DNA of 64,000 nucleotides from Phycisphaerales bacterium (GCA_020353195.1 CP070691.1:3375052-3439051), one strand, 5' to 3'; counted from the first letter of the stretch, positions 1-64,000 are shown. The notes: a model not told the origin generated them from the letters alone. Numbers and translations are program-made.

Positions 1-77
1 GTGGGTCCCGCGGCCTTCAAAGCCGTTGAGGGGTCGTTTGCGCGGCCCATGGTGGGTTCGATTCCCATCCACTCCCG
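1..77 (+). tRNA. selC: tRNA-Sec (anticodon UCA), 5' part cut off by window edge
   Basis: The window begins inside a selenocysteine tRNA. Anticodon TCA (17-19) lies in a seven-base loop (15-21) closed by a five-pair stem (10-14 with 22-26). A long GC-rich variable arm follows (about 27-50). The T-arm has stem 52-56/64-68 and loop TTCGATT (57-63). The 3' acceptor strand is CCACTCCC (69-76), eight bases as in bacterial tRNA-Sec, with discriminator G77. CCA is not encoded. The acceptor 5' strand and most of the D-arm lie outside the window. tRNA-Sec decodes UGA as selenocysteine together with SelA, SelB and SelD, none of which is in this window. Confidence 0.9.
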
Positions 78-96
78 TTCGCCGCAGGCAAACAGA

Positions 97-113
97 GTCC
101 GCCGAAGGCGGAC
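97..113. repeat. short perfect hairpin after tRNA-Sec
   Basis: GTCCGCC-GAA-GGCGGAC is a seven-pair stem with a GAA loop, 20 bases after the tRNA-Sec end. It has no T-run, so it may be a processing or termination signal or a small dispersed palindrome. Almost the same 17-mer, with A/T instead of G/C at its ends, lies inside the methylase gene at 59439-59455, which favours a dispersed repeat. Confidence 0.5.
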
Positions 114-289
114 AGTCTACTCTCAACTTCTCAGTGTGCCTTGAAGTCGCCCACTGTCGATTGGCCTTGTGACGGCGGCGAGCTTCGCTGACCCCGTTTG
201 GGTTTGCCTATGGGCCGCCACCGAACCATCCGATGGGTCACGAGGCGGTAAGGGTCGGTCGGTCGCGGGCTTCGTGTGAGGACTGATGG

Positions 290-982
290 ATGTCAACGAA
301 CATGCCTCAGGCAGCGGCCGAGTCACACGAACCCAGCCGTATTGCCCGCGTCGGTGGCGTCGTCTTGCTCACAGCAATCACATTTCACTGGATTCCCAGC
401 TACTGGGCGTTCCACACCCGGTTCGTTTTCTCCGGGGCGGGTCATCCTTGGGATTACTATCTCTCCATGGTGTTTCTGGGCGCGCTCCTGACTGTGGTGG
501 CACCGAGGAGTTGTGGCTTGGCGTTGGGCCAGATGTGTCAGCGGTGGCGGACCACAGGCGTATTCGCGGCCATCCTCATTGTGCCGTCAATCATCACCAT
601 GTCCTTCTTGCAGGTGCCGTTCTATGGTGCCAGTCCGGCGGTCTTTGTCTGCGTCCCGCTTTATGAAGAGTTGCTGTTCCGTGGCTTCCTCTTTGCCGTC
701 GTTGCCGAGGCCTGTCCACGCAGTTGGTCGGTGCGGGGCGTGACCGTCTCGACAGCCGCTTTGGTAACGGGTTTTGCCTTTGGGCTGTGGCACCTTGGAG
801 GTCTTCGGCTGCCGGAACAAGGATTCTACTGGTTTCAGGTGACATATACTGTTATTGCCGGCGTGCTTTTCGCCATGTTGAGGGAACGAACCGGAAGTAT
901 CTGGCCCTGTTGGCTAATCCACGCTTTCGTCGACACTTGGGCGGTCAACGTGCCTGCGGTTTGGGGTTCGGGGGGAGCATAG
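290..982 (+). CDS. CPBP-family intramembrane metalloprotease
   Basis: A 230-residue multi-pass membrane protein with the three conserved CPBP (CAAX protease and bacteriocin-processing, Abi) motifs: EELLFR with Glu126-Glu127 and Arg130, a second motif with a His near 168 (FGLWHLGG), and a third His near 211 (WLIHAFVD). These residues form the predicted metal-binding catalytic site in the membrane. The start at 290 is chosen because GAGGA (278-282) stands seven bases upstream. Bacterial members are linked to prenyl-protein processing, bacteriocin self-immunity or regulated proteolysis; the substrate here is unknown. It is the first gene after tRNA-Sec and is followed by a degenerate GTGTCAGG-type element. 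A second, unrelated CPBP gene lies at 47642-48436. Confidence 0.85.
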   Translation: MSTNMPQAAAESHEPSRIARVGGVVLLTAITFHWIPSYWAFHTRFVFSGAGHPWDYYLSMVFLGALLTVVAPRSCGLALGQMCQRWRTTGVFAAILIVPSIITMSFLQVPFYGASPAVFVCVPLYEELLFRGFLFAVVAEACPRSWSVRGVTVSTAALVTGFAFGLWHLGGLRLPEQGFYWFQVTYTVIAGVLFAMLRERTGSIWPCWLIHAFVDTWAVNVPAVWGSGGA

Positions 983-1003
983 GGGGGGTGGAGCGAGTGA
1001 CGG

Positions 1004-1059
1004 CGAGAAAGGGTCGCCAGGATCATTCTGCCCGAGTCTTGCGTACAGCGCCCTCGCCG
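1004..1059. repeat. degenerate left part of a GTGTCAGG palindromic element (E0)
   Basis: The stretch GAGAAAGGGTCGCCAGGATC followed by a CCCGAGTCTTGCG box matches the left arm and inner box of the other elements, most closely E2 at 3794. It starts about 20 bases after the CPBP stop codon. It ends exactly where the duplicated lipoprotein unit (1060-1908) begins, so the right part of the element is missing. Confidence 0.5.
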
Positions 1060-1908
1060 GTCATGTTGCCAGGGGCGTGCACGATAACTACATCAGGAGG
1101 AATCCACGCATCGTGGAGGTTGCCTGTCGCCCGATTGAGCGGTTCTGTTTTGCTCGTTGAGGCAGTATCGGTGCTCACAAAAACCACAAGAATCCTCCTT
1201 ATGTGTGGGTCCGTGGGTCTCTTTCTTCTTGGCGGCTGCAAACGGCAGAAACCTGCGGACGATGGCAGCAACAGCGATGTCAATAAGATGGCTAGCGGAT
1301 TCCAGCTTGTGGATGGTGTGAGCGTGACCAACCTGGACGGGATTTCTGAAGGATACTCAGTCGCACAGACGGACGCAGGTTATTTCCATTTCGTTGCGAA
1401 CGTCTCGGCGGAGCGTTTTCAGACGGTGCTGATGACCCTGGCAGCACTGGTGAATGAACCTGGTCATCTCATCATCGAGAAGGGCACCCATCGTGACGAT
1501 GAGGAACGTCTGCGCAAGACCGAGGCTGATCCATTCCACTGTGACGTCTTTTACCTGGACAACATTTCCTTTGTGCGTTTTCGGAGCATATTCGACCGTT
1601 ACTCTCGATTCTTCATTCACTGCGGTGGAACGAACTTTGGCTTCGGATCAGGAGAGGGCACTGACGAGGTATTCGTTGACAGGTATAAGATTGTCGTCAT
1701 CTATGCCGATGATCCGCAGAAATACATCGAGGCTCTGGAGACACTCCGCATTCCGAAGCGGTCGGAACTCAAGACGGTGTGGTCCAATTTCACCGAAGCG
1801 ACTCCTGGATCTACAAGCGTGATCACCGTTGAGGGCAAGACCATCCATGAGGTCGTTGAGGAGTTGAAGAAAGAGGGACTCTACTTCGCAGAGCGGCGTG
1901 AACAATGA
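1060..1908 (+). repeat. duplicated lipoprotein unit, copy 1
   Basis: An 849-bp segment that recurs at 5971-6819 with a constant offset of 4911 bases and no insertions or deletions. It includes about 110 bases of upstream sequence plus the complete lipoprotein gene. Both copies have a truncated palindromic element immediately on their left. Confidence 0.85.
1171..1908 (+). CDS. hypothetical lipoprotein, paralogue 1
   Basis: A 245-residue protein with a lipoprotein signal peptide (lipobox LLGGC, lipidated Cys23), so it should be anchored to a membrane facing the periplasm. GTG at 1171 is preferred because GAGG stands eight bases upstream and the signal peptide begins there; an ATG at 1201 would remove half of it. 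The frame is open further upstream, but that part diverges non-synonymously between the two copies and looks non-coding. The mature part is acidic and soluble with no recognised domain. It is about 91% identical to the paralogue at 6082-6819, with differences concentrated in the signal peptide and first 75 residues. Confidence 0.75.
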   Translation: MLTKTTRILLMCGSVGLFLLGGCKRQKPADDGSNSDVNKMASGFQLVDGVSVTNLDGISEGYSVAQTDAGYFHFVANVSAERFQTVLMTLAALVNEPGHLIIEKGTHRDDEERLRKTEADPFHCDVFYLDNISFVRFRSIFDRYSRFFIHCGGTNFGFGSGEGTDEVFVDRYKIVVIYADDPQKYIEALETLRIPKRSELKTVWSNFTEATPGSTSVITVEGKTIHEVVEELKKEGLYFAERREQ

Positions 1909-2076
1909 GGCAGAGAATCTCCTGTTTTCACAGGAAGAACCGTGACTTTTTATCGACAGATGTAGGGACTAGGTGGTTTTTCAGACACGGCTGGAGGCGA
2001 CAAGGGGATTGCTGGGGAGGGTGGGATAACCTGTGCCCGACCCGTCGTGGGACACGTAACGAGGCGAAGTAACCCG

Positions 2077-2523
2077 ATGTGCGTGCTAAGAGCATACGGC
2101 GAGCGATTCGACGTTGACGAATTCATGAGGGACTCGAAGTTGTCCCCGTATCAAATCTATCACAAAGGGGAGCGTAGGTTTCCAAACAGCTCTCGAAACA
2201 AGACCTGCTTTGAGGTTTCGGGCTTGCAGATCGATGTCAGCAAACGGGAATGGGATGACCTTCCTGGGCAGATCGAGGATGCCATCGACTTCCTCCACAG
2301 ATTCCACGACGAGCTTCAGCGATTGGTCAGCTTCGCAGGCGTCGAGGACGTGGGTCTGGATTTCCCACATGACCTACGAATCGGGCGTCCTGGTGTGGCA
2401 GTGCAGTGCGATTATCTGCCGTCGTCTTTGCTGCGAGAAGCGGGCAACCTTGGTATTGGAATTGAAGTGTCTCTCTATCCTGCGGGAGGCGAGACCGACG
2501 AACTGGGAGACCACGAGTCCTGA
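2077..2523 (+). CDS. hypothetical protein, possibly DUF4279-like
   Basis: A 148-residue soluble protein without a signal peptide. ATG 2077 is chosen over the upstream in-frame GTG because GAGGCG stands ten bases before it. The N-terminus (CVLRAYGERFDVDEF, then a Gly-Glu-Arg stretch) recalls DUF4279 proteins, which open with a strand and an 'xxYGxxFDxDxF' pattern and occur near immunity proteins. That resemblance is weak and from memory. A palindromic element (E1) follows 60-70 bases after the stop. Nothing in the neighbourhood indicates its role. Confidence 0.6.
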   Translation: MCVLRAYGERFDVDEFMRDSKLSPYQIYHKGERRFPNSSRNKTCFEVSGLQIDVSKREWDDLPGQIEDAIDFLHRFHDELQRLVSFAGVEDVGLDFPHDLRIGRPGVAVQCDYLPSSLLREAGNLGIGIEVSLYPAGGETDELGDHES

Positions 2524-2585
2524 GGAAGAGACGAGCGAAGGGCGTTGTAGACCGACTGGCGGGCAAAGGGTCCTTCGTTTTCGGG

Positions 2586-2752
2586 AGGAAAAAGGTGTCA
2601 GGATTCTTTTTCAGGCGTTTCGCGTGGGGGGCGGCTTTCTGGCGACGCAACCGGCGGCGACTCTCTATCGCCTCGCGGGTGGTCTGACATGTCGGTGGCC
2701 AGCGCGAGGCCACTGGCAACACGCGTAAAAGAATCCTGACACCTTTTTTCGG
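2586..2752. repeat. palindromic GTGTCAGG element E1, complete
   Basis: Terminal inverted repeats AAAAAGGTGTCAGGATTC (from 2589) and GAATCCTGACACCTTTTT (to 2749) enclose about 115 bases that can fold further. E1 lies between two convergent genes, so transcripts from either side would end in a long stem followed by a U-run: a plausible bidirectional terminator. A 25-bp motif just upstream (2540-2564) recurs beside E2 with two mismatches. Confidence 0.8.
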
Positions 2753-2947
2753 AGAGCCCTGAAAATGCTGAAAACCGCCGGGGCATCCGTTGAGACTCAA
2801 TCGACCGCAGAGGGACGTGGCGACGACTCAACGAAGCCGTAACTGCGCAAGCTCAAAGGGAAAGATCCCGTACAAAGAAGGGGGGAGTAGCGTTTTCTCC
2901 CACCCCACCGTAACCGAAGGCGGAAAACAACCGGGGCCTTCCATCTC

Positions 2948-3514
2948 TTACTCGTACCAGTTGTCAGGGGGGACTCTCCATGGAGGGTCGCAGGGGCGCG
3001 GTGCTGCGATTTCGATGGACATCAAGTGCTGCCGCAGTTGCGCCATGTCCGCATTATGCTGAAACTGGGCGAAGTCGCCGACAGTTTCCTCATACAATAC
3101 GCAATGGTCCTTCAATCGAATACCCAGTCGCTCCGAAGCGGCGTCTACTATGAGGTAACCCCCCTCCAGCTCCAGAAGTCGCTCCTGAGTTGCGATGAAT
3201 CCTAGCAGCTGTTGAAGTTGCTCCGCTGTCAGCTTCCCTTCCACGTAACTCTTGCCAATCGTGCCTTCCGATTCCACCCGGACGATCCGACCGTCCGACC
3301 AGACGCCTACAATTGGTCCACAGATCAACTCGGGAGAATAAGCCGGGTAGCGATGAAACATGACAAGTGGCACTTCGGGGTAACTCGGGTCCACTGCGAG
3401 TTTCCGGGCCTGCGATGCCGCCTTCTCTTTTGAGCAGAATGAAAGCAAGGCGCAACATGCGAAGCAGCAAAGCAGATACCGGCAGACCTCTTGCTTGGGT
3501 CTTCTTTTCGCCAT
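2948..3514 (-). CDS. hypothetical exported protein
   Basis: A 188-residue protein with a basic N-terminus (MAKRRPK) and a hydrophobic, Cys-rich segment (about residues 12-27) that serves as a signal peptide. The possible lipobox LSFC at 25-28 has Phe at the -1 position, which is atypical, so lipidation is uncertain. The rest is soluble with no recognisable family. It stands alone on the minus strand between E1 (downstream) and E2 (upstream). Confidence 0.6.
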   Translation of the reverse strand: MAKRRPKQEVCRYLLCCFACCALLSFCSKEKAASQARKLAVDPSYPEVPLVMFHRYPAYSPELICGPIVGVWSDGRIVRVESEGTIGKSYVEGKLTAEQLQQLLGFIATQERLLELEGGYLIVDAASERLGIRLKDHCVLYEETVGDFAQFQHNADMAQLRQHLMSIEIAAPRPCDPPWRVPPDNWYE

Positions 3515-3793
3515 GACATGAGCTCCAGGTGTAGCTTACTCGCGGCGCTTTCGGTTGTCCACGTCAGACCCACATGGTGTCGGCGGTTGGTCTCTTGGCA
3601 CCCGAAAGGAGCCTCAGCAGGAACAAACATTTTCGTGTTCGTAAAGAAAACGTGATCGTCCATCGACACAGCCTCGGTTTTGATGGTTTTGGGACACAGA
3701 ACTGGGGCTGGAATGGCATACCGTGCATTGCGAGAGTCAGCAGGCGGCATCATTGTGCAGGGGCGTTGCGGACCGACTGGCGGGCCATGCGAG

Positions 3794-3957
3794 GAAGAAG
3801 ATTGTGAGGGTCATTTCTCCCGAGTCTCGCGTTCAGGGGCGTCGCTAGTGACGCTGCCAGTGGTGGCTGTTTGCCGCCTCGCGGGTGGTCTGACATGTCG
3901 GTGGGTGGCGCGACAGCGCCAGCGATCGGCGTAAAAGAATCCTGACACCTTTTTCCG
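3794..3957. repeat. palindromic GTGTCAGG element E2, degenerate left arm
   Basis: The right arm (3933-3954, AAAAGAATCCTGACACCTTT) is intact. The left arm (GAAGAAGATTGTGAGG at about 3794) is eroded. The inner box CGCCTCGCGGGTGGTCTGAC is shared with E1. The element lies about 30 bases downstream of the stop codon of the minus-strand gene at 3987-4490. Confidence 0.75.
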
Positions 3958-3986
3958 GTGGCATCGACGAAACGACTGACCAGGGG

Positions 3987-4490
3987 TCATGGAGACGTGG
4001 AAGGGGCCGGACGAACTGCGTCGGTCTTGGTTTCGATTCCCTGAATCTCGACGCCGGGCTTGGGGAAACACAGCGCTCGGTCTTGCCCGTAGTCAGTCCC
4101 GGCCCAGGTCCCGTCGTCCGCCAGGGCTTCGCGTAGATCGTCAAAGACCAGAGGGAAGCGCGCCTGAAACTCCGGCTCGCTCAAGAACTCCGCCAAGACG
4201 TTGCCCACGGCGTCTTCGATGGTATAGCGATGCCCAGTGTATATCCTCACGCTGTGATCCCGTGCGCAAAGGCTCCCGAGCAGCAACGGCTTTTCAGTAG
4301 ATTCCTCCGCCGCGTGCTCTCCATGTAGAGTGAGCTTCGCAGCAGATTGGCCAGGCGCCTTCCCTGTGTGCTTGACCTTCGCGGGACGGTCATTGCCTTC
4401 ATCCACCTGCGCTAAGGGAGCGTCCTTCAATCCGCACGCACAGCCGCCCGCTATCAAGGCCGCAAACAACGCCAGTCCGACGCGCGTCAT
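3987..4490 (-). CDS. hypothetical lipoprotein
   Basis: A 167-residue lipoprotein: MTR, a hydrophobic core and lipobox LIAGGC with lipidated Cys17. ATG at 4490 is chosen because GGAGGT stands seven bases upstream; an ATG five codons earlier lacks this spacing. After the signal come a charged linker (residues 18-60) and a soluble domain ending in Pro/Ser. No family recognised. It lies on the minus strand between E2 (downstream) and the tandem elements E3 and E4 (upstream). Confidence 0.65.
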   Translation of the reverse strand: MTRVGLALFAALIAGGCACGLKDAPLAQVDEGNDRPAKVKHTGKAPGQSAAKLTLHGEHAAEESTEKPLLLGSLCARDHSVRIYTGHRYTIEDAVGNVLAEFLSEPEFQARFPLVFDDLREALADDGTWAGTDYGQDRALCFPKPGVEIQGIETKTDAVRPAPSTSP

Positions 4491-4631
4491 CGCCGATACC
4501 TCCAAAGCCCAAAGCTCGTATCCACTACATCACGATTATACCATGAAAATGTTCCTCGGGCGCAGGCACTGTCAGGGGGCCAGACTGCCTCAGAGTGGCG
4601 AGTAGGTGTCCGGATCATTCATCCGGGAGGT

Positions 4632-4794
4632 GAAGAAAGTGTCAGGATGGTTTTTCCGGGGTCCTGCGCGTGGGGGCCTCTCGCGCGATGCGGGCGGCCG
4701 TGACTGTCTGACGCCCCCTGGGTGGTCTGGCGCGTCGGTGAGCGGCGCGACAGCGCCGGCGGTTGGTGAAAAAGAATCCTGACACGTTTTTCGG
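4632..4794. repeat. palindromic GTGTCAGG element E3, first of a tandem pair
   Basis: The left arm GAAGAAAGTGTCAGGATGG begins near 4632 and the right arm AAAAAGAATCCTGACACG ends near 4791. The interior is nearly the same as E4, which starts 24 bases later. This pair sits between two divergently transcribed genes, so here the element cannot be acting only as a terminator at gene ends. Confidence 0.8.
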
Positions 4795-4817
4795 CCCAAA
4801 ACTATTTTTCCGGGACG

Positions 4818-4985
4818 CGAAGAAAGTGTCAGGATGATTCTCCTGGGGTCCTGCGCGTGGGGGCCTCTCGCGCGACGCGGGCGGCCGTGACTGTCAGCCG
4901 CCCCCTGGGGGGTCTGGCGCGTCGGTGAGCGGCGCGACAGCGCCGGCGGCCGGCGTGAAAGAATCCTGACACCTTTTTTCCGGGG
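4818..4985. repeat. palindromic GTGTCAGG element E4, second of a tandem pair
   Basis: The left arm GAAGAAAGTGTCAGGATG (4819 on) and right arm GAAAGAATCCTGACACCTTT (to 4979) flank an interior shared with E3, including CTGCGCGTGGGGGCCTCTCG and GGCGCGACAGCGCCGGCGG. E3 and E4 look like a recent tandem copy. E4 ends about 105 bases before the DUF1579 gene. Confidence 0.8.
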
Positions 4986-5091
4986 GCTGGCGGGCTTGCG
5001 GCACGGCGGTACAATGCCGCGCGCGGAAGTCACAAGTCAGATTCACAGATGCAGTACGCGAGGACCGGACAATCCAGCAGGAGGCAATCCA

Positions 5092-5709
5092 ATGAAAAAG
5101 TCACTTGTTGTCGTGATGGCCGCTGCGATCGGTGTGACGGCGTTCCTGAGTGGCAGGGCCGTCTCTGGTCAGCTCGAGGAGAAGCAGGAACCGAAGGAAC
5201 CGAAGAAGGCCAAGATGCCGGAGATTCCCACGCCGCCGACGCAGCTCAAGGCCCTCACCGCGTTCGTCGGCGACTGGCGAAGCACGTTCGAGCACCTGCC
5301 GGCCATGTTCGGCGAGCCCGGCACCGGGACCGGCGAGTTCCACTGCGAATGGGTCCTGGACAACTGGTTCGTGATGGGCAAGGGAAGCTCCACCGGCTCG
5401 TTCGGGACGCACAAGTCCATGTGGATGGTGACGTACGATCCCAAGATGCAGACGTATCGGTCGTTCGCTTTCGACAACTACGGAACGTGCAGCACCGCCA
5501 CGTTGACGCATGATCCCGAGACGAACACCTGGCTCCAGACCTCCGACGGTGTTGATTTCCAATCCGGCAAGCCGGCCGAGATTAAGAGCATGATGCGCTT
5601 TGTCGGCAAGGACAAGCTCGAGTGGGAGTGGCACCAGAAGGCCGAGGGCGAGACCGAGTTCACGCTGATGATGAAGGGCGTGGACACCCGCGTGCCCGCT
5701 ACACCATAG
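5092..5709 (+). CDS. DUF1579 family exported protein
   Basis: A 205-residue protein with a signal peptide (MKKSLVVVMAAAIGVTAFLSG), a short Lys/Glu/Pro linker and one DUF1579 domain. Typical DUF1579 features are visible: a start at the FVGDWR motif (about residue 63), the GEFHCEW and GTHKSMWM strands and a final strand near the C-terminus. The family forms a lipocalin-like beta-barrel of unknown function and is common in planctomycetes. ATG 5092 follows AGCAGGAGG with seven-base spacing. Element E5 begins two bases after the stop codon. Confidence 0.85.
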   Translation: MKKSLVVVMAAAIGVTAFLSGRAVSGQLEEKQEPKEPKKAKMPEIPTPPTQLKALTAFVGDWRSTFEHLPAMFGEPGTGTGEFHCEWVLDNWFVMGKGSSTGSFGTHKSMWMVTYDPKMQTYRSFAFDNYGTCSTATLTHDPETNTWLQTSDGVDFQSGKPAEIKSMMRFVGKDKLEWEWHQKAEGETEFTLMMKGVDTRVPATP

Positions 5710-5710
5710 T

Positions 5711-5935
5711 CCCGAAAAAAGGTGTCAGGTTTCTTTTTTCGGGGCCGGGATTGCGAGGCTCTCTCGCGGTGTGGCCGGCACAGGCTCGGGCGCGTCGCGG
5801 TCCGCATCCTCTGCGAACGCGACCGGCCGAATGACACGGCCCCTCGGCAGATGACAAACAGCCCCCGGCTGCGCTGCCCACTGCGGTCGAGGCATACGCC
5901 CACGTCAATCACCGCCGGCGGCGGTGGTGACAGGG
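5711..5935. repeat. palindromic GTGTCAGG element E5, right arm lost
   Basis: The left arm is itself a palindrome, CCCGAAAAAAGGTGTCAGG running into CTTTTTTCGGG (5711-5743). The interior resembles E8 (TGTGGCCGGCACA, GACACGGCC, CAGATGACAAAC). No right arm is present: sequence similarity ends close to 5971, where the duplicated lipoprotein unit starts. Confidence 0.75.
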
Positions 5936-5970
5936 CAGGCCTAAGACTTCTGTCACCCACGTTCTTGCAG

Positions 5971-6819
5971 GTCACGTTGCCAGGGGTGTGGACGACAGCT
6001 ACATCAGGAGGAATCCACGCATCGTTGAGGTGGCTTGTCTGGCGATTGAGCGGTTCTATCTTTCTCGTTGAGGCAGTATCGGTGCTCACAAAAACCAGAA
6101 AAACCCTCCTTATGTGTGGCTTCGTGGGTTTCTTGCTTCTTGGCGGCTGCAAACGGCAGAAACCTGCGGACGATGGTAGCAATGGAGATGCCAATACGAT
6201 GGCTATTGGATTCCGACTCGCAGATGGTGTCAGCGTGACCAACCTGGACGGGATTTCTGAAGGGTACTCAGTCAAACAGACGGACGCAGGTTCTTTCCAT
6301 TTCGTTGCGAACGTCTCGGCGGAGCGGTTTCAGACGGTGCTGATGACTCTGGCAGCACTGGTGAATGAACCTGGTTTTCTCATCATCGAGAAGGGTACGC
6401 ATCGTGACGATGAGGAACGTCTGCGCAAGACTGAGGCTGATCCATTCCACTGCGACGTGTTTTACCTGGACAACATTTCTTTTGTCCGGTTTCGGAGCAT
6501 ATTCGAACGTTACTCTCGATTCTTCATTCACTGCGGTGGGACCAACTTCGGTTTCGGATCAGGAGAGGGGACTGACGAGGTATTTGTTGACAGGTATAAG
6601 ATCGTCGTCATCTATGCCGATGATCCGCAGAAATACATCGAAGCTCTGGAGAAACTCCGCATTCCGAAGCGGTCAGAACTCAAGACGGTGTGGTCCAATT
6701 TCACCGAAGAAACCCCTGGATCTACAAGCGTGATCACCGTTGACGGGAAGACCATCCGTGAGGTCGTTGAGGAATTGAAGAAAGAGGGACTCTACTTCGC
6801 AGAGCGGCGTGAAGAATGA
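5971..6819 (+). repeat. duplicated lipoprotein unit, copy 2
   Basis: The partner of 1060-1908, same length with no indels. It is bordered on the left by truncated E5 and on the right by the left arm of E6, five bases after the stop codon. The unit may have moved or been copied together with these palindromic elements. Confidence 0.85.
6082..6819 (+). CDS. hypothetical lipoprotein, paralogue 2
   Basis: A 245-residue lipoprotein with lipobox LLGGC (Cys23) and a GTG start at 6082 preceded by GAGG, as in paralogue 1. About 21 residues differ from the copy at 1171-1908. The last 170 residues are almost invariant, so the mature domain seems to be under constraint in both. No domain recognised. It is flanked by elements E5 and E6 and has no operon partner. 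Confidence 0.75.
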   Translation: MLTKTRKTLLMCGFVGFLLLGGCKRQKPADDGSNGDANTMAIGFRLADGVSVTNLDGISEGYSVKQTDAGSFHFVANVSAERFQTVLMTLAALVNEPGFLIIEKGTHRDDEERLRKTEADPFHCDVFYLDNISFVRFRSIFERYSRFFIHCGGTNFGFGSGEGTDEVFVDRYKIVVIYADDPQKYIEALEKLRIPKRSELKTVWSNFTEETPGSTSVITVDGKTIREVVEELKKEGLYFAERREE

Positions 6820-6823
6820 GGCG

Positions 6824-6893
6824 AGAAAAAAGGTGTCAGGTACCTTTCCCAGGGGCCTACCGTGGGGCGCTGTCTCGCGACGGGTCGGGCGTG
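6824..6893. repeat. palindromic GTGTCAGG element E6, left part
   Basis: The left arm GAGAAAAAAGGTGTCAGGTA starts five bases after the lipoprotein stop. The following inner sequence (GGGGCCTACCGTGGGGCG...TCTCGCGACGGG) matches the interior of E3/E4. No right arm can be found before the next gene at 7016. Confidence 0.65.
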
Positions 6894-7015
6894 ATCTGCC
6901 TTGCCGCGCGCCTGGATTGCCGGCGCAAGGGCGGTGCATGCCTCGATGGAGAGGACTCCCAAGCCGCCAGGGAGCGGGTATAAACTTGGCCCCTGGTCCT
7001 TGGAGGTGCACGGGT

Positions 7016-7588
7016 ATGCGCCGGATCGGCATTCCACGCAGGCTCAGCGACCCGACGATGCTCGTGGGCATGCTGTGGGCATGGGTGATCGGCATTGTTG
7101 CCCTCTGCATTGTGGCCGACAGTACGCCAGGCATGCCTCCCAAACACGATTACCTGGACGAACCACCAACCATGCCCCTGGGGCAGGCGCTGTTCGGATC
7201 TTCTGCTTGCTGGGCGCTGTCTGTCGCTCCCTTCACGATTGGTGCAGGCATATACGGGTATATCAAGCTCGCCCGCCTCCGGCGCGCGGCGCGCTTGAAG
7301 TCCGAGCCGCGGCGCTGTCGGAGCTGTGGATACCTTCTGATCGGAATACCTCTTGATCGTTGCCCGGAATGTGCTACGCCACCGGACGCCGACGCGGAAC
7401 GTCAGGCCGCGCTTGCCGACGAGTCGCGCAGAGAATGGGCACGCATTGCCCTGGCGTCTGTGTGTGTTATCGCGCCCCTCTGTCTGTCGGTCCAAATTCG
7501 ACCTCCCGGGTCCTTTACTGCTCCTGTTGTTGCCGCATCCATCGTTTGGTGGTCCGTTCATCGACTTGCCCGCCGTTGCGTTCCGTGA
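7016..7588 (+). CDS. zinc-ribbon membrane protein
   Basis: A 190-residue protein with two predicted N-terminal membrane helices (about 14-32 and 60-85), a cytoplasmic zinc ribbon (CRSCGY, then CPEC about 14 residues on; about residues 103-121) and one or two C-terminal helices. ATG 7016 follows GGAGGT with eight-base spacing. Small membrane proteins with this ribbon are numerous in planctomycetes and of unknown function. The protein at 7819-8121 carries the same ribbon with the order of parts preserved. It is bracketed by elements E6 and E7. Confidence 0.7.
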   Translation: MRRIGIPRRLSDPTMLVGMLWAWVIGIVALCIVADSTPGMPPKHDYLDEPPTMPLGQALFGSSACWALSVAPFTIGAGIYGYIKLARLRRAARLKSEPRRCRSCGYLLIGIPLDRCPECATPPDADAERQAALADESRREWARIALASVCVIAPLCLSVQIRPPGSFTAPVVAASIVWWSVHRLARRCVP

Positions 7589-7661
7589 CGCCAGCTTGCC
7601 CCGCTGTTCGACAATATCGTGATGTCACGTTATGGCACTTGCTCAAGCGTTTGTGTCGTCT

Positions 7662-7794
7662 AGAAGAGTGTGGCACTGGTTTTTGCTGGGGGCGGCCCCG
7701 TCGCGGTGCGGCCGGCTGCGGTCGCTGCATGCCCACCCGTTCAATCACCTCCGCTGGCGATGCCCATAAAAGAATCCTGACACCTTTTTTCTGT
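7662..7794. repeat. palindromic GTGTCAGG element E7, degenerate left arm
   Basis: The right arm (7767-7790, TAAAAGAATCCTGACACC plus six T) is intact. The left arm AGAAGAGTGTGGCACTGG (about 7662) is eroded. It sits between the 3' ends of two convergent genes. Confidence 0.7.
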
Positions 7795-7818
7795 CCAGTG
7801 TGATGATCACCTTACGGA

Positions 7819-8121
7819 TCATATCCGCTCGCCGCATTCCGGGCACCTCGGTTCCGTGATGCCCCGCAGGATATAGCCGCACTCTCGGCAGCGGGTCTCG
7901 CGATCATGGGCCTTCGGGCCGTATCGGGCGGTCAGGAGACCGTAGACGCAGACCGCGATGATCAGCGGGACAATCGACCGAGTAATCGACAGACCGATCA
8001 AGAAGGACGTGTTCGGTGGCGCAACGAATGCCGTAAGGAACGCGTATGTGGCTACGGACAACGCAAGGCTGCCCGCGAATCCCACGATTACCGCAATCGC
8101 CGCTCGCCAGAACCAGTGCAT
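7819..8121 (-). CDS. small zinc-ribbon membrane protein
   Basis: A 100-residue protein: two membrane helices (about 6-33 and 42-66), a short basic loop and a C-terminal zinc ribbon CRECGYILRG...CPECG (about residues 79-98). This 'CxxCGYxLRGxxxxRCPECG' ribbon is a hallmark of many small planctomycete proteins; the function is unknown. GAGGA stands nine bases upstream of the ATG. The possible gene at 8136-8402 ends 14 bases upstream on the same strand. Confidence 0.75.
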   Translation of the reverse strand: MHWFWRAAIAVIVGFAGSLALSVATYAFLTAFVAPPNTSFLIGLSITRSIVPLIIAVCVYGLLTARYGPKAHDRETRCRECGYILRGITEPRCPECGERI

Positions 8122-8135
8122 CAGTCCGGGTCCTC

Positions 8136-8402
8136 TTAGTCTCCCGTATCCATCACCTGCGCCGCCGCTTGCATGGGCCCCGGTGCCGCCGCTTGCCGGA
8201 CTTCTCCAGTGTCGTCCGGGATGCCGCAGACGTTGCTGCTGCAGTCGCGGCGCGCAGCCGGAACGACGTATCCGGTGTCTCGCATGCTCCGCGGCGCGAC
8301 CCGGACGCCGGGCTTCATGCCGGGATCATAGCCCGGATGCCCGAATCGGTCAGCTACGCTGCCTTCCGGTGACCATCGGAGGATTGGGAAAGCAGGTGCC
8401 AT
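8136..8402 (-). CDS. possible small hypothetical protein
   Basis: An open frame of 88 residues on the minus strand directly upstream of the zinc-ribbon gene. It contains three short Asp-Thr-Gly motifs (RDTGYVV, DDTGEV, MDTGD) and a CSSNVC pair. No ribosome binding site of good quality precedes the ATG and no family is recognised. It may be real because of the tight spacing to the next gene, but chance coding in this GC-rich DNA cannot be excluded. Confidence 0.25.
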   Translation of the reverse strand: MAPAFPILRWSPEGSVADRFGHPGYDPGMKPGVRVAPRSMRDTGYVVPAARRDCSSNVCGIPDDTGEVRQAAAPGPMQAAAQVMDTGD

Positions 8403-8870
8403 ACCGAACGGGCAACAAGGGAGCCATCGACAACGCGACGACGACAAGTGGCCGATGCTCCTCTTGCGAACGGAGATGCCATGTGATATGCTGATAGTGT
8501 CAATGGCCGGAAGGTGGCGAGAGCCGTGAGCCTTCCATCGAACACCCGTCACGGGCAGCAGGGAGAGGCGTTCCGCAGCGTACTCTCTCTTTTCTTTCTG
8601 CCGCAAGCCCGCGGCCCGACCAGCATTGGTTCCGAGGTCGTCGGCGACGTGATGGGGGCCAGCGCGGTCTTTCTAAACCCGGGGCGTCAGCCGGTCCGGG
8701 CTGGCCGGGTCGAGCCAATCGAGATGCGGCCGATCGTCGGCCGGCATGCAGTTCACAGGCCAATGATCGGTGCCGGGAGGGCAGTGCCGTATAGAGCACA
8801 TCGTTGGTCTGGTTGGCCCTCGTCGGGCCGGCGGAGGTGACTCAGCGGCCGTTCTCACAGGACACCTCAC
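8403..8870. other. intergenic stretch, nothing recognised
   Basis: No gene, RNA or clear repeat is seen. The plus-strand open frame near 8514-8840 has no ribosome binding site and a composition typical of chance frames. Confidence 0.4.
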
Positions 8871-9659
8871 ATGACTCGCACCAGCAACCGCATTCACCGG
8901 GTGTGCGGCCACGGCGCGATGGTCGCGTTGCTTGCCGTGACGCCGTTTGCCCTGGGTGACGTGATCTATGAAACCGAAGACCCCTTCGGGGGTATCTTCG
9001 GTCTGTGGGGCGCCGATGTGTGCATTGACCAGTCGGTGGGGCTGCGCTTCACGCCGACAGCGGATTACAGGCTTGACCGGGTGAGCGTGTGGTTTATGAG
9101 CAACGACTTCACCGGCCAGACCCACCCTCTCGTGGAACTGACGCTGCGCACAGATGACGATAGCACTGCCGACGTCAGCGTTCCGAGCGACAAGGTCCTC
9201 GAGGCCTGGAGCTTCAACGTCTCGGCCGTCGGCTGGAATCCGGTGCTCGAGGTGGTGGATTCCGTGGCTCACCCTTTGCTGGAGGTCGGCGTGGACTACT
9301 GGATCGTGGCCGAGTCCCAGGCCCCCGGTGGAGACGACGGCGTCTGGAACTTCGCGTCGTCCGGCACCGGGTTCATGGCGTTCAGCCTTGGCTACGGTCA
9401 GCCGTGGCAGCCCGGCCACGAGGGCGCGGTGGCGTCGACGATCATTGAAGGCACACCGTTGTCGGCCGGCGACATCGACGGTGACGGTGACGTGGACCTT
9501 GACGACTTCGGTGAGTTCGCGGAGTGCATGGCCGGTCCGGACGTCGCCGTCCCGCCGGCCGGTTGTACGCAAGCGGAGTTCTCCAGGGCCGACATCGACA
9601 CCGACAGCGATGTGGACCTCGGCGACTTCGCCGGGTTCCAGCAGGTGTTCACGGGCTAA
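8871..9659 (+). CDS. exported protein with C-terminal dockerin-like repeats
   Basis: A 262-residue protein with a signal peptide (about residues 1-29, ending near ALG), a beta-rich domain (30-195) like the ones found in 'choice-of-anchor' extracellular proteins, and a C-terminal pair of dockerin-like calcium loops: DIDGDGDVDLDDFGEF (about 199-214) and DIDTDSDVDLGDFAGF (about 242-257). In planctomycetes this doublet ends many secreted proteins and may dock to a cohesin or simply bind calcium; the cohesin-like protein at 32921-35257 is a possible partner type. Element E8 begins right after the stop, following a duplicated GGGCTAAGAAAA. Confidence 0.8.
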   Translation: MTRTSNRIHRVCGHGAMVALLAVTPFALGDVIYETEDPFGGIFGLWGADVCIDQSVGLRFTPTADYRLDRVSVWFMSNDFTGQTHPLVELTLRTDDDSTADVSVPSDKVLEAWSFNVSAVGWNPVLEVVDSVAHPLLEVGVDYWIVAESQAPGGDDGVWNFASSGTGFMAFSLGYGQPWQPGHEGAVASTIIEGTPLSAGDIDGDGDVDLDDFGEFAECMAGPDVAVPPAGCTQAEFSRADIDTDSDVDLGDFAGFQQVFTG

Positions 9660-9669
9660 GAAAAGGGCT

Positions 9670-9917
9670 AAGAAAAGGTGTCAGGATGATTTTTCCGGGT
9701 TCTTGCGCGGGAGTTTGCTCCAGCGATCTGGCCGGCACATGCTCGAAGCGTCGTGGTCCGCATCCTTCGCGGAGACGATCGCCCGCATGACACGGCCGTT
9801 CAGCAGATGACAAACGGTACGCCGCTCCGCCGACTGCGGTGATCGGGGCGTACCCTCGCGTCAACCACCGCCAGCGGCGATCGGCAAAAAAAGAAACCCG
9901 ACACCTTTTCTCTCGGG
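9670..9917. repeat. palindromic GTGTCAGG element E8, complete long form
   Basis: The left arm AAGAAAAGGTGTCAGGATG (9670 on) and right arm AAAAAAAGAAACCCGACACC (to about 9910) enclose about 190 bases resembling E5. It separates the 3' ends of two convergent genes. Confidence 0.8.
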
Positions 9918-9921
9918 ATGG

Positions 9922-10374
9922 TCAATGGAACGACTCCATTGACTGGCGCAGCTTCTCGGTGTCGGCTGCGATGGCGTCGGCCAGTCCGGCGGCCTCGATC
10001 GTGTACACGCGCTCGGGCGTTACATACAAGGCTACGAGATATGCCAACCGGTTCTGCCCCTCGCCGATCTCAAACGTGAACAGCACGCCAATCAGGCCGC
10101 TGCGTGACCGGAGCTCCCGACGCCCGACGAGCTTCATGCCATCCACATCGACCTTCTGGTGCTCGACGGCCGCGGCCCAGAAATCCAAGTCGGCGGACCG
10201 ATCCTCGTTTGCTCGCGATGACAAAGCGATGGCATTCCCCTGGGGCGAAACCGCCTTGAAATCGTAAGGCTTCGGGGCCTTCAGCTTGACATAGCCGTCA
10301 GGAGGCTCGAGGGTGGCGCAGCCGACCAGCCCGACCGGCAAGAGAAAACAACAGAGCACTCGGGTGCGGTTCAT
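9922..10374 (-). CDS. hypothetical lipoprotein
   Basis: A 150-residue lipoprotein (lipobox GLVGC, lipidated Cys19) with a mixed alpha/beta domain that resembles small periplasmic lipoproteins of unknown function. Its start codon is 12 bases downstream of the stop of the DUF4349 gene at 10387-11172, so the two form an operon. E8 follows its 3' end and could terminate the transcript. Confidence 0.7.
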   Translation of the reverse strand: MNRTRVLCCFLLPVGLVGCATLEPPDGYVKLKAPKPYDFKAVSPQGNAIALSSRANEDRSADLDFWAAAVEHQKVDVDGMKLVGRRELRSRSGLIGVLFTFEIGEGQNRLAYLVALYVTPERVYTIEAAGLADAIAADTEKLRQSMESFH

Positions 10375-10386
10375 GTCGCGATCTCC

Positions 10387-11172
10387 TCAACGAGTTCGCA
10401 GAAGACGATAGGGATCGAGTTCGCGCAGCCAGTCGAACGGAAGACGGGTCGCCCGGATCAGGCCGGCGCTTCGGGCCACACGCTCAAACGTCACGGAGAT
10501 GCTGCTGAAAGCTACGCGGTTCTTGATCAGCTCCAGCTTCGCCTCCAACCGCTCGATCTCCTCACCGAGGCGCTTCAGCTCCTTCTCCACCTCGAGAGCG
10601 GCTTTGACATCGTCGGCTTTGGTCAACAGGGCCTCCAACCGCGCGCGAACGGCCGTCGCGTTCCTCAGGCGCGCTTCGAGATCGACGTATTCCTCAGTGA
10701 CATCGGTAGCTTCCATCTTGCGATGCACCACGTTGCCAAGCGATTCGACACGCTTCACCGCCTCTTGATAACGCGCAACCGGCACGCGGATCGTGATCGT
10801 GTCGCCATCGACGAGCTGGACGTAGCCCTCAAAGGAACCCGCGATCTGTTCCATGTCCTCCATGGCCTGATCGACCTCCTGTACCACGATCCTATAGCCC
10901 GAGCTGTAAACGACAATGCGCCGCTCCAAGGGCACGCTAGTCTGCTGTGCTGTCAGCGACGCAAGCAGCGGGCGAGCCTGAGCGGATTCACCCTCGCGCG
11001 CAGCGGCGGCCGAGTCGATCCCGTCCAGCGCGGGGACACGCGTCTCCATATGCTCCGCTTCGCCCTGCGCTAGTCCGATGGAGAAGCAGCCGGTCAACGC
11101 CGCCAATGTGCATGCGGCCGACAGAACGACCATTGCCGTGACAACGCGCTCATCTGTAGCTGGGAAGGCCAC
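10387..11172 (-). CDS. DUF4349 coiled-coil lipoprotein
   Basis: A 261-residue lipoprotein: lipobox ALTGC (Cys29), then a DUF4349 domain (about 75-230) with the typical Tyr-Ser-Gly-Tyr strand near the start, the IRVPVARYQEAV segment, the DVTEEYVDLEARLRN segment and a long coiled coil, and a short hydrophobic/basic tail. The GTG at 11172 is preferred as start since AAGGAG lies seven bases upstream. An upstream ATG at 11223 has no such site, and an internal ATG at 11133 would shorten the charged n-region. DUF4349 proteins are envelope proteins of unknown role. First gene of a two-lipoprotein operon. Confidence 0.8.
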   Translation of the reverse strand: MAFPATDERVVTAMVVLSAACTLAALTGCFSIGLAQGEAEHMETRVPALDGIDSAAAAREGESAQARPLLASLTAQQTSVPLERRIVVYSSGYRIVVQEVDQAMEDMEQIAGSFEGYVQLVDGDTITIRVPVARYQEAVKRVESLGNVVHRKMEATDVTEEYVDLEARLRNATAVRARLEALLTKADDVKAALEVEKELKRLGEEIERLEAKLELIKNRVAFSSISVTFERVARSAGLIRATRLPFDWLRELDPYRLLRTR

Positions 11173-11731
11173 GGCCTGTCTCCTTGATGTGACAGAGGAC
11201 TTGAAACAAGATCTCGCACGCACGCGAGCGCTGAGCGGTATGCTACATCAACGAGCCGCTCTGCCGCAAGGGGAGAGACAGTCCACGGCAAACACCGGCC
11301 GTTTGGCCGGTCTATCGTGTTGAACCTGCCCCGTTCTCACGAGGGTGCAAGTAACTGCAGCCAAATGGGGGATACGGTCAACCGTGTTCGGGACGCAACC
11401 CTGTTCGGGACGGAGGTTGCGCCCCGAAGTCACGGCGAAATTCCGGCGACCTGGGCGTGTCTTCACCCATCGATTCCGGTCAGCGAGAGAGAACGCCCCC
11501 GCTCGATCCGGGCGCGGAACGGAATTGCCCGGCCCCCTTTATTGTCTGCGTCGCGCCGGCTACACTCTCTGGCGGCGGCGGTCGGCGCTGCGGGCCGCTC
11601 CCTGACGGTCGCGGTTTGGATCGGGCATGCGTCGCGTGCTCCGCAGGCCGAACCGCGCCCGTAAGGAAGCAGCGCCTGGTCGGTGGGCAGGGCGGGATGG
11701 TCGGGCTCCCGCGTTGGGAGAAAGGGTTCAC
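11173..11731. other. 559-bp divergent intergenic region with a palindromic repeat
   Basis: The region separates the DUF4349 lipoprotein gene from the epimerase gene. It holds a copy of the CGGGCCGCTCCCTGACGG repeat (11585-11676) and a short direct repeat GTTCGGGACG near 11390 and 11403. No gene or clear promoter is seen. Confidence 0.5.
11585..11676. repeat. intergenic copy of the CTCCCTGACGGTCGCGG palindromic repeat
   Basis: The arm GCGGGCCGCTCCCTGACGG running into TCGCGGTTTGG (to 11620) is followed by its imperfect inverse CCGAACCGCGCCCG...GGAAGCAGCGCC (11648-11676) with a loop of about 27 bases. The same repeat occurs twice inside the methylase gene at about 59425-59515 and 59977-60036, where it is translated. 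Confidence 0.75.
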
Positions 11732-12670
11732 ATGGCGAATTATCTGGTAACCGGCGGAGCGGGGTTCATCGGTTCTCACCTGGCGGTGCGGCTGGTCGAG
11801 ATGGGTCATTCCGTCCGCGTGCTGGACAACTTCAGCACGGGCAAGCGGTCGAACCTGGATGCGCTGGTCGGCAGGATCGACCTGATCGAGGGTGATCTGC
11901 GAATCCCTGCGGATTGCCGACGCGCGTGCGACGACATCGAGATCGTGTTCCACCAGGCCGCCATCCCCTCAGTGCCCAAGTCCGTCGAGTTCCCACAGGA
12001 CAGCCACGACGCCAATATCAACGGGACCTTCAACCTGCTCACGGCTGCCAAGGATCAACGGTGCCGCCGCGTGATCTACGCGGCCAGCAGCTCCGCCTAC
12101 GGCGACACGCAAGTGTCACCCAAGCACGAGGACCTGCGCCCGGATCCGCTCAGCCCCTATGCCGCACAGAAACTCGCGGGCGAGGTTTACTGCAGGGCGT
12201 TCACCGAATGTTATGGCCTCCAGACACTCTCGCTGCGGTATTTCAACGTGTTCGGTCCGCGGCAGGACCCGGCCAGCCAGTACGCGGCGGCGATCCCGGC
12301 GTTCGTGACCGCGATCCTGGCCGATACGCCCCCCACGGTGTTCGGCGACGGCGAGCAGACGCGCGATTTCACCTATATCGAGAACGTCGTGCACGGGAAC
12401 GTGCTGGCCGCCGGTGCGCCGCGGACCGACGGCCAGGTGGTGAACGTCGCCTGCGGCGAGAGCATCAGCGTCAACCGCGTCATCGCCCGGATCAACGAAC
12501 TGCTGGACCGCAATGTTCGCCCGGTCCACGTGGATCCCCGCCCCGGCGACGTCAGGCATTCGACCGCGGACATTCGTCGGGCCGCCGCGCTGCTCGGCTT
12601 TGAGCCGCAGGTGGGTTTCGACGAGGGGCTGAGTCAGGCGATCGAGTATTACCGGTCGATTGCGGACTGA
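11732..12670 (+). CDS. NAD-dependent nucleotide-sugar epimerase (WbpP/GalE type)
   Basis: A 312-residue extended short-chain dehydrogenase: NAD-binding TGGAGFIG (residues 6-13), the SSSAYG strand carrying the catalytic Ser, and the catalytic YxxxK (YAAQK), followed by the RYFNVFGPRQ segment that contacts the nucleotide sugar. This pattern fits UDP-GlcNAc/GlcNAcA or UDP-glucose 4-epimerases that supply surface polysaccharide synthesis. ATG 11732 is the first codon of the Rossmann strand and is preceded by GGGAG/AAAGGG. Its last 22 bases overlap the 3' end of the convergent gene at 12649-13923. The exact substrate cannot be read from sequence. Confidence 0.85.
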   Translation: MANYLVTGGAGFIGSHLAVRLVEMGHSVRVLDNFSTGKRSNLDALVGRIDLIEGDLRIPADCRRACDDIEIVFHQAAIPSVPKSVEFPQDSHDANINGTFNLLTAAKDQRCRRVIYAASSSAYGDTQVSPKHEDLRPDPLSPYAAQKLAGEVYCRAFTECYGLQTLSLRYFNVFGPRQDPASQYAAAIPAFVTAILADTPPTVFGDGEQTRDFTYIENVVHGNVLAAGAPRTDGQVVNVACGESISVNRVIARINELLDRNVRPVHVDPRPGDVRHSTADIRRAAALLGFEPQVGFDEGLSQAIEYYRSIAD

Positions 12671-13923
12671 GGCGACGACGCGGAAACCTGTGGATCCTGC
12701 GTCTCGTTCTCCATTGCCGCGCGGATTTCCAGCGCCATCCTGGCCAACGGGGACCCTCGGTTGGCCCGGTGTATCCTGTCCGCCAACCGCAGGGCCTCGT
12801 CCCGTTCCCCAGCATACCACAGGGTCAGAACGCGTACCCCCGCGGTAGGTGCAGCAGCGCTCGTGTCCGAGGCGATGGCCAGGCTCCGCAAAATGGAATC
12901 CAGCTTCTCATTCGACCAGGGCTCGATCGCAGGGACTTGGTATTCACCCGATTCGACGTCGGGTGTCTGGGCCGGGACTGTAACCAGCGATCGAAGGTCC
13001 ACGTCGCACTGAAAGACGTTGGGTGGCGACTCTTCTGCGACGCCGGGCAGCGACGACACCCGCCGCGTCTGGTCCGCCAGCAGTCGGTCCGCGATGGCCA
13101 TCGCGGTCTGATATTGACCGGACGCGGCGTGGCAGAACATCAACCCAAGCGTCGCTTCGACTTCGTTGCCGCGTTGGGTTGAGGCGCTCTGGAAGCAACT
13201 GCTCGCCTCCTGATACCGCCCCTGAGAGAAATACGTCCAGCCGTCTTCGAGCCGTTTGCGGTATTCGGCGGCCAGGCGAGCTTCCATCATCTCTGCGAAG
13301 GACCGCTGCGGGGCGGTGGGGTGCAGTCGTTGCTCAATCAGGTCGGGCATGTTGCGCAGCGTGTCATTGGTCAGCGCGTCGCGAATGCGCCCCCCTCGTG
13401 TTCCTCGCCGCACCGGTGCAAGAAACGCGTTCTCATGCAGCAGCACGCGAGGGGCCTGCAACGCCATGTACGGCGCACCGGGCACATAGCCGGTTCCGAA
13501 CTGGGCGCTCTGTGCTCGACGCCACGTGTGACGCCCGGTGTAGTCCCGGACGAAGGGCTGTGGCCTCGCCGCAAGGCTGAAATCCAGGGGATTGGCAAAC
13601 GAGTCGTAGACCCCCACCTGCCGTGGCCGAAACGTCTGGAGCGAAGGTGCTTGAAAGCGTCCGACGGGGGCGGAGCCGAAGCGGGACACATTCGGGTCAA
13701 CGTAGTTGCCAGGCGCGACGCCGCCTCCCGCCCTCGAACTGAGGCCCTCGCGGTAGAGTCGCCCGCCGGTGCTGACGGACGTCTGACCGACCGTGGCGCC
13801 GCTGTCGAGCGTGCCGGATCCACGCTGTGCCCGAGCCTGGGCGTAACTATATTCAGAGAATGAAGTTACGACAAACGCCGTCAGGACGAAGATCGCCAGC
13901 CCACCCCTACAGTTCCACTTCAT
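12649..13923 (-). CDS. exported hypothetical protein with TPR-like helices
   Basis: A 424-residue protein with a signal peptide (MKWNCRGG, hydrophobic core, cleavage near SYAQA), a Gly/Arg/Ser-rich low-complexity region (about 35-185) and a C-terminal helical part with TPR-like repeats (about 205-290 and 360-400, e.g. YFSQGRYQEASSCFQSA). TPR proteins act in protein-protein contacts; no partner is evident. ATG 13923 follows TGGAG with nine-base spacing. Two earlier in-frame starts (GTG 13947, ATG 13938) would overlap that site. The 3' end overlaps the epimerase gene tail to tail. Confidence 0.65.
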   Translation of the reverse strand: MKWNCRGGLAIFVLTAFVVTSFSEYSYAQARAQRGSGTLDSGATVGQTSVSTGGRLYREGLSSRAGGGVAPGNYVDPNVSRFGSAPVGRFQAPSLQTFRPRQVGVYDSFANPLDFSLAARPQPFVRDYTGRHTWRRAQSAQFGTGYVPGAPYMALQAPRVLLHENAFLAPVRRGTRGGRIRDALTNDTLRNMPDLIEQRLHPTAPQRSFAEMMEARLAAEYRKRLEDGWTYFSQGRYQEASSCFQSASTQRGNEVEATLGLMFCHAASGQYQTAMAIADRLLADQTRRVSSLPGVAEESPPNVFQCDVDLRSLVTVPAQTPDVESGEYQVPAIEPWSNEKLDSILRSLAIASDTSAAAPTAGVRVLTLWYAGERDEALRLADRIHRANRGSPLARMALEIRAAMENETQDPQVSASSPQSAIDR

Positions 13924-14151
13924 TGTGCGGCACTCCATCTCTCCCACGCGGTTGTCAGAACCGCTATCCTTACTCTAGCTTATACATCGGCTTGCCGCAA
14001 AGTCCACCTGATCCCCAACCCGCCAGTACTCTCCGCCCCCGCAAACCCCAATGGCAGCGACGGCGGAGCACCATCAGGCAGGCCGGTCGTCGGCAGCCCG
14101 GATGACCGCCCTCGTCCGGTCCGACGGGGCCGGTCACCGCTCTGAGAGTAT

Positions 14152-15222
14152 CTACGCACTGGCGAGCAAAAGGATCATGCCGCCGACGTAAAACAAGGCG
14201 ATTAGCACGGAATCGGGGCCTAAACGCAGCAGGCGGCGTTTCGAGGCGTAGGTCAGACCGCCCACCGCCACCGCGGTCAGGAGAATCGGCAGCAGGCCGG
14301 CCACGATGTTCCGGTCGGCGTGGAAGTACTCCCCTGCCATCAGCAGGGTGTCTCCGCGGATCAGCGACGCGACCTTGCACATGGGGATGACGAAGATGTT
14401 GAACATGTTGCTGCCGAAAATGTTCCCCAGAGCCAGGTCCATCTGTCCCATGCGCACCGCCGACAGCCCCGTTACGATCTCGGGCAGCGAGCTGGCCACC
14501 GCCAGGAAACAGGCCCCCACAAACGTCGCACCCAGAGGCCGCCCGATCCACCCGATCGGGTGGCTCGAGAGCACGTCGCCGGTCTGAGCCAGCCACCAGG
14601 CGGCGACGGCCAGTGCCAACGAGAGCCACACGATCTTCGTCACAAGGTGCGGCGTGCGAGGAGCCAGATCGAGCGGGCGAACGGCCGTGTAAATCTCCGC
14701 GCGCTCCAGGTGATACGTGGCTCGGATCGAGTTGACGTAGGCGGCCGCAATCAACGCGCAGACACCGATCTCGCACGCCTGGGCGACGTGGGGCCTGGAA
14801 TGGAACTTCTGGGTCAAGGTGATGCCGGTCAAGGCCAGGGCGATCATGAAGATGCCCCCGCTGCTGGTCAGCGTGTGGGCCGATTTCCGCCCGCCGAGAA
14901 TCGACCCGCCGCCGACCGCGATGTTGAACCAGACGATCAGCGTGATGTTGAAACTGCAGCTTCCAAACAGCGTCGCGAAGGCCAGGTCCGGGCTGCCGAT
15001 GGCCACCGAGGTGCAGCAGGTCACCACCTCGGGCAAGCTGGTGACCGTGGCCAGAAGCAGCATGCCCACCCAGGCCCGGCCGAGTTGACGCTCGTCAGCC
15101 AGGCGGTCGGCCAGCCGGGTCAGACGGGCGCCGGCCAACACCACGATCAAGCCGGCAGACAATAGCTCGACCCACAGGGCCCAGGTGGGCAGGGTCTCAC
15201 CGAAATAGAGCTTGGAAATCAC
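14152..15222 (-). CDS. sodium/calcium exchanger family membrane protein (YrbG-like)
   Basis: A 356-residue membrane protein with about ten helices and the two inverted alpha-repeats of the cation/Ca2+ exchanger superfamily: ATVTSLPEVVT...GSCSFNI in the first half and AVASSLPEIVTG...FGSNMFNI in the second. The acidic Glu of each SLPE motif coordinates Ca2+ in known exchangers. It probably exports Ca2+ or another divalent cation in exchange for Na+ or H+ across the inner membrane. It stands alone; no regulator is adjacent. Family assignment is secure, ion specificity is not. Confidence 0.88.
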   Translation of the reverse strand: MISKLYFGETLPTWALWVELLSAGLIVVLAGARLTRLADRLADERQLGRAWVGMLLLATVTSLPEVVTCCTSVAIGSPDLAFATLFGSCSFNITLIVWFNIAVGGGSILGGRKSAHTLTSSGGIFMIALALTGITLTQKFHSRPHVAQACEIGVCALIAAAYVNSIRATYHLERAEIYTAVRPLDLAPRTPHLVTKIVWLSLALAVAAWWLAQTGDVLSSHPIGWIGRPLGATFVGACFLAVASSLPEIVTGLSAVRMGQMDLALGNIFGSNMFNIFVIPMCKVASLIRGDTLLMAGEYFHADRNIVAGLLPILLTAVAVGGLTYASKRRLLRLGPDSVLIALFYVGGMILLLASA

Positions 15223-15379
15223 CGTGGCTAATCCGCGCGCAAACAGAGAACGGCGCCCCGGACGAAGCGGCTGATTATATCGGGGGGACGGTCTGCGGCA
15301 ATTCCAAACCCCGTCTGAATCTATACCCGCGGTCGGCCTTTACGTTGTGGGTGCCGAGAGAACCGGCGGATCGTGGAGT

Positions 15380-15631
15380 TCACCCCGCGGTGAAGAAGCG
15401 ATGATCAGTGCCGCCGGGGCCGATGCGCGCGCGTACCTTGGCCAGGCAGTGGGGGCAACGGCCTTCATACGCGGTGCCTGCTTGGTTGCGATAGAGCCGG
15501 GCGTAAGCGTTGCAGCATTCGAACAGAACGCCGATCCAGCGGCGCCTCGGGGAGTGCGGGGTGGCCCCCTCCTCCTCACCCTCATCGCGAAGGCGGACTC
15601 CGTCAATATAGTAATCGGGGGTCTCGCTCAT
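15380..15631 (-). CDS. small planctomycete zinc-binding protein
   Basis: An 83-residue soluble protein with a Cys pair in ECC (39-40) and CPHC (59-62) that could bind one zinc ion, between conserved aromatic segments (RRRWIGVLFECC, YARLYRNQAGTAYEG) and a C-terminal GPGGTDHRFF motif. I recall near-identical small proteins in many planctomycete genomes without a known function. The ATG at 15631 begins the conserved part (MSETPDYY); a much longer frame extends upstream but lacks similarity to anything. Confidence 0.7.
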   Translation of the reverse strand: MSETPDYYIDGVRLRDEGEEEGATPHSPRRRWIGVLFECCNAYARLYRNQAGTAYEGRCPHCLAKVRARIGPGGTDHRFFTAG

Positions 15632-15859
15632 CGGTTCTGTTAGGCAATATCGGATGAGTTGCCGGGCGGAGTTGAACGTACGGCGCCGGGATCCGGGTCG
15701 GCTTATCGGCCTGCGGCCGACAGCGCAACGTGCTTGCCCACATTGGGACGGTCGGGCACAATCAGGCGGCTCGAGTTTCGTGTACGCCGGCCGCGAACCG
15801 CGCCCGCGGGGCGCCCGGTCCGGTTCGGCGTCCGCGCGGACCTCTTTCGGCGGCCGATC

Positions 15860-17050
15860 ATGACCACTACCGTCGTACAGCGAATCACCGTCTTCCCAAT
15901 GGCAATTCCACTGCGTCGCAAGGTGTCGCATGCCGCCTCGCAGCGTACGGTGGCGGACCCGGTGGCGGTGAGCATCGAGCTGCAAACCGGGGTCGTGGGG
16001 TATGGTGAAACCGTGCCCCGCCCGTACGTGACCGGCGAGACGGTGCAATCGGTGGTGGCCGCCATCCGCTCTGCGCTGATGCAACGCGTCCTCGAGCTGC
16101 GTCCCGCGTCCTTCGCCGAGGCGCTGGAGGCCATTGACGCTTTGCCGTTTGAGGCGGACGACGGTACGCCGTTTCCGGCGGCGCGGGCCGGCGTCGAGTT
16201 GGCGCTTCTGGACGCTTACGCCCGGGCGTTCGGCAGACCCGTCAACGGGCTCGTCGGATGGGCGGGTCTAGCCGGCTTCGGCACGCCGGGGAGCAGGCCC
16301 CGTGTTCGCTACAGCGGTGTGCTGACCCAGAGCACGCCGGCGTCGCTGAGGAAAACGCTTCGGCTTCTCTGGTGGTACGGCCTGCGCCATTTCAAGCTGA
16401 AGGTGGGCGACCCCGGTGACGGCGAGCGGCTGGCATGGGCCTATCGGTATCTGCGCCGCGGGATTGAGCGTGGGACGGCTTCATTGCGGGTTGACGTCAA
16501 CGGGGCGTGGACCAAGGACGAGGCCATCGACCGGCTGGCCGACTGGCGCGGGATTCCTCTGGCCGCTGTCGAGCAGCCGCTGGCCAAGGGTCGTGAAGGC
16601 GAACTGCCCGTCCTGAAGGACCTGATCGACCTGAGGCTGATCCACGACGAATCGCTGGTCACGATGGACGACGCCGTGCGGTTGCGGGAGTCCGGCGTGG
16701 CCGACGGGTTCAACATTCGGATCAGCAAGTGCGGCGGCCTGCTGCCGGCGTTGAAGTTGGCCGCCTTCGCCCGCCGCCACGGAATCCTCGTGCAACTGGG
16801 TTGCATGGTGGGCGAGACGAGTATCCTGTCGGCGTCGGGATTGCGGTTCCTGGAGATGACACCAGGGGTGACGTTCGCCGAGGGCTGCTTCGGTTCGTTT
16901 CTGCTCAGTGCCGACGTCGTGGCACAGCCGTTGCGGTTTGGCTGCGGCGGGCGTCTGCCTCGGCTCGGGACGGCGGGCCTGGGAGTGGACGTGGACGCGA
17001 ACAAGCTGACAGCCCTGTGCCCTGACCGCCCGATTGTCATCGAGCTGTAG
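15860..17050 (+). CDS. enolase-superfamily dipeptide epimerase / DgcA-type racemase
   Basis: A 396-residue enzyme of the muconate-lactonising subgroup of the enolase superfamily. All catalytic positions are present: KxK (Lys179, Lys181) at the end of the second barrel strand, metal ligands Asp212 (DVNGAW), Glu238 (VEQPL) and Asp263 (HDES), and the opposite-face Lys290 (RISKCGG). These enzymes abstract an alpha proton next to a carboxylate; this branch includes L-Ala-D/L-Glu epimerases of peptidoglycan recycling and N-acetyl-D-Glu racemase DgcA. A DUF1611/DgcN gene lies at 38043-39074, so DgcA is a reasonable alternative to dipeptide epimerase. ATG 15860 begins the capping domain; an upstream open frame has no similarity. 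Confidence 0.85.
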   Translation: MTTTVVQRITVFPMAIPLRRKVSHAASQRTVADPVAVSIELQTGVVGYGETVPRPYVTGETVQSVVAAIRSALMQRVLELRPASFAEALEAIDALPFEADDGTPFPAARAGVELALLDAYARAFGRPVNGLVGWAGLAGFGTPGSRPRVRYSGVLTQSTPASLRKTLRLLWWYGLRHFKLKVGDPGDGERLAWAYRYLRRGIERGTASLRVDVNGAWTKDEAIDRLADWRGIPLAAVEQPLAKGREGELPVLKDLIDLRLIHDESLVTMDDAVRLRESGVADGFNIRISKCGGLLPALKLAAFARRHGILVQLGCMVGETSILSASGLRFLEMTPGVTFAEGCFGSFLLSADVVAQPLRFGCGGRLPRLGTAGLGVDVDANKLTALCPDRPIVIEL

Positions 17051-17349
17051 ACGCGCCGGTCCGGACGCGATAGCAGGCGGCGCGGACGGGGAAATCAAGC
17101 GACTGGCACATTACCGCAGCATCGGCGCCCCAATACAAATGTCGTGCTCTTCGCGAGAAGACCGGGCTTGGCCGCGCGCGGCACACGTGCAGGGATGGCC
17201 GTCCGGAGGGCGCCCCGTCCCGCCGGCGGGCGCGACGACCGCGCGGCGGGTTTGACCGGAGTATCGGGCAGTGGTAGGCTCGGTTTGTTGGCAACCGTCC
17301 GGCCGCACGGGAGAAGATCGGCCTGCGGTACGCGGCAAGGGAACACCCC
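17051..17349. other. 299-bp leader region before hsp20-lon
   Basis: No CIRCE element (TTAGCACTC-N9-GAGTGCTAA) or other recognised heat-shock operator is visible upstream of the hsp20 gene. Nothing else recognised. Confidence 0.4.
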
Positions 17350-17760
17350 GTGGACGACGCGTTCAGGAAGATGGCGGACCAGTTCGGGTCCATGATCGAC
17401 GACATGCTGGGCGGTAAATCGTTCCGCTCGTCGGCCCCGGACTCGTGGGATCCCGCGCTGAACGTGTATGAACTGGACGACCGTTACGTCGTGTGCGTTG
17501 AACTGGCCGGCATGGACTGCGAAAAGATCGACGTCTACGTCGAGGAGCGTGTGCTGCACATTCGCGGCGCACGCGCCAAGCCCGCCGTACCCGACGCCTC
17601 GGGCCCGGTCAGCGTTCACCTGATGGAAATCGATTCGGGCAGGTTCCATCGCAAGGTGCCGATCGCTTCCGACGTGCGCGTTGCCGGAGTCCACGCAGTC
17701 TATCGGAAGGGATACGTGTGGATCGATCTTCCCCGCGAACCGAAAATATCCGCCGGCTGA
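17350..17760 (+). CDS. Hsp20/alpha-crystallin family small heat-shock protein
   Basis: A 136-residue small heat-shock protein: a short amphipathic N-terminal arm (about 1-33), an alpha-crystallin domain (about 36-130: LNVYELDDRYVVCVELAG, the VYVEERVLHIRG strands, and the late strand with GYVWIDLP) and a short tail. It holds unfolded proteins in the cytoplasm. GTG at 17350 is preceded by AAGGGAA. The Lon gene starts 21 bases downstream, so chaperone and protease are probably one transcript, joining holding and degradation of damaged proteins. The canonical IXI tail motif is replaced by KISAG. Confidence 0.88.
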   Translation: MDDAFRKMADQFGSMIDDMLGGKSFRSSAPDSWDPALNVYELDDRYVVCVELAGMDCEKIDVYVEERVLHIRGARAKPAVPDASGPVSVHLMEIDSGRFHRKVPIASDVRVAGVHAVYRKGYVWIDLPREPKISAG

Positions 17761-17781
17761 ACCGAGATCGCTGACAAAGCG

Positions 17782-20361
17782 ATGACAAAGCAAGACCCCA
17801 ACCGTGACAGCTTGATCGGCGCTGTCGATCTCGAAGACGATTCGGTCGAAGAGGTGCCTGTCGCGCCTGAGAAGGGCGGACGCGACCCGGCGCCTGATCC
17901 TCAGTCCATCGAGATTCCCGAAGTGCTGCCCGTCCTGCCGCTGCGCGATGCTGTGGCGTTCCCGGGCACGATCATGCCGCTGAGCGTCTCCCGGGAGAAA
18001 TCCAAACGGTTGCTCGATCTGGCCCTGTCGGGGGACCGGTTGATCTGTGCCGTCGCCCAGCGCGTGCCGGAAAAGGAAGATCCGAAGCTTGACGACCTGT
18101 ACCGTATCGGTACGGCGTGTCTGATCCTCAAGATGTACAAGCTTCCAGACGGGACGGAGGCTATCGTCGTTCACGGCATCGTGCGTGTGGGAATCGAGCG
18201 GCTCACGTCGGAGCAGCCGCATCTGGAAGCGCGCGTGCATCCCCGACACGATTCGGAGGAGGTGACGACGGAGCTGGAAGCACTGATGCACAACGCCCGT
18301 CACGCCGCCCACCGCATTCTCGAGCTTTCGCCCAACGTGCCTCAGGAAGCCCGGGTGGTGCTCGACAGCATCCGCACTCCGGGAGGTCTGGCGGACTTCC
18401 TCGCCGCCAACCTCTCCCTGAGCCTGGCCCATAAGCAGGAGGTTCTCGAAACGCTCGACGTGTCCGCCCGGCTTCGCAAGACCCACGCCACCATGGAAGG
18501 GCAGCTCGACGTGCTCGAACTGTCGCGGAAGATCCAGACCCAGGTGCGGTCGCAACTGGATACCGCCCAGCGCGAGCACTATCTGCGCGAGCAACTCAAA
18601 GCCATCCAGAAAGAGCTGGGCCACGAGGACGCGCGGAGTTCGGAAATCGAGCGCCTGCACGCCAAGGTCAAGGAGGCCTCGATGCCCGACGGCGCCGAAG
18701 CGGAGGCGCAACGCGAAATGGACCGGATGGCCAACATCCACCCGTCGTCGCCGGAATACTCCGTCGCCCTCGACTACGTCACTTGGCTGTGCTCGCTGCC
18801 CTGGGCGGTCGCCACGAAAGACCGCCTGGACATCCGGCGGGCGGAGAGGATTCTCAACCAGGACCACTTCGGGCTGGAGAAAGTCAAGAAGCGCATCCTC
18901 GAGTTCCTGGCCGTACGCAAGCTCAAACCCGATGGGCGCGGACCGATCCTGTGCTTTGCCGGGCCCCCCGGCGTCGGAAAGACATCGCTGGGCAAGAGTA
19001 TCGCCCGGGCGCTCGGGCGCAAGTTCATCCGAATGTCACTCGGCGGCGTGCGGGACGAAGCCGAGATCCGCGGGCATCGCCGCACCTACATCGGGTCGAT
19101 GCCCGGGCGCGTCGTTCGGGAGATTCGAAAGGCCGAATCCAACAACCCGGTGTTCATGCTCGACGAGGTGGACAAGCTGGGAAGCGATTTCCGCGGCGAT
19201 CCCGCTTCGGCGCTTCTGGAGGTGCTCGATCCCCAGCAGAACCACACATTCACCGATCATTACCTCGACGTGGCGTTTGATCTGTCGAACGTCCTGTTCA
19301 TCGCCACCGCAAACTACATGGACCCGATCCCCAAGCCCCTGCTCGACCGGATGGAGGTCATCCACATCTCCGGCTACACACTGCGCGAGAAGCTCGAAAT
19401 CGCCCGGAACTACCTGGTCCCCAGGCAACTCGAGGAAAACGGCTTGAAGCCCAAACAGGTTGTCTTCGACTCAGAGGTGCTGACGAGGCTCGTCACCGGG
19501 TACACGCGCGAGGCGGGCGTGCGGAATCTCGAACGACAGATCGGTGCCGTGTGCCGGGCGCGGGCGGCCGCATTCGTTCGCGGGAGCAAGGGCGCAACCA
19601 AGGTGACCGTCGAAAGCGTCGAAGCCGACCTGGGGCCGCCCCTCGTCGAACCGCAAGTGGCCGCGTCGGTGGCCACCTCCGGCGTAGCTACCGGGCTGGC
19701 CTATACGCCCACCGGCGGTGACATCCTGTTCGTCGAAGCCAGCCTCATGCCGGGCAATGCCAATCTTAACCTCACCGGGCAGCTGGGTGACGTGATGCGC
19801 GAAAGCGCGCAGGCCGCCTTCTCCATCGTCCGCAGCCGGGCCCGGGAACTGGGGATCGATCCGGCCGACGTGCTGCGGCACGACTACCACGTGCACGTGC
19901 CCGCCGGCGCGATTCCGAAAGACGGCCCGTCCGCCGGGTGTGCCATGCTGGCTGCCCTCGTGTCGCTGCTGACCAAGCGATGCATCGATCCCCAGACCGG
20001 AATCACCGGAGAGATCACCCTGCGGGGACGCGTCATGCCGGTCGGCGGAATCAAGGAGAAGGTGCTGGCGGCGCACCGGTCCGGGCTGCGGCGCGTGATC
20101 CTGCCGGACCTCAACAAGCGCGACCTGCACGAGATTCCGCAGGACATCCGCGACCAGCTCGATTTCGTATTCGCCCGGACGACCGACGACGTATTGGCCC
20201 ACGCCTTTGCACCGGACGAGTCCAAACCGGCCAAGAAGAAGAAAATCGCAAGCACATCGACCGTGAAACGGGCTTCTCGCAAGCGCAAACCCTCGACCGC
20301 CGGCCGCTCGCCGAAGAAAAAAGCGCACCGAAAGCGCATCGCGGCCGGTTCATCGCGGTAG
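17782..20361 (+). CDS. lon: ATP-dependent protease Lon
   Basis: An 859-residue LonA-type protease: N-terminal substrate domain (about 45-245, starting LPVLPLRDAVAFPGT), coiled coil, AAA+ domain with Walker A GPPGVGKTS (Lys400), the FMLDEVDK Walker B and the pore motif, and a C-terminal Ser-Lys protease domain with catalytic Ser717 (KDGPSAG) and Lys760 (GGIKEK). It degrades misfolded and regulatory proteins in the cytoplasm. Unusual: the last 50 residues form a strongly basic Lys/Arg/Ser-rich tail (KKKKIA...RKRKPS), which could bind DNA or polyphosphate. It follows hsp20 by 21 bases, in one operon. Confidence 0.95.
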   Translation: MTKQDPNRDSLIGAVDLEDDSVEEVPVAPEKGGRDPAPDPQSIEIPEVLPVLPLRDAVAFPGTIMPLSVSREKSKRLLDLALSGDRLICAVAQRVPEKEDPKLDDLYRIGTACLILKMYKLPDGTEAIVVHGIVRVGIERLTSEQPHLEARVHPRHDSEEVTTELEALMHNARHAAHRILELSPNVPQEARVVLDSIRTPGGLADFLAANLSLSLAHKQEVLETLDVSARLRKTHATMEGQLDVLELSRKIQTQVRSQLDTAQREHYLREQLKAIQKELGHEDARSSEIERLHAKVKEASMPDGAEAEAQREMDRMANIHPSSPEYSVALDYVTWLCSLPWAVATKDRLDIRRAERILNQDHFGLEKVKKRILEFLAVRKLKPDGRGPILCFAGPPGVGKTSLGKSIARALGRKFIRMSLGGVRDEAEIRGHRRTYIGSMPGRVVREIRKAESNNPVFMLDEVDKLGSDFRGDPASALLEVLDPQQNHTFTDHYLDVAFDLSNVLFIATANYMDPIPKPLLDRMEVIHISGYTLREKLEIARNYLVPRQLEENGLKPKQVVFDSEVLTRLVTGYTREAGVRNLERQIGAVCRARAAAFVRGSKGATKVTVESVEADLGPPLVEPQVAASVATSGVATGLAYTPTGGDILFVEASLMPGNANLNLTGQLGDVMRESAQAAFSIVRSRARELGIDPADVLRHDYHVHVPAGAIPKDGPSAGCAMLAALVSLLTKRCIDPQTGITGEITLRGRVMPVGGIKEKVLAAHRSGLRRVILPDLNKRDLHEIPQDIRDQLDFVFARTTDDVLAHAFAPDESKPAKKKKIASTSTVKRASRKRKPSTAGRSPKKKAHRKRIAAGSSR

Positions 20362-20514
20362 GCGGTCCGCCCCGCACGTTCGCGGCACGATGATCGGGCG
20401 CCGGTCGCGGGCCCGTAGACCGCTGTCGAGGGCTGCCTCCCGCCTTCGCACCCCTGCCGAGGCTGTGGGCCAAAGCGCCGTTGTGATACAATGCACGGTG
20501 GACAGGAGACGCCA

Positions 20515-21114
20515 ATGGGGTCGGCGGAGGAGTCGTCATCCTATCACCAGATTTCCGCGTTGATCGAGCGGCTGAGGACTGCTATGCCCGATGAAGATGC
20601 ACGCCTGCGGGAGGAACTGGTCGCGCTTATCGAGTCCGGCCGCCACCTGTTGATCGGCGCCAAAGCGTTGATCCGATACACACGCCCGCGCTTCACGGAG
20701 GATACCGACTACGCCGTCGGATTACAGATGTTCCGCCGGGTGCGGAAATGGTTCCGGGACCATGAGCACTGTGTATCGTATGACGACGCGGGGGAAGCGA
20801 TTCGATCGAAGTCGCTGGCCGTTGACGTCATCAACGCGCACAACAATCCCGTGCTGCTGCACGTGCTGCAATCCGAGACCGGCTTGCCCTCCGCCGAGGG
20901 CTTGGCCGCGTATAAGTACGTAGCCATGACCAGCCCGACGCGAGCCAGGGCGGAGCGCATTCAGGATTTCGCCGACTTCTCCAAGCTTGCCCTGCTCGGT
21001 GATTTCGACGCCGCGAGGTTTCTCGGGTATATGGTCGGCCCCTACGAAGAACAGCGGAGCGAGATCGAACAACTCATCGACGACATCAAAGCCGGCAGGC
21101 CGGTCCGGTTCTAG
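20515..21114 (+). CDS. nucleotidyltransferase-fold protein (AbiEii-like), putative
   Basis: A 199-residue soluble protein. The segment HLLIGAKALIRYTRPRFTED (about 45-64) followed by TDY resembles the strand-helix-strand start of AbiEii/MNT-type nucleotidyltransferases ('IGGxAxxxxGxxRxTxDID'), but the usual Gly-Gly/Gly-Ser is GAK and the second Asp is Tyr, so activity is doubtful. A central SKSLAVDVINAHNNPVLLHVL matches where such proteins carry the third acidic residue (Asp in VDVI). ATG 20515 follows AGGAG at seven bases; an earlier ATG at 20491 lacks this. The family often acts as antitoxin- or toxin-like transferase, but no partner gene is adjacent. Confidence 0.55.
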   Translation: MGSAEESSSYHQISALIERLRTAMPDEDARLREELVALIESGRHLLIGAKALIRYTRPRFTEDTDYAVGLQMFRRVRKWFRDHEHCVSYDDAGEAIRSKSLAVDVINAHNNPVLLHVLQSETGLPSAEGLAAYKYVAMTSPTRARAERIQDFADFSKLALLGDFDAARFLGYMVGPYEEQRSEIEQLIDDIKAGRPVRF

Positions 21115-21157
21115 GCGATCCGCAGCGCAGAGGCAGTGCAACGGCCGCCCGGCCGCC

Positions 21158-22279
21158 CTACAACTTCCGCGCTACCTCCTCCGCCACCTCCAGCGTCGTG
21201 TTGTTCAGGCCGACGTCGTACGTGCCGACCTTGTGCTCGGCAATGACGGCGGCGATCGCGGATTCGAGCCGATTCGCCGACTCGGCTTCACCAAGCCAAT
21301 CGAGCATGAGCTTGCACGTAAGGAGCATGGCCATCGGGTTGACCTTGTACTGCCCGGCGTATTTCGGAGCGGACCCGTGCGTCGGCTCGAACACCGCGTA
21401 GTTGTCACCGATGTTGGCGGCGCTGGCGAACCCTAGGCCGCCGACCAGGGCGGCGCTTAAGTCCGAGAGGATGTCGCCGAACATGTTCTCCGCCACCAGC
21501 ACGTCGTAATCCTGCGGGTTCTTGATCAGCCACATGCACTGGGCGTCGATGTTCGTCTCCCACAGCGGGATGTCGGCGTAACTGCCGGCCACCTCCCGGG
21601 CCGTCCGCACCATCAGCCCACCCGTTTCGCGAAGCACGTTCGGCTTGTCGACGACGGTGACGCTTCTCCGCTTGTGCTTCCGGGCGTACTCGAACGCCTG
21701 AGTGACGATCGACCGGCAACCGGCGCGTGACATGACCCGGGTCGACATCGCCAGATTGTCCAGCCCGTGCTTCTCGAAGGACTTCATCTTCGGGTGTGCG
21801 CACAGCGCGTCGAACACCGTCTGCGGCACCGGATGAAACTCCACGCCGGCGTACAGCCCCTCGGTATTCTCGCGGAAGATCACCAGGTCGATCCCCTCGC
21901 GATAGTTGAGAGGATTCCCCGGATAGGCCTTGCACGGCCGGAGATTCGTGTGCAGGTGCAGCACCTGCCGCATCTTCACGATCGGGCTGAAGTAGACGTA
22001 GCCCTTGTCGGCCAGCGACGGGTCCAGCTCGCGCGCCGCTTCCTCCTTGGGTTTCGAGGTTATCGCCCCGAACAGGGCGCAACACGTCCCCGTCATCATC
22101 TCCAACGTCCGCTCCGGAAGAGCGTTCCCCTCTGACCGCCAGAACTCCCACCCGATGTCACCGTGAATGTACTGGGCATCGAGCTTCAGCGCGTCCAGCA
22201 CGAGCCGGGCGGCTTCCATCACGTCATGGCCGACCCCGTCGCCGGGCAGCCACGCGATCCCGTACGTCGCCATCGCCAT
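21158..22279 (-). CDS. isocitrate/isopropylmalate dehydrogenase family protein
   Basis: A 373-residue beta-decarboxylating dehydrogenase: LPGDGVGHDV start, the substrate Arg cluster (NLRPCKAYPG), FRENTEGLYAG, the metal-binding Asp in DVLVAENMFGDILSD and the nucleotide loop EPTHGSAPKYAG. The loop and the order of residues resemble NAD-dependent isocitrate or homoisocitrate dehydrogenases more than LeuB, since the phosphorylatable/isopropyl-contact region reads RENTEGLYAG. It probably oxidises isocitrate to 2-oxoglutarate in the cytoplasm. GGAG stands six bases before the first ATG. Adjacent genes give no pathway hint. Confidence 0.85.
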   Translation of the reverse strand: MAMATYGIAWLPGDGVGHDVMEAARLVLDALKLDAQYIHGDIGWEFWRSEGNALPERTLEMMTGTCCALFGAITSKPKEEAARELDPSLADKGYVYFSPIVKMRQVLHLHTNLRPCKAYPGNPLNYREGIDLVIFRENTEGLYAGVEFHPVPQTVFDALCAHPKMKSFEKHGLDNLAMSTRVMSRAGCRSIVTQAFEYARKHKRRSVTVVDKPNVLRETGGLMVRTAREVAGSYADIPLWETNIDAQCMWLIKNPQDYDVLVAENMFGDILSDLSAALVGGLGFASAANIGDNYAVFEPTHGSAPKYAGQYKVNPMAMLLTCKLMLDWLGEAESANRLESAIAAVIAEHKVGTYDVGLNNTTLEVAEEVARKL

Positions 22280-22655
22280 CTGTCTCCACAGCCAACACTG
22301 CTCACGATCCCAGGCCGCGGGGGCGCCGGTCCGGACGTCGCCGCGGCGGGAATGCCTGCCCGCGCCTCCTCTGCGGAATCGCGGAGCCGAAGTGTAGAGA
22401 GTTTCTTACCACGCGTCGAGGGCCCGCGCGGGCGACCGCCCGGGCTCCGGCAGCGCGGTGAGCTCCGAATGGGCGCCGCGTCTCTCCACCGACCGCAAAA
22501 CCCGCCGCAGGGGCCGGTGGCCTCGAAAGCACCGTTATGATAGAATTCGGCTCGTGTTCGGGCCTCGGTGTCTGAGCCCCGACGCTGCGTGCGATGTCGG
22601 CGACCTTGATCCTTGAATGGGATATCCGTTGGACTTACTTGGGAACGTGACAGAG
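22280..22655. other. 376-bp divergent intergenic region
   Basis: Between the dehydrogenase (minus) and the thioredoxin-TPR gene (plus). A TATGAT/TAGAAT stretch at 22536-22546 could be a -10 box for the plus-strand gene, but no -35 at 16-18 bases is convincing. Nothing else recognised. Confidence 0.35.
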
Positions 22656-23978
22656 ATGAAGAGGACGGTGTTGTGCTTCGTGATCGCCGCACTCCCGGCA
22701 GCGACGGCGGCCTCGGCGGTCCAGACGTGGTACGTGAACCTGTCGTTCGAAGAAGCGCTGAAGAAGGCCGAAGTGGAAAAGAAGCTGGTTGCCGTCGACT
22801 TCTACGCCGACTGGTGCGCCCCGTGCAAGATCATGGACGCCACCACGTTGCAGGACCCGAAGGTCGTCGAGTGGTTCCGTACGCATACGATCGGCCTGAA
22901 GGTGGACGCTGAACGAGATGTGGCCCTGGCGGCCCGGTATGGCGTCGACTCGTTTCCCACGTTCGTGTTCCTCAAGCCCGACGGCACGGAGTTCGATCGC
23001 CTGCTCGGGTACCTGACCCCCGAGCAGATACTCCCCGAGTTCGCCGGCATCCAGGAGGGTAAGGACGCCGTCGCCCGGGCGAAGGACGCGCTGCAAAAGG
23101 GTGATCCGACCGACCCCGTGCTCCGCGCGAAGCTGGCGTCCGCCTATGCGACCAAGGGCAAGTACGAGCAAGCGGCGGCGGAATACCTCTGGTGCCTCGA
23201 TGAGGGGTTTCGAAAGCACCCGGAATTGGGCGATCTCAGAGGGTACGTTCTCACGGAGCTGATGATCCTCAGCCAGCGGTACCCGAAGGTCATTGGCGAG
23301 CTTGCCGCCCGGCGCAGCGCGCTGCGCAAGAAGCTCTTCGAGGGCGAAGCGGACGAAGATGACGTGTTCAACTTCGCGGCCTTCAATGAAGTTTCCGGTG
23401 AACCGCAGGCGACTGTCAATGTCTACGACGAGCTGCGAGTCAACGGGAAGATCCCCGCGCGAATCAAGCAGGCGCTGGTGCGCGCCGTCCTTGTGCAGCT
23501 TCTGCAAGCCCGGCGTTATTCGAACATCGCTGCGGACATGGACGTCATGGCCGCCGTCGATGCGGAGTTCGCCGCGGCCAAGCAGGCCCCGCCCGGCGAT
23601 GAGCAGGTACAACTCATGCTCATCAGCGTCATCTCATCCTATTACCAGATTCTCGTTGCACTGAATCGCAGTGACGACGCGGACAGCGTCGCAAAGCGGC
23701 TGATCAAGTTCGCCGATCGACCGGAGACCTACCACTTGCTGGCGTGGAACGGGTATCTGACCGGCAAGCCCGTACAGGCGAACCTCGACCAGGCCCGAAA
23801 GGCCGACGAGCTCACCGACAAGAAGAACATCGGCGTCATCGACACGCTGGCCCGCATCCTGCACGCCATGGGGAAAAAGGACGAGGCCGTTGCGGTGGCG
23901 GAAAGAGGCCTGAAGAACGCCGCCGACTTCCGAGAACAGATGTTCATGCAGCAGTGCCTCTTCGACATCAGACGGTGA
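22656..23978 (+). CDS. exported thioredoxin-domain protein with TPR-like C-terminus
   Basis: A 440-residue protein: signal peptide (MKRTVLCFVIAALPAATAASA), a thioredoxin domain (about 22-135) with active site WCAPC (Cys54, Cys57) and cis-Pro in DSFPTFVF, then a long helical TPR-like region (about 150-430). Thioredoxin-like exported proteins reduce or isomerise disulfides or deliver electrons to envelope proteins; the TPR part may hold clients. ATG 22656 is chosen because the signal peptide starts there; an upstream in-frame ATG (22617) would add a non-hydrophobic 13 residues. It is monocistronic. Confidence 0.82.
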   Translation: MKRTVLCFVIAALPAATAASAVQTWYVNLSFEEALKKAEVEKKLVAVDFYADWCAPCKIMDATTLQDPKVVEWFRTHTIGLKVDAERDVALAARYGVDSFPTFVFLKPDGTEFDRLLGYLTPEQILPEFAGIQEGKDAVARAKDALQKGDPTDPVLRAKLASAYATKGKYEQAAAEYLWCLDEGFRKHPELGDLRGYVLTELMILSQRYPKVIGELAARRSALRKKLFEGEADEDDVFNFAAFNEVSGEPQATVNVYDELRVNGKIPARIKQALVRAVLVQLLQARRYSNIAADMDVMAAVDAEFAAAKQAPPGDEQVQLMLISVISSYYQILVALNRSDDADSVAKRLIKFADRPETYHLLAWNGYLTGKPVQANLDQARKADELTDKKNIGVIDTLARILHAMGKKDEAVAVAERGLKNAADFREQMFMQQCLFDIRR

Positions 23979-24163
23979 CCGCCGCACCTCTCCCGGCAGG
24001 CAGGATCCCTCGGGCACTCCCCGGGCGGAAGCCGGTAAGATCCCACGAATGTCCGGCGACACGAGGCGCCCGGTGCGCCTGAGCCACCCCGGGCGGGCGC
24101 AGGGTCGGGATACGTGCCGGACCGGGATGCCTTGCCTGTCATTCCCTCCCCGCACCTGCAGGG

Positions 24164-24169
24164 TATAAT
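24164..24169 (+). promoter_or_regulatory. likely -10 box of the RNase P RNA promoter
   Basis: A perfect TATAAT lies about 11 bases before the 5' strand of the terminal helix of RNase P RNA. A -35 match is poor: TTGCCT at 24132 is too far away (26 bases). Confidence 0.55.
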
Positions 24170-24171
24170 AA

Positions 24172-24721
24172 GCTGGCGAGCGAAGCGGGCGGAGGCGGTC
24201 GCTCACCCGTACACCGGGTGGGAGGAAAGTCCGAACTGGGCAGGGCACGGTGGTTGGTAACGCCAACCCGGCGCGAGCCGAGGGAAAGTGCCACAGAAAC
24301 GACACCGCCTACGTCGGAAACGCTGAAACGTCGAAACGTCAAGACGCTCAGATGGATAGTCCTGGGCTTCTGGCCGGGGCCGCCGTTTCAGCGTTTGAGC
24401 GTTTCTGCGTTTCAGCGTTTCCGGCCGGTAAGGGTGAAATGGTGCGGTAAGAGCGCACCGCGCAGCCGGTGACGGTTGCGGCAGGGCAAACCCCACCGCC
24501 AGCAAGCCCAAGCAGCGGCGAGAGGCGGCCCGCCTCGCCGGACCGCTTCGGCGGTCGTAGAAGCCGCGGGTAGGGTGCTCGAGCCGGCAGGCGACTGCCG
24601 GCCTAGATGAATGGCCGCCCGCCGCCGGGTGACCGGTGCCATGGCCCACGCTTGCGTGGCCATGCCCTCGCCGCCTGGCGGCGAACAGAATTCGGCTTAC
24701 TCACCCGCTTCGCTCGCCTTG
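24172..24721 (+). ncRNA. rnpB: RNase P RNA, bacterial class A, with enlarged P12 helix
   Basis: The catalytic RNA that trims tRNA 5' leaders. Terminal helix P1 is a perfect 15-pair stem (24175-24189 with 24704-24718). The conserved core is clear: GGAGGAAAGTCCGAACT after P3/P2, GAGGGAAAGTGCCACAGAAA, the CGGTAAGAGCGCACCG region, GCAAGCCCAAGCAGCG and AGATGAATGGCCGCC near the 3' end. Between 24315 and 24428 helix P12 is extended to about 40 base pairs by eight-base repeats of AAACGCTG type on the 5' side and CGTTTCAG type on the 3' side. The 3' end overlaps the last codons of the minus-strand gp27-like gene. Confidence 0.93.
24315..24428 (+). repeat. octanucleotide-repeat extension of RNase P helix P12
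   Basis: The 5' strand reads GGAAACGCTGAAACGTCGAA... with an eight-base period (GAAACGCT/GAAACGTC). The 3' strand reads GTTTCAGCGTTTGAGCGTTT... with the same period. The two strands are nearly perfect reverse complements, so the insertion keeps the RNA folded as one long rod. Confidence 0.8.
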
Positions 24722-25377
24722 CCTGATTCCACGACGAGTCGAACGTCGTCTTGAAGGTTCGTTCCGTACAGGCGGTGCACGAGTTCGCGGAACTCGTCGG
24801 GAAGAGGACGGCCCCGATCAGCCGCCGAGCCGCCGGGATCGCCGTCGGCGTTGGCCCGCGCTTTGCACCGCAGTTCGCTCGCCTGCGTCTCGGCCCGGCG
24901 CTGTTCGGCCACGATCTTGGACAGCACGGCCAGGTCGTCGAGCGACAGCGCGCTGTCCCGGCCGTCGAGCACGTCGAACACCCGCCCGAGCAACGCCAGA
25001 TACACGCCGCGGCCCCATCGCACCGGGTCGTCGTTCGCCAGTGCCTCGGCTATCGCGGATAGCGCCCGGCCCGTATGCGCGATCCGTTTGCGAAACGCGG
25101 CGGTCTCTGGGGCCGATTCATCCGGAAACGTCTTTGTCTCCCCGGCGGGGGGCGCAGCGTTGTTCGTCAGATTGCGGGCGTAGTGGGTGAACTGGCTGCG
25201 GGAGACGTTGTACGCGCCGGCTAAGTCGAAGCGGTCGTACAGGTCGGCGATCGTGTCGCCCGACGGGTTCGATTGACTGCGGATTGCGGCGTCGATCTGC
25301 CGCAGGACCGACGAGGGGACCGCCCGGGCAACCGGGTGGCGTCGTTTCCGGCTTGGTGATGAAGTGGCGGACGTCAT
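24697..25377 (-). CDS. Mu-like phage gp27 (DUF3486) protein, terminase-small-subunit type
   Basis: A 226-residue protein: basic N-terminus, then a helical DNA-binding-like part with SRSQFTHYARNL (about 56-67), which corresponds to the helix-turn-helix of Mu gp27/DUF3486, and a long helical C-terminus (LSLDDLAVLSKIVAEQRRA). In Mu-like phages this gene directly precedes the large terminase and portal genes and is thought to act in DNA packaging. Here no terminase follows; the last codons (SGKASEAGE) are read from the antisense of the RNase P RNA 3' end. The start overlaps the previous gene by ATGA. A truncated prophage or a domesticated module are both possible. Confidence 0.65.
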   Translation of the reverse strand: MTSATSSPSRKRRHPVARAVPSSVLRQIDAAIRSQSNPSGDTIADLYDRFDLAGAYNVSRSQFTHYARNLTNNAAPPAGETKTFPDESAPETAAFRKRIAHTGRALSAIAEALANDDPVRWGRGVYLALLGRVFDVLDGRDSALSLDDLAVLSKIVAEQRRAETQASELRCKARANADGDPGGSAADRGRPLPDEFRELVHRLYGTNLQDDVRLVVESGKASEAGE

Positions 25378-25691
25378 TGGTCCAGGGCCGGGTCCTTGAT
25401 GCAGTGGTCTGCCAGCTCGACTCCGGCCGGTGTCAGCCGGAACCAGCGCAGCCGCCACGGTGTCAGTCGATCGTCCGTCTCGGTATCGGCGACGACTCGC
25501 TGGAGATAGCCCTTCTCGCAGAGGTACGCCAAATCGCGCTTGACCTGGTCCCATTCGAGCGTGGGGAACAGGCACAGCAGGCTGCGGAGCAGCGCGTCGG
25601 CCTGGAGGGCGGCCGGATAGATCAGCTTGAGGGCGACCAGCATTTCGTTGCGCACCCGTTTGATCTGCCAGCTCGATCGGCTGTTTGCCAT
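25374..25691 (-). CDS. Mu-like phage gp26-type winged-helix protein
   Basis: A 105-residue winged-helix protein. The helix-turn-helix (ALLRSLLCLFPTLEWDQVKRDLAYLCEKGYL), a wing (WRLRWFRLTPAGVELAD) and an ending DPALDQ match the pattern of the Mu gp26 / VpaChn25_0724 phage family, whose members end in 'LTxxGxxxAxG...DPG'. Its role in phages is not known. The start is joined to the stop of the gp25-like gene by TAATG and its end to the gp27-like gene by ATGA, so the three are translationally coupled. Confidence 0.65.
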   Translation of the reverse strand: MANSRSSWQIKRVRNEMLVALKLIYPAALQADALLRSLLCLFPTLEWDQVKRDLAYLCEKGYLQRVVADTETDDRLTPWRLRWFRLTPAGVELADHCIKDPALDQ

Positions 25692-26146
25692 TACGTCGTT
25701 CCTGTATCCGGCGGCGCGGCGGGCCCTTCGATCTCGGCGCCACCGTCGGGCTCCCGCGGCAGCTCTCGGTCATGCAGCGCGATCACGGCCCGTGCGGCGG
25801 CATCGACGCGCCGGGCGAGAGTGTGCGTGTGCTCGGTTTCGGTTTCGAGCCGGACGATCGCCTCGGACAACCGTTCGATGTGCCGCCGGGCGGCCATCGA
25901 TTCACGAAGCCACTCTTCTTTTGTGGCATGGTCGCGCTCAAACTGCCCCAGTGTGCGCCGCAGCCGGTCCACGGCGGATTCCAGGGCGGCCAGACGATGC
26001 GCCACTTCGTTTCGGCCCGCCGACTGGGCTTCACGGATGGTGCGCAGGTGGATGGCCACGATCGCGACGGGGACCGCCACCAGTGGCGTAAGCACCGCCA
26101 GCACGCCTGCCGCGTTATCCCACCACTTGTCCAGAGCCCCCATCAT
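25691..26146 (-). CDS. Mu-like phage gp25 (DUF2730-type) membrane coiled-coil protein
   Basis: A 151-residue protein with one N-terminal membrane helix (about 13-31) and then a long coiled coil (about 35-125), the architecture of DUF2730 (Mu gp25). A Pro/Gly/Glu-rich tail follows and is probably extra. It precedes gp26- and gp27-like genes in the same order as in Mu-like phages. It starts ATG ATG, and the second could also be used. Function unknown. Confidence 0.6.
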   Translation of the reverse strand: MMGALDKWWDNAAGVLAVLTPLVAVPVAIVAIHLRTIREAQSAGRNEVAHRLAALESAVDRLRRTLGQFERDHATKEEWLRESMAARRHIERLSEAIVRLETETEHTHTLARRVDAAARAVIALHDRELPREPDGGAEIEGPAAPPDTGTT

Positions 26147-26174
26147 GCGGTCACACGCGATTCCGCGCTCGTGA

Positions 26175-26432
26175 TCAGCGCGCGGTCATGGCCGTCACGA
26201 TCGTCGACAGTAACTGCAGCAGGCGGTTGGCCGTGTCCACGCGGATAAACCCGTCGACAAGATCCTGGCGGAACTGCCTCACGTCGGGGTGGTCTTTCAG
26301 TGAGCGGACCTCCGTCATCCGCGGTGCCGAGGCGAGCGCTTTGTCGATCGCGTCGCCGGGCGTCGAATCGGATTGACCGCGCCGGGCCAGAAGATCGATC
26401 AGTCGGTCCAGTGAATCAGTCGCCGTTGGCAT
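26175..26432 (-). CDS. small hypothetical protein of the phage-like operon
   Basis: An 85-residue helical protein without membrane segment. ATG 26432 is preceded by GAGGAG at five bases and overlaps the upstream lipoprotein gene by 17 bases. No family recognised; its place in the operon suggests a phage accessory protein. The gp25-like gene starts 28 bases downstream. Confidence 0.55.
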   Translation of the reverse strand: MPTATDSLDRLIDLLARRGQSDSTPGDAIDKALASAPRMTEVRSLKDHPDVRQFRQDLVDGFIRVDTANRLLQLLSTIVTAMTAR

Positions 26433-26937
26433 GGTTCTCCTCGTCGGGCGTCCGGGCGTTTGCATGTGTCAAGCGGGCGTCGATGACGTCACGCAAGTAT
26501 CTGCGAGCTTCGTCCGAGAGCGTCATGCTCTCGACGGCCAGGCGGCGAAGGCCGCTGGTGATCTCGGTCAGCACCGACAGGTTGTCGCCCGTTGCCACGT
26601 AGCGCCGCCATTCCGTGTCGCGGTCCTGCCGCACGTGGCGCATCGCCTGATGAAAATCGGCCACGTGTGCGTCAGTGGCCTTCTCATCCTGGTGATCACG
26701 GCGGATCCGCTCGACCAGCGCCCGGACCACCGCGTCCTCCCGGCGGTCGTCTGCAGCGGTTACCTCCCGGTGGTATTCCTCCATTGCCACCGCGACGCTT
26801 GCCGCCACCTGTTCGATGGCCGTGGCGGCCGACAACTCGACGCGGGCGTCGCCGCCGCACCCGGCCGCCGCCAGCAGCAGAAGGCAAGCGGCGGATACGG
26901 CGTGGCGGCTTGGCGGCCCGTCCAGCGCGCGTTGCAC
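26416..26937 (-). CDS. hypothetical lipoprotein of the phage-like operon
   Basis: About 173 residues. A signal peptide with lipobox AAAGC (about Cys27) precedes a highly charged helical part (Asp/Glu/Arg-rich, about 35-170). Lipoproteins upstream of gp25-type genes in Mu-like phages include Rz1-like spanins, but those are small and Pro-rich, so this is not a clear match. The start is uncertain: GTG 26937 opens the signal peptide but lacks a ribosome binding site. Confidence 0.5.
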   Translation of the reverse strand: MQRALDGPPSRHAVSAACLLLLAAAGCGGDARVELSAATAIEQVAASVAVAMEEYHREVTAADDRREDAVVRALVERIRRDHQDEKATDAHVADFHQAMRHVRQDRDTEWRRYVATGDNLSVLTEITSGLRRLAVESMTLSDEARRYLRDVIDARLTHANARTPDEENHANGD

Positions 26938-27280
26938 GAGCGTGATAGCCGTCGGGTGTACGGTGCTGCACCGGTGGTTCTGTCGTTGGATGGTCAACGG
27001 ATTCCTCGTGCCGATCGGATGCTCTCCTTGTGCCGTCGGGAACGTCCCGGCGGCGATGTCGTCACTACCGTAACTGGCCGCGCGATCGCTGTTGGGGGTC
27101 GCGCTTGTGATCATCCTGTCGTCCCGGCGTGGGCGTCATGCTGTAACTCGTTGAACAGCATTCGCCGGCGCTTTCCGACGGCGTTTCCTGCTGCGTGAAC
27201 GCGGGATTTGCGGTATAATTGGAGAGGCGGCTTATCGGCTCGCCAGGGGCTCTTGGTGATGGCGCAGGGGGCGGAGAATC
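26938..27280. other. 343-bp divergent region between phage-like operon and GGDEF pair
   Basis: A TATAAT box lies at 27214-27219 on the plus strand, 62 bases before the REC-like gene, without a clear -35. No phage end, repeat or direct duplication was recognised here, so the other border of the phage-like segment is undefined. Confidence 0.4.
27214..27219 (+). promoter_or_regulatory. possible -10 box for the REC-like/GGDEF operon
   Basis: A TATAAT hexamer 62 bases upstream of the start at 27281, in otherwise GC-rich DNA. No good -35 partner. Confidence 0.35.
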
Positions 27281-28234
27281 GTGGCTGGAAACCGGTTCGA
27301 GTGTAGACGGCAGATGCTGTGCGTGATTCCAACGCCCGATAATCACGCCCATCCCATAGTCGTGGCCGCGACCGACGCCGGGATGGATGTGGAAACCGTG
27401 GGGGATGTGTACGACGCCATGGTCTGGCTGGGCAGCGGCGAGGTGGACGTCGACGTGGTTGTGGTCGACGTGGCGGGGTTGGACTCGTCAGAGATGGAGT
27501 TCTTCGACCTGGCCGCCCGTTACCACTGGGGGACCCCGGTGTACGTATTCGGTGGCGGCTCCGCCGGCGTCGGATCGGCCAAGATCGACGCCGCGTTGCT
27601 TCGCGGGGCCCGGGCGGCGGTGGATCCTGCTCGCCTGGCCAACCTGTTGTCAGACGTCCCGACGCGCCGGGGCGAGCGCGCCGGCCCGCCCGGACCGAAG
27701 GACACACGCGCCGGCGATGGGATTGCCCGGGGCGACGGTGCGATCGACGTGGAGTTGGAGCGTCGGTTGGCTGCCCTGGGACCTGCCGAGGACACGAAGG
27801 CGCCGGCCGGACCGCCGGAGCATGCAGAGACTCAAGGCGACTCGCCTGTTGGTGCGGACGGTGCGCCGGCGGATCGGACTGAAGGTGGCGCTGACGGCAC
27901 CGGTGTGCACGCTGTTTCCAGGAGGTCGCGAGGGCGGCGTTCGCGCCCGGCCTCCGCAACCGACAGCCCGGGCAAGAGCAAGCGGGGGCGTCGGTCTGCC
28001 GGGGAGAAGACATCAGCCCGCGTGCCGTGGCGCAAGTACGGCGATTTGCCCGAGCGGACGCCGCCTGAGGGGCACAAGGCCGACGTTCCCGCGGAGCGGC
28101 CTGCAGCTTCACCATCGGCGGAGCCGTGCGGTGATCCGCCCTTGCTGACGCCGGAAGAGTTGGACGCGCTGGTTGGCGGCCGAATCGCACCGGCCCCGCT
28201 GGATGACGGGTCGGACTCAGGCGAAGCGCAATGA
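27281..28234 (+). CDS. REC-like protein with disordered tail and EIDALL-type C-terminal motif
   Basis: A 317-residue protein. Residues about 11-125 form a receiver-like alpha/beta fold (LCVIPTPDNH, VVVVDVAGLDSSEMEFF, TPVYVFGGG) in which the usual acidic pocket is incomplete, so phosphorylation is doubtful. Residues about 130-285 are Pro/Gly/Ala/Arg-rich and disordered. The C-terminus carries LLTPEELDALVGG (about 288-300), which resembles the FliM N-terminal EIDALL peptide that docks CheY. GTG 27281 is preceded by GGAG. Its stop overlaps the diguanylate cyclase start (ATGA), so the pair is coupled. Confidence 0.65.
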   Translation: MAGNRFECRRQMLCVIPTPDNHAHPIVVAATDAGMDVETVGDVYDAMVWLGSGEVDVDVVVVDVAGLDSSEMEFFDLAARYHWGTPVYVFGGGSAGVGSAKIDAALLRGARAAVDPARLANLLSDVPTRRGERAGPPGPKDTRAGDGIARGDGAIDVELERRLAALGPAEDTKAPAGPPEHAETQGDSPVGADGAPADRTEGGADGTGVHAVSRRSRGRRSRPASATDSPGKSKRGRRSAGEKTSARVPWRKYGDLPERTPPEGHKADVPAERPAASPSAEPCGDPPLLTPEELDALVGGRIAPAPLDDGSDSGEAQ

Positions 28235-29565
28235 CCTTCTCCCGCTCATCTCGTTCATTCCATCTGTCCCGCGCTGCGTTGCGAGATCGGATCCTGGTCG
28301 TGGCGGACGAAGGCCGGCTTCTGGAGACCGTGCGTCAGCGGTATCCGGATTGGGACGTCGCGGGTTCGGGCAGCTATCTGGCCGGCATCTCGGACCTGGG
28401 TCGTCGCCCGGCGCGGGTGGTGCTGGCTTATGTGGGGGCCGACGCGACCCGGCTCGACAAAGCCGTCACAGGTCTTCGCCGGGCTGCCGGCGCCGATGCC
28501 AAGCTGGTGTTGTGCTGCCCGCCGGAGTTCGAGCCCCGGACCCGCCAATTGATCGACGCCGGAGCCGACGGCTACATCGTGTATCCCGTTCAGCCTGGTG
28601 AGTTGGATCGTGCCATCGGTGCGACGGCGCAGGCGGACTGGTCGCGCGGGGGTCTGACGGCCGCACCGGCAACCTCGATGGACGAGTTGCTGCACCTGGG
28701 CGAGGTGCTGGCTCACTTGGAGTCCGGGCCGTCCGACGTGCTCGATCGGCTGGTTGAGCTGTTGCGAGTGGCCATGGGCTGCGAGAGGGTCGGCATATCC
28801 GTGGAGGGTGTGTCGGCCCCGGCCGGCGTCGACGCGGGTGAGCTTGTGTTGCTTGAGCCGATCGAATCCGGCGGCAAGACCGTGGGGCGGATCGGGGTGG
28901 GGTCGCGTCCGGGGCGTCCGTTCACCGGTGCCGACACGCAGAAGCTCCGGCACTACGCGACGCTCGTCGGGCACCTGATTGCGGCCGCGTCCCGGCATCG
29001 CAACTGGCGGGAGCTGGCCATGACCGACGATGTGACCGGTTTGCCGAACCGCCGGTACCTGCGGCGATTCCTGGACGAGTTGACCGACCGGGCCGGTCGG
29101 GAGCAGTTCCAGGTGACGATGTTGGTGTTCGACATCGACGACTTCAAGGCCTACAACGATCTGCACGGGCACGGTGTGGGCGACGAGGTGCTGCGGGTGA
29201 TCGGGGATCTGTTCCGCCGGCACACGCGCGAGCACGATCTGGTGGCGCGTTATGGGGGTGACGAGTTCGCCGTGGTGTTCTGGGATGCCGAGCAGCCTCG
29301 GGTGGCCGGCAGTCGGCACCCGTCCGACGCGCTGGCTGTTCTGCACCGGTGCACCGAGGCCCTCGGTACGCAGGAGTATTCGATGCTCGGGCCCGGCGCC
29401 CGCGGCGTGCTGACGATCAGCGGCGGGTTGGCGACGTTTCCCTGGCACGCCGCCAGCGCTGCGGACCTGATTCGCCGGGCTGACGAGGCCCTGCTCAGGG
29501 CGAAGCGCGCGGGCAAGAACCGCATTTATCTGATCGGTGAGGGGGACGACTCGTCTGCCGAGTAG
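28231..29565 (+). CDS. diguanylate cyclase with degenerate REC-like sensor
   Basis: A 444-residue protein: a REC-like fold (about 20-130) lacking a clear phospho-acceptor pattern, a GAF-like middle domain (about 150-255) and a C-terminal GGDEF domain (about 265-440). The active site YGGDEF is intact (342-346), as are the substrate motifs (DDVTGLPNRRYL, FDIDDFKAYND). No RxxD inhibitory site is obvious just before GGDEF (REHDLVARYGG has R-x-x-D), so allosteric inhibition is possible. It should make cyclic di-GMP. It is translationally coupled to the REC-like gene upstream. Confidence 0.88.
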   Translation: MTFSRSSRSFHLSRAALRDRILVVADEGRLLETVRQRYPDWDVAGSGSYLAGISDLGRRPARVVLAYVGADATRLDKAVTGLRRAAGADAKLVLCCPPEFEPRTRQLIDAGADGYIVYPVQPGELDRAIGATAQADWSRGGLTAAPATSMDELLHLGEVLAHLESGPSDVLDRLVELLRVAMGCERVGISVEGVSAPAGVDAGELVLLEPIESGGKTVGRIGVGSRPGRPFTGADTQKLRHYATLVGHLIAAASRHRNWRELAMTDDVTGLPNRRYLRRFLDELTDRAGREQFQVTMLVFDIDDFKAYNDLHGHGVGDEVLRVIGDLFRRHTREHDLVARYGGDEFAVVFWDAEQPRVAGSRHPSDALAVLHRCTEALGTQEYSMLGPGARGVLTISGGLATFPWHAASAADLIRRADEALLRAKRAGKNRIYLIGEGDDSSAE

Positions 29566-30186
29566 TTTTTGCAGCGGATCACGCTGACGCGTCACACCCA
29601 GTGTCATCGGACGGCACATGTCCTACTGCTGGTCGCGGCACGCGCCGGCGATTGCCCATGCAGTCGCTGTTGGCAGTCGAGCAGTTTGTGTTGTAGTGTC
29701 TGTGCCCGATCTTCTTGCGGGCCGCGCGCGTTCATCGAAGGGCGCCTTCGTAGTTGTTCGAGGCGCCTTCGGCTGTGGCCGGCGCGCGCCGGGCTACCGT
29801 CCCCCTTTTTCGATCGACTGTGTCTGTCGGTGCATGCTCTGTCCGAGAAAAACAGGGGACAGGATACGGTCCGACGTGCGACGCCCTGTGATCGGATTGC
29901 CTGCGGACTCTCCTGGGGCCGCGGGGATACCTTGCAAAGAAGGCCGAGGGACGCTAGAATAGCGGGGTAGGTCGAGGGGGTGCCAGACGTGTCGCGTCGG
30001 GCGCCCGGCCGGTCGGACATGTCTCTATTACCAACCCTCGATTTCATCACGGGGCTCGCAGGTTTGCGCAAGGCGTCCGTGAGTGTCTGAGTCCGGATTT
30101 CCCGGATGGACTGATCGTGATGGCATGACCCGTGCGGCTTGGGCCTGTTATTCATGGGTTTTCGGCAATTTTGATAGGAACACCCG
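29566..30186. other. 621-bp intergenic region with a short inverted repeat
   Basis: No gene recognised. At 29796-29872 ACCGTCCCCCTTTTTCG faces GAGAAAAACAGGGGACAGG, forming an imperfect hairpin of a different family from the GTGTCAGG elements. A GGCGCCTTCG decamer occurs twice near 29740-29775. The IS1380 remnant begins at the right end. Confidence 0.45.
29796..29872. repeat. imperfect palindrome with CCCC-T-run arms
   Basis: Left arm ACCGTCCCCCTTTTTC (29796-29811), right arm GAGAAAAACAGGGGACAGGA (about 29846-29865). Such arms (GGGGACAG next to an A-run) are another common short palindrome type in bacteria with REP-associated transposases. Only one copy is in this window. Confidence 0.4.
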
Positions 30187-30681
30187 ATGGGTGACAGGCA
30201 AAAACAAGCATTTCGTGTTCAGTTTGACGACAAGCTCAAGTTCGAGTTCCACGGAGCAAAGATCACGAGCAACGCGGGCTTGCTTGCGTTTCGTGAATTG
30301 GATGGAGCATTCCGTTTGACTGAGAGGAGAAGCACAGAGTTGTCGGATTGCCGACAGGGAAAGAACACGCGGCACACGATGTTGGCGATGTTGCGACAAG
30401 CGACCTTCGGACGGTTGGCCGGATACGAAGACGTGAACGATGCCGAGCGTTTGCGCCTTGATCCGGCCATGCGCCGAGTTGTAGGTGGCCGAGCGAAAGA
30501 GAAGGGGGCCGCGTCCACGAGCGAGATGAGCCGTTTTGAGACAGAGATGTTGAATGGAAACGGGCAGGAATGGTCGTCCCTGAGGCGGCAGGGCCAGGAT
30601 TGTCACGATGGAGCCGTCAAACAGGCAGATTCACGGCAGAATACGCGATTCCCGCTCGGATCGAGAGCCCTCGTGCGGTAG
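30187..30681 (+). pseudogene. IS1380-family transposase, N-terminal fragment
   Basis: The first 120 or so residues match the start of IS1380-type DDE transposases: FHGAKITSNAGLLAFREL, a GKNTRHTMLAMLRQ motif, RLAGYEDVNDAERL, and DPAMRRVVGGRAKE. After about residue 122 (FETEML) the similarity stops and the frame continues into unrelated sequence. The catalytic domain is missing, so this is a dead remnant. It marks an insertion event between the GGDEF operon and the beta-propeller gene. Confidence 0.8.
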
Positions 30682-30808
30682 GATGACGATCAGAAGTTCG
30701 GTACATGGAGAGTCCCGGCTTACGGGACAGCACCCTGTGGGCGGGAGCGGTGCTTCGCTAAGCAGCATGGGTCTCCAACGCGTGGGCGAATCGCGAGAAA
30801 ACGCATCC

Positions 30809-32842
30809 ATGTGCAGACACGCACGACGCGAAAAACGCTGCATTCTGTTCGCGCTCGCCGCCGTTCTGGTCGTCGTTGCCCTGGGCTCCGGGGCGGCAGC
30901 GGCACAGATCATCACCGAGATCATCGACGCGACCGGCGACGGCGCTGGCCATGGCCTTGATGGTCCTTGGGGCATCGCCGTGGACGCTGCGGGCAACGCG
31001 TACGTGACGGGACAATACAGCGACAACGCGTTCAAGATCACGCCCGGCAGGGTCGTTACGGAGATCATCGACGCGACCGGCGGCGGCGCGGGCCATGGTC
31101 TTAATGCTCCTTACGGCATCGCCGTGGATGGTGCGGGCAACGCGTACGTGACCGGTGGCGTCACCGACAACGCGTTCAAGATCACGCCTGGCGGGGTCGT
31201 CACCGAGATCATCGACGCGACTGGCGACGGCGCGAGCCATGGCCTTGATGGTCCTCGTGGCATTGCAGTGGACGGTGCCGGCAACGCGTACGTGACGGGA
31301 CGCTACAGCGACAACGCCTTCAAGATCACACCTGGTGGGGTCGTCACCGAGATCATCGACGCGACCGGCGACGGCGCGGGTCATGGGCTCGATGGTCCTT
31401 GGGGTATCGCCGTGGACGTTATGGGTAACGCGTACGTGACGGGAGGCGACAGCGACAACGTCTTCAAGATCGCGCCGGGCGGGGTCGTCGCCAAGATCAT
31501 CGACTCCACTGGCGACGGCGCAGGCAATGGGCTCAGTGACCCTGGCGGCGTCGCCGTGGACGGTGCGGGCAACGCGTATGTGGCGGGATGGGCCAGCCAC
31601 AACGCCTTCAAGATCACGCCCGACGGGGTCGTCACCGAGATCATCGACGCGACTGGCGACGGCGCGGGCCATGGGCTTATGTACCCTTACGGCATCGCCG
31701 TGGACGGCGCGGGGAACACTTACGTGACGGGAACCCACAGCGACAACGTGTTCAAGATCATGCCCGGCGGGGGCATCATCATGATCATCGGCGGGACCGG
31801 CGGCACGGCTCATGGCCTTGATGGTCCTCACGACATCGCCGTGGACGGTGCGGGCAACGCGTACGTGACGGGAGAGCTCAGCGGCAACGCGTTGAAGATC
31901 GCGCCGGACTGCAATAACAACGGCATCCCCGACGCGACCGACATCGCCAACGGCGCCAGCCAGGACGCCGACGGCGACGGTGTGCCCGACGAGTGTGACG
32001 GTGACGGCGGCGCCGACGCCGACGGCGACGGTGTGCCCGACACGCTCGACGATTGTCCCGACACGCCGTCGGGGGAACGCGTGAACGCCAACGGGTGTTC
32101 GTGCAGTCAGCTTGCTGACGACTGCGACAACGACAACCCCTGTACGGTCGATACCTGCGTGGCGGGAGAGTGCGTCCACGATCCGGTCGCGTGCCCGGCG
32201 GGACAGTTCTGCGATCCGGACACCGGCGTGTGTGTGGACTGCCTGACGGACGACGACTGCGACGACAACGATCTGTGCGCCGTCGATGCCTGTGTGGACG
32301 GCGAGTGCGAAAGCACCTCTGTTGAGTGCCCGGGGGGGCAGAGCTGCGATCCCGATACTGGCGACTGCATCGAAGCGCCGGCGCCTCAATGCTCGCTCGC
32401 CCTCTGCGACGACGGGGATCCGTGCACCGTCGAGGACTGCGTGGACGCCGATGGCGACGGAGTCGAAGAGTGCGTCAACACGCCGGTCGAGTGTGGGGCC
32501 ACACAGTACTGTGATACGGGTTCCGGCCATTGCGTGGAGTGCCTGACGGACGAGGGATGCGACGATGAGGATCTACGCACCGTTGACGTATGCACGAACG
32601 GGCAGTGCGCAAATACGCCGGTCGACCACCCCGAGGGATACGTGCGTGATCCCGAAACCGGGGAGTTCGTGGGTGGCGAGATCGAGGAGGAGGAACGGGT
32701 AGCCCAGCGGTTTACCCGCGGCGGCTGCGGCCTCTTCAACCTTCTCGGCTTGATCATTCTGCCGTTGTCCATACTGTTCTGGACAGGCATTCGCAGCCGG
32801 ACGCGGCGCGAATGTGATCGAAGGCGCCTTTGGGGCGGCTGA
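30809..32842 (+). CDS. NHL beta-propeller surface protein with type-3 calcium repeats and sorting tail
   Basis: A 677-residue exported protein: signal peptide (after MCRHARREKR), seven near-identical 48-residue NHL-type blades (about residues 37-366), thrombospondin-type-3-like Asp-rich calcium repeats (DADGDGVPDECD, DADGDGVPDTLDDCPD; about 375-420), Cys-rich repeats with CDDGDPCTVxxCVDGxC pattern (about 425-620), and a C-terminal tail: GGCGL, a hydrophobic helix and a basic cluster (RSRTRRE). That tail resembles Cys-containing CTERM sorting signals. The protein should be displayed outside. ATG 30809 starts the signal peptide. Blade identity at the DNA level implies recent tandem expansion. 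Confidence 0.8.
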   Translation: MCRHARREKRCILFALAAVLVVVALGSGAAAAQIITEIIDATGDGAGHGLDGPWGIAVDAAGNAYVTGQYSDNAFKITPGRVVTEIIDATGGGAGHGLNAPYGIAVDGAGNAYVTGGVTDNAFKITPGGVVTEIIDATGDGASHGLDGPRGIAVDGAGNAYVTGRYSDNAFKITPGGVVTEIIDATGDGAGHGLDGPWGIAVDVMGNAYVTGGDSDNVFKIAPGGVVAKIIDSTGDGAGNGLSDPGGVAVDGAGNAYVAGWASHNAFKITPDGVVTEIIDATGDGAGHGLMYPYGIAVDGAGNTYVTGTHSDNVFKIMPGGGIIMIIGGTGGTAHGLDGPHDIAVDGAGNAYVTGELSGNALKIAPDCNNNGIPDATDIANGASQDADGDGVPDECDGDGGADADGDGVPDTLDDCPDTPSGERVNANGCSCSQLADDCDNDNPCTVDTCVAGECVHDPVACPAGQFCDPDTGVCVDCLTDDDCDDNDLCAVDACVDGECESTSVECPGGQSCDPDTGDCIEAPAPQCSLALCDDGDPCTVEDCVDADGDGVEECVNTPVECGATQYCDTGSGHCVECLTDEGCDDEDLRTVDVCTNGQCANTPVDHPEGYVRDPETGEFVGGEIEEEERVAQRFTRGGCGLFNLLGLIILPLSILFWTGIRSRTRRECDRRRLWGG

Positions 32843-32920
32843 AGTTTGCGATGTGGTTGAAGCCTGCTGTTGAGAGGCTTGGGAGATGTTAGTAGAGGGA
32901 ATAACAGAAGGAGGCATCTG

Positions 32921-35257
32921 ATGCGCTGTCAGCGAATAGTGGCGATGGTTGCTATCGTCAGTCTTGGGTTGCTCGCCGGGCCTGCTGTTGGCGTTCAAAT
33001 ATCGGCTGTCCGCATCGTATCTGTCGATCCCAATCCCGTTCCGTGTGGCAGTACAACGATCGTGACGGTTGAGGTGGATTGGGGTCTGCTTCCCACGGAC
33101 GACGTCCCGGATACGGGAGTCGTGCAGATCTGGGAACATGATTGGGGGCCCTGGAACGACGATCAGCTGGGCACCGCGACCATCACGCTTGATGGCAAGG
33201 ATCTCGAGGATCTGTCCGGAACAAAGACGGTCGAGTTCGAGTTGGAGTGCGGACCTCCCCAGCCGGACTGCACCTGCGACTTCAGTGGTAACGCGGGCAC
33301 TGATGACGACGAGGAGTCCCCGCACAGGATCTACGCGTCGGTGCCTCTCGACTGGTATTGGCCGACCGAGTCGGACGGAGTCGACGTGAACTGCATGAAG
33401 GAAGACGGCACGATCGTGTGTGCAGACTCGTCGGCGTATCCGGGTGGCGCTGCGACGATGGAACTGGCGTGCCTCCAGAACAGCGGCGTGGCTGACGTGG
33501 CCATCGCTGTCGCGTATGACGCGACATTCGTCTCGGTCACGAATGCCCGATTCGCCCCTGAAACGGCGATGCAGTTCGCGACCACCGGGGTCGACATCTC
33601 TACGTCCGGGATCGTCTGGTTCACGGCGCACAATCCGGTGGATGTCATGGTGGATCCATTCCTGATGACGATCGACTTCATCACCGATCCGATGGCCCCG
33701 TTCTTCGAGGAGCAGCTGGTGTACGTCACCGACGGCACAGTCCTTCTCGACGAGGAGGCTCAGCCGCTCGTCATGCAGCATGGCAGCGGCCACCTGACCA
33801 TCGTTCCGCCAGACGGATTGTCGCCGGTGATCGATCCGAGCCTGATCTCCGCCGACGTGGCGGGCGAGAGCATCGTGGGCGCACCGGGTGCGATTCTCGA
33901 CGACTTCGGCCACACCTACGGTTGGCCTGACTACGTGGTGGTCGGGGCGGCTCTGGATGATCCTGCGGCCCCGCCTCCCGGCTGGTTCGGGGCGGCGTCT
34001 GTCGGCTTGGATGGCGGCTTCTTGATTGAGAACGTGGCGCTGAACCCCTGTCTGCCGCCGCTGCTGATCATGGCGAAGGACGGCTTGGACAATGAGTCAT
34101 ACGCCGCGAAGGAACTGGATATAACCGTGGCCGAGGTGAGCCATATTCCGGTTCGCCCGCGCAACTTGGCCTCGGTGGACGTGCCGTCCCAGCAGCCGAT
34201 TGCCGTTGCGATCCCCTGGCCCGCGGACGGTACGGTCACGGTCATGAGCACGAATCCGGCCGTCGTTACGATGCCCGGTGGTGGAGTCATTCCGTTTACG
34301 AGCACAGGTCCCGTGTGCGGGTACATCGATGTCAGCGTGCAGAACGTGGGTGAGGGCATGTCTCTCCTGCAGCTCAGCAATGACATGGGATTCTTCAACA
34401 GCACGAGCCGGGAGGTCAACGTGATTCCGCTCCAGGCGATGACTCTCGAGCTGGAGTATCCGATCATGTGGCTACCCCACGCGCAGCAGGCCACCGTGAT
34501 CGGGGATTTCGGTGCGGCCGGGATTCGTGACATCTCCACGAATTCCCTCATATCGTATGAGTCCAGCGACCCCGGCGTGGCTACGGTGGACGACACCGGC
34601 ATGGTGACCGCAGTGGGAGCCGGTCTTGCGACGATCACGGCCACGAGCACGAACGGGCTCGTGACGGACAGCACGGGAATTCATGTCACCGTGCGCGGCG
34701 ACTCCGACGGGGACGGCGACGTGGATCTTGTCGACTTCGCCGGGTTCCCTGATTGCATGACCGGTCCGGACGACGGTCCGCCTGGTGACGGATGTGAGCC
34801 TTTTGACTTCGAACCCGACGACGACGTTGACCTGGGCGATTTCGCCGCGTTTCAGACGGCGTTCAACGGTTTGGCAGGTGGGGGTGGCACGCGGATAGAG
34901 AGCTACTCCGACAGCGGGTGCCTGCCTCCTCCGCCCGGCGATGATAAGTCCGTGTGCGATGACGATGATGTGATCGAACTCACCGTGCAAGGCAATACGC
35001 TTCACGTACTTCACAGGAATGCAACGTACAACTGCTGCCCCGCCGACATTGTCATCTCGCTGGTCATCGAAGGGAACGTGCTCAGGCTCACCGAAGAGGA
35101 GATTCTCGGCGGCGAAGCGTGCACCTGCCTGTGCTGTTACAACGTGGAGGCAACCGTTGTTGACCTCGTTGCCGGTGTGTACATGGTCGAATTCTGCTGG
35201 GACGATTGGGAGACCGGTCAGCAGCAGTGTTACACGGAGCAGATTGTGATACCGTAG
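32921..35257 (+). CDS. exported protein with cohesin-like, BIG2 and dockerin-like modules
   Basis: A 778-residue exported protein. After the signal peptide come Ig-like strands (about 25-115), a Cys-rich acidic loop, a cohesin-like domain (about 170-300: GGAATMELACLQNSGVADVA, VAYDATFVSV...), further Ig-like parts, a BIG2 domain (about 510-592: YESSDPGVATVDDTGMVTAV) and a dockerin-like doublet (about 593-650: DSDGDGDVDLVDFAGF and DDDVDLGDFAAF), followed by a Cys-rich C-terminus. ATG 32921 has AAGGAGG at eight bases. Having both cohesin-like and dockerin-like modules could let it polymerise or scaffold others. Module names are from pattern only. Confidence 0.75.
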   Translation: MRCQRIVAMVAIVSLGLLAGPAVGVQISAVRIVSVDPNPVPCGSTTIVTVEVDWGLLPTDDVPDTGVVQIWEHDWGPWNDDQLGTATITLDGKDLEDLSGTKTVEFELECGPPQPDCTCDFSGNAGTDDDEESPHRIYASVPLDWYWPTESDGVDVNCMKEDGTIVCADSSAYPGGAATMELACLQNSGVADVAIAVAYDATFVSVTNARFAPETAMQFATTGVDISTSGIVWFTAHNPVDVMVDPFLMTIDFITDPMAPFFEEQLVYVTDGTVLLDEEAQPLVMQHGSGHLTIVPPDGLSPVIDPSLISADVAGESIVGAPGAILDDFGHTYGWPDYVVVGAALDDPAAPPPGWFGAASVGLDGGFLIENVALNPCLPPLLIMAKDGLDNESYAAKELDITVAEVSHIPVRPRNLASVDVPSQQPIAVAIPWPADGTVTVMSTNPAVVTMPGGGVIPFTSTGPVCGYIDVSVQNVGEGMSLLQLSNDMGFFNSTSREVNVIPLQAMTLELEYPIMWLPHAQQATVIGDFGAAGIRDISTNSLISYESSDPGVATVDDTGMVTAVGAGLATITATSTNGLVTDSTGIHVTVRGDSDGDGDVDLVDFAGFPDCMTGPDDGPPGDGCEPFDFEPDDDVDLGDFAAFQTAFNGLAGGGGTRIESYSDSGCLPPPPGDDKSVCDDDDVIELTVQGNTLHVLHRNATYNCCPADIVISLVIEGNVLRLTEEEILGGEACTCLCCYNVEATVVDLVAGVYMVEFCWDDWETGQQQCYTEQIVIP

Positions 35258-35378
35258 CACGTGTGGATCAAACGGCCTCGCAGTGCCGGCGACCATCCAA
35301 CCGCCTTTGACGGCACGCCGTCGACTTGACGCTGCCGGGCCGTGACGTTTCCCACCATCTCGCATGCCGGTGGAAGGA

Positions 35379-37952
35379 TCACTGCTGAGCGTTTTCCGGT
35401 GTTGATTTCGCGATGAGGGCGTCGGCCCGTTCGTGCCAGGCCGGGTCGTGGCACAGGGTCTTGAACGCCTCGATGCCCTGGCGGGCGGGGTCGAGCCGGC
35501 CCTGATCAATCAACAGCATTGACGCGATGTAGATGGGAAATGGATCATCCGGGTGGGTTGTGGAGACGGTCTCCAAGGCCTTGAGCAGTCGCGACGTGAC
35601 GTCGGGTGGGTTCGGGTCGGAGAGATTCGTAATTCGTTCGGCGTGCTCGACGGCCTGTATCGGGCGGGCTCGCTGCAGTTCGACGAGCGTCAGGCTTGCT
35701 CGGGCCAGTGCGTGATCGGGGTCGGAGGCCAGGACGCGCGTGGCCGACTCTTCGGCCTGTGGGTCGCGCCGAGCCATCGCACTGGTCCAGCCGTACCAGG
35801 CCACCAGATCGGGCAGATCGCCCTCCCGTTCGATGGCTTCGACCCACAGGCGGGCGGCGGATGCAAGGCGCTTCTGCGACACGAGAAGGTCGTGATACGC
35901 GATTTGCACCGGGCGTCGGGTCGGGTCGGCGTGCAGCTGAGCCTGCAGGAGTGTCTCGGCTTCGGCCGCATCTGACCGCTCGGCCAGCAGTGTGGCGAGG
36001 TTCAGCACGGCGGCGATGCTGTGCGGCGCCACTTCCACCGCCCGCCGATAGGCTGCGATCGCGTCGTCGCGCCGGTGCAGGTTGACGTTGCAGACGCCCA
36101 GGTTGATCCACGCCCCGGCGTTCTCCGGCATCCACGTCAGCAGCGACTGCAACCGTTGGGCCGCCTCGCGGTAGAGGCCCTGCTCCATGTCGATATCCGC
36201 CAGACCGTACAGGGCAGGCACTTCGTAGGGGTTGTTCTCCAGGGCGCTGTTGAAGGCGCGGCGTGCGGGTTCGAATTGGCCGAGCTTCCTGTGCAGTGAC
36301 CCCAGGGCCGTCAGCGCCGGGTTGTAGTTGGGTGCCAGTTCGACGGCGCGCTCGTAGTGGGTGACGGCCTGTTCATACCGCCCGAGTTCGCTGTAGATGG
36401 TGCCCAGTCTGGCGTGTGCCTTTGCGTCGGTGGGGTCGGCGGCGATCGCGCGTTGGATGGCGGCGATGCCGTCATCGATTCGGCCGAGGCGATACAGCGC
36501 CATCCCCGCCTGGTGGCCGGCGGTGCAGGCCATCGTGTCTGGATGTCTGTCGAGTTCCTCGTGAGCGGCCCGCCACGCGTCTTCGTACCGGTTGGCGTCG
36601 GCGTAGGCGCCGGCGAGCCTGTTCCAGACTCCTTCTTCTTCAGGATAGCACGAGGCGACGCGAAGGGCGCGGTCAATCGTGGTCCGGTAGGCGGCGCAGC
36701 ATTGCCAGCTTGTCACCAGCAGCCCGAGCCCCCAGGCCGCCCCGGCTACCGCTGCCAGCGAAACTGCCACGGGCCGGCTCAATCGGCGCTGTAGCGCCGC
36801 AGCGGCCGCTACCGCAGCCACGGCGGCGATCCAATGGAAACCGATGGCCGGTAAGTACATGTACCGCTCGGCCACCAGCAGGTTCCGTGACGGCAGCAGC
36901 GGCAGTGTGGCGGCGATCGTGGCGAGGAACCACACCCCGCCCACCGCGCCGATTCGGGTTCGGCGCAGAGATACGCTGACGGCACCGACCGCCGCCAGGA
37001 CCACGACGGCCGCTGCGGGCAGTCTCGGGTCGGACCACTGCGCCGGGTTGGGTGTCGGGTGCCAGGGTGCCAGTCCGGTCGGTACCACGTAGTGCTGGAC
37101 GTACCACGCCAGTGCCAGCGCGGTCCGGACGACGGCGGACCCCCGCAGCTCCTCGGCCCCGCCTTTCAGCATACCTTCTGACATGCGTACGTTGAGCAGC
37201 GCGAACGATGCGGTGATCGCCGCGGCCGCGGCCCAGAGCGCCCACGCCCGCCTGTGCGAGCGGGCCCCGCGCAGGACAATCACGATGAGCATCAGTACCG
37301 GCAGCCCCACGCGCACCTTGCACATCATCGTCAGTGCCGTGAACACGACGCACAGGAGTGCCGCGAGCCATCGTCTGTCCGCCAGCCATCGGTCGAATGC
37401 GATCAGGGTCGCCAGGGCAAACAGCGTGGATGTCAGCATCATTCGTCCGCTCAGCCACGCCACCGTTTCCGCGTTGAGCGGGTGGACCGCGAACAGGATA
37501 GCGGCCACGATCGGGACGAACCGGTTCCGGGACAGGCGCGAGAGCAGCCACCAGACGAGCACGGCGTTGCCCGCGTGGATGAGTACGTTGGTCAGGTGGA
37601 ACAGCCAGGCTCCCGCCCCCGGCCCCTCGGCGTCCGCCGTCAGGCCCACTGCGTGCACCGCGGCGAAGTTGGCCGCAAAGGTCAGCAGGGGAACCGGCTG
37701 GTACAGGTCACGGTTGGCGTCGGGGTCGAACAGTTTGATCGCGTGCCGGATCGACGGGTGGTTCACCAGCACGTGATCGCGAGCGAGATGGAAGTCATCG
37801 CCGTGGAGGAACCCGCCCCGCAGTGACGGCAGCCCCATGACCACGGCCGCCAGCGCGATGCCCACCGGGATCATCGCCGCCCGCCATCCGTGCGGAGGCA
37901 TGCTGTCGGGCTGTTCCCGGCTGGTGCTGCATGATGCCTGGCTCGTTTGCAT
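35379..37952 (-). CDS. TMTC-type membrane glycosyltransferase with TPR domain
   Basis: An 857-residue protein. About ten membrane helices (25-430) begin with an acidic loop GGFLHGDDFHLARDH (about 46-60), typical of the catalytic Asp loop of GT-C mannosyltransferases, and include LFAVHPLNAETVAWLSGR, a TMTC-like motif. The C-terminal half (about 440-850) holds TPR repeats (e.g. AKAHARLGTIYSELGRYEQA). TMTC proteins O-mannosylate exported proteins. Bacterial relatives of this kind are common in planctomycetes; sugar and target are unknown. It is monocistronic. Confidence 0.8.
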   Translation of the reverse strand: MQTSQASCSTSREQPDSMPPHGWRAAMIPVGIALAAVVMGLPSLRGGFLHGDDFHLARDHVLVNHPSIRHAIKLFDPDANRDLYQPVPLLTFAANFAAVHAVGLTADAEGPGAGAWLFHLTNVLIHAGNAVLVWWLLSRLSRNRFVPIVAAILFAVHPLNAETVAWLSGRMMLTSTLFALATLIAFDRWLADRRWLAALLCVVFTALTMMCKVRVGLPVLMLIVIVLRGARSHRRAWALWAAAAAITASFALLNVRMSEGMLKGGAEELRGSAVVRTALALAWYVQHYVVPTGLAPWHPTPNPAQWSDPRLPAAAVVVLAAVGAVSVSLRRTRIGAVGGVWFLATIAATLPLLPSRNLLVAERYMYLPAIGFHWIAAVAAVAAAAALQRRLSRPVAVSLAAVAGAAWGLGLLVTSWQCCAAYRTTIDRALRVASCYPEEEGVWNRLAGAYADANRYEDAWRAAHEELDRHPDTMACTAGHQAGMALYRLGRIDDGIAAIQRAIAADPTDAKAHARLGTIYSELGRYEQAVTHYERAVELAPNYNPALTALGSLHRKLGQFEPARRAFNSALENNPYEVPALYGLADIDMEQGLYREAAQRLQSLLTWMPENAGAWINLGVCNVNLHRRDDAIAAYRRAVEVAPHSIAAVLNLATLLAERSDAAEAETLLQAQLHADPTRRPVQIAYHDLLVSQKRLASAARLWVEAIEREGDLPDLVAWYGWTSAMARRDPQAEESATRVLASDPDHALARASLTLVELQRARPIQAVEHAERITNLSDPNPPDVTSRLLKALETVSTTHPDDPFPIYIASMLLIDQGRLDPARQGIEAFKTLCHDPAWHERADALIAKSTPENAQQ

Positions 37953-38042
37953 CAGAGCGTGCTTTCGTCGAAGGCTTTCGGGCCCCGTCCGCGTCCGCGA
38001 CGCGCGTGTTGCCGGCCCGGGCAGGCGGCGTCACCGAATCAC

Positions 38043-39074
38043 TTACGCCGCGCATACCGCGTCGGCGAGTTCGCCGACGCCGGTGCGGATGCAGTCCACG
38101 ACCGGCAGGCCGGTCAAATCCCGCACCTGCTCGATTGATGCCGAGATCGCCGCGTCGCTCATCCCGTGGCCGTTCAGGGCGACTCCGACGACCTTGGCCG
38201 GGTGGAGCGGCCTGACGATCGCCTCATACAGTTGGATCACCTCGTTCAGCGGGGGTATCGGGATGTCGATGTTGCGCAGCGTTTTTCGCTGCGGCGCGTG
38301 GCACAGGATCATCCGGTCCGGCAGTGTGCCGTGCAACAGGCCCAGCGCAACGGCGGAGTAGCTCGGATGCAGCAGGGCGCCCTGCCCTTCGACGACAATA
38401 CAATCCGCGTCGCCCTTTTCCAGGATGGCTGCCTCGATGGCTCCGGAGACGAAGTCGGAGATCACGGCGTCGACCACCACGCCTGATCCGGTGATCATCA
38501 CTCCGGTCTGCCCCGTGGCTACGAACTCCGCTCGTAACCCCCTGTCGGACAGTGCCCGGGTGAGCTCCATAGCCGTCAATCGTTTGCCGATGTTGCAGTC
38601 TGTCCCCACGGTGAGCACGCGCCGGGCGCGCGTCCTGGCGGCCTTTGCCGTTCCGACGGATGCCGGCCTGGGGACGGCGCGGACGTCGAGAATCGTCAGG
38701 CCCCTCTGCGCCGCCGCCTCCGCGAATTCCGGGTCGTCGCCGAGGCGATCGTGCAGCCCGTTGATCACGTTCATGCCGGCGGCGAGTCCCTGGCGAATGA
38801 ACCGTCGCCAGTCGGCGGGCAACCGTCCGCCCGGCGGGGCGACTCCGATCAGGAGATGGTCGGGTTGATAGCGCGACGCCGACTCGATGCTCTCGACGAT
38901 CGGGACGCCCGCGCCGCAGCCGACAAGGTCTTCGAGGTTCTCGCCGGCGTGGTTTGGATCGAGTACGGCCACCACCTCATCCGGGCGGTAGCGGAGCAAC
39001 CCGACTGCGGTCTTGGCGTCGAAAGGGTCGAGGTGACCATCCGTGAGTATGCAGATCCGCTTCTTGTGCGTCAT
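38043..39074 (-). CDS. DUF1611 protein, DgcN-type D-glutamate N-acetyltransferase candidate
   Basis: A 343-residue protein of the DUF1611 family: an N-terminal Rossmann-like part (LTDGHLDPFDAKTAVGLLRY, then IGVAPPGGRLP) and a C-terminal P-loop-like part with VGTDCNIGKRLTAMEL (about 185-200), the ATGQTGVMI loop and VVEGQGALLHPSYSAV. The family includes DgcN, which acetylates D-glutamate, and is usually encoded beside the enolase-superfamily racemase DgcA. Here such a racemase lies 21 kb away (15860-17050). ATG 39074 begins the conserved part; the long upstream open frame is unlike anything. Confidence 0.78.
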   Translation of the reverse strand: MTHKKRICILTDGHLDPFDAKTAVGLLRYRPDEVVAVLDPNHAGENLEDLVGCGAGVPIVESIESASRYQPDHLLIGVAPPGGRLPADWRRFIRQGLAAGMNVINGLHDRLGDDPEFAEAAAQRGLTILDVRAVPRPASVGTAKAARTRARRVLTVGTDCNIGKRLTAMELTRALSDRGLRAEFVATGQTGVMITGSGVVVDAVISDFVSGAIEAAILEKGDADCIVVEGQGALLHPSYSAVALGLLHGTLPDRMILCHAPQRKTLRNIDIPIPPLNEVIQLYEAIVRPLHPAKVVGVALNGHGMSDAAISASIEQVRDLTGLPVVDCIRTGVGELADAVCAA

Positions 39075-39469
39075 TTGTCGTCGATCCCTGTGGCGGGCGC
39101 ACTGGCCGCCGTGCTGACGTACGTGTCTGCCGGTTCCGGTCGCCCGGGCGACCGCATTCGTGGAAAACGCCGAGAATCCGGTCAGGTCGAACGGATTATT
39201 GTAGCGTTTGTGGCGTGAAGTGACATCCGCGGGCGGTCGCGGCCGAGGACCGGCCGACCGGTGGTGGCGAACGTATCTTCCCTGTCCATAAGGATTTCCA
39301 GGGATGTATCGGACCGAGGCCCCGTGTGGCTTCGCTTCCGGCTTGTCGGTCGCAGGGGCAATACCTCGGATGTTGGGTTGGAACAACCCGATCAGTAGTC
39401 TAGAATTGGGCGCCAGGTCAGCCGCCTATCGGGTATGGTGTTCGATCCGCATCTGGAGACGATGATTCA
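39075..39469. other. 395-bp intergenic region with a strong promoter
   Basis: Apart from the promoter at 39378-39406 nothing is recognised. Confidence 0.5.
39378..39406 (+). promoter_or_regulatory. sigma-70 promoter of the Rrf2-type regulator gene
   Basis: -35 TTGGAA (39378-39383), 17-base spacer, -10 TAGAAT (39401-39406). Transcription would begin near 39413, giving a leader of about 57 bases. Rrf2 regulators often control their own promoter, so an operator could overlap; the imperfect inverted repeat GGTTGGAACAACC (39377-39389) overlaps the -35 box. Confidence 0.6.
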
Positions 39470-39955
39470 ATGGCATCGCCCGGCCTCTCCGCAGCTCATT
39501 ATGGGATAGACATTCTGATGGAGATGGCGGCTGAGCCGGGCCCGATCAGTCGCACCGCCCTGCGGAGCCGGACGGCGCTGACGGCTCGGCAACTGGAGGC
39601 CGGGCTCAACGTCCTGACGGCGTCGAACCTGGTGGCTCACGAAGACGGCCCTCAGGGCAGGTACTTGCTGGCCGAAGCTCCCGAGGCCATCTCGATCCAG
39701 CACCTCTGCCGCGCCCTAGCCGGCGCATCGTTGGATTCGGCAGTCCGCCCGCCCGCGCCTGCGTTTCCCGCACTGGCCGATCTCGACCCCCAGACAACGC
39801 TGGACGGACTTCGTCGGGCCCTTGGGGCCGCCGATGCGGAACTGTGCGCCTACTATGACGCATGTGTGTCACTTGGCGGACCGGAAGGTCCGGCCATTCA
39901 CGCCCGCTGCAACCGGGAGCGCGAGGAAGAGCTTAAAGGCTGCGCCAGGAAGTAA
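39470..39955 (+). CDS. Rrf2-family transcriptional regulator
   Basis: A 161-residue winged-helix protein: helix-turn-helix ISRTALRSRTALTARQLEAGLNVLTASNLV (about 26-55) and wing DGPQGRYLLAEAPEAISIQHL (about 59-79), the Rrf2 order. In Fe-S members three Cys lie in the dimer region; here Cys residues in the C-terminal half are at LCAYYDAC (about 124-131) and CN (about 152), a different spacing, so cluster binding is open. GGAGA stands nine bases before the ATG. It is monocistronic; a promoter with an overlapping inverted repeat is upstream. Confidence 0.72.
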   Translation: MASPGLSAAHYGIDILMEMAAEPGPISRTALRSRTALTARQLEAGLNVLTASNLVAHEDGPQGRYLLAEAPEAISIQHLCRALAGASLDSAVRPPAPAFPALADLDPQTTLDGLRRALGAADAELCAYYDACVSLGGPEGPAIHARCNREREEELKGCARK

Positions 39956-40105
39956 GCTCGGCGCCCTCCAACTCGTTGTCCGCACCTGACCCGGATCCCA
40001 ATCTCCGCCAAACAACCACTCACGGAGATCGAATGCCCTTCGTGGCGCGGGGGCCGTGAAGGATGCAATACACTGCCATGTGTGCGCGTGTGCCCGGGCG
40101 TCGCG

Positions 40106-41149
40106 TCAACCGGCGGGGCTGTCGGCCAGTCGTTGGGCCAGCACCCGGCGGTGCCGGGTGTACCATTCGTGAAGGGCGGCATCGTCGCCGACGAGTCGGC
40201 GGCTCGTAGTCATGACGTCGTCCACCTGCTCGCGCGTGATCTTCGGGCGATCATCGGGCGTAACGTCGACGTGCGTGAGGGCCCGATCGAGCGTCATCAA
40301 CGCCATCATCAACGGCTGCAAGCAGAACAACCGGATGCCGCTGGGGACCGCGGGATAGCCGAGGGTGTACGCCAACGCCTGATCGAGATGATCCGCCGCC
40401 CGGGCCACGATCACCGCCCGGACGGGCAGAGGCAGCGCAGGCTGCAACAGCGTGTTCGGATCCAGGTCGCATCGGTGGGCGACTTCGGGCGGGATGAACA
40501 CGCGGCCGTCCGACAGGTCGCTGGGATGGTCTTTGACGATGTTGGTCAGTTGCAGGCCTTGACCGAACCGCCGGGCCCGGCTCATTCGTTCCTCGCTGAT
40601 GGCTCCGGGATCGCGCCCCAGGTGCAGATCGAACAGCCGCGTCAGCATCATGCCGACCACGCCGGCGGCGTAGTGGCAGTACCGCTCGAGATCGTCGAGC
40701 GTGGCACACAGCCATCGCGGATCATCACCGGCGTCGGTCAGCGGCGTCTTCCGCAATCCGCCGATCATCTCGACCGCGCAGGCCCGGACGGCGTCGATGA
40801 CGCCCGGAGGAAACGCCGCCAGCTGCGCGAACACCTGACCACAGCGATTCATGAGCCGGCAGCACGGCTCGTCACGGCGGCGACCGGTGAACCGCTCGGC
40901 GACACGCTGGCAGCGGTCGATCTGCAGCGGCGGGCCCAGCGTGGCCAAGAGGTCGTCGAACATACGCTGGCGGTCGGCTTCGCTGTCGGCCGGATGATCT
41001 TCGACAGTGTCGACGATTCGGCATACCAGATAGGCGGAGCCCACCCAGATGCCCAACGGCGAGGGTAGCTCGGGAATCGACAGGGCGAACGTACGAGACA
41101 CGCCCTGAAGCAACTCGTCCAGGGGTACATCCGTCCGGCAGTCGGTCAT
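40106..41149 (-). CDS. squalene synthase (farnesyl-diphosphate farnesyltransferase) type
   Basis: About 347 residues, all-helical isoprenoid synthase fold. Motifs follow squalene synthase more than phytoene synthase or HpnC/D: SRTFALSIPELP, first Mg2+ site DTVED, YCHYAAGVVGMMLTRLF, and second site GLQLTNIVKDHPSD followed by GRVFIPPE. It should condense two farnesyl diphosphates to squalene on the membrane, for hopanoids or sterols. The start is uncertain: ATG 41149 gives the usual N-terminus, but in-frame ATGs upstream (41164, 41200, 41263) are open. It lies just downstream of the GTPase gene on the same strand. Confidence 0.82.
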   Translation of the reverse strand: MTDCRTDVPLDELLQGVSRTFALSIPELPSPLGIWVGSAYLVCRIVDTVEDHPADSEADRQRMFDDLLATLGPPLQIDRCQRVAERFTGRRRDEPCCRLMNRCGQVFAQLAAFPPGVIDAVRACAVEMIGGLRKTPLTDAGDDPRWLCATLDDLERYCHYAAGVVGMMLTRLFDLHLGRDPGAISEERMSRARRFGQGLQLTNIVKDHPSDLSDGRVFIPPEVAHRCDLDPNTLLQPALPLPVRAVIVARAADHLDQALAYTLGYPAVPSGIRLFCLQPLMMALMTLDRALTHVDVTPDDRPKITREQVDDVMTTSRRLVGDDAALHEWYTRHRRVLAQRLADSPAG

Positions 41150-41269
41150 GGCGGCTGCGAGCATATCGCGGTTCGCGCCGGCGTCAACGCGCCGCTTCAT
41201 GACCGGGACGATCGCAGCACGGGTCACGCCGTGGATGTCATGCAGGACGTGTGGCGGAAGCATCCGCGA

Positions 41270-42265
41270 TCAGGTGTGCAGCTCCACGACGTCTCTGTCA
41301 TGCAGGATGTGGTCGAGGTGCACGTTCTGCCCGTCAGTGACACCGTGGCCCCACAGGCGCGCGGATCTGACGCGCTGCTCGAGTCCGCGGTGCACCTTGC
41401 GGGCCATTGCGTGAACGTCGCTGCCGGCGGGGAGGACGAAAGGCTCGCTGAGGTCGGGCTTCTTGCCGGGCGGCTTGGCGTATATGCGTATCACGCGGGT
41501 CAATTCGAAGAGGAGCCCAGGCAGGTGAGCCATCCGGTCCGCGTCGCGAACGGACAGCGGTTCGATCCGCACGCGCGCGGCGAAGAGATCGCGAAGCATC
41601 TCGAGATTGTCGTTCGTGCCGGGAAGGTCGATCTTGTTGGCCAGCACGAGTCCGGGGACTCTCAGTATTGCCTCCGGTTCGTCTGGACGCGCGCGCGGGC
41701 CGTCGGTCAGCTCGATGCGTCGTTCGGCAAGGTGATCCAGGCACGTCTCGACGTCCTCGAGAACCGAGTCGCTGGCGATATCTGCGACGACGATCAGCGC
41801 GTCCGCCGAGCGCCACAGGCCGAAAGAACCGGTCGGCACGTGGTCGGCCGTTACCGGCGGGGTGTCGATCAGCTGAATCTGGACGTCCTCGTACGGGACC
41901 ATTCCGGGCAGGGGCAGCGGCGTGGAGAACGGGTAGTCTGCGATCTTCACGTGGGCGTTGGTCAGGCCGCCGACGATCGCCGATTTGCCGACGTTGGGCG
42001 TGCCGATCAGGGCGATTTGGCCGGCCCCGGATTTCGGGACGTAGAACGGGTCGACCCGTGCCGGGCCTTTCGGGCCGCCGTGCTGCAGGGCCTTGCGCGC
42101 CGCGGAGAGCTTCTTCTTCAGCTCGGCCTGCATCTTTTCGGAGGATTTGTGCTTCGGCAGCTCGCGCCACATCTCTTCCAGCGCGGCCAGCTTCTCCTCG
42201 GGTGTCTTGGCTGCCCGGTACTTGGCGTCGGCCTCGTGATACTGCGGGGTCAGGTTCAGGGCCAT
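41270..42265 (-). CDS. DRG/OBG-type GTPase with TGS domain
   Basis: A 331-residue GTP-binding protein: helical N-terminus (about 1-78), G1 GTPNVGKS (about 88-95), G3 DTPP (about 124-127), G4 NKID (about 223-226) and a C-terminal TGS domain (about 260-331, ending LDHILHDRDVVELH). This arrangement (helical arm, Obg-like G domain, TGS) is that of DRG-type GTPases, known from archaea and eukaryotes as ribosome-associated factors and found scattered in bacteria. The classical G3 Gly (DTPG) is Pro, which may slow hydrolysis. It stands upstream of squalene synthase and may be cotranscribed. Confidence 0.82.
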   Translation of the reverse strand: MALNLTPQYHEADAKYRAAKTPEEKLAALEEMWRELPKHKSSEKMQAELKKKLSAARKALQHGGPKGPARVDPFYVPKSGAGQIALIGTPNVGKSAIVGGLTNAHVKIADYPFSTPLPLPGMVPYEDVQIQLIDTPPVTADHVPTGSFGLWRSADALIVVADIASDSVLEDVETCLDHLAERRIELTDGPRARPDEPEAILRVPGLVLANKIDLPGTNDNLEMLRDLFAARVRIEPLSVRDADRMAHLPGLLFELTRVIRIYAKPPGKKPDLSEPFVLPAGSDVHAMARKVHRGLEQRVRSARLWGHGVTDGQNVHLDHILHDRDVVELHT

Positions 42266-42612
42266 CGCGTCGGCTCCGGTCTAAGTATATCCAGGCCGGG
42301 GCCGTGAGGCATCGCGGCCGCAAGTCGCGCAGCGATGATTGGCGTATCGGGTCCCTGATCGGGAGTGTGGGGGATTCCGGTCACTGCCGGACCGTGTGAC
42401 GCGCGGGCGGCTGTTGAGAGAAGGCGCTGGTTTCGCATCATACCCTTGGGCATCCGATAAACGTGTGGTCGCGCAGCCCTCCACAGGTTGCGGTGGACGG
42501 ACTGAAGGCGCCCGGCTGCGTGCCGTATGTGGTGTTCGGTACGGCTCTTACATTGCCCGGCACCTTCGTGGCCTCTGATCGTCGACTGGAGAGCGGGCAG
42601 CAGCGTTTACCA

Positions 42613-42641
42613 TTGACATCGCAGCCCCGATCTGCTATCGT
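42613..42641 (+). promoter_or_regulatory. strong sigma-70 promoter of the PEP-CTERM-like gene
   Basis: A consensus -35 TTGACA (42613-42618), exactly 17 bases, then -10 TATCGT (42636-42641). The start of transcription would be near 42648, some 350 bases before the ATG at 43001. Confidence 0.65.
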
Positions 42642-42971
42642 AGTGACTCTGTGATGTCTCTGCGGGCGGGGGGCGCGTGCAGCGTGCTGCTCGCCTCATA
42701 TCTGGGATCGTGGGCAGCGAGGAAGTGGCTGTCGACTGTGGTTGTTTGCGGCAACCGGCATGCCGACGGTCGAAGGAGGAGCGAAGCGATCATCTCAAGG
42801 ATATTGATGGTCGGCGTTTGTGTGGCGGTTCTTGCGCAGGTCTCGTAGGTCTGGGCGCCGTTGGCTCGGTCAGGAGGCGAATACCGTAGACAAGGGTTCG
42901 GGGCGTTGCCCCTTGCGACGGTGGTGTCCCAAGCCAGTTGCAGCGGGGGATGGGAAGAGGCGATGCAACGA

Positions 42972-42989
42972 CTCGTCGCGAGCGACGAG
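42972..42989 (+). promoter_or_regulatory. hairpin touching the ribosome binding site
   Basis: CTCGTCG-CGAG-CGACGAG, a perfect seven-pair stem whose last base is the first base of GGGAGG, the ribosome binding site of the gene at 43001. It could gate translation. Confidence 0.5.
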
Positions 42990-43000
42990 GGAGGATTACC

Positions 43001-43654
43001 ATGAGACGACTGAACGGGGTTGTTTGTGTTGCGCTGCTGGCGGGAATCACCGCACCGGCCGCAGCCGATTTCACGTACGAACTGTCCGTGAAATTCAACG
43101 GGTCGACGCCGGCGAGCCCGAGCCTGCCGTGGACGGAGGCAACGTTCGAGCAAGAGGGCGTGGGGGACGTCAAGTTGACGTTATCGGCTACGAACCTGAT
43201 GGGCGATGAGTTCATCAGCGAATGGTATTTCAACGTCCTGGACGTAGTAGATCCCACTCAGCTCGTGTTCACACCGGACGGAACGCTGCCGTTCACCGTG
43301 CTTGGCATCGAGCAGCAATCAAACGCGTTTCAGGCCGATGGCGACGGACTCTTCGACATCCGGTTCGACTTCATCCACACGCTAGGTCCGGGAGATCAGT
43401 TTGTCGGGCAGGAGGTCGGCACGTGGATCATTTCGCACCCAACCATGGATTTGAACCCCGAGATGTTCTGGGACACGAGCATGTCAGCCATGGAGGGCGG
43501 CATCGAGGGCCTTTACACCGCTGCACATCTCGGAGGAATAGACGGCGAGGATGAGGGGAACAGTTGGATCACCGTCATCCCGGCCCCCGGTGCTGCGCTA
43601 CTGGGCGCGGTCGGCCTGGGTCTGATTCACTGTGTGAAGCGGCGGTACGTGTAG
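43001..43654 (+). CDS. PEP-CTERM-like exported protein
   Basis: A 217-residue protein: signal peptide (MRRLNGVVCVALLAGITAPAAA), a beta-rich domain (about 23-190) and a C-terminal sorting signal: VIPAPGAALLG, hydrophobic helix, then KRRYV. The 'PAPG' variant in place of Pro-Glu-Pro is frequent in planctomycetes. Such proteins are exported, handled by an exosortase-like enzyme and placed on the surface or in the extracellular matrix. GGGAGG stands seven bases before ATG 43001. A strong promoter and long leader precede it. Polysaccharide genes often accompany such proteins; here a heptosyltransferase follows convergently. Confidence 0.78.
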   Translation: MRRLNGVVCVALLAGITAPAAADFTYELSVKFNGSTPASPSLPWTEATFEQEGVGDVKLTLSATNLMGDEFISEWYFNVLDVVDPTQLVFTPDGTLPFTVLGIEQQSNAFQADGDGLFDIRFDFIHTLGPGDQFVGQEVGTWIISHPTMDLNPEMFWDTSMSAMEGGIEGLYTAAHLGGIDGEDEGNSWITVIPAPGAALLGAVGLGLIHCVKRRYV

Positions 43655-43889
43655 GCGTTATTGCGGTTTCTTCTTCATAGCATGCAATTTCTCGGGCTGG
43701 CCAGTTCGGCCGGCCCGTTTTCTATGTGTGCGAACATCGTGTCATACGCCCAGGTACGACCGGGCGGCGGATTGTGCGGCGCGATGTACGTCGGATAGTC
43801 GGTTGCTGGGGAACGGCCCGCCGTCGGCGCCGCACAGCCGCGCGTCCACGCCACGCACGGCGCCCCGAAGACAACCCTCACACCGTAGC

Positions 43890-43953
43890 CACCGCGCGGT
43901 GCCTGAAAAATCATCCTGACACCTTTTTTAAAAAATCAACCTGACACCTTTTC
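43890..43953. repeat. palindromic GTGTCAGG element E9 with doubled arm
   Basis: Two copies of the arm stand head to tail: AAAAATCATCCTGACACC (43905 on) and AAAAAATCAACCTGACACC (43930 on), each followed by a T-run. It lies 14 kb or more from any other copy shown except those in the 1-10 kb array. The distal arm encodes the last codons and stop of the heptosyltransferase gene. Confidence 0.75.
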
Positions 43954-45018
43954 CAGCCAGGATGCGGTGGCGCGGACGACGGGGTCGACGTCCACCTGGT
44001 GCATGCATTCGTGGCCGTGGGGGCACTGGGTCAGGGACCGCAGATAGCAGGGTACGCAGGGGAGGTCGGCCTGCAGGAGGTAGGCGTGCGATGCGTAGGG
44101 CCCGGTGCGGCGGGGGTTCGTCGGGCCCAGGATGCACACGATCGGGCGCCCCAAGGCGGCGGCGATGTGCGCGGGGGCCGAATCCTGACAAACGACCACC
44201 GACGCCCGCTCGAGGATCGCCACCATCTCGCGCACGCCGGAGCGGCCCGCCAGGTTCACCGGAGAAAGCTCGCGGGGCGCCGACGCGTTCGCGGCGATCG
44301 CCGCACACAGGTCGGCTTCGTCCCGAGTGCCCATCAGTAGGGTGCGGACCCGATGTTCGACAGCCAGGCGGCTGACGACGCTCGTGTAGCGCTCGGGCAG
44401 CCACCGTTTGGCTTCCCCCCGGGCACCGGGAAGGATCGCAACGAAGGGCTCCCCGCTGGTTACGCCGGCTGCCCCCAGCAGGTCGGCGGCCCGTTGGCGC
44501 TCGGCGTCGGTCACCGCCAGGTTGAACGTGACCGGTACGTGGTCGAAGCCGAGAACCGAGGCGATCCGGTAGTTCTTGTCCACGGCGTGAAGCTCCGGAT
44601 CCGGCGTGTCGATCTCGTGCGTGTAGAAGATCCAGGCGAGCTCGCGGGCGGAACGGAAGCCGATCCGCATTGACGCCCTCGACGCCAGCGTGAGGAACCC
44701 GCTGCGGAACAGACCCTGCAGGTCGATGGCCAGGTCGAATTCCTTCGCCCGCAAGTCGCTGACGAACCGGGCGAACTGGCGGCTGACGTGCATGCTTCGG
44801 CCGATGCGCCCGAACCGACGCCGGTCAAACTCGATGACCTCGTTCAGTTCCGGGTGGTGCCGGATGAGCGGGGCGCAGGCGGTTGAGATCAGCCAGGCGA
44901 TGTGGGCACTGGGGAACCGCTCGCGCAGCCCGTGAAGCACGGGTAGCGCATGGACGACGTCGCCCAGGGAACTGGGTTTGATGAGCAGAATGCGTTGATG
45001 GTCGGCCTGGTCCGTCAT
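43936..45018 (-). CDS. heptosyltransferase-type glycosyltransferase (family 9)
   Basis: A 360-residue GT-B enzyme of family 9 (WaaC/WaaF type): LLIKPSSLGDVVHALPVL at the start, IDLQGLFRSG, the acceptor/donor motif ILPGAR...KRWLPERY and the C-terminal CQDSAPAHIAAALGRPIVCILGPTNPRRTGPY. It should add heptose or a related sugar to lipid A core or another glycolipid at the inner membrane. The C-terminus is odd: EKVSG and the TGA stop are encoded by the arm of element E9 (GAAAAGGTGTCAGGTTGA), so the element has trimmed or replaced the original end. Confidence 0.87.
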   Translation of the reverse strand: MTDQADHQRILLIKPSSLGDVVHALPVLHGLRERFPSAHIAWLISTACAPLIRHHPELNEVIEFDRRRFGRIGRSMHVSRQFARFVSDLRAKEFDLAIDLQGLFRSGFLTLASRASMRIGFRSARELAWIFYTHEIDTPDPELHAVDKNYRIASVLGFDHVPVTFNLAVTDAERQRAADLLGAAGVTSGEPFVAILPGARGEAKRWLPERYTSVVSRLAVEHRVRTLLMGTRDEADLCAAIAANASAPRELSPVNLAGRSGVREMVAILERASVVVCQDSAPAHIAAALGRPIVCILGPTNPRRTGPYASHAYLLQADLPCVPCYLRSLTQCPHGHECMHQVDVDPVVRATASWLEKVSG

Positions 45019-45121
45019 GGGAAAACGTGGAATCTCTCACGTGACCGCCGAGAAGGGCGTCTCGGCGGGGCGAACTGTCGCGGCTGCCCGCGGGCACGCA
45101 AAAGAGGTCCCCGTCCTTTCT

Positions 45122-45886
45122 CTAAGCGCTTTTTTCTTGGGTCGCCTGTCCCTGAGGCGCCCAGGTGCCGTCGGGCTGCAACAGCTCGTGCGGCTTGAAG
45201 TCGGCTTTGTAACTCATCTTCGGGCATCCGGCGACATAATAGCCAAGGTAATAATAGTCCAGCCCGGTGTCGGCGGCATAGCGGATTTCCCACAGCAGCG
45301 AGTAGGTGCCCAGGCTCCGGCGTCGGTAGTCCGGGTCGAAGTACATGTAGACGGAGCTGAGCAGGCGCGGGCATCGATCGGCCAGGCTAACGCCGATGAT
45401 CCGCCGGCCCAGCAGGTAGCGGAACTCCAGCGAGTCCACGGCCGAGTCATAGAGGAACTCGTGAAACTCGTCGCGGCTTCCGGTCATCGTTCCGTCATGC
45501 TGGTGTTCCAGGTAGCGCGCGTAGATGTCGAGCTTGTCGTCCGTCGGTTCGGGCGGTCCGATCTCGACGCGCAGGTCAAGATTGCGGCGCCAGACCCGCC
45601 GCATGGAGCGGCTCTGGGAGAATGACCGCACGGGAATTCGGATGGGTGTACAGGCCTTGCATCCCGGGCACGCCGGGCGATAGATCACCCGTCCGCTCCG
45701 GCGGAAGCCGCGGTCCATGAACGCGGCGTAGATGGAGGGCTCTATGGTGTTGACCTGGAAGCCTTCACTCCTGGCGGTTCGGCCTTTGAGGTAGGGGCAT
45801 GCGTGGTCGGCGCCTTCCGGGAGCGGGTGTTGCTCCATGAGACGGTCAACGAGCAGCCTGGCCAACAGTTGTTCTTCGCCGTTCAC
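45122..45886 (-). CDS. bpt: aspartate/glutamate leucyltransferase (Bpt-type)
   Basis: About 254 residues, aminoacyl-tRNA-protein transferase of the Ate/Bpt family. Conserved motifs are present: CPYLKGRTAR, then FMDRGFRRSGRVIYRPACPGCKAC (an expected Cys cluster), SRSMRRVWRRN, and near the end the YYYLGYYVAGCPKMSYKADF segment. Bpt moves Leu from Leu-tRNA to proteins with N-terminal Asp or Glu and so feeds the N-end-rule pathway (ClpS/ClpAP). The start is uncertain; GTG 45886 is used because GGGA precedes it and the family usually starts about 15-30 residues before CPYL. Confidence 0.85.
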   Translation of the reverse strand: MNGEEQLLARLLVDRLMEQHPLPEGADHACPYLKGRTARSEGFQVNTIEPSIYAAFMDRGFRRSGRVIYRPACPGCKACTPIRIPVRSFSQSRSMRRVWRRNLDLRVEIGPPEPTDDKLDIYARYLEHQHDGTMTGSRDEFHEFLYDSAVDSLEFRYLLGRRIIGVSLADRCPRLLSSVYMYFDPDYRRRSLGTYSLLWEIRYAADTGLDYYYLGYYVAGCPKMSYKADFKPHELLQPDGTWAPQGQATQEKSA

Positions 45887-46141
45887 GACAGTCCCATGGT
45901 ACCGGATCTTGCAGGCCCGGTCAGCGGGCGGGCCGTCGCAGATTCCGCTTGCCGATGCTGCCGGGTTGCTATATGAAGGGAGGTCGAGAGAGAGCGACGG
46001 GTATTGTTGTTGTGGCAGTAACACGGGGCGAGATACGACGCCTGACTGCCCGTGGTGCCCGGTTGGACGGGAGACGTCCGGCGTGTTCTGATGCCGTTGG
46101 TGAGGTGCGCCTCCTTTTCTCTCTCAGACAGGAAACGGTAT

Positions 46142-46315
46142 ATGCTTCCGAGATTCTATGGTGTGGTTCCGCTGGCCGCCGTCGTGGCCATGATGAACCT
46201 GGATATCGACGGTTGGCTGGTGGGAACCGAGGTTCGAACCGTCGTCGCGAGCTTTCTCGCGTCCATCTTGTCGGCGTTGACGGCTTTGGTCGTGAACGGC
46301 CTGTTCTGGGTGTGA
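46142..46315 (+). CDS. small membrane protein
   Basis: A 57-residue protein that is almost entirely hydrophobic, with two predicted membrane helices (about 6-18 and 34-56). AGGA stands nine bases before ATG 46142. No family recognised. It lies between convergent/divergent neighbours and appears monocistronic. Confidence 0.45.
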   Translation: MLPRFYGVVPLAAVVAMMNLDIDGWLVGTEVRTVVASFLASILSALTALVVNGLFWV

Positions 46316-46353
46316 GGCGCGGCGCCGCGGGTGCGGTCGGGGTCACGGGCCGG

Positions 46354-47598
46354 TCAGTCGGTCTCGTGGCGGAATGCGGCCTTGACCGCACCGCTGGCGG
46401 ACCGACGGGCGAGGGTCGCGAAGGCGGATCGATAGTCGCGCAGGGCGAAGGTGTGCGTCAGGAGCCCGTCGGTCTTGAGCTTGCCCGCCTGAATCAAATC
46501 GAAGACCACCTCGTAGGTGTGCTGATCGGCGTTGTTGAGGTGCTCGATCTGCCGGCCGTAGCTGCCCAGCAGCGATATTTCCGAGAACCAGATCGGCGTC
46601 GTGTCAACGACGCCGATTTGGGACGTTCCCATTTCCACCACCGTGCCCCGGGGGCGGGTGAATTTCACGGCGTCGGTGAGGCTTCGACCGGTCCCGATGC
46701 AGTCGTAGACGAGGTCGAATCCGCCGATGAGCATCTGGTTCCCGAAGGCCGCCGCCACGCGCCGGCCGCCGACAAGGTCGGCGATTTCATCGTATCGTCG
46801 GGCCTGGCTGAATGACCGCGGCCATCGCAGCACGGTGTCGGCGCCGGCGTTGCGCATGAGCGCTTCCTGGTGCCGATGCCGGACGGCGGCTGCAATGGAG
46901 CATTGCACGCCCAGGGCGCGGATCGAAGCGACGGCGGCGATGCCGATGATACCGCTGCCGAGGACGAACGCGCGCTCGCCCGGCGCGGGTGGCCGACGGA
47001 GGACGCCGTGCAGCGCTCCGGCGAGCGGATCGACCAGCACGGCCTGTTCGTCGGGCATCGCGTCGGGGACGGCGTGCAGCTGGGACTTATGCGCGATGAA
47101 GTACGGGGCCCATGATCCGCCGGTCAGGCGGTTGGCGCCGATCATGGTGCCCTTGGGGATGGCGCCGCTGAGAAAGTTCTCGCACAAGCAGAACAGGCCG
47201 ACGCGACATTGCGGGCACGGGGGGTCGATTCCCCGCGGCCTGCACGACAACGACGGCTCCACGCAGACCCGTTGCCCGACCTTCCACCCGGTTGCGTCGG
47301 GTCCGGTTTCGTCGATGACGGCGACGTTCTCATGCCCCAGGACGGTCGGGAAGCTGGTCAGCGCGCGGAGGATCGTGGCGGGATGATGGCGGAGGAACAC
47401 CAGCGCCAGTTCCGTTCCGCAGATCCCGCCCAGCCGCGTCCGGAGACGGACCCAGTCGTCGGCGGGCAGCTTCGGCACGGGAATGTCCTTCATCCTCAGT
47501 CCCGACAGCGCCGACGTGTAGGCGCGGGGCGTCAGCAGGCCCAGTGCTTTGCAGGCCATCCAACGGGCGGCGCCGATGTCAAACGTCAATGCGAGCAT
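46354..47598 (-). CDS. zinc-dependent medium-chain dehydrogenase
   Basis: A 414-residue MDR-family dehydrogenase. The first zinc ligand is in GGICGTEL; the second is the His in VLGHEN. The structural-zinc Cys set is present around CPQCRVGLFCLCENF. The coenzyme site is AFVLGSGIIGIAAV (GxGxxG). It oxidises an alcohol or sugar alcohol with NAD(P) in the cytoplasm; a Thr/sorbitol dehydrogenase-like protein is the closest label. ATG 47598 is chosen as the first codon of the conserved part. The CPBP gene lies 43 bases upstream on the same strand. Confidence 0.85.
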   Translation of the reverse strand: MLALTFDIGAARWMACKALGLLTPRAYTSALSGLRMKDIPVPKLPADDWVRLRTRLGGICGTELALVFLRHHPATILRALTSFPTVLGHENVAVIDETGPDATGWKVGQRVCVEPSLSCRPRGIDPPCPQCRVGLFCLCENFLSGAIPKGTMIGANRLTGGSWAPYFIAHKSQLHAVPDAMPDEQAVLVDPLAGALHGVLRRPPAPGERAFVLGSGIIGIAAVASIRALGVQCSIAAAVRHRHQEALMRNAGADTVLRWPRSFSQARRYDEIADLVGGRRVAAAFGNQMLIGGFDLVYDCIGTGRSLTDAVKFTRPRGTVVEMGTSQIGVVDTTPIWFSEISLLGSYGRQIEHLNNADQHTYEVVFDLIQAGKLKTDGLLTHTFALRDYRSAFATLARRSASGAVKAAFRHETD

Positions 47599-47641
47599 GG
47601 TTACCGCGTGACACTTCGTTCGCGCTTCCGGCACAGCGCCG

Positions 47642-48436
47642 CTACTTGACCGCCATCGCGACGACGAGCAGGTTGTAGGCGATGTGCAATCCCGCCGCGG
47701 GGCCATACCCGCGGAACACAAACACGGCTCCCAGATAGATGCCGGCCATTGTCCGAAACAGGAACCGGGCCAGCGTGAACTCTTCGCTGCCGACCGGCTG
47801 ATGATGGTGTGCGGCGAAGACGCCGGCCGCTATCAGAACCGCCGCCAGCGTGGTCGCCGCATGGGGTAGGCGGAGCAGATCGGCGCCGATGATCACCAGG
47901 ACCGAGATCAACACGAGCCGAAACACGAGCTCTTCGTAGATTCCCGCCCCGATGCTGAGCGTCACCTCCGTCAGCCAGGGATGGGGATCGACCTTCCGGG
48001 CGGCGATCACCCGTAGCGATGCCTGCCACAGGTTGTTGAGCAACAGGAGCGGGATCGCCAGCAGGATCGATTCAAGGTACATCCAGGCGACGGATTTCCG
48101 GTTGACCCGCCAGGGCTCGCGTGATGCAACGTGCGTGCAGAGCAGGATGACCACGACGGCCAATCCCGGCATGATCACGGCGGTGGTTCCGAACAACTGG
48201 AAGAACACTTTCAGCAGACCGATGGCGACCACCTGGTCCGGCCCGCCGAGGGACCGTGCCGGTGGGGCCGCGATAAGCGAAACCTGGTAGAACAGAATCA
48301 AAGGCAGGAGAAAAACCAGAGTATCGAGGGGGCGTGCCAGTGCTCCGCGGTCGCTGATGGCGGCGGTGGCCCTGCGGCGTTTGCGGGCTCGCCGTGCTGT
48401 CGGGCGCCGTCTGGCTGGTGGTTGTCGCCTGCTCAT
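47642..48436 (-). CDS. CPBP-family intramembrane metalloprotease
   Basis: A 264-residue membrane protein with an Arg-rich N-terminal tail (about 1-30) and about seven helices. The CPBP motifs are EELVFR (about 169-174), FAAHHH (about 207-212) and a final HIAYN (about 250-254). It belongs to the same large family as the gene at 290-982 but is not a close copy. The dehydrogenase gene starts 43 bases downstream and may be cotranscribed. Substrate unknown. Confidence 0.82.
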   Translation of the reverse strand: MSRRQPPARRRPTARRARKRRRATAAISDRGALARPLDTLVFLLPLILFYQVSLIAAPPARSLGGPDQVVAIGLLKVFFQLFGTTAVIMPGLAVVVILLCTHVASREPWRVNRKSVAWMYLESILLAIPLLLLNNLWQASLRVIAARKVDPHPWLTEVTLSIGAGIYEELVFRLVLISVLVIIGADLLRLPHAATTLAAVLIAAGVFAAHHHQPVGSEEFTLARFLFRTMAGIYLGAVFVFRGYGPAAGLHIAYNLLVVAMAVK

Positions 48437-48506
48437 CGGCTGCTTATGGTGACGACTTTCGGTCGGCCTGCAAGCTCTGATGCCCGGATCCTGACGGTCG
48501 AGGGCG

Positions 48507-49184
48507 ATGTCCGAGATGGTTACGTCGCGGCGCTATACGCTTGGCCTCATGTTCGAGACTCTGCAGCGGGCCTGCGGTCCGCAGCGGTGGTGGCCGGCGG
48601 ATACGCCCACCGAGGTTGCGGTCGGCGCGGTTCTCACCCAGAACACGTCATGGAAGAGCGTCGAGACGGCGGTGGCGGCCATGAAGGCGGCGGGCTTGCT
48701 GGACTTCCGCCGCGTGGACGCGATAAGCGAGTCGGACCTGGCCGATGTCATTCGCCCGACCGGCACGTATCGCGTCAAGGCCAAGCGGCTCAAAGCGCTG
48801 GCGCGGTGGGTTTGCCGTCGGGCCGGCGGAAGTATCGAGCGGGCGCTGGAAGGTGAGTTGTCCGAGCTTCGGCGGCAGTTGCTGACGATTCGCGGGATCG
48901 GCCCGGAGACGGCCGACGCGATTCTGCTTTACGCGGGTCGACACCCTACGTTTGTGGTCGACGCCTACACCCGGCGGGTGCTGCGCCGTCACGCGTTCAT
49001 CGGGGCCGACGCGGATTACAAAGCCATTCAAGCTCGCTTCGAGACCGCCCTACCGCGAAGCGTCGAGGTTTTCAACGAGTTTCACGCGCTGCTGGTCGAG
49101 ATCGGCAAGCGCCACTGCCGCACACGGGCCCGCTGTGAGGGGTGCCCGCTGGAGTCGTGGCCACACGACTCCACCGCCGCCTGA
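48507..49184 (+). CDS. HhH-GPD DNA glycosylase (MagIII/endonuclease III-like)
   Basis: A 225-residue base-excision DNA glycosylase. The helix-hairpin-helix LLTIRGIGPETADAILLYA (about 130-148) and the catalytic Asp in VVDAYTRRV (about 151-159) are present. In endonuclease III the Lys of the GVGRKT motif makes the lyase; here it is Glu (GIGPET), so this should be a monofunctional glycosylase such as the 3-methyladenine enzyme MagIII. Near the C-terminus three Cys (HCRTRARCEGC) recall the iron-sulphur site, but the fourth Cys is missing. The gene is monocistronic. Confidence 0.8.
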   Translation: MSEMVTSRRYTLGLMFETLQRACGPQRWWPADTPTEVAVGAVLTQNTSWKSVETAVAAMKAAGLLDFRRVDAISESDLADVIRPTGTYRVKAKRLKALARWVCRRAGGSIERALEGELSELRRQLLTIRGIGPETADAILLYAGRHPTFVVDAYTRRVLRRHAFIGADADYKAIQARFETALPRSVEVFNEFHALLVEIGKRHCRTRARCEGCPLESWPHDSTAA

Positions 49185-49283
49185 CCCGCGCGCCGGCGGC
49201 TCGACACAGCCGACGATCACCCGACGATCACCAACTGGCGACAGCCGCTCCTGCCCGACAGACGGGTTTTCGGGCCGTTGCGG

Positions 49284-49367
49284 CTAGCCCTGCTGCTTCT
49301 TGCGGATGATCAGCAGGATAACCACGATGACAGCCAGCGCGATGATCAGCCAAATGTTAAAGCTCAT
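49284..49367 (-). CDS. 27-residue single-pass membrane peptide
   Basis: ATG 49367 to TAG 49284 encodes MSFN followed by an unbroken Ile/Leu/Val/Ala helix and the tail RKKQQG. This is typical of a one-helix small membrane protein with a basic end. A GGAGCTAGGATC stretch just before the ATG gives two possible ribosome binding sites. It is not listed by usual length cut-offs. No partner gene is adjacent; such peptides often modulate larger membrane proteins. Confidence 0.55.
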   Translation of the reverse strand: MSFNIWLIIALAVIVVILLIIRKKQQG

Positions 49368-49656
49368 GATCCTAGCTCCGTCAGGTTCCTGGCACGCACC
49401 GCGCCGGCGAGCGATAGTCTCTTAGCTTCTCTCGCTTACCTGGGCTCACGTCGCGGTCCGGCGATCGGCCCGTCGCGCGCCGTGCCAGCCGGTTCAATCA
49501 CGAGGACCTCCGGTCGTTCCGGGGCCGCCCTGCACAGGACGGCTGAGATTAACGCCACCCGAGTCGTGATGCAAGAATCTGCTGAAAACCGGATTCCGTA
49601 CGCGCCAGGGATGCCTCCGACCGGTACCGCTCCACCAGCCGGCGACCGCGGGGCGG

Positions 49657-50853
49657 TCATGCGGATTCGCCGGGGCAGATCGCCGAAGCTTCCTCGGCAG
49701 TGCATCTGCAGATGTAGCGGTCACCGGGGAACTGGCGAACTGCGCCTCGAAGCTGCAGGCTCATCAAGGCCGTCGTGATCCGATGCACGGGGATATCACA
49801 GGCGCGGCAGAGCGCGTCGAGCGTGATCTCCTCTGTCCCCAGGGCGTCAAGCACTGCTTGCTCGTCCGGTGTGGCGTCAAACGGCATTGGCGGATCGCGG
49901 TGGTCGGCGGCCGGCGAGGTGCCGGTGCGCGCGGACGCAGGGACCACCTTCCTTTCCACCGCCGGAAGCTCTTCCAGGATGTCCTCCAGGCACGTGACCA
50001 GCGCGGCTCCGTCGCGAATCAGTCTGTTGGTGCCAAACGACTGCACGGTGTCCACGCGCCCGGGAAGGGCGAAGACCTCGCGGTTGTACTCCGTGGCCAG
50101 GCGAGCGGAGATCAGCGCGCCGCTGCGTTTGGGAGCCTCGACGACGAGCAGGCCCGCGCCGAGCCCGACGACGATGCGATTACGGCGGGGGAAGTTTCCC
50201 TGCTCGGGGGCGGCGTCCAGGGGGGTCTCGCTGATCACCGCTCCGTGGGCAGCGACGCGCCGGGCGAGCGGCTCATGCTCCGGCGGGTAGATCTCACTCA
50301 GTCCGTTGGCGAGCACGGCGATGGTTCGACCACCCGCTTCCAGGGCTCCCTCGTGCGCGCATCCGTCGACGCCGCGAGCCAGACCGGACACCACAGTGAA
50401 CCCCGCGCCGGCCAGCAACGCGCCGAACCGCCGCGCCTGCTCGCTGCCATAGTGCGAGCAGCGTCGCGTGCCCACGACGGAGACCGCCCCGCGGTCCTCG
50501 GGGCGGAAGCGGCCGCGCACGTACAGGCACACCGGCGGATCGGGAATGCGCGCCAGCGCCGGTGGATACTCGGGATCGGCCAGGCAGAGGATGCGCAGGC
50601 CGAGCCTTGCCGCGCGGTCGATCTCGTGCTCGGTCCGGTCGTCCGATCGCGCGGCGAAGACCGCCCTGGCCGTCGCCGGGCCGACTCCGTCGACTTTCTC
50701 CAGGGCCGACAGCGCGGCGGACAGGATTTCGTCTACGCTACCGAAGTACTTCAGCAGGTTCGCCAGGCGAACGGGCCCGACTCCATCGGCCAGGTGCAAC
50801 CGCAGGTACTTTCTCGCTGTCGGCGACGCGACCGTGTCGGGCTCGTGCTTCAT
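49657..50853 (-). CDS. dprA: DNA processing protein DprA
   Basis: A 398-residue DprA/Smf protein: an N-terminal HhH-like part (GVGPVRLANLLKYFGSVDEIL, GVGPATARAVF), the Rossmann-like DNA-binding domain with VGTRRCSHYGSEQARRFG, SGLARGVDGCAHEGAL, FPRRNRIV and a C-terminal winged helix (about 340-395). DprA loads RecA on incoming single strands in natural transformation and helps recombination. ATG 50853 is preceded by GGAG at eight bases. No other competence gene is in the window. Confidence 0.92.
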   Translation of the reverse strand: MKHEPDTVASPTARKYLRLHLADGVGPVRLANLLKYFGSVDEILSAALSALEKVDGVGPATARAVFAARSDDRTEHEIDRAARLGLRILCLADPEYPPALARIPDPPVCLYVRGRFRPEDRGAVSVVGTRRCSHYGSEQARRFGALLAGAGFTVVSGLARGVDGCAHEGALEAGGRTIAVLANGLSEIYPPEHEPLARRVAAHGAVISETPLDAAPEQGNFPRRNRIVVGLGAGLLVVEAPKRSGALISARLATEYNREVFALPGRVDTVQSFGTNRLIRDGAALVTCLEDILEELPAVERKVVPASARTGTSPAADHRDPPMPFDATPDEQAVLDALGTEEITLDALCRACDIPVHRITTALMSLQLRGAVRQFPGDRYICRCTAEEASAICPGESA

Positions 50854-50986
50854 GTGGCGACTCCGTCTGGCGGGTGTGTCGGTCTGATTGTACCGGGCGG
50901 TTGGCGCCGGCACTACCGGGCGTGGCGGGGTGGTCGGGGCTGTGCGCAGGGCCTTGTCAGTCGAATGGCGTGGCGGCCACGGCCGG

Positions 50987-52423
50987 TCACTGGGTGGGGT
51001 CGACGCCGGTTCGTGAGTCGTCGTCGAAGGGTGTCCCGGACGCTTGCAGGCGGCGGCGTAGGGCTCCTCGGCTGATGCCCAGCATGCGGGCGGCCTTTGA
51101 CACGTTACCGTTGGCCTTCTGCATGACCTGCTCGATGAGGCGGGACTCCATTTCGGGCAGCGTCATGTTGTCGGGCAGTCTCGATCCGGATGGGTCCTGG
51201 CCGGGTACTGACGGGCCGGCTTGTCCGGGTGCGGCGGTGGTGACGCCGGTCAGACCCAGGTGCTCGGGGTGGATCATCTTTTCCGTCAGCAGGATGGCCC
51301 GTTCGAGTACGTGACGAAGCTCGCGGACGTTTCCGGGCCAGTGATACGTCAGCAGCGCCTCCCGGGCCGCCACCGACAGTTGGGCGTGGGGGCGGTGGTA
51401 TTTCTTGGCCAGAGCGGTGATGAAATGATCGGCGAGCAGGAACACGTCGTCCCCCCGCCGGCGAAGAGGCGGTAGTTCGATCATGAAGACGTTGAGGCGG
51501 TAATACAGGTCTTCGCGAAACCGTTTCTCGCGGACGCGCGCCTTCAAGTCTGCGTTGGTGGCGGCGATGATCCGAACGTTCACCGAAAGGTCTCGGGTGC
51601 CGCCCACGTGGCGGATCACCTTCCGCTCCAGCGCCGTCAGGAGCTTGGATTGCAGTTCGAGCGGCACATCCCCCAGTTCGTTGAGAAACACCGTCCCTCC
51701 GGAGGCGATCTCCAGCAGTCCCCTCTTGGTGGACTTTGCATCGGTAAACGCGCCGCGCTCGTGGCCGAACAGCTCCGATTCGATCAGCTCGCGGGGCAGC
51801 GAGGCGCAGTCGATGTGGACGAGGGGTTCGTCCCGCAGGGGGCCGATGGCGTGGATGTGCCTGGCCAGCAGGTCCTTGCCCGTGCCCGTTTCGCCGGTGA
51901 GCAGGACGGGTGGAAGCTCCGATGCGATGGTGACGCCGGGGTTGGCCGCCTTGCGGGCCAGTTCGAGGGCTCGGATGGCCAGCGGGCTTTGGCCGATGAT
52001 CTTCTCGCCGCGTCCCGGCTCGGGCTTGATGCGCTCGTAGAGTTCGATCCTGCCTCGTAGGCGCTGGGTTTCCAGGTTGCGCTCGACGATGAAACTGAGT
52101 TGATCCAGGTCGATCGGTTTCTCGATGTAGTCGTCGGCGCCGTCGCGCATGGCGGATACCGCGTTGGGTATCGATCCGAACGCCGTGAGGACCACGACGG
52201 GGAAAGTGCGCCCTTGCTTGCGAATCTCGCGAACGAGGTCCAGTCCGTTCCCGTCGGGCAGCCGGATGTCCGCGACCAGCAGATCGGGCTCATGCGCGTC
52301 GAGCAGGAGGCGGGCTTCGGCGATGGTCTCGGCGCAGCGGCACTCGTGCTGGGCGCGGGCCAGTCGCAGTTCCATGGAGTGCAGCAGCGAGGTTTCGTCA
52401 TCCACGAGCAGGATCTTGGCCAT
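50987..52423 (-). CDS. sigma-54 response regulator (NtrC family) with altered Walker B
   Basis: A 478-residue regulator: receiver domain (about 1-120; phospho-acceptor Asp in LLVADIRLPDG, conserved Lys in YIEKP), AAA+ domain with Walker A GETGTGKD, sigma-54 contact loop GAFTDA in place of GAFTGA, and a Fis-type helix-turn-helix (VSKAARMLGISRGALRRRL). The Walker B reads VFLNELGD: the first acidic residue, normally Asp (FLDE), is Asn. Hydrolysis may be weak, or partner-dependent. It overlaps the kinase gene by 26 bases and is its cognate regulator. Confidence 0.9.
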   Translation of the reverse strand: MAKILLVDDETSLLHSMELRLARAQHECRCAETIAEARLLLDAHEPDLLVADIRLPDGNGLDLVREIRKQGRTFPVVVLTAFGSIPNAVSAMRDGADDYIEKPIDLDQLSFIVERNLETQRLRGRIELYERIKPEPGRGEKIIGQSPLAIRALELARKAANPGVTIASELPPVLLTGETGTGKDLLARHIHAIGPLRDEPLVHIDCASLPRELIESELFGHERGAFTDAKSTKRGLLEIASGGTVFLNELGDVPLELQSKLLTALERKVIRHVGGTRDLSVNVRIIAATNADLKARVREKRFREDLYYRLNVFMIELPPLRRRGDDVFLLADHFITALAKKYHRPHAQLSVAAREALLTYHWPGNVRELRHVLERAILLTEKMIHPEHLGLTGVTTAAPGQAGPSVPGQDPSGSRLPDNMTLPEMESRLIEQVMQKANGNVSKAARMLGISRGALRRRLQASGTPFDDDSRTGVDPTQ

Positions 52424-53888
52424 CTCGCCCTCCGATCAGGTCGCGGGTGGGCAGCCGCAACGTGACCGCGGTGCCTCCGGAGTCGGGGCAATCGAACAGG
52501 ATTTCGCCTCCGTGAGATTCTACCGCCTTTTTTGCCAGGTGCAGCCCGATTCCGGTTCCTCCCGGCTTGGTCGTGAAGTAGGGAGCCGTGATGCGGTCGC
52601 GCACGTCATTCGGGATGCCCGATCCGCGGTCGCGGACGATCAGGTCGACCCAGCGGTCGGTCGCGGCCGCCGGCCGGGCTGTGATTGTCACTTCGCTCCG
52701 CGGTGGCGAGGCGTCGAGCGCGTTGTCCACCAGAACTTGAATAGCCTGTTCGATGTGGCGCGGGTCGGCGTGGACGCAGCATCCGCCGTCCGCCTCCTGG
52801 TACTTCAGCGTGATGCCTCGGCGCTGCGCGTTCGAGCGTTGCGCCGTCAGGACGGCATCCACCATTTCACGGACGGGCGTTCGGCGGCGGTCCAGGGTCA
52901 GCGGGCGGTTCACGAGCAGGAGTTGTTTGAGCCACTGGTTCAGCGAATCGACGGTCTCGACGATCTGGCGCTGCCGCAGATGGGACTGTGACTGCTCGTC
53001 GGTCGCGCTCATGGCTGACTGCGCCGACGCGCGGATGCCCGCCAGCGGGTTGCGGATGTTGTGGGCGACCATCGACGCCACTTCTCCGAGCGCCGCGAGT
53101 CGCTCCTGCTGCATCAACTGCTTCTGGATGTCGATCAGTGAGTCGGCCATCCGGTTCATGGCCCTGGACAGCGCGCCGAGTTCGTCATTCGTGTGGTCGT
53201 CGATGCGGTAGGCCAGGTTGCCCTGGGCGTGCTGTTCCGTGGCGGTATTGAGGGCGTCGACCGGTTTGAGCACCCAGTTACGGACCAGGAACACGCCAAC
53301 TCCCGCCAGAAGGAACGCTGCGACGGCGTTGGCCGACAGCAGGGCGATGACCCGGGTCTGGGTGTTCGTGATACCGATCGTGGTGCTGGAGATTGCGTGG
53401 TCATCCGCTCCGGACAGCAAGGCCAGCGCGCTGCGCAAGGGTCGAGCCCATTCGTGTTCGATCCGCTGCCGCAGGAAAGGGCGGGCGTGGTCCGGTGAGG
53501 ATCGGCCGGCAAGGTCTAGGTACTCGGCGCACAGGTCGGGCAGTTTGTCGGCCAGCGACACGAGTTGGCCGCGATCCGGAGTCAGGGGGCCCTCGGCGTG
53601 TTGTTGCGCCAGCCGCCCGAGGTGCTGGGCGCATTCTGCGCACCGGTTCTGGATGGCCGGAGCAGACTCTTCGTCCGGCGCACCGGCGAATCTGTCCAGG
53701 TCGATTATCAGTTTGTCGATTTTGCTGCGAACCGCGCTGGTCTCCGATGCGCTCCTCATGTGCTCGCTGAATTGGGTGGCGGCGTTGCCCAGGTAGAACT
53801 GGATGCACCAGATCGACACGAGGACGTTCGCCACCACTGACACGGCGAAAACGGCCAGCAGGAAGCGGAATTTTCTCTGCAATGACAT
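52398..53888 (-). CDS. sensor histidine kinase
   Basis: A 496-residue kinase: membrane helix (about 8-30), periplasmic helical sensor (about 31-180) with a CAEC pair, second membrane helix (about 183-205), HAMP (about 205-260), dimer/H-box MVAHNIRNPLAGI (His about 278) and ATPase domain with N (VDNALDAS), G1 (VRDRGSGIP), F (PYFTTKPGGTGIGL) boxes. It phosphorylates the sigma-54 regulator with which it overlaps. The sensed signal is unknown; the CAEC pair in the sensor could respond to redox or metal. The prepilin-like gene precedes it by 24 bases in the same operon. Confidence 0.92.
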   Translation of the reverse strand: MSLQRKFRFLLAVFAVSVVANVLVSIWCIQFYLGNAATQFSEHMRSASETSAVRSKIDKLIIDLDRFAGAPDEESAPAIQNRCAECAQHLGRLAQQHAEGPLTPDRGQLVSLADKLPDLCAEYLDLAGRSSPDHARPFLRQRIEHEWARPLRSALALLSGADDHAISSTTIGITNTQTRVIALLSANAVAAFLLAGVGVFLVRNWVLKPVDALNTATEQHAQGNLAYRIDDHTNDELGALSRAMNRMADSLIDIQKQLMQQERLAALGEVASMVAHNIRNPLAGIRASAQSAMSATDEQSQSHLRQRQIVETVDSLNQWLKQLLLVNRPLTLDRRRTPVREMVDAVLTAQRSNAQRRGITLKYQEADGGCCVHADPRHIEQAIQVLVDNALDASPPRSEVTITARPAAATDRWVDLIVRDRGSGIPNDVRDRITAPYFTTKPGGTGIGLHLAKKAVESHGGEILFDCPDSGGTAVTLRLPTRDLIGGRDGQDPARG

Positions 53889-53912
53889 AGTCGGGATGTA
53901 CGCCGATCGGGG

Positions 53913-54698
53913 CTATCGGTCGACGGGCGGGTGATAGCCCCAATCCCAGGTCGGGTCGGCCAACGGGGTGCCCGTAGAGGCAACGTGCCCTCCCACGAAC
54001 CCGATGTTCATCTTCCGGCGATGGCGCAAGCTGTGGTGCCAGTACTCGCCCGATGCGTAAGGAGACCGCTCGTCGTCCATCGGCGGGGCGGCGAAAAGGG
54101 CGTCAACGAGGCCGCCCCTCAATTGTGTCGACCACTCGCCGTCCGCGTCGAAGATGAGCGGCACGTTCGGAAAATCGAGGATTCGCTCCGGGATGTAGAC
54201 CCTCGTCAACATGCCCAGCAGCGGGGCCTCGAACAATCGCCGGTTCATCGCATAGCTGATGTTCTGCTGCGGTTGAATACCGCCTTGATAACAAGGCTGG
54301 CCCTGGATTTTCGATAATCGCCTGGGGCCTGACGGGCACAAGACCGGCTCCTGGGCCGGCTTGAAGTCTATGCGGACTTCGCCGAGATTGGTCCAGTACT
54401 CGTCGGTCTCGTACAGGCTGTCCAGGAAATCCGGCGCCTCGAAGCGAGTACCAAGATCTTCGCTGTCGCCGCGGTCCTTGTGGCCGTAGGGATCGGCAAA
54501 CATGCGAAACTGAAACGAGGCCGTGCGAAGATGATCCATGCAGATCAAACACTTCGCCTGGTCGCGCACACTTCGAAGGGAAGGAAGGAGGACGGACAGC
54601 AGAAGAGCGATGATGCCTACGGAGAACAACAACTCGAGCAGCGTGAAGCCAGCACGCTGCTCCCCTCCCCGCGACCGTGGATGTCCGGGGCTCACCAA
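53913..54698 (-). CDS. prepilin-type N-terminal cleavage/methylation domain protein
   Basis: A 261-residue type II secretion/type IV pilin-like protein: short leader ending in Gly before FTLLELL (cleavage about residue 17), a hydrophobic helix (about 18-42) and a long C-terminal domain with a conserved GFVGGHV segment near the end, as in the planctomycete-expanded prepilin-like (H-X9-DG/DUF1559-type) proteins. It is processed by prepilin peptidase and placed at the envelope. It is the first gene of the operon with the kinase and sigma-54 regulator, so these may control pilin-like or secretion functions. Confidence 0.8.
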   Translation of the reverse strand: MVSPGHPRSRGGEQRAGFTLLELLFSVGIIALLLSVLLPSLRSVRDQAKCLICMDHLRTASFQFRMFADPYGHKDRGDSEDLGTRFEAPDFLDSLYETDEYWTNLGEVRIDFKPAQEPVLCPSGPRRLSKIQGQPCYQGGIQPQQNISYAMNRRLFEAPLLGMLTRVYIPERILDFPNVPLIFDADGEWSTQLRGGLVDALFAAPPMDDERSPYASGEYWHHSLRHRRKMNIGFVGGHVASTGTPLADPTWDWGYHPPVDR

Positions 54699-55164
54699 CG
54701 CTCGCCCTCCGGTCCGGCGCTTCGCGATGCGACGTCTGCCTGTCGGCCCACCGGCACGTCTCTGGGGCGCTGCCCGTTATCGATAAACCCTCTTGGGGGC
54801 CGGGGTCGAATCCGAAGCACGGGCTGAACGGTATCCCGCCGGCGAACCTGCAACTGTCAAATTAAGTCTACCACTGCTGACACGATTTGACAAGGTGTCG
54901 TTTGGGCAAAGCGCGAGCGCATGGGCAAGATCGGGGCCACGGTTGTTGGTCTGGCGATCGCCGCCGACTGCGGCACGCTGGCGGCTGCCGTAGGCCGCGT
55001 GCGATGCGGAGCGCACGCTCAGATCGTCCACTCCTGTCGAGAGGGGGACGAATTGCAGCAAAGCTGTAACTCTGGAGCCTGGGGTGTAACGCTTGCACGC
55101 GCCTGGGCGCGATGCGGATTCCAGGCCTGGCCGAAAGCGGCCGCGCGTGGCTTGGCGCGAGGCG
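54699..55164. other. 466-bp region with the prepilin-kinase operon promoter
   Basis: Holds the minus-strand promoter at 54865-54893; nothing else recognised. Confidence 0.45.
54865..54893 (-). promoter_or_regulatory. sigma-70 promoter of the prepilin-kinase-regulator operon
   Basis: On the minus strand -35 TTGTCA (54893-54888), 17-base spacer, -10 TAGACT (54870-54865). Transcription would start near 54858, about 160 bases before ATG 54698. Confidence 0.5.
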
Positions 55165-55965
55165 TCACGAGGAGTCGGTGTGCCGGGATGTGGCGGCGAG
55201 CCAGCGGCTCATCGGCTCACCCGGGCAGCAGAGCGGTCCGGCATATCCGACGTCGAGGAGCGCGCGATAGACACCGTGGAAGGCGGTGGACGGTTCAGCA
55301 GCATCGTCCAATGCCGGAGGGGCGGCCTGCCCGCCCAGGCACAGACAGCGAATCCGCGGCCCCAGGGTGTGAATCCAATCTTCCGGCCGGCCGAACGCTG
55401 CACAGGCCGCGACGTCCAGGCACGCGCCGACGTTCGGCGCCGCCTGCTCGTCGATCAGGTCGCGGAGTTCGACCGGGCTGAGCAGGAATCGATTCCGCGC
55501 CGCCGTCACGGCGATGGAGACACCGCGCCGCTCGGCGGCAAAGCGGAGGCGCTGGAGAGCAGCGTGGGTTCCGTTCAGTGCGTGGACGTACGAGCAGGCG
55601 TTGTCAGGGCCGGACGATGCCGAGCGTACGACGGCCGGCTCGACGACCAGCACTTCGGTGCCGAGCCACGCTGCAAGATCCAAGGCCGCCTGGGTGCATT
55701 CGACAGCCTGGTGTTGAATCGCGGGGTTCCGGCTGCCGAAGTGGCAGGCAACGTTGCAGGTCTGAAGTAGGGCGGCGATACGAAGGCCAGCGGCCTCGAC
55801 GGCGCCGCGGATTTCCCGGCATCGGGCGTCGGTAGCGTCGAACGAGAGCATCAGTCCGTCGCCGACGTGCAGGGCGATCGCATCAAGTCCCGCTTGGATC
55901 GTCCGCTCGCACAGATCGGGGATGGATGTTTCGGTTCCCGGGTTTGCAGTCAGTGTGTTGATCAC
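55165..55965 (-). CDS. sugar phosphate isomerase/epimerase-like TIM-barrel protein
   Basis: About 266 residues of the xylose-isomerase-like TIM-barrel superfamily (AP_endonuc_2): N-terminal strand IVINTLTANPGTET, ALHVGDGLML, CNVACHFGSRNPAIQHQAVECTQAALDLAAWLG (middle), and GACLDVAACAAFGRPEDWIHTLGPRIRCLCLGG. Metal ligands typical of the family (Glu/Asp/His) are partly present: Glu in VVEPAV and Asp in CLDVA. Substrate unknown. The start at GTG 55965 is a choice; the frame is open further upstream without a credible start. It is monocistronic. Confidence 0.7.
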   Translation of the reverse strand: MINTLTANPGTETSIPDLCERTIQAGLDAIALHVGDGLMLSFDATDARCREIRGAVEAAGLRIAALLQTCNVACHFGSRNPAIQHQAVECTQAALDLAAWLGTEVLVVEPAVVRSASSGPDNACSYVHALNGTHAALQRLRFAAERRGVSIAVTAARNRFLLSPVELRDLIDEQAAPNVGACLDVAACAAFGRPEDWIHTLGPRIRCLCLGGQAAPPALDDAAEPSTAFHGVYRALLDVGYAGPLCCPGEPMSRWLAATSRHTDSS

Positions 55966-56410
55966 GATTGTATCCGCGACGAAACGACCGTCGTTGCCGG
56001 ACGGAAGCACCTGAATTATACTCGGCGCGGGTGGCTTCGACAGCGAGCGACGCATTTTCCACGACGGAGTTTCGTGCATCTTGTGGCACGGGGTTGCGCG
56101 TGTGCCGGGTGCCGTGCTCGTGGGTGTGTGAGCACGCAGGCCCATGGTCACCGAAGCGTGGGCACGAGGCCCGGCCCGGAGAAGAGGTGACGATACGTTG
56201 CCGGCAACGGCTCTGGCGACCATGGCGGCACTCAGTCGCTGACCGAGGCGATTCTCGGGTCGGTCTTTCGGGAAGCCGGAGAGCGGTTTGATCCGCCGGG
56301 TGGCGGAGACAGCCCGTCGCGCGCCCCTGTACGACGGGTTGCCGTCGAGCGGTTCGACAGGCCGGCGGTAAGGGCGTGTTTTCCGGTTGGCGCGATAGTG
56401 GGGTCGGCGA
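55966..56410. other. 445-bp intergenic region, nothing recognised
   Basis: Divergent spacer between the TIM-barrel gene and mutL. Long open frames exist on both strands but have no similarity, ribosome binding site or conserved features. Confidence 0.4.
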
Positions 56411-58264
56411 ATGGGGCGGATTCGTGCTCTTTCGGACGAGTTGATCAAGAAGATCGCCGCGGGCGAGGTGATCGAGAGGCCTGCCAGCGTCGTCAAGGAG
56501 CTCATGGAGAACGCGATCGATGCGCGGGCGTCCCGGATCGCCGTCGACATTGAGGATGGCGGCAAGCGGCTTGTTCGCGTGGTGGACGATGGGGAGGGGA
56601 TGTCGGCGGAGGATCTGCGGCTGGCGGTCATGCCGCATGCCACGAGCAAGATCAGCCGCGACGAGGATCTCTTCGCGATCGGGACGATGGGTTTTCGGGG
56701 TGAGGCGCTGGCCAGCGTCGGCGCGGTCTCGCGGTTGCGGATCCGGTCTCGGCCTCCCGACGCCGCCGAGGGGCACGAGATCGTGGTGGTGGCGGAGAAG
56801 GTGGAGCTGTCCCGGTCGGCAGGCTGCCCGGTCGGCACGGGCGTGGAGGTTCGCGACTTGTTCTTCAGCGTGCCGGCGCGGCGCAAGTTCCTCAAGGGTG
56901 CGTCGACGGAGGCCGCCCACGTGAACGAACAGTTCACCCGGATCGCGCTGGCCCATCCGGACGTCGCGTTCGAGCTGGCGCACAACTCGCGCGTCACACA
57001 CCGGATGCCGGTACAGGGGTCCGTCCGAGAGCGCGTTGCGAAGTTCTGCGGTCGTGAGCTGGCGGATGACCTGATCCCGATCGACTGGGACGAGCGGGGG
57101 CTGTGGATTCAGGGTTACGTGGCCCCGCCGGCGCGATCGCGGTCCGCGGGCAACTGGCAGTACGTGTTCCTCAACGGGCGTTTCGTTCGCGACCGGTTCG
57201 TCCAGCACGCGGTGAAGGAGGCTTACCGTGGACTGATCGAACCGAACCGTCACCCGGTGGTGTTCCTGTTCCTGTCGGTCGATCCCGCCGCTGTGGACGT
57301 GAACGTGCACCCGACAAAGATTGAGGTCCGGTGGCGGGACTCGAACCTGGTTCATTCGCAGGTGTTGGCGGCGCTGCGGGAGAAGTTCCTCAAGAGTGAC
57401 CTCACACCGTCACTGCAGATGCGACGAGCGGGCGAACCGTCCGGCGGGCTGGACGCCGCCCGCGCCGACCGGTTGCGGCGCGAAGCTGCCGACTTCCTGC
57501 GCGGGGCGACGCCGACGACGGGCGCGGAGGGGTCTGAGGTGCGTGGGCTTGGCCGGTCCTTGCCGCCGTCGCCGGGCGGGGGCGAGCGGCTGTCCGATTA
57601 CTCCGCGTCGGGCGAGCTGTGGCGGTCGTTGCACGGTCCGGCCCCGCAGGGGTCGGACCTGCGGGGCGATGAACCGGCGCCGCCGGCGGGCGGTCGACCG
57701 CGGGCGATCCAACTGCACAACGCGTATCTGGTGGCCGAAACCACCGACGGCATGATCATCATTGACCAGCACGCCCTGCACGAGCGGATCATGTACGACA
57801 AGCTTCGCCGCCGCATTGCCGGCGACGTGCTCGAATCGCAGCGGCTTCTTCTGCCGGAGACGATCCGCATCACGCCGGAGCAGATGGCCGTCCTGGACAC
57901 GTGCGCCGACCTGCTGCATCGGTTGGGGCTGGCGCTGACGCCGTTTGGCCGGGACTCGGTGGCGGTGAATGCGATCCCCTCCGTACTTCGCGACACCGAT
58001 GTGTCACAGTTCGTACGTGACGTTCTGGACAGGCTGGCCGTCAAAGGCCATCAGCCTGACACCGAGGCGGTGCTGGAGGACATGCTGAGGTTGATGGCCT
58101 GCAAGGCTGCCGTCAAGTTCGGCGACCCGCTGACGCCGGACGAGATCGAGGCGCTGCTTTCCCAGCGGGGCGAAGTGGAGAAGTCCACGAGTTGCCCGCA
58201 CGGCCGGCCAACGGCGTTGCGGTTCACGCTGGCGGACCTGGAAAGGCAGTTCAAGCGCACATGA
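56411..58264 (+). CDS. mutL: DNA mismatch repair protein MutL
   Basis: A 617-residue MutL. The GHKL ATPase has its motifs: ELMENAIDA, VDDGEGM, HATSKI, GFRGEAL and the transducer domain with HPTKIEVRW. A Pro/Gly-rich linker (about 345-430) leads to a C-terminal dimerisation/endonuclease domain with DQHALHERIMYD (the last Glu of the usual DQHAxxExxxxE is Asp), ACKAAVKFGD and CPHGRP. It therefore looks like an endonuclease-proficient MutL, as in bacteria without MutH. It nicks DNA after MutS recognises a mismatch. MutS is not in the window. Confidence 0.93.
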   Translation: MGRIRALSDELIKKIAAGEVIERPASVVKELMENAIDARASRIAVDIEDGGKRLVRVVDDGEGMSAEDLRLAVMPHATSKISRDEDLFAIGTMGFRGEALASVGAVSRLRIRSRPPDAAEGHEIVVVAEKVELSRSAGCPVGTGVEVRDLFFSVPARRKFLKGASTEAAHVNEQFTRIALAHPDVAFELAHNSRVTHRMPVQGSVRERVAKFCGRELADDLIPIDWDERGLWIQGYVAPPARSRSAGNWQYVFLNGRFVRDRFVQHAVKEAYRGLIEPNRHPVVFLFLSVDPAAVDVNVHPTKIEVRWRDSNLVHSQVLAALREKFLKSDLTPSLQMRRAGEPSGGLDAARADRLRREAADFLRGATPTTGAEGSEVRGLGRSLPPSPGGGERLSDYSASGELWRSLHGPAPQGSDLRGDEPAPPAGGRPRAIQLHNAYLVAETTDGMIIIDQHALHERIMYDKLRRRIAGDVLESQRLLLPETIRITPEQMAVLDTCADLLHRLGLALTPFGRDSVAVNAIPSVLRDTDVSQFVRDVLDRLAVKGHQPDTEAVLEDMLRLMACKAAVKFGDPLTPDEIEALLSQRGEVEKSTSCPHGRPTALRFTLADLERQFKRT

Positions 58265-58367
58265 CGCGCTTCTTCGCATCCGAGCAAGGCGGACGCACGC
58301 ACCGAAGCGGCGGGCGGAGCCTGTCCTGTCAAAGCGCAAACGCACGTTGGAGGAAAGACAACCCATC

Positions 58368-58553
58368 ATGAGCGGATGGTTGATTGCGGCAATGGTTGCC
58401 TGGTTGCTTTCGGCGACCTGAATTGTGGCGGAAACCGTGCCTCTGGTCAGAGGCAGACTGAAGCCCGCCTCGGGTGAGTTCGTCGGCGCCGTGATATTCG
58501 CTGCAGGAACGGCCGCGCTGGGCGTATGGTTCCTCATCAAGGCGCTGCGATAG
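58368..58553 (+). CDS. TGA-interrupted small membrane protein frame, selenoprotein candidate
   Basis: ATG 58368 to TAG 58551 is one frame of 61 codons if TGA at 58419-58421 (codon 18) is read through. Before it: MSGWLIAAMVAWLLSAT; after it: IVAETVPLVRGRLKP, then a second hydrophobic helix FVGAVIFAAGTAALGVWFLI and KALR. The same frame on both sides thus gives a two-helix protein. A hairpin GCCTCT-GGTC-AGAGGC (58439-58454) starts 17 bases after the TGA, loop 23 bases after it. GGAGG stands 14 bases before the ATG, rather far. Alternatives: a nonsense TGG-to-TGA change, or two unrelated peptides. Confidence 0.4.
58439..58454 (+). promoter_or_regulatory. SECIS-like hairpin downstream of in-frame TGA
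   Basis: A six-pair stem (seven with flanking T-A) and loop GGTC. The loop equals the GGUC apical loop of the E. coli fdhF SECIS, and the distance from TGA to the loop (23) is within the range used for bacterial SECIS searches (about 16-37). Chance occurrence in GC-rich DNA is possible. Confidence 0.4.
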
Positions 58554-58672
58554 GTCGCCGCCGGGGCACGCGATGGCGGACAAAGCCGTCCCGCGGGCCT
58601 CCAGCGCTGGATGATTGACCTCTTCTTTGGCTTCCCTATGCTGGGCGACACGCGGGTGAAAGGGACACCATC

Positions 58673-61207
58673 GTGACCGCCGCTGCCCAGGACGCAACAA
58701 GAGTGGCCGAACGGTTCCATCGCAACCTGCCGGATTGCAGAAGTCGTATCTGCGCCGAGATGCAGGGCCGGTGCGAGAAGGACAGCGCCGGGGTCGGTGT
58801 CGAGCTCCTTAAAGAAGTCGAACAGTGGCGGGACGCGCTTGCTCGGAACTTCGCGCTGCGAAACCGCGAGCGTTCGGCCCGTGAGCTGAACTTCGCCGTC
58901 CAGCGGATGATCGAGTGCGTGACCTTCCTGCGGATGTGCGAGGACCGCGGGATCGAGCCGTACGGCCGGCTGGAAGGACTATGCCGCGGCTCGAGCGTCT
59001 ACAAACGCCTCGGTGAGGTGCTTCGGCGGGCGGCTGAGCGCTACAACTCCAGCCTGTTCTGCTTCACGCCGGAAGAAGGGCTCAAGTCCTCTGACGGAGT
59101 GCCCCCGAGCCTGGAACTCGACGACGAGCCGCTCAAGAGAATGCTGGCCAGCCTGTACTGCTCGGAGAGACTCCATGAGTTCTCCACTCTGCCGCCGGAG
59201 TTTCTCGGGCAGGTGCACGAGCAGCTCCTCGGGAAGGTGATTCGCCGGACCAAAGAGCGGGAGGTCAAGATCGAAGATAAGCCCGAGGTGAAAAAAGCCG
59301 GCGGCATCTATTACACGCCCGGCGCCATCGTCGACTACATCGTCCAGCAGACCGTCGGGAAACTGCTGGAGGGCAAGACACCCGCCGACGTCGGACCGGA
59401 CCTTGAGCCGAGTCGCAAGCGCGCGGTCAAACAGAACCATCCGCCGAAGGCGGATAGGGAAGCGGTGCCTGGTCGGCGTTGCGGGCCGCTCCCTGACGGT
59501 CGCGGTTCGGATCGGCCCATCTGCATCGTCGATCCCGCGTGCGGGGCCGGCTCGTTTCTCCTCGGGGCGTATCGGTACTTGCTCGACTGGCACCGCGACT
59601 GGTACGTCAACGACGGCCCGGGAAATCACCGCGCGCGCATCTATCTGGACGCCGGCGGGCAATGGCGGCTGGACGTGCGGGAGAAGAAGCGCATCCTGTT
59701 GAACAACATCTACGGCGTGGACATCGAGCCGCAGGCCGTCGAAGTCACCAAGCTCTCGCTGCTGCTGACGGTCCTCGAGGGTGAGACCATCGGGCAGACG
59801 TCGTCTGTGTTGCACGAGTTGGTGCCGGACCTGAGCCGCAACATCAAGTGCGGCAACAGCCTCATCGGACCGGACGTCTACGGCGACCGGCAGATGAGCC
59901 CGCTGGACGACAATGAGCGCTACCGGATCAACGCTTTCGACTGGCACACCGAGTTCCCGGAGGTGTTCACACCGAACCGCGCCCGTGAGGAAGCGGCGCC
60001 GTGCGGGCCGCTCCCTGACGGTCGCGGTTCGGATCGGGGGGTCGACACTGGTTCGGGCTTCGATGTCGTGATTGGAAACCCGCCGTGGGGGCAGAAGCAC
60101 GTTCGGAGGGACAAACGACTGACCGGTTATCTGCGCAAGCGGTTCCAGTCTCTCGCCGGTATCTTTGACCTGTTTCGCCCGTTCATTGAGCAGGGAGCTG
60201 GGCTGCTCAGAGAGTCCGGGTATTTCGGCATGGTGCTTCCGGACGTGGTGCTCCTGAAGGACTATCAAGATACGCGGCGCTTCATCCTGAGCAATCTCGC
60301 TCTTCTGAGCATAGATTGGTGGGGGAAGGTGTTCAAAGGCGCCGTGATCGATACGATCACGCTCGTGGGGTGCAAGCAGCGAGTCGGGCCGGACCATAAT
60401 GTCCGAGTTTCAGTCAACGACCCGGGCAATCCACTGGTCCACACGATTCCGCAGCAACACTTCTGGGCCAACGAGCGCTATACGTTTAACCTCTATCTCA
60501 CACCGCGGAAGCGGGAGGTTCTGGATTCGCTCAAGCCGTACCCCCGCCTGGGAGACTACTTCGAAGTCCATGAGGGTGTGCACAGCGGGAACATTCGGGA
60601 GGCCCTGTTCGTGGACCGGTATACGGACGGGTCCTGTCGCGAGCTGATAGTCGGCAGGGACGAGATCGCGCCGCACGTGCTGCGATGGCGAGGTCGCCAC
60701 ATCCGCCTGAGCGAGGTTCCGACAGGGGAGAGCCCTGGACGTTATGCCAACGCGGGCCGGCCGGAGTGGTACGACCGGGAGAAACTGCTTGTCCGGCGTA
60801 CGGGCGACTACGTCCTGGCGGCCGTCGATCGCGAACACCGTTACGCGAGCAACAATTTCTTTATCGTGTTCCCGAAGCGTCCCTGCGGCATTGATCTGTA
60901 TGGTCTGTGTGCGCTGCTTAACGCTCCGTTCATCACGTGGTGCTTCAGGACCATTGAGCCCCGAAAGGGCCGCGTGTTCGCCGAGCTCAAGATCAAGCAC
61001 CTTCGCGTGTTTCCGCTACCCGACTGCGACCGGGATTCGGCCGGATGTGAGGCTCTCAACCGCCTGGGCGCCCGACGAAGCGCGCTGGCCCTGGCGGTCG
61101 GCAACGCCCGGATTCCCGCGAGCGTTCATCGTCGGTGCGCCCTTCTTGACGGACGGATCGCTACCACGGTGCGTGGGCTCTTCGGACTCCAGGAAGATCT
61201 TCCGTAG
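58673..61207 (+). CDS. Eco57I-type N6-adenine DNA methylase with two repeat-derived insertions
   Basis: An 844-residue protein: helical domain (about 20-215), methyltransferase with motif I DPACGAGSF (about 286-294) and catalytic motif IV NPPWG (about 469-473), and a C-terminal TaqI-like target-recognition domain (about 600-830). It methylates adenine in a specific DNA site. The nuclease domain that normally precedes the helical domain in type IIG enzymes is absent (only about 20 residues lie before it), so it may be an orphan or BREX/PglX-related methylase. Two copies of a dispersed palindrome are translated in frame (CGPLPDGRGSDR at about 271-282 and 440-451), each just before a catalytic motif. 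The start is GTG 58673. Confidence 0.85.
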   Translation: MTAAAQDATRVAERFHRNLPDCRSRICAEMQGRCEKDSAGVGVELLKEVEQWRDALARNFALRNRERSARELNFAVQRMIECVTFLRMCEDRGIEPYGRLEGLCRGSSVYKRLGEVLRRAAERYNSSLFCFTPEEGLKSSDGVPPSLELDDEPLKRMLASLYCSERLHEFSTLPPEFLGQVHEQLLGKVIRRTKEREVKIEDKPEVKKAGGIYYTPGAIVDYIVQQTVGKLLEGKTPADVGPDLEPSRKRAVKQNHPPKADREAVPGRRCGPLPDGRGSDRPICIVDPACGAGSFLLGAYRYLLDWHRDWYVNDGPGNHRARIYLDAGGQWRLDVREKKRILLNNIYGVDIEPQAVEVTKLSLLLTVLEGETIGQTSSVLHELVPDLSRNIKCGNSLIGPDVYGDRQMSPLDDNERYRINAFDWHTEFPEVFTPNRAREEAAPCGPLPDGRGSDRGVDTGSGFDVVIGNPPWGQKHVRRDKRLTGYLRKRFQSLAGIFDLFRPFIEQGAGLLRESGYFGMVLPDVVLLKDYQDTRRFILSNLALLSIDWWGKVFKGAVIDTITLVGCKQRVGPDHNVRVSVNDPGNPLVHTIPQQHFWANERYTFNLYLTPRKREVLDSLKPYPRLGDYFEVHEGVHSGNIREALFVDRYTDGSCRELIVGRDEIAPHVLRWRGRHIRLSEVPTGESPGRYANAGRPEWYDREKLLVRRTGDYVLAAVDREHRYASNNFFIVFPKRPCGIDLYGLCALLNAPFITWCFRTIEPRKGRVFAELKIKHLRVFPLPDCDRDSAGCEALNRLGARRSALALAVGNARIPASVHRRCALLDGRIATTVRGLFGLQEDLP
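59425..59515 (+). repeat. coding copy 1 of the CTCCCTGACGGTCGCGG repeat
   Basis: Inside the methylase gene, before motif I. Right arm GCGGGCCGCTCCCTGACGG...CGGTTCGG (59480-59510). The left arm has been partly replaced by a second palindrome ATCCGCC-GAA-GGCGGAT (59439-59455). The length keeps the reading frame. Confidence 0.8.
59977..60036 (+). repeat. coding copy 2 of the CTCCCTGACGGTCGCGG repeat
   Basis: Inside the methylase gene, before motif IV. CCGAACCGCGCCCGTGAGGA...GCGG (59973-59997) faces GCGGGCCGCTCCCTGACGG...CGGTTCGG (60002-60035). Encodes NRAREEAAPCGPLPDGRGSD without disturbing the frame. Confidence 0.8.
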
Positions 61208-61592
61208 GGCGCCTTGTGAGAAGGCCCTGTGGAGCGGACAAGCCCGGGTTCGGGCCGACGCTGCCGGCTCCCCGACGGCGTTGACGATCAATGACAGCGT
61301 CTCGGCACCGGCGTCCTGTGGTAACGAGACTGGCGGAGGGAGCGTCGGACGTCGCCGGCTCTGGGGTGGGGGACGTGGGTCGCCGGCAATCCACAATCGA
61401 TCGCGTTCATCCCCCACGAAGACGCTGGCTGCGGGCGGCTGTCGGCCGGGTCGGGGCTGGAAACAGGCGGGGAGAATTTTATAGACAGGGCGCGAGCGCG
61501 TAGTATTATACTCGGGTTCGCGTGAGCGTCGCACCGGCGCGGGGCGACGCGACACGGGATCTACAGTTCTTTCACACGAAGGGAGTCGAACG
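61208..61592. other. 385-bp intergenic region with a promoter
   Basis: Contains the promoter at 61482-61509. No gene recognised between the methylase stop and the small membrane peptide. Confidence 0.45.
61482..61509 (+). promoter_or_regulatory. sigma-70 promoter of the 19-residue membrane peptide
   Basis: -35 TAGACA (61482-61487), 16-base spacer, -10 TATTAT (61504-61509), in an unusually AT-rich patch. Transcript start near 61516, leader of about 77 bases. Confidence 0.5.
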
Positions 61593-61652
61593 ATGGACTG
61601 GTTGTGGATTCTCATTGTTGGGGCGATTGCCGCTGTCTATTTCTTTCTCTAG
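61593..61652 (+). CDS. 19-residue membrane peptide
   Basis: ATG 61593 to TAG 61650-61652 encodes MDWLW followed by a hydrophobic helix ILIVGAIAAVYFFL. The ribosome binding site AAGGGAG stands seven to eight bases upstream and a promoter is visible, which support expression despite the tiny size. No family is recognised. It resembles the peptide at 49284-49367 in architecture but not in sequence. Confidence 0.55.
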   Translation: MDWLWILIVGAIAAVYFFL

Positions 61653-62261
61653 CCCGCTGGCGGTGACGTAGCCTCAAGGCAAGCGTCTTGACAATTCGCC
61701 AAGCGAACCAGGGGGCGGTCCCGGACTGAGCAAGGGGCCGCCCCTCGCTCGGTGGACGTGTCGATTCGGTCGGCGCCGGAGCATTCCGACCTCGGTCATC
61801 CACGGGTCCGGTGAGGGTGAGCGTGCTGCCTGTGCTCAGCGTGTCACTGTCTTGTCGCCGACTCCTGTCGGAACGATCTCCTCATTCACAGACGCGATCA
61901 GCAGCTTGGGCGCGCACACGGTGCTCCTGAGCATCTCAAGCGGGTTCTTGCATGGCCCCGGCACGCGCCGTTCCCAACGCACGGATCAGTGTCCTTTTGT
62001 TGACGGCCGTACACGGCCGTACCTGTTCCGCGCGGACCTGGTCCGGCCCTCGCGCCGGCGGCGGTGGCCCAGGACGGACGGCTTCCATGGGGTCGGGTAC
62101 TGCGGGTGGCCTGTCAGCCGGCGTCGGGGGCGGAGCGGTGCGGGGCGGACGGTGCGGTTGCTCTTCGGGCCTGAGGGCATTCGTCGGGCCGCCGGACGCG
62201 GGGAGCCTGGCGGCGAGCAGGTTCGCAAACCGGTGAGATGAGGGTATAGTCTCTACGCGAT
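61653..62261. other. 609-bp intergenic region
   Basis: A hairpin GGGGCGG (61712-61718) / CCGCCCC (61738-61744) with a 19-base loop lies 60 bases after the small peptide and might stop its transcript, but lacks a T-run. A direct repeat ACGGCCGTAC occurs twice near 62004-62025. No gene recognised. Confidence 0.4.
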
Positions 62262-64000
62262 ATGGCGGCATTCCTCGGAATCCTGAAGACGTATCAGGCG
62301 TACGGGCTGATCGCTTTCACCGTTACGGTGTTTGCGACTGCGATGGCGATCCGCGTAGCGCGGCGCGTGGGCATGTTGGACGTGCCCGACCAGCAACTCA
62401 AGCCGCACGCCAGGCCCACGCCCTACCTGGGTGGCACGGCGATCTGCCTGGGGTGGACGGTGGCGCTGCTGGCGGCGATGGCGGCCGCCTGCGCGGACTG
62501 GCAGACGTTGCTGCCCATCCTGTTGGGCGGTGTCATGATCTCCGCCGTCGGGCTCGCGGATGACATGTGGGAGCTGTCCCCGAAGTTCCGTCTGATTCTC
62601 GTCACGTTGATCATTGCCGCGGTCCTGGTTTTCACGGGCATCGGGTTCCATCTGCTCGATTCGCTGCTTCACGTGATTGGCGTGTCCCTGCCGCGGGAGG
62701 TGGCAATCCCCGTATCGATTCTGGCCGGTGTGGCCATCGTGTTGGGGGCGTGCAATTCAGCTAACCTGATTGACGGGTTGGACGGATTGTGCACGGGTGT
62801 TACGGCCATCATAGCTCTCGGTTTCTTCCTGCTGGCCGCGCACCTGGCCGCCTGGAGCTACAGTGAGACGGGTGATCCGGTGCGTCTGGTGCTCGCCATC
62901 GCGATGCTGGGAACGGCGGTGGGCTTTCTGCCGCTGAACTTCAATCCGGCCAGGATCTTCATGGGCGATGCGGGCAGCATGCTGCTGGGGTTCAACTGCG
63001 GCATCATGATCCTGCTGTTCGCCGAGCGCGGGATTCTGCGGTGGCTGCTCGGCGGGTTGATGGTTTTCGCACTGCCGATCGCTGACACGGCCCTGGCGAT
63101 TGTTCGTCGCCGCCTCAGCAGGAGGCCGATCTTCGTCGGCGATCGCAGTCATTTTTACGACCAGCTGGTCGACCGGGGCATGTCGGTGAGGGCGGTTGTC
63201 GCCGTCAGCTACGCCATCGCTGCTTTCTACGCGGCCATGGGCTGTCTGGCAATCTGGGTTCGCACGCGTTATATCATCCCCCTGTACGTATTGATCGTGG
63301 TCGCCACTGTGGTGGTGCTGCACGTGCTCAACATGATGAGGGCCGGACCGCCGGCGAAGGTCGCCCCGCCCCGCAGGCGCATGAAGATCCTGTTCACCTC
63401 CGCCGGGCGCCGCGTCTCACTGATCCGGGCATTCCGCCGGGCCGCCGACGACTTGGGCATCGACCTGCAAGTTCACGCCGTGGACCATCATCCGATGGCG
63501 CCGGCCCTTCACATCGCCGATGAAACCGCCCTTGTTCCCCAGGTCACGTCGGATGACTATTGTGATCACCTCCTGGCCCATTGTCGCGAGAATGGAATCG
63601 ACGCGCTCATTCCCCTGATCGACCCCGAGCTCTATCCGCTGGCGAAGGCCCGTGACCGGTTCGACGAGTTCGGCACGCGCGTGATCATCTCGTCGCCCGA
63701 CGTTATTCGCATCTCGAAAGACAAGGTCCGCACCGGTGAGTTCCTGCGCCAACATGGCTTCCTGACGCCCAGGATCCTGACCGGCGAGGACCTTGCCGCC
63801 CCGACGCTCCCCTTGTTCATCAAACCCAAGACCGGCAGCTCCAGTCTTGGGGCGCATAAGATCGGCACGCCCGAGGACCTCGCCTACTACCGCAGTGTCA
63901 GCCCCGATTCCATCATTCAGGAGTTCATCGCGGGTCCGGAATACACGGTCGACGTCTTTGCGGATTTTGACGGCAGGCCGCGGTGCGCCGTGCCCCGCCG
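62262..64000 (+). CDS. WecA-type sugar-1-phosphate transferase fused to an ATP-grasp domain (3' end outside window)
   Basis: At least 579 residues, open to the right edge. Residues 1-360: undecaprenyl-phosphate GlcNAc-1-P transferase (WecA/TagO/MraY family) with about eleven helices and its motifs HARPTPYLGG, GLADDMWELSP (Asp-Asp), NSANLIDGLDGL and FMGDAGSMLLG. Residues about 374 on: an ATP-grasp protein of the PylC/CarB-like group (KILFTSAGRRVSLIRAFRRA, IDALIPLIDPELYPLAKAR, ISKDKVRTGEFLRQ, PLFIKPKTGSSSLG). No stop codon lies between them; the joint is a Pro/Arg linker (about 362-373). Known WecA proteins have no such domain. It should start glycan assembly on a lipid carrier and ligate an acidic or amino compound. 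Confidence 0.82.
   Translation, partial: MAAFLGILKTYQAYGLIAFTVTVFATAMAIRVARRVGMLDVPDQQLKPHARPTPYLGGTAICLGWTVALLAAMAAACADWQTLLPILLGGVMISAVGLADDMWELSPKFRLILVTLIIAAVLVFTGIGFHLLDSLLHVIGVSLPREVAIPVSILAGVAIVLGACNSANLIDGLDGLCTGVTAIIALGFFLLAAHLAAWSYSETGDPVRLVLAIAMLGTAVGFLPLNFNPARIFMGDAGSMLLGFNCGIMILLFAERGILRWLLGGLMVFALPIADTALAIVRRRLSRRPIFVGDRSHFYDQLVDRGMSVRAVVAVSYAIAAFYAAMGCLAIWVRTRYIIPLYVLIVVATVVVLHVLNMMRAGPPAKVAPPRRRMKILFTSAGRRVSLIRAFRRAADDLGIDLQVHAVDHHPMAPALHIADETALVPQVTSDDYCDHLLAHCRENGIDALIPLIDPELYPLAKARDRFDEFGTRVIISSPDVIRISKDKVRTGEFLRQHGFLTPRILTGEDLAAPTLPLFIKPKTGSSSLGAHKIGTPEDLAYYRSVSPDSIIQEFIAGPEYTVDVFADFDGRPRCAVPR

Follow-up and report, generated by a model that had tools for sequence, protein, structure and literature searches.

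The closest described relatives of the elements considered here are TIRYTs or TIRtrons, Y1 transposase genes flanked by terminal inverted repeats (TIRs; PMC3733652), which have also been discussed as subclass 2.1 (PMC6006769). The motif GGGGWSAS is stated for some of these TIRs only (PMC3733652), and subclass 2.1 has been described with extra C-terminal domains (PMC6006769). Judged by sequence, the palindromic elements at the present locus would be RAYT/TIRYT 'TIRtrons' and miniature derivatives of them, and hence belong to a published class. The initial annotation had proposed an undescribed arrangement in which repeats collect single genes next to tRNA-Sec; Y1 transposases between TIRs had, however, been published before (PMC3733652). 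Like a TIRtron, the system comprises a Y1_Tnp gene between inverted repeats at a constant distance that is conserved among homologues, and copies of the repeats are also dispersed over the genome singly, in pairs or in groups. Unlike the described cases, it has a different TIR sequence, with an arm core (GGTGTCAG) one base off the published GGGGWSAS, a short protein of about 230 aa, and copies crowded in one 7-kb block. The reading favored here, with a probability of roughly 0.8, is that the elements (E0-E9) are TIRs and internally deleted miniatures of a RAYT/TIRYT-kind Y1 (HUH) element that accumulated in a decayed tRNA-Sec island.

The window, i.e. the whole stretch of 64,000 nucleotides that was analysed, corresponds to C1:3375052-3439051 of a 3.79-Mb Phycisphaerales genome, which is assembled as a scaffold interrupted by 100-N gaps; one such gap (L023:12953-13052) abuts the left edge of the window. 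An aldehyde-dehydrogenase-like gene to the left of the window runs into this gap. With at most one mismatch, the arm AAGGTGTCAGG matched the window 14 times against 0.77 matches expected, a number reached by none of 100 shuffles. The alternation of genes and palindromic elements that had been noticed at first reading is confirmed. This alternation arises because the elements sit in intergenic gaps, and two gaps (1909-2046 and 8122-8870) contain none. On the plus strand, type A comprises the two-armed E1 (2585..2752), E2 (3791..3958, left arm decayed), and the two-armed E3 (4624..4792) and E4 (4809..4980), the latter being a tandem copy of E3 with 90.6% identity. E0 (about 1019..1075, plus strand) is a weak, decayed left end with 74% identity to E2 over 57 bp, and E6 (6823..6882, plus strand) consists only of the left end of an element, with 73% identity to the left ends of E1 and E4. 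Type B, likewise on the plus strand, comprises E5 (5712..5923, right arm lost), E7 (7703..7792, only a right end) and the two-armed E8 (9668..9914), which like E1, E3 and E4 has both arms intact. E9 (43895..43959, minus strand), two left arms in tandem, is indeed the sole element in the remaining 54 kb of the window. The mixed orientation reported earlier applies to the genes, which point both ways, and not to the elements, as all eight from E1 to E8 lie in one orientation with the left end on the left.

This uniform orientation, the E3/E4 tandem and a duplicated 865-bp unit that adjoins element ends would all fit a local amplification, in which recombination between same-orientation repeats rather than transposition gave rise to the majority of the block's copies. 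Such an origin is possible and the strongest of the alternatives, yet we consider it doubtful for most copies, as E1, E2 and E3/E4 have differing flanks and a mutual identity of only 72-78%, and elements of both types are interspersed with unrelated genes. Identities among the elements reach only some 70-90% overall and thus give no sign of recent movement. Under the favored reading of TIR elements in a decayed island, recombination between repeats of the same orientation may still be the origin of the E3/E4 tandem and of the duplicated unit, which carries an integrase tail and a lipoprotein gene.

A search of the genome with Y1_Tnp returned two genes. One of them (C1:3479125-3479811), 94 kb rightward of the block, is intact and sits between copies of the same arms, two on its left and one on its right; it scores above the cut-off of PF01797, and HWH and RYVEANA are present in its translation. 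A Y1 transposase, guessed at earlier as a possible agent, was thus found. Compared by BLAST, the transposase element aligns with E8 (201 bp, 75%), E5 (153 bp, 72.5%) and E7 (50 bp, 86%; the match to its right end extends to 73 bp at 77%), and these three hold the 5' end of the transposase coding sequence, as E5 does, or the right terminus of its element. By these alignments, E5, E7 and E8 are internally deleted copies of the transposase element. The block elements have the right-arm variant GGATTCTTTT in common with the resident transposase element, a variant seldom seen among the relatives listed. Two points weigh against this reading: the interior of the type A elements (E1-E4) is not recognisably derived from the transposase gene, and the protein reaches 58.8 bits with the NCBIfam model of REP-associated tyrosine transposases, below its cut-off of 80. 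Type A elements are absent elsewhere in 114 genomes of the order, save for short end matches, one of them to a genome of the same genus (G001), at the right end of its transposase element. No relatives of the transposase with a solved structure were found by sequence. At 2.3 kb to the left of the intact transposase element there is another of its left ends, in decayed form (L024:6773-6883). The other Y1 transposase in the genome (L025:6192-6908) is distant, with 30% identity to the first, and has no such arms nearby.

The elements share with RAYT/REPtron and REPIN systems a single-copy HUH transposase gene accompanied by non-autonomous short intergenic repeats. They differ in the lack of a GTAG-tagged REP hairpin, as the arms contain no GTAG, in arms that mostly do not fold on themselves, and in a number of 20 arms as opposed to hundreds. 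A model of self-folding REP hairpins was rejected, as clear folding was seen only in the left arm of E5 and one other arm. With MITEs they have in common a length of about 165-245 bp, TIRs, a lack of coding capacity and an apparent origin as internally deleted copies of a transposase element, whereas the transposase is Y1/HUH and not DDE. Small unrelated genes set apart by a repeated palindrome also recall integron cassette arrays, from which the locus differs in that the repeats are the TIRs of a transposase and in the uniform orientation of the elements among genes of mixed orientation. An integron array was rejected on these TIRs, on the lack of an integron integrase and on the two remnants of a different recombinase type described below.

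The genes between the elements begin with a CPBP/Rce1-like intramembrane protease (290..982, plus; PF02517, E 1.5e-21), followed by the C-terminal remnant of a tyrosine recombinase (1032..1157, plus; E 3.5e-15 to the G008 tail, with tblastn matches to full-length integrases) and a lipoprotein gene with no Pfam match (1201..1908, plus). Next come a DUF4279-like gene (2047..2523, plus; PF14106 at 24 bits, just under the cut-off of 25), an unassigned gene (2948..3514, minus), an open frame for an exported protein with no Pfam match (3987..4505, minus) and a DUF1579 gene (5092..5709, plus; PF07617, E 7e-11). A second recombinase remnant (5949..6065, plus; E 4.2e-16, 54% to full-length integrases) precedes the second of the two copies of the lipoprotein gene in the genome (6112..6819, plus; protein 92% identical to that of copy 1). 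Two genes for zinc-ribbon membrane proteins (7016..7588, plus, with a weak rubredoxin-like Pfam match; 7819..8121, minus, with similar DNA at C1:1018246) and one for an exported protein with a dockerin-like end (8871..9659, plus; repeated motif D11, no Pfam match) complete the block. The genes had been called unrelated, which is not true of the two lipoprotein genes, as 1053-1917 and 5964-6827 form the 865-bp duplication with 91.6% identity. Each lipoprotein gene copy is preceded by the peptide LAGHVARGVDDSYIRRNPRIVEVACLAIERFYLSR or a close variant, two occurrences in all, which matches the C-terminus of tyrosine recombinases (Phage_integrase). The initial annotation had seen no integrase and suggested a search for a tyrosine recombinase; no integron integrase was found, and the suggested recombinase is present in the form of these two C-terminal remnants. 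A defence-gene island was also considered and rejected, since none of nine block proteins had a PADLOC match.

The operon from 9922 to DUF4349 is conserved in three relatives, and the stretches examined contain no cargo gene beside it. Conserved gene order across the block was rejected, given this absence and a homologue of the gene at 2948-3514 that lies in another neighbourhood in the same-genus genome G001.

At the left edge of the window, positions 1..77 (plus) are the 3' part of a second tRNA-Sec gene: window 1-80 matches complete tRNA-SeC genes elsewhere, as called by ARAGORN, and the 5' part falls within the 100-N gap. Neither ARAGORN nor Rfam called a tRNA at this edge because the gene is truncated by the gap. 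The complete copy of the genome is found at C1:836 kb, where it adjoins an isochorismatase-like gene, and such a gene stands beside tRNA-Sec in the same-genus genome G001 too. Base composition to the right of the truncated copy is unlike that of the host: positions 81-7015, elements excluded, have a GC content of 57.0%, compared with a minimum of 63.1% for stretches of 6.9 kb between 10 and 64 kb. The spot beside tRNA-Sec looks like an island. As in tRNA-Sec/selC islands, the 3' end of tRNA-Sec recurs in relatives as a boundary, an integrase lies directly behind tRNA-Sec in one of them (G019), and the composition in the window is foreign. Unlike such islands, the window contains integrase remnants only, no right att site, and a tRNA-Sec that is a second copy. 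A decayed integration hotspot at tRNA-Sec offers the simplest explanation for the window's foreign genes. Against this part of the favored reading stand the absence of a right att site from the window, with no second copy of the tRNA-Sec 3' end in its first 16 kb, the absence from the genome of a full-length integrase of the remnant type with the query used, and the position of the join to the 5' half of tRNA-Sec, which falls in the assembly gap.

The low GC content of the genes, the divergence of the elements and the lack of recent copies could also mean that the block arrived with its elements as one piece from an element-rich donor, so that nothing moved within this genome. Such an import is unlikely, and less probable than local amplification, as the GC content of the elements is 63.5%, the same as that of the host, as their right-arm variant is that of the resident transposase element, and as type A occurs in the other genomes of the order only in the form of short end matches. 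For TIR elements in a decayed island, the order of events would rather be as follows. A tyrosine recombinase specific for tRNA-Sec, parts of which are seen in the sequence, probably laid down foreign units at the second tRNA-Sec. These units would then have lost their integrase and boundaries, with the two C-terminal remnants left. The resident Y1 transposase presumably acted in trans on the arms, moving or copying short elements into intergenic gaps, and a tolerant stretch, here an old GC-poor island, would let them accumulate.

Among 100 relatives, a homologue of the transposase is encoded by 69, and strict arm matches occur in 27. In related planctomycetes the close homologues almost all have the same TIR on both sides, with a span of about 745-770 bp, while remoter homologues in Nitrospira, Betaproteobacteria and others often have different but similar TIRs, e.g. 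AAAAGGGGTCGGGAGTC. Across planctomycetes the TIR family is well defined, with a sequence that varies by transposase lineage. Such lineage-specific TIRs provide natural pairings in which to study the recognition, by Y1 transposases, of TIRs without a strong hairpin. In one relative (L049:2426-2551, G031), TIR arms form a tandem array beside a transposase gene, spaced by about 34 bases.

In one conceivable form of gene collection by repeats, the left and right TIRs of different miniatures would act jointly as the ends of a larger unit, so that the Y1 transposase would mobilise a single passenger gene along with the left and right ends around it, as in a cassette array. One zinc-ribbon gene does lie between E6, only a left end, and E7, only a right end, and both copies of the integrase-tail/lipoprotein unit lie directly to the right of an element's left end. 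The ends of E6 and E7, however, differ in type and enclose the sole candidate in the window, and the cargo genes are found in either orientation, as opposed to a single one for the elements. In relatives, at least 24 pairs of facing arms were read by eye among the matches listed, of which 6 enclose the transposase, 18 enclose 49-309 bp and none encloses any other gene. Mobilised single genes are accordingly very improbable, and the collecting of genes by repeats is not supported: the elements are better read as Y1 TIRs with deletion derivatives. An integrase of the tRNA-Sec type explains the acquisition of genes beside tRNA-Sec better than the repeats do, and what appeared to be one gene-collecting system resolves into two known processes, Y1 TIR elements and an integrase that uses tRNA-Sec.

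A search of the genome with a model of the 40-base arm found exactly 20 arms: 12 in the block, two in E9, four at or near the transposase gene and two elsewhere. The 12 arms of the block lie within 7.3 kb, or 0.2% of the genome, which shows that the elements are concentrated here, as first supposed, and are not terminators spread evenly over the genome. When 20 arms were placed at random, a stretch of 8 kb received at most 4 in 20,000 trials, as compared with 11 observed. As many as 18 of the 20 fall inside 102 kb, a regional spread that is to be taken with care since that stretch includes at least one scaffold gap. Strong local clustering, with all elements of the block in one orientation, is unusual; perhaps it reflects the tolerance of the island for insertions. 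Least probable of all is a reading of the elements as common bidirectional terminators or REP-like sequences at the ends of genes, even though E5, E6 and E8 begin no more than about 10 bases from a stop codon and the left arm of E5 folds well, given this distribution, arms that mostly fold no better than shuffled sequences, terminator-like sites that are not enriched in 1-10000 (10 against 9.0 expected), and arms that flank a transposase gene.

At the tRNA-Sec loci examined in relatives no such elements were found, except for one GGTGTCAGG match in L099. In G019, a full-length Phage_integrase relative of the remnants starts about 60 bases behind tRNA-Sec. The 3' end of tRNA-Sec recurs downstream in four further genomes, enclosing one to several genes, and its copies there bound small gene sets (L061:3162-6075 in G004, L060:1647-7613 in G008, L091:3461-4793 in G010 and L090:3123-5103 in G069). 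These sets may deserve more attention than the palindromes. Single genes that lie between tRNA-Sec 3' ends with no integrase are a SUKH gene in G008, where the integrase-less unit spans 1.1 kb, and a gene for 289 aa in G010. In G004, a frame behind tRNA-Sec (L061:3325-4020) fuses the N- and C-terminal ends of an integrase, the middle being lost. The 111 bp that precede the tRNA-Sec repeat are 88% identical between G008 and G069, which belong to two different families, and from this similarity look like a shared att arm.
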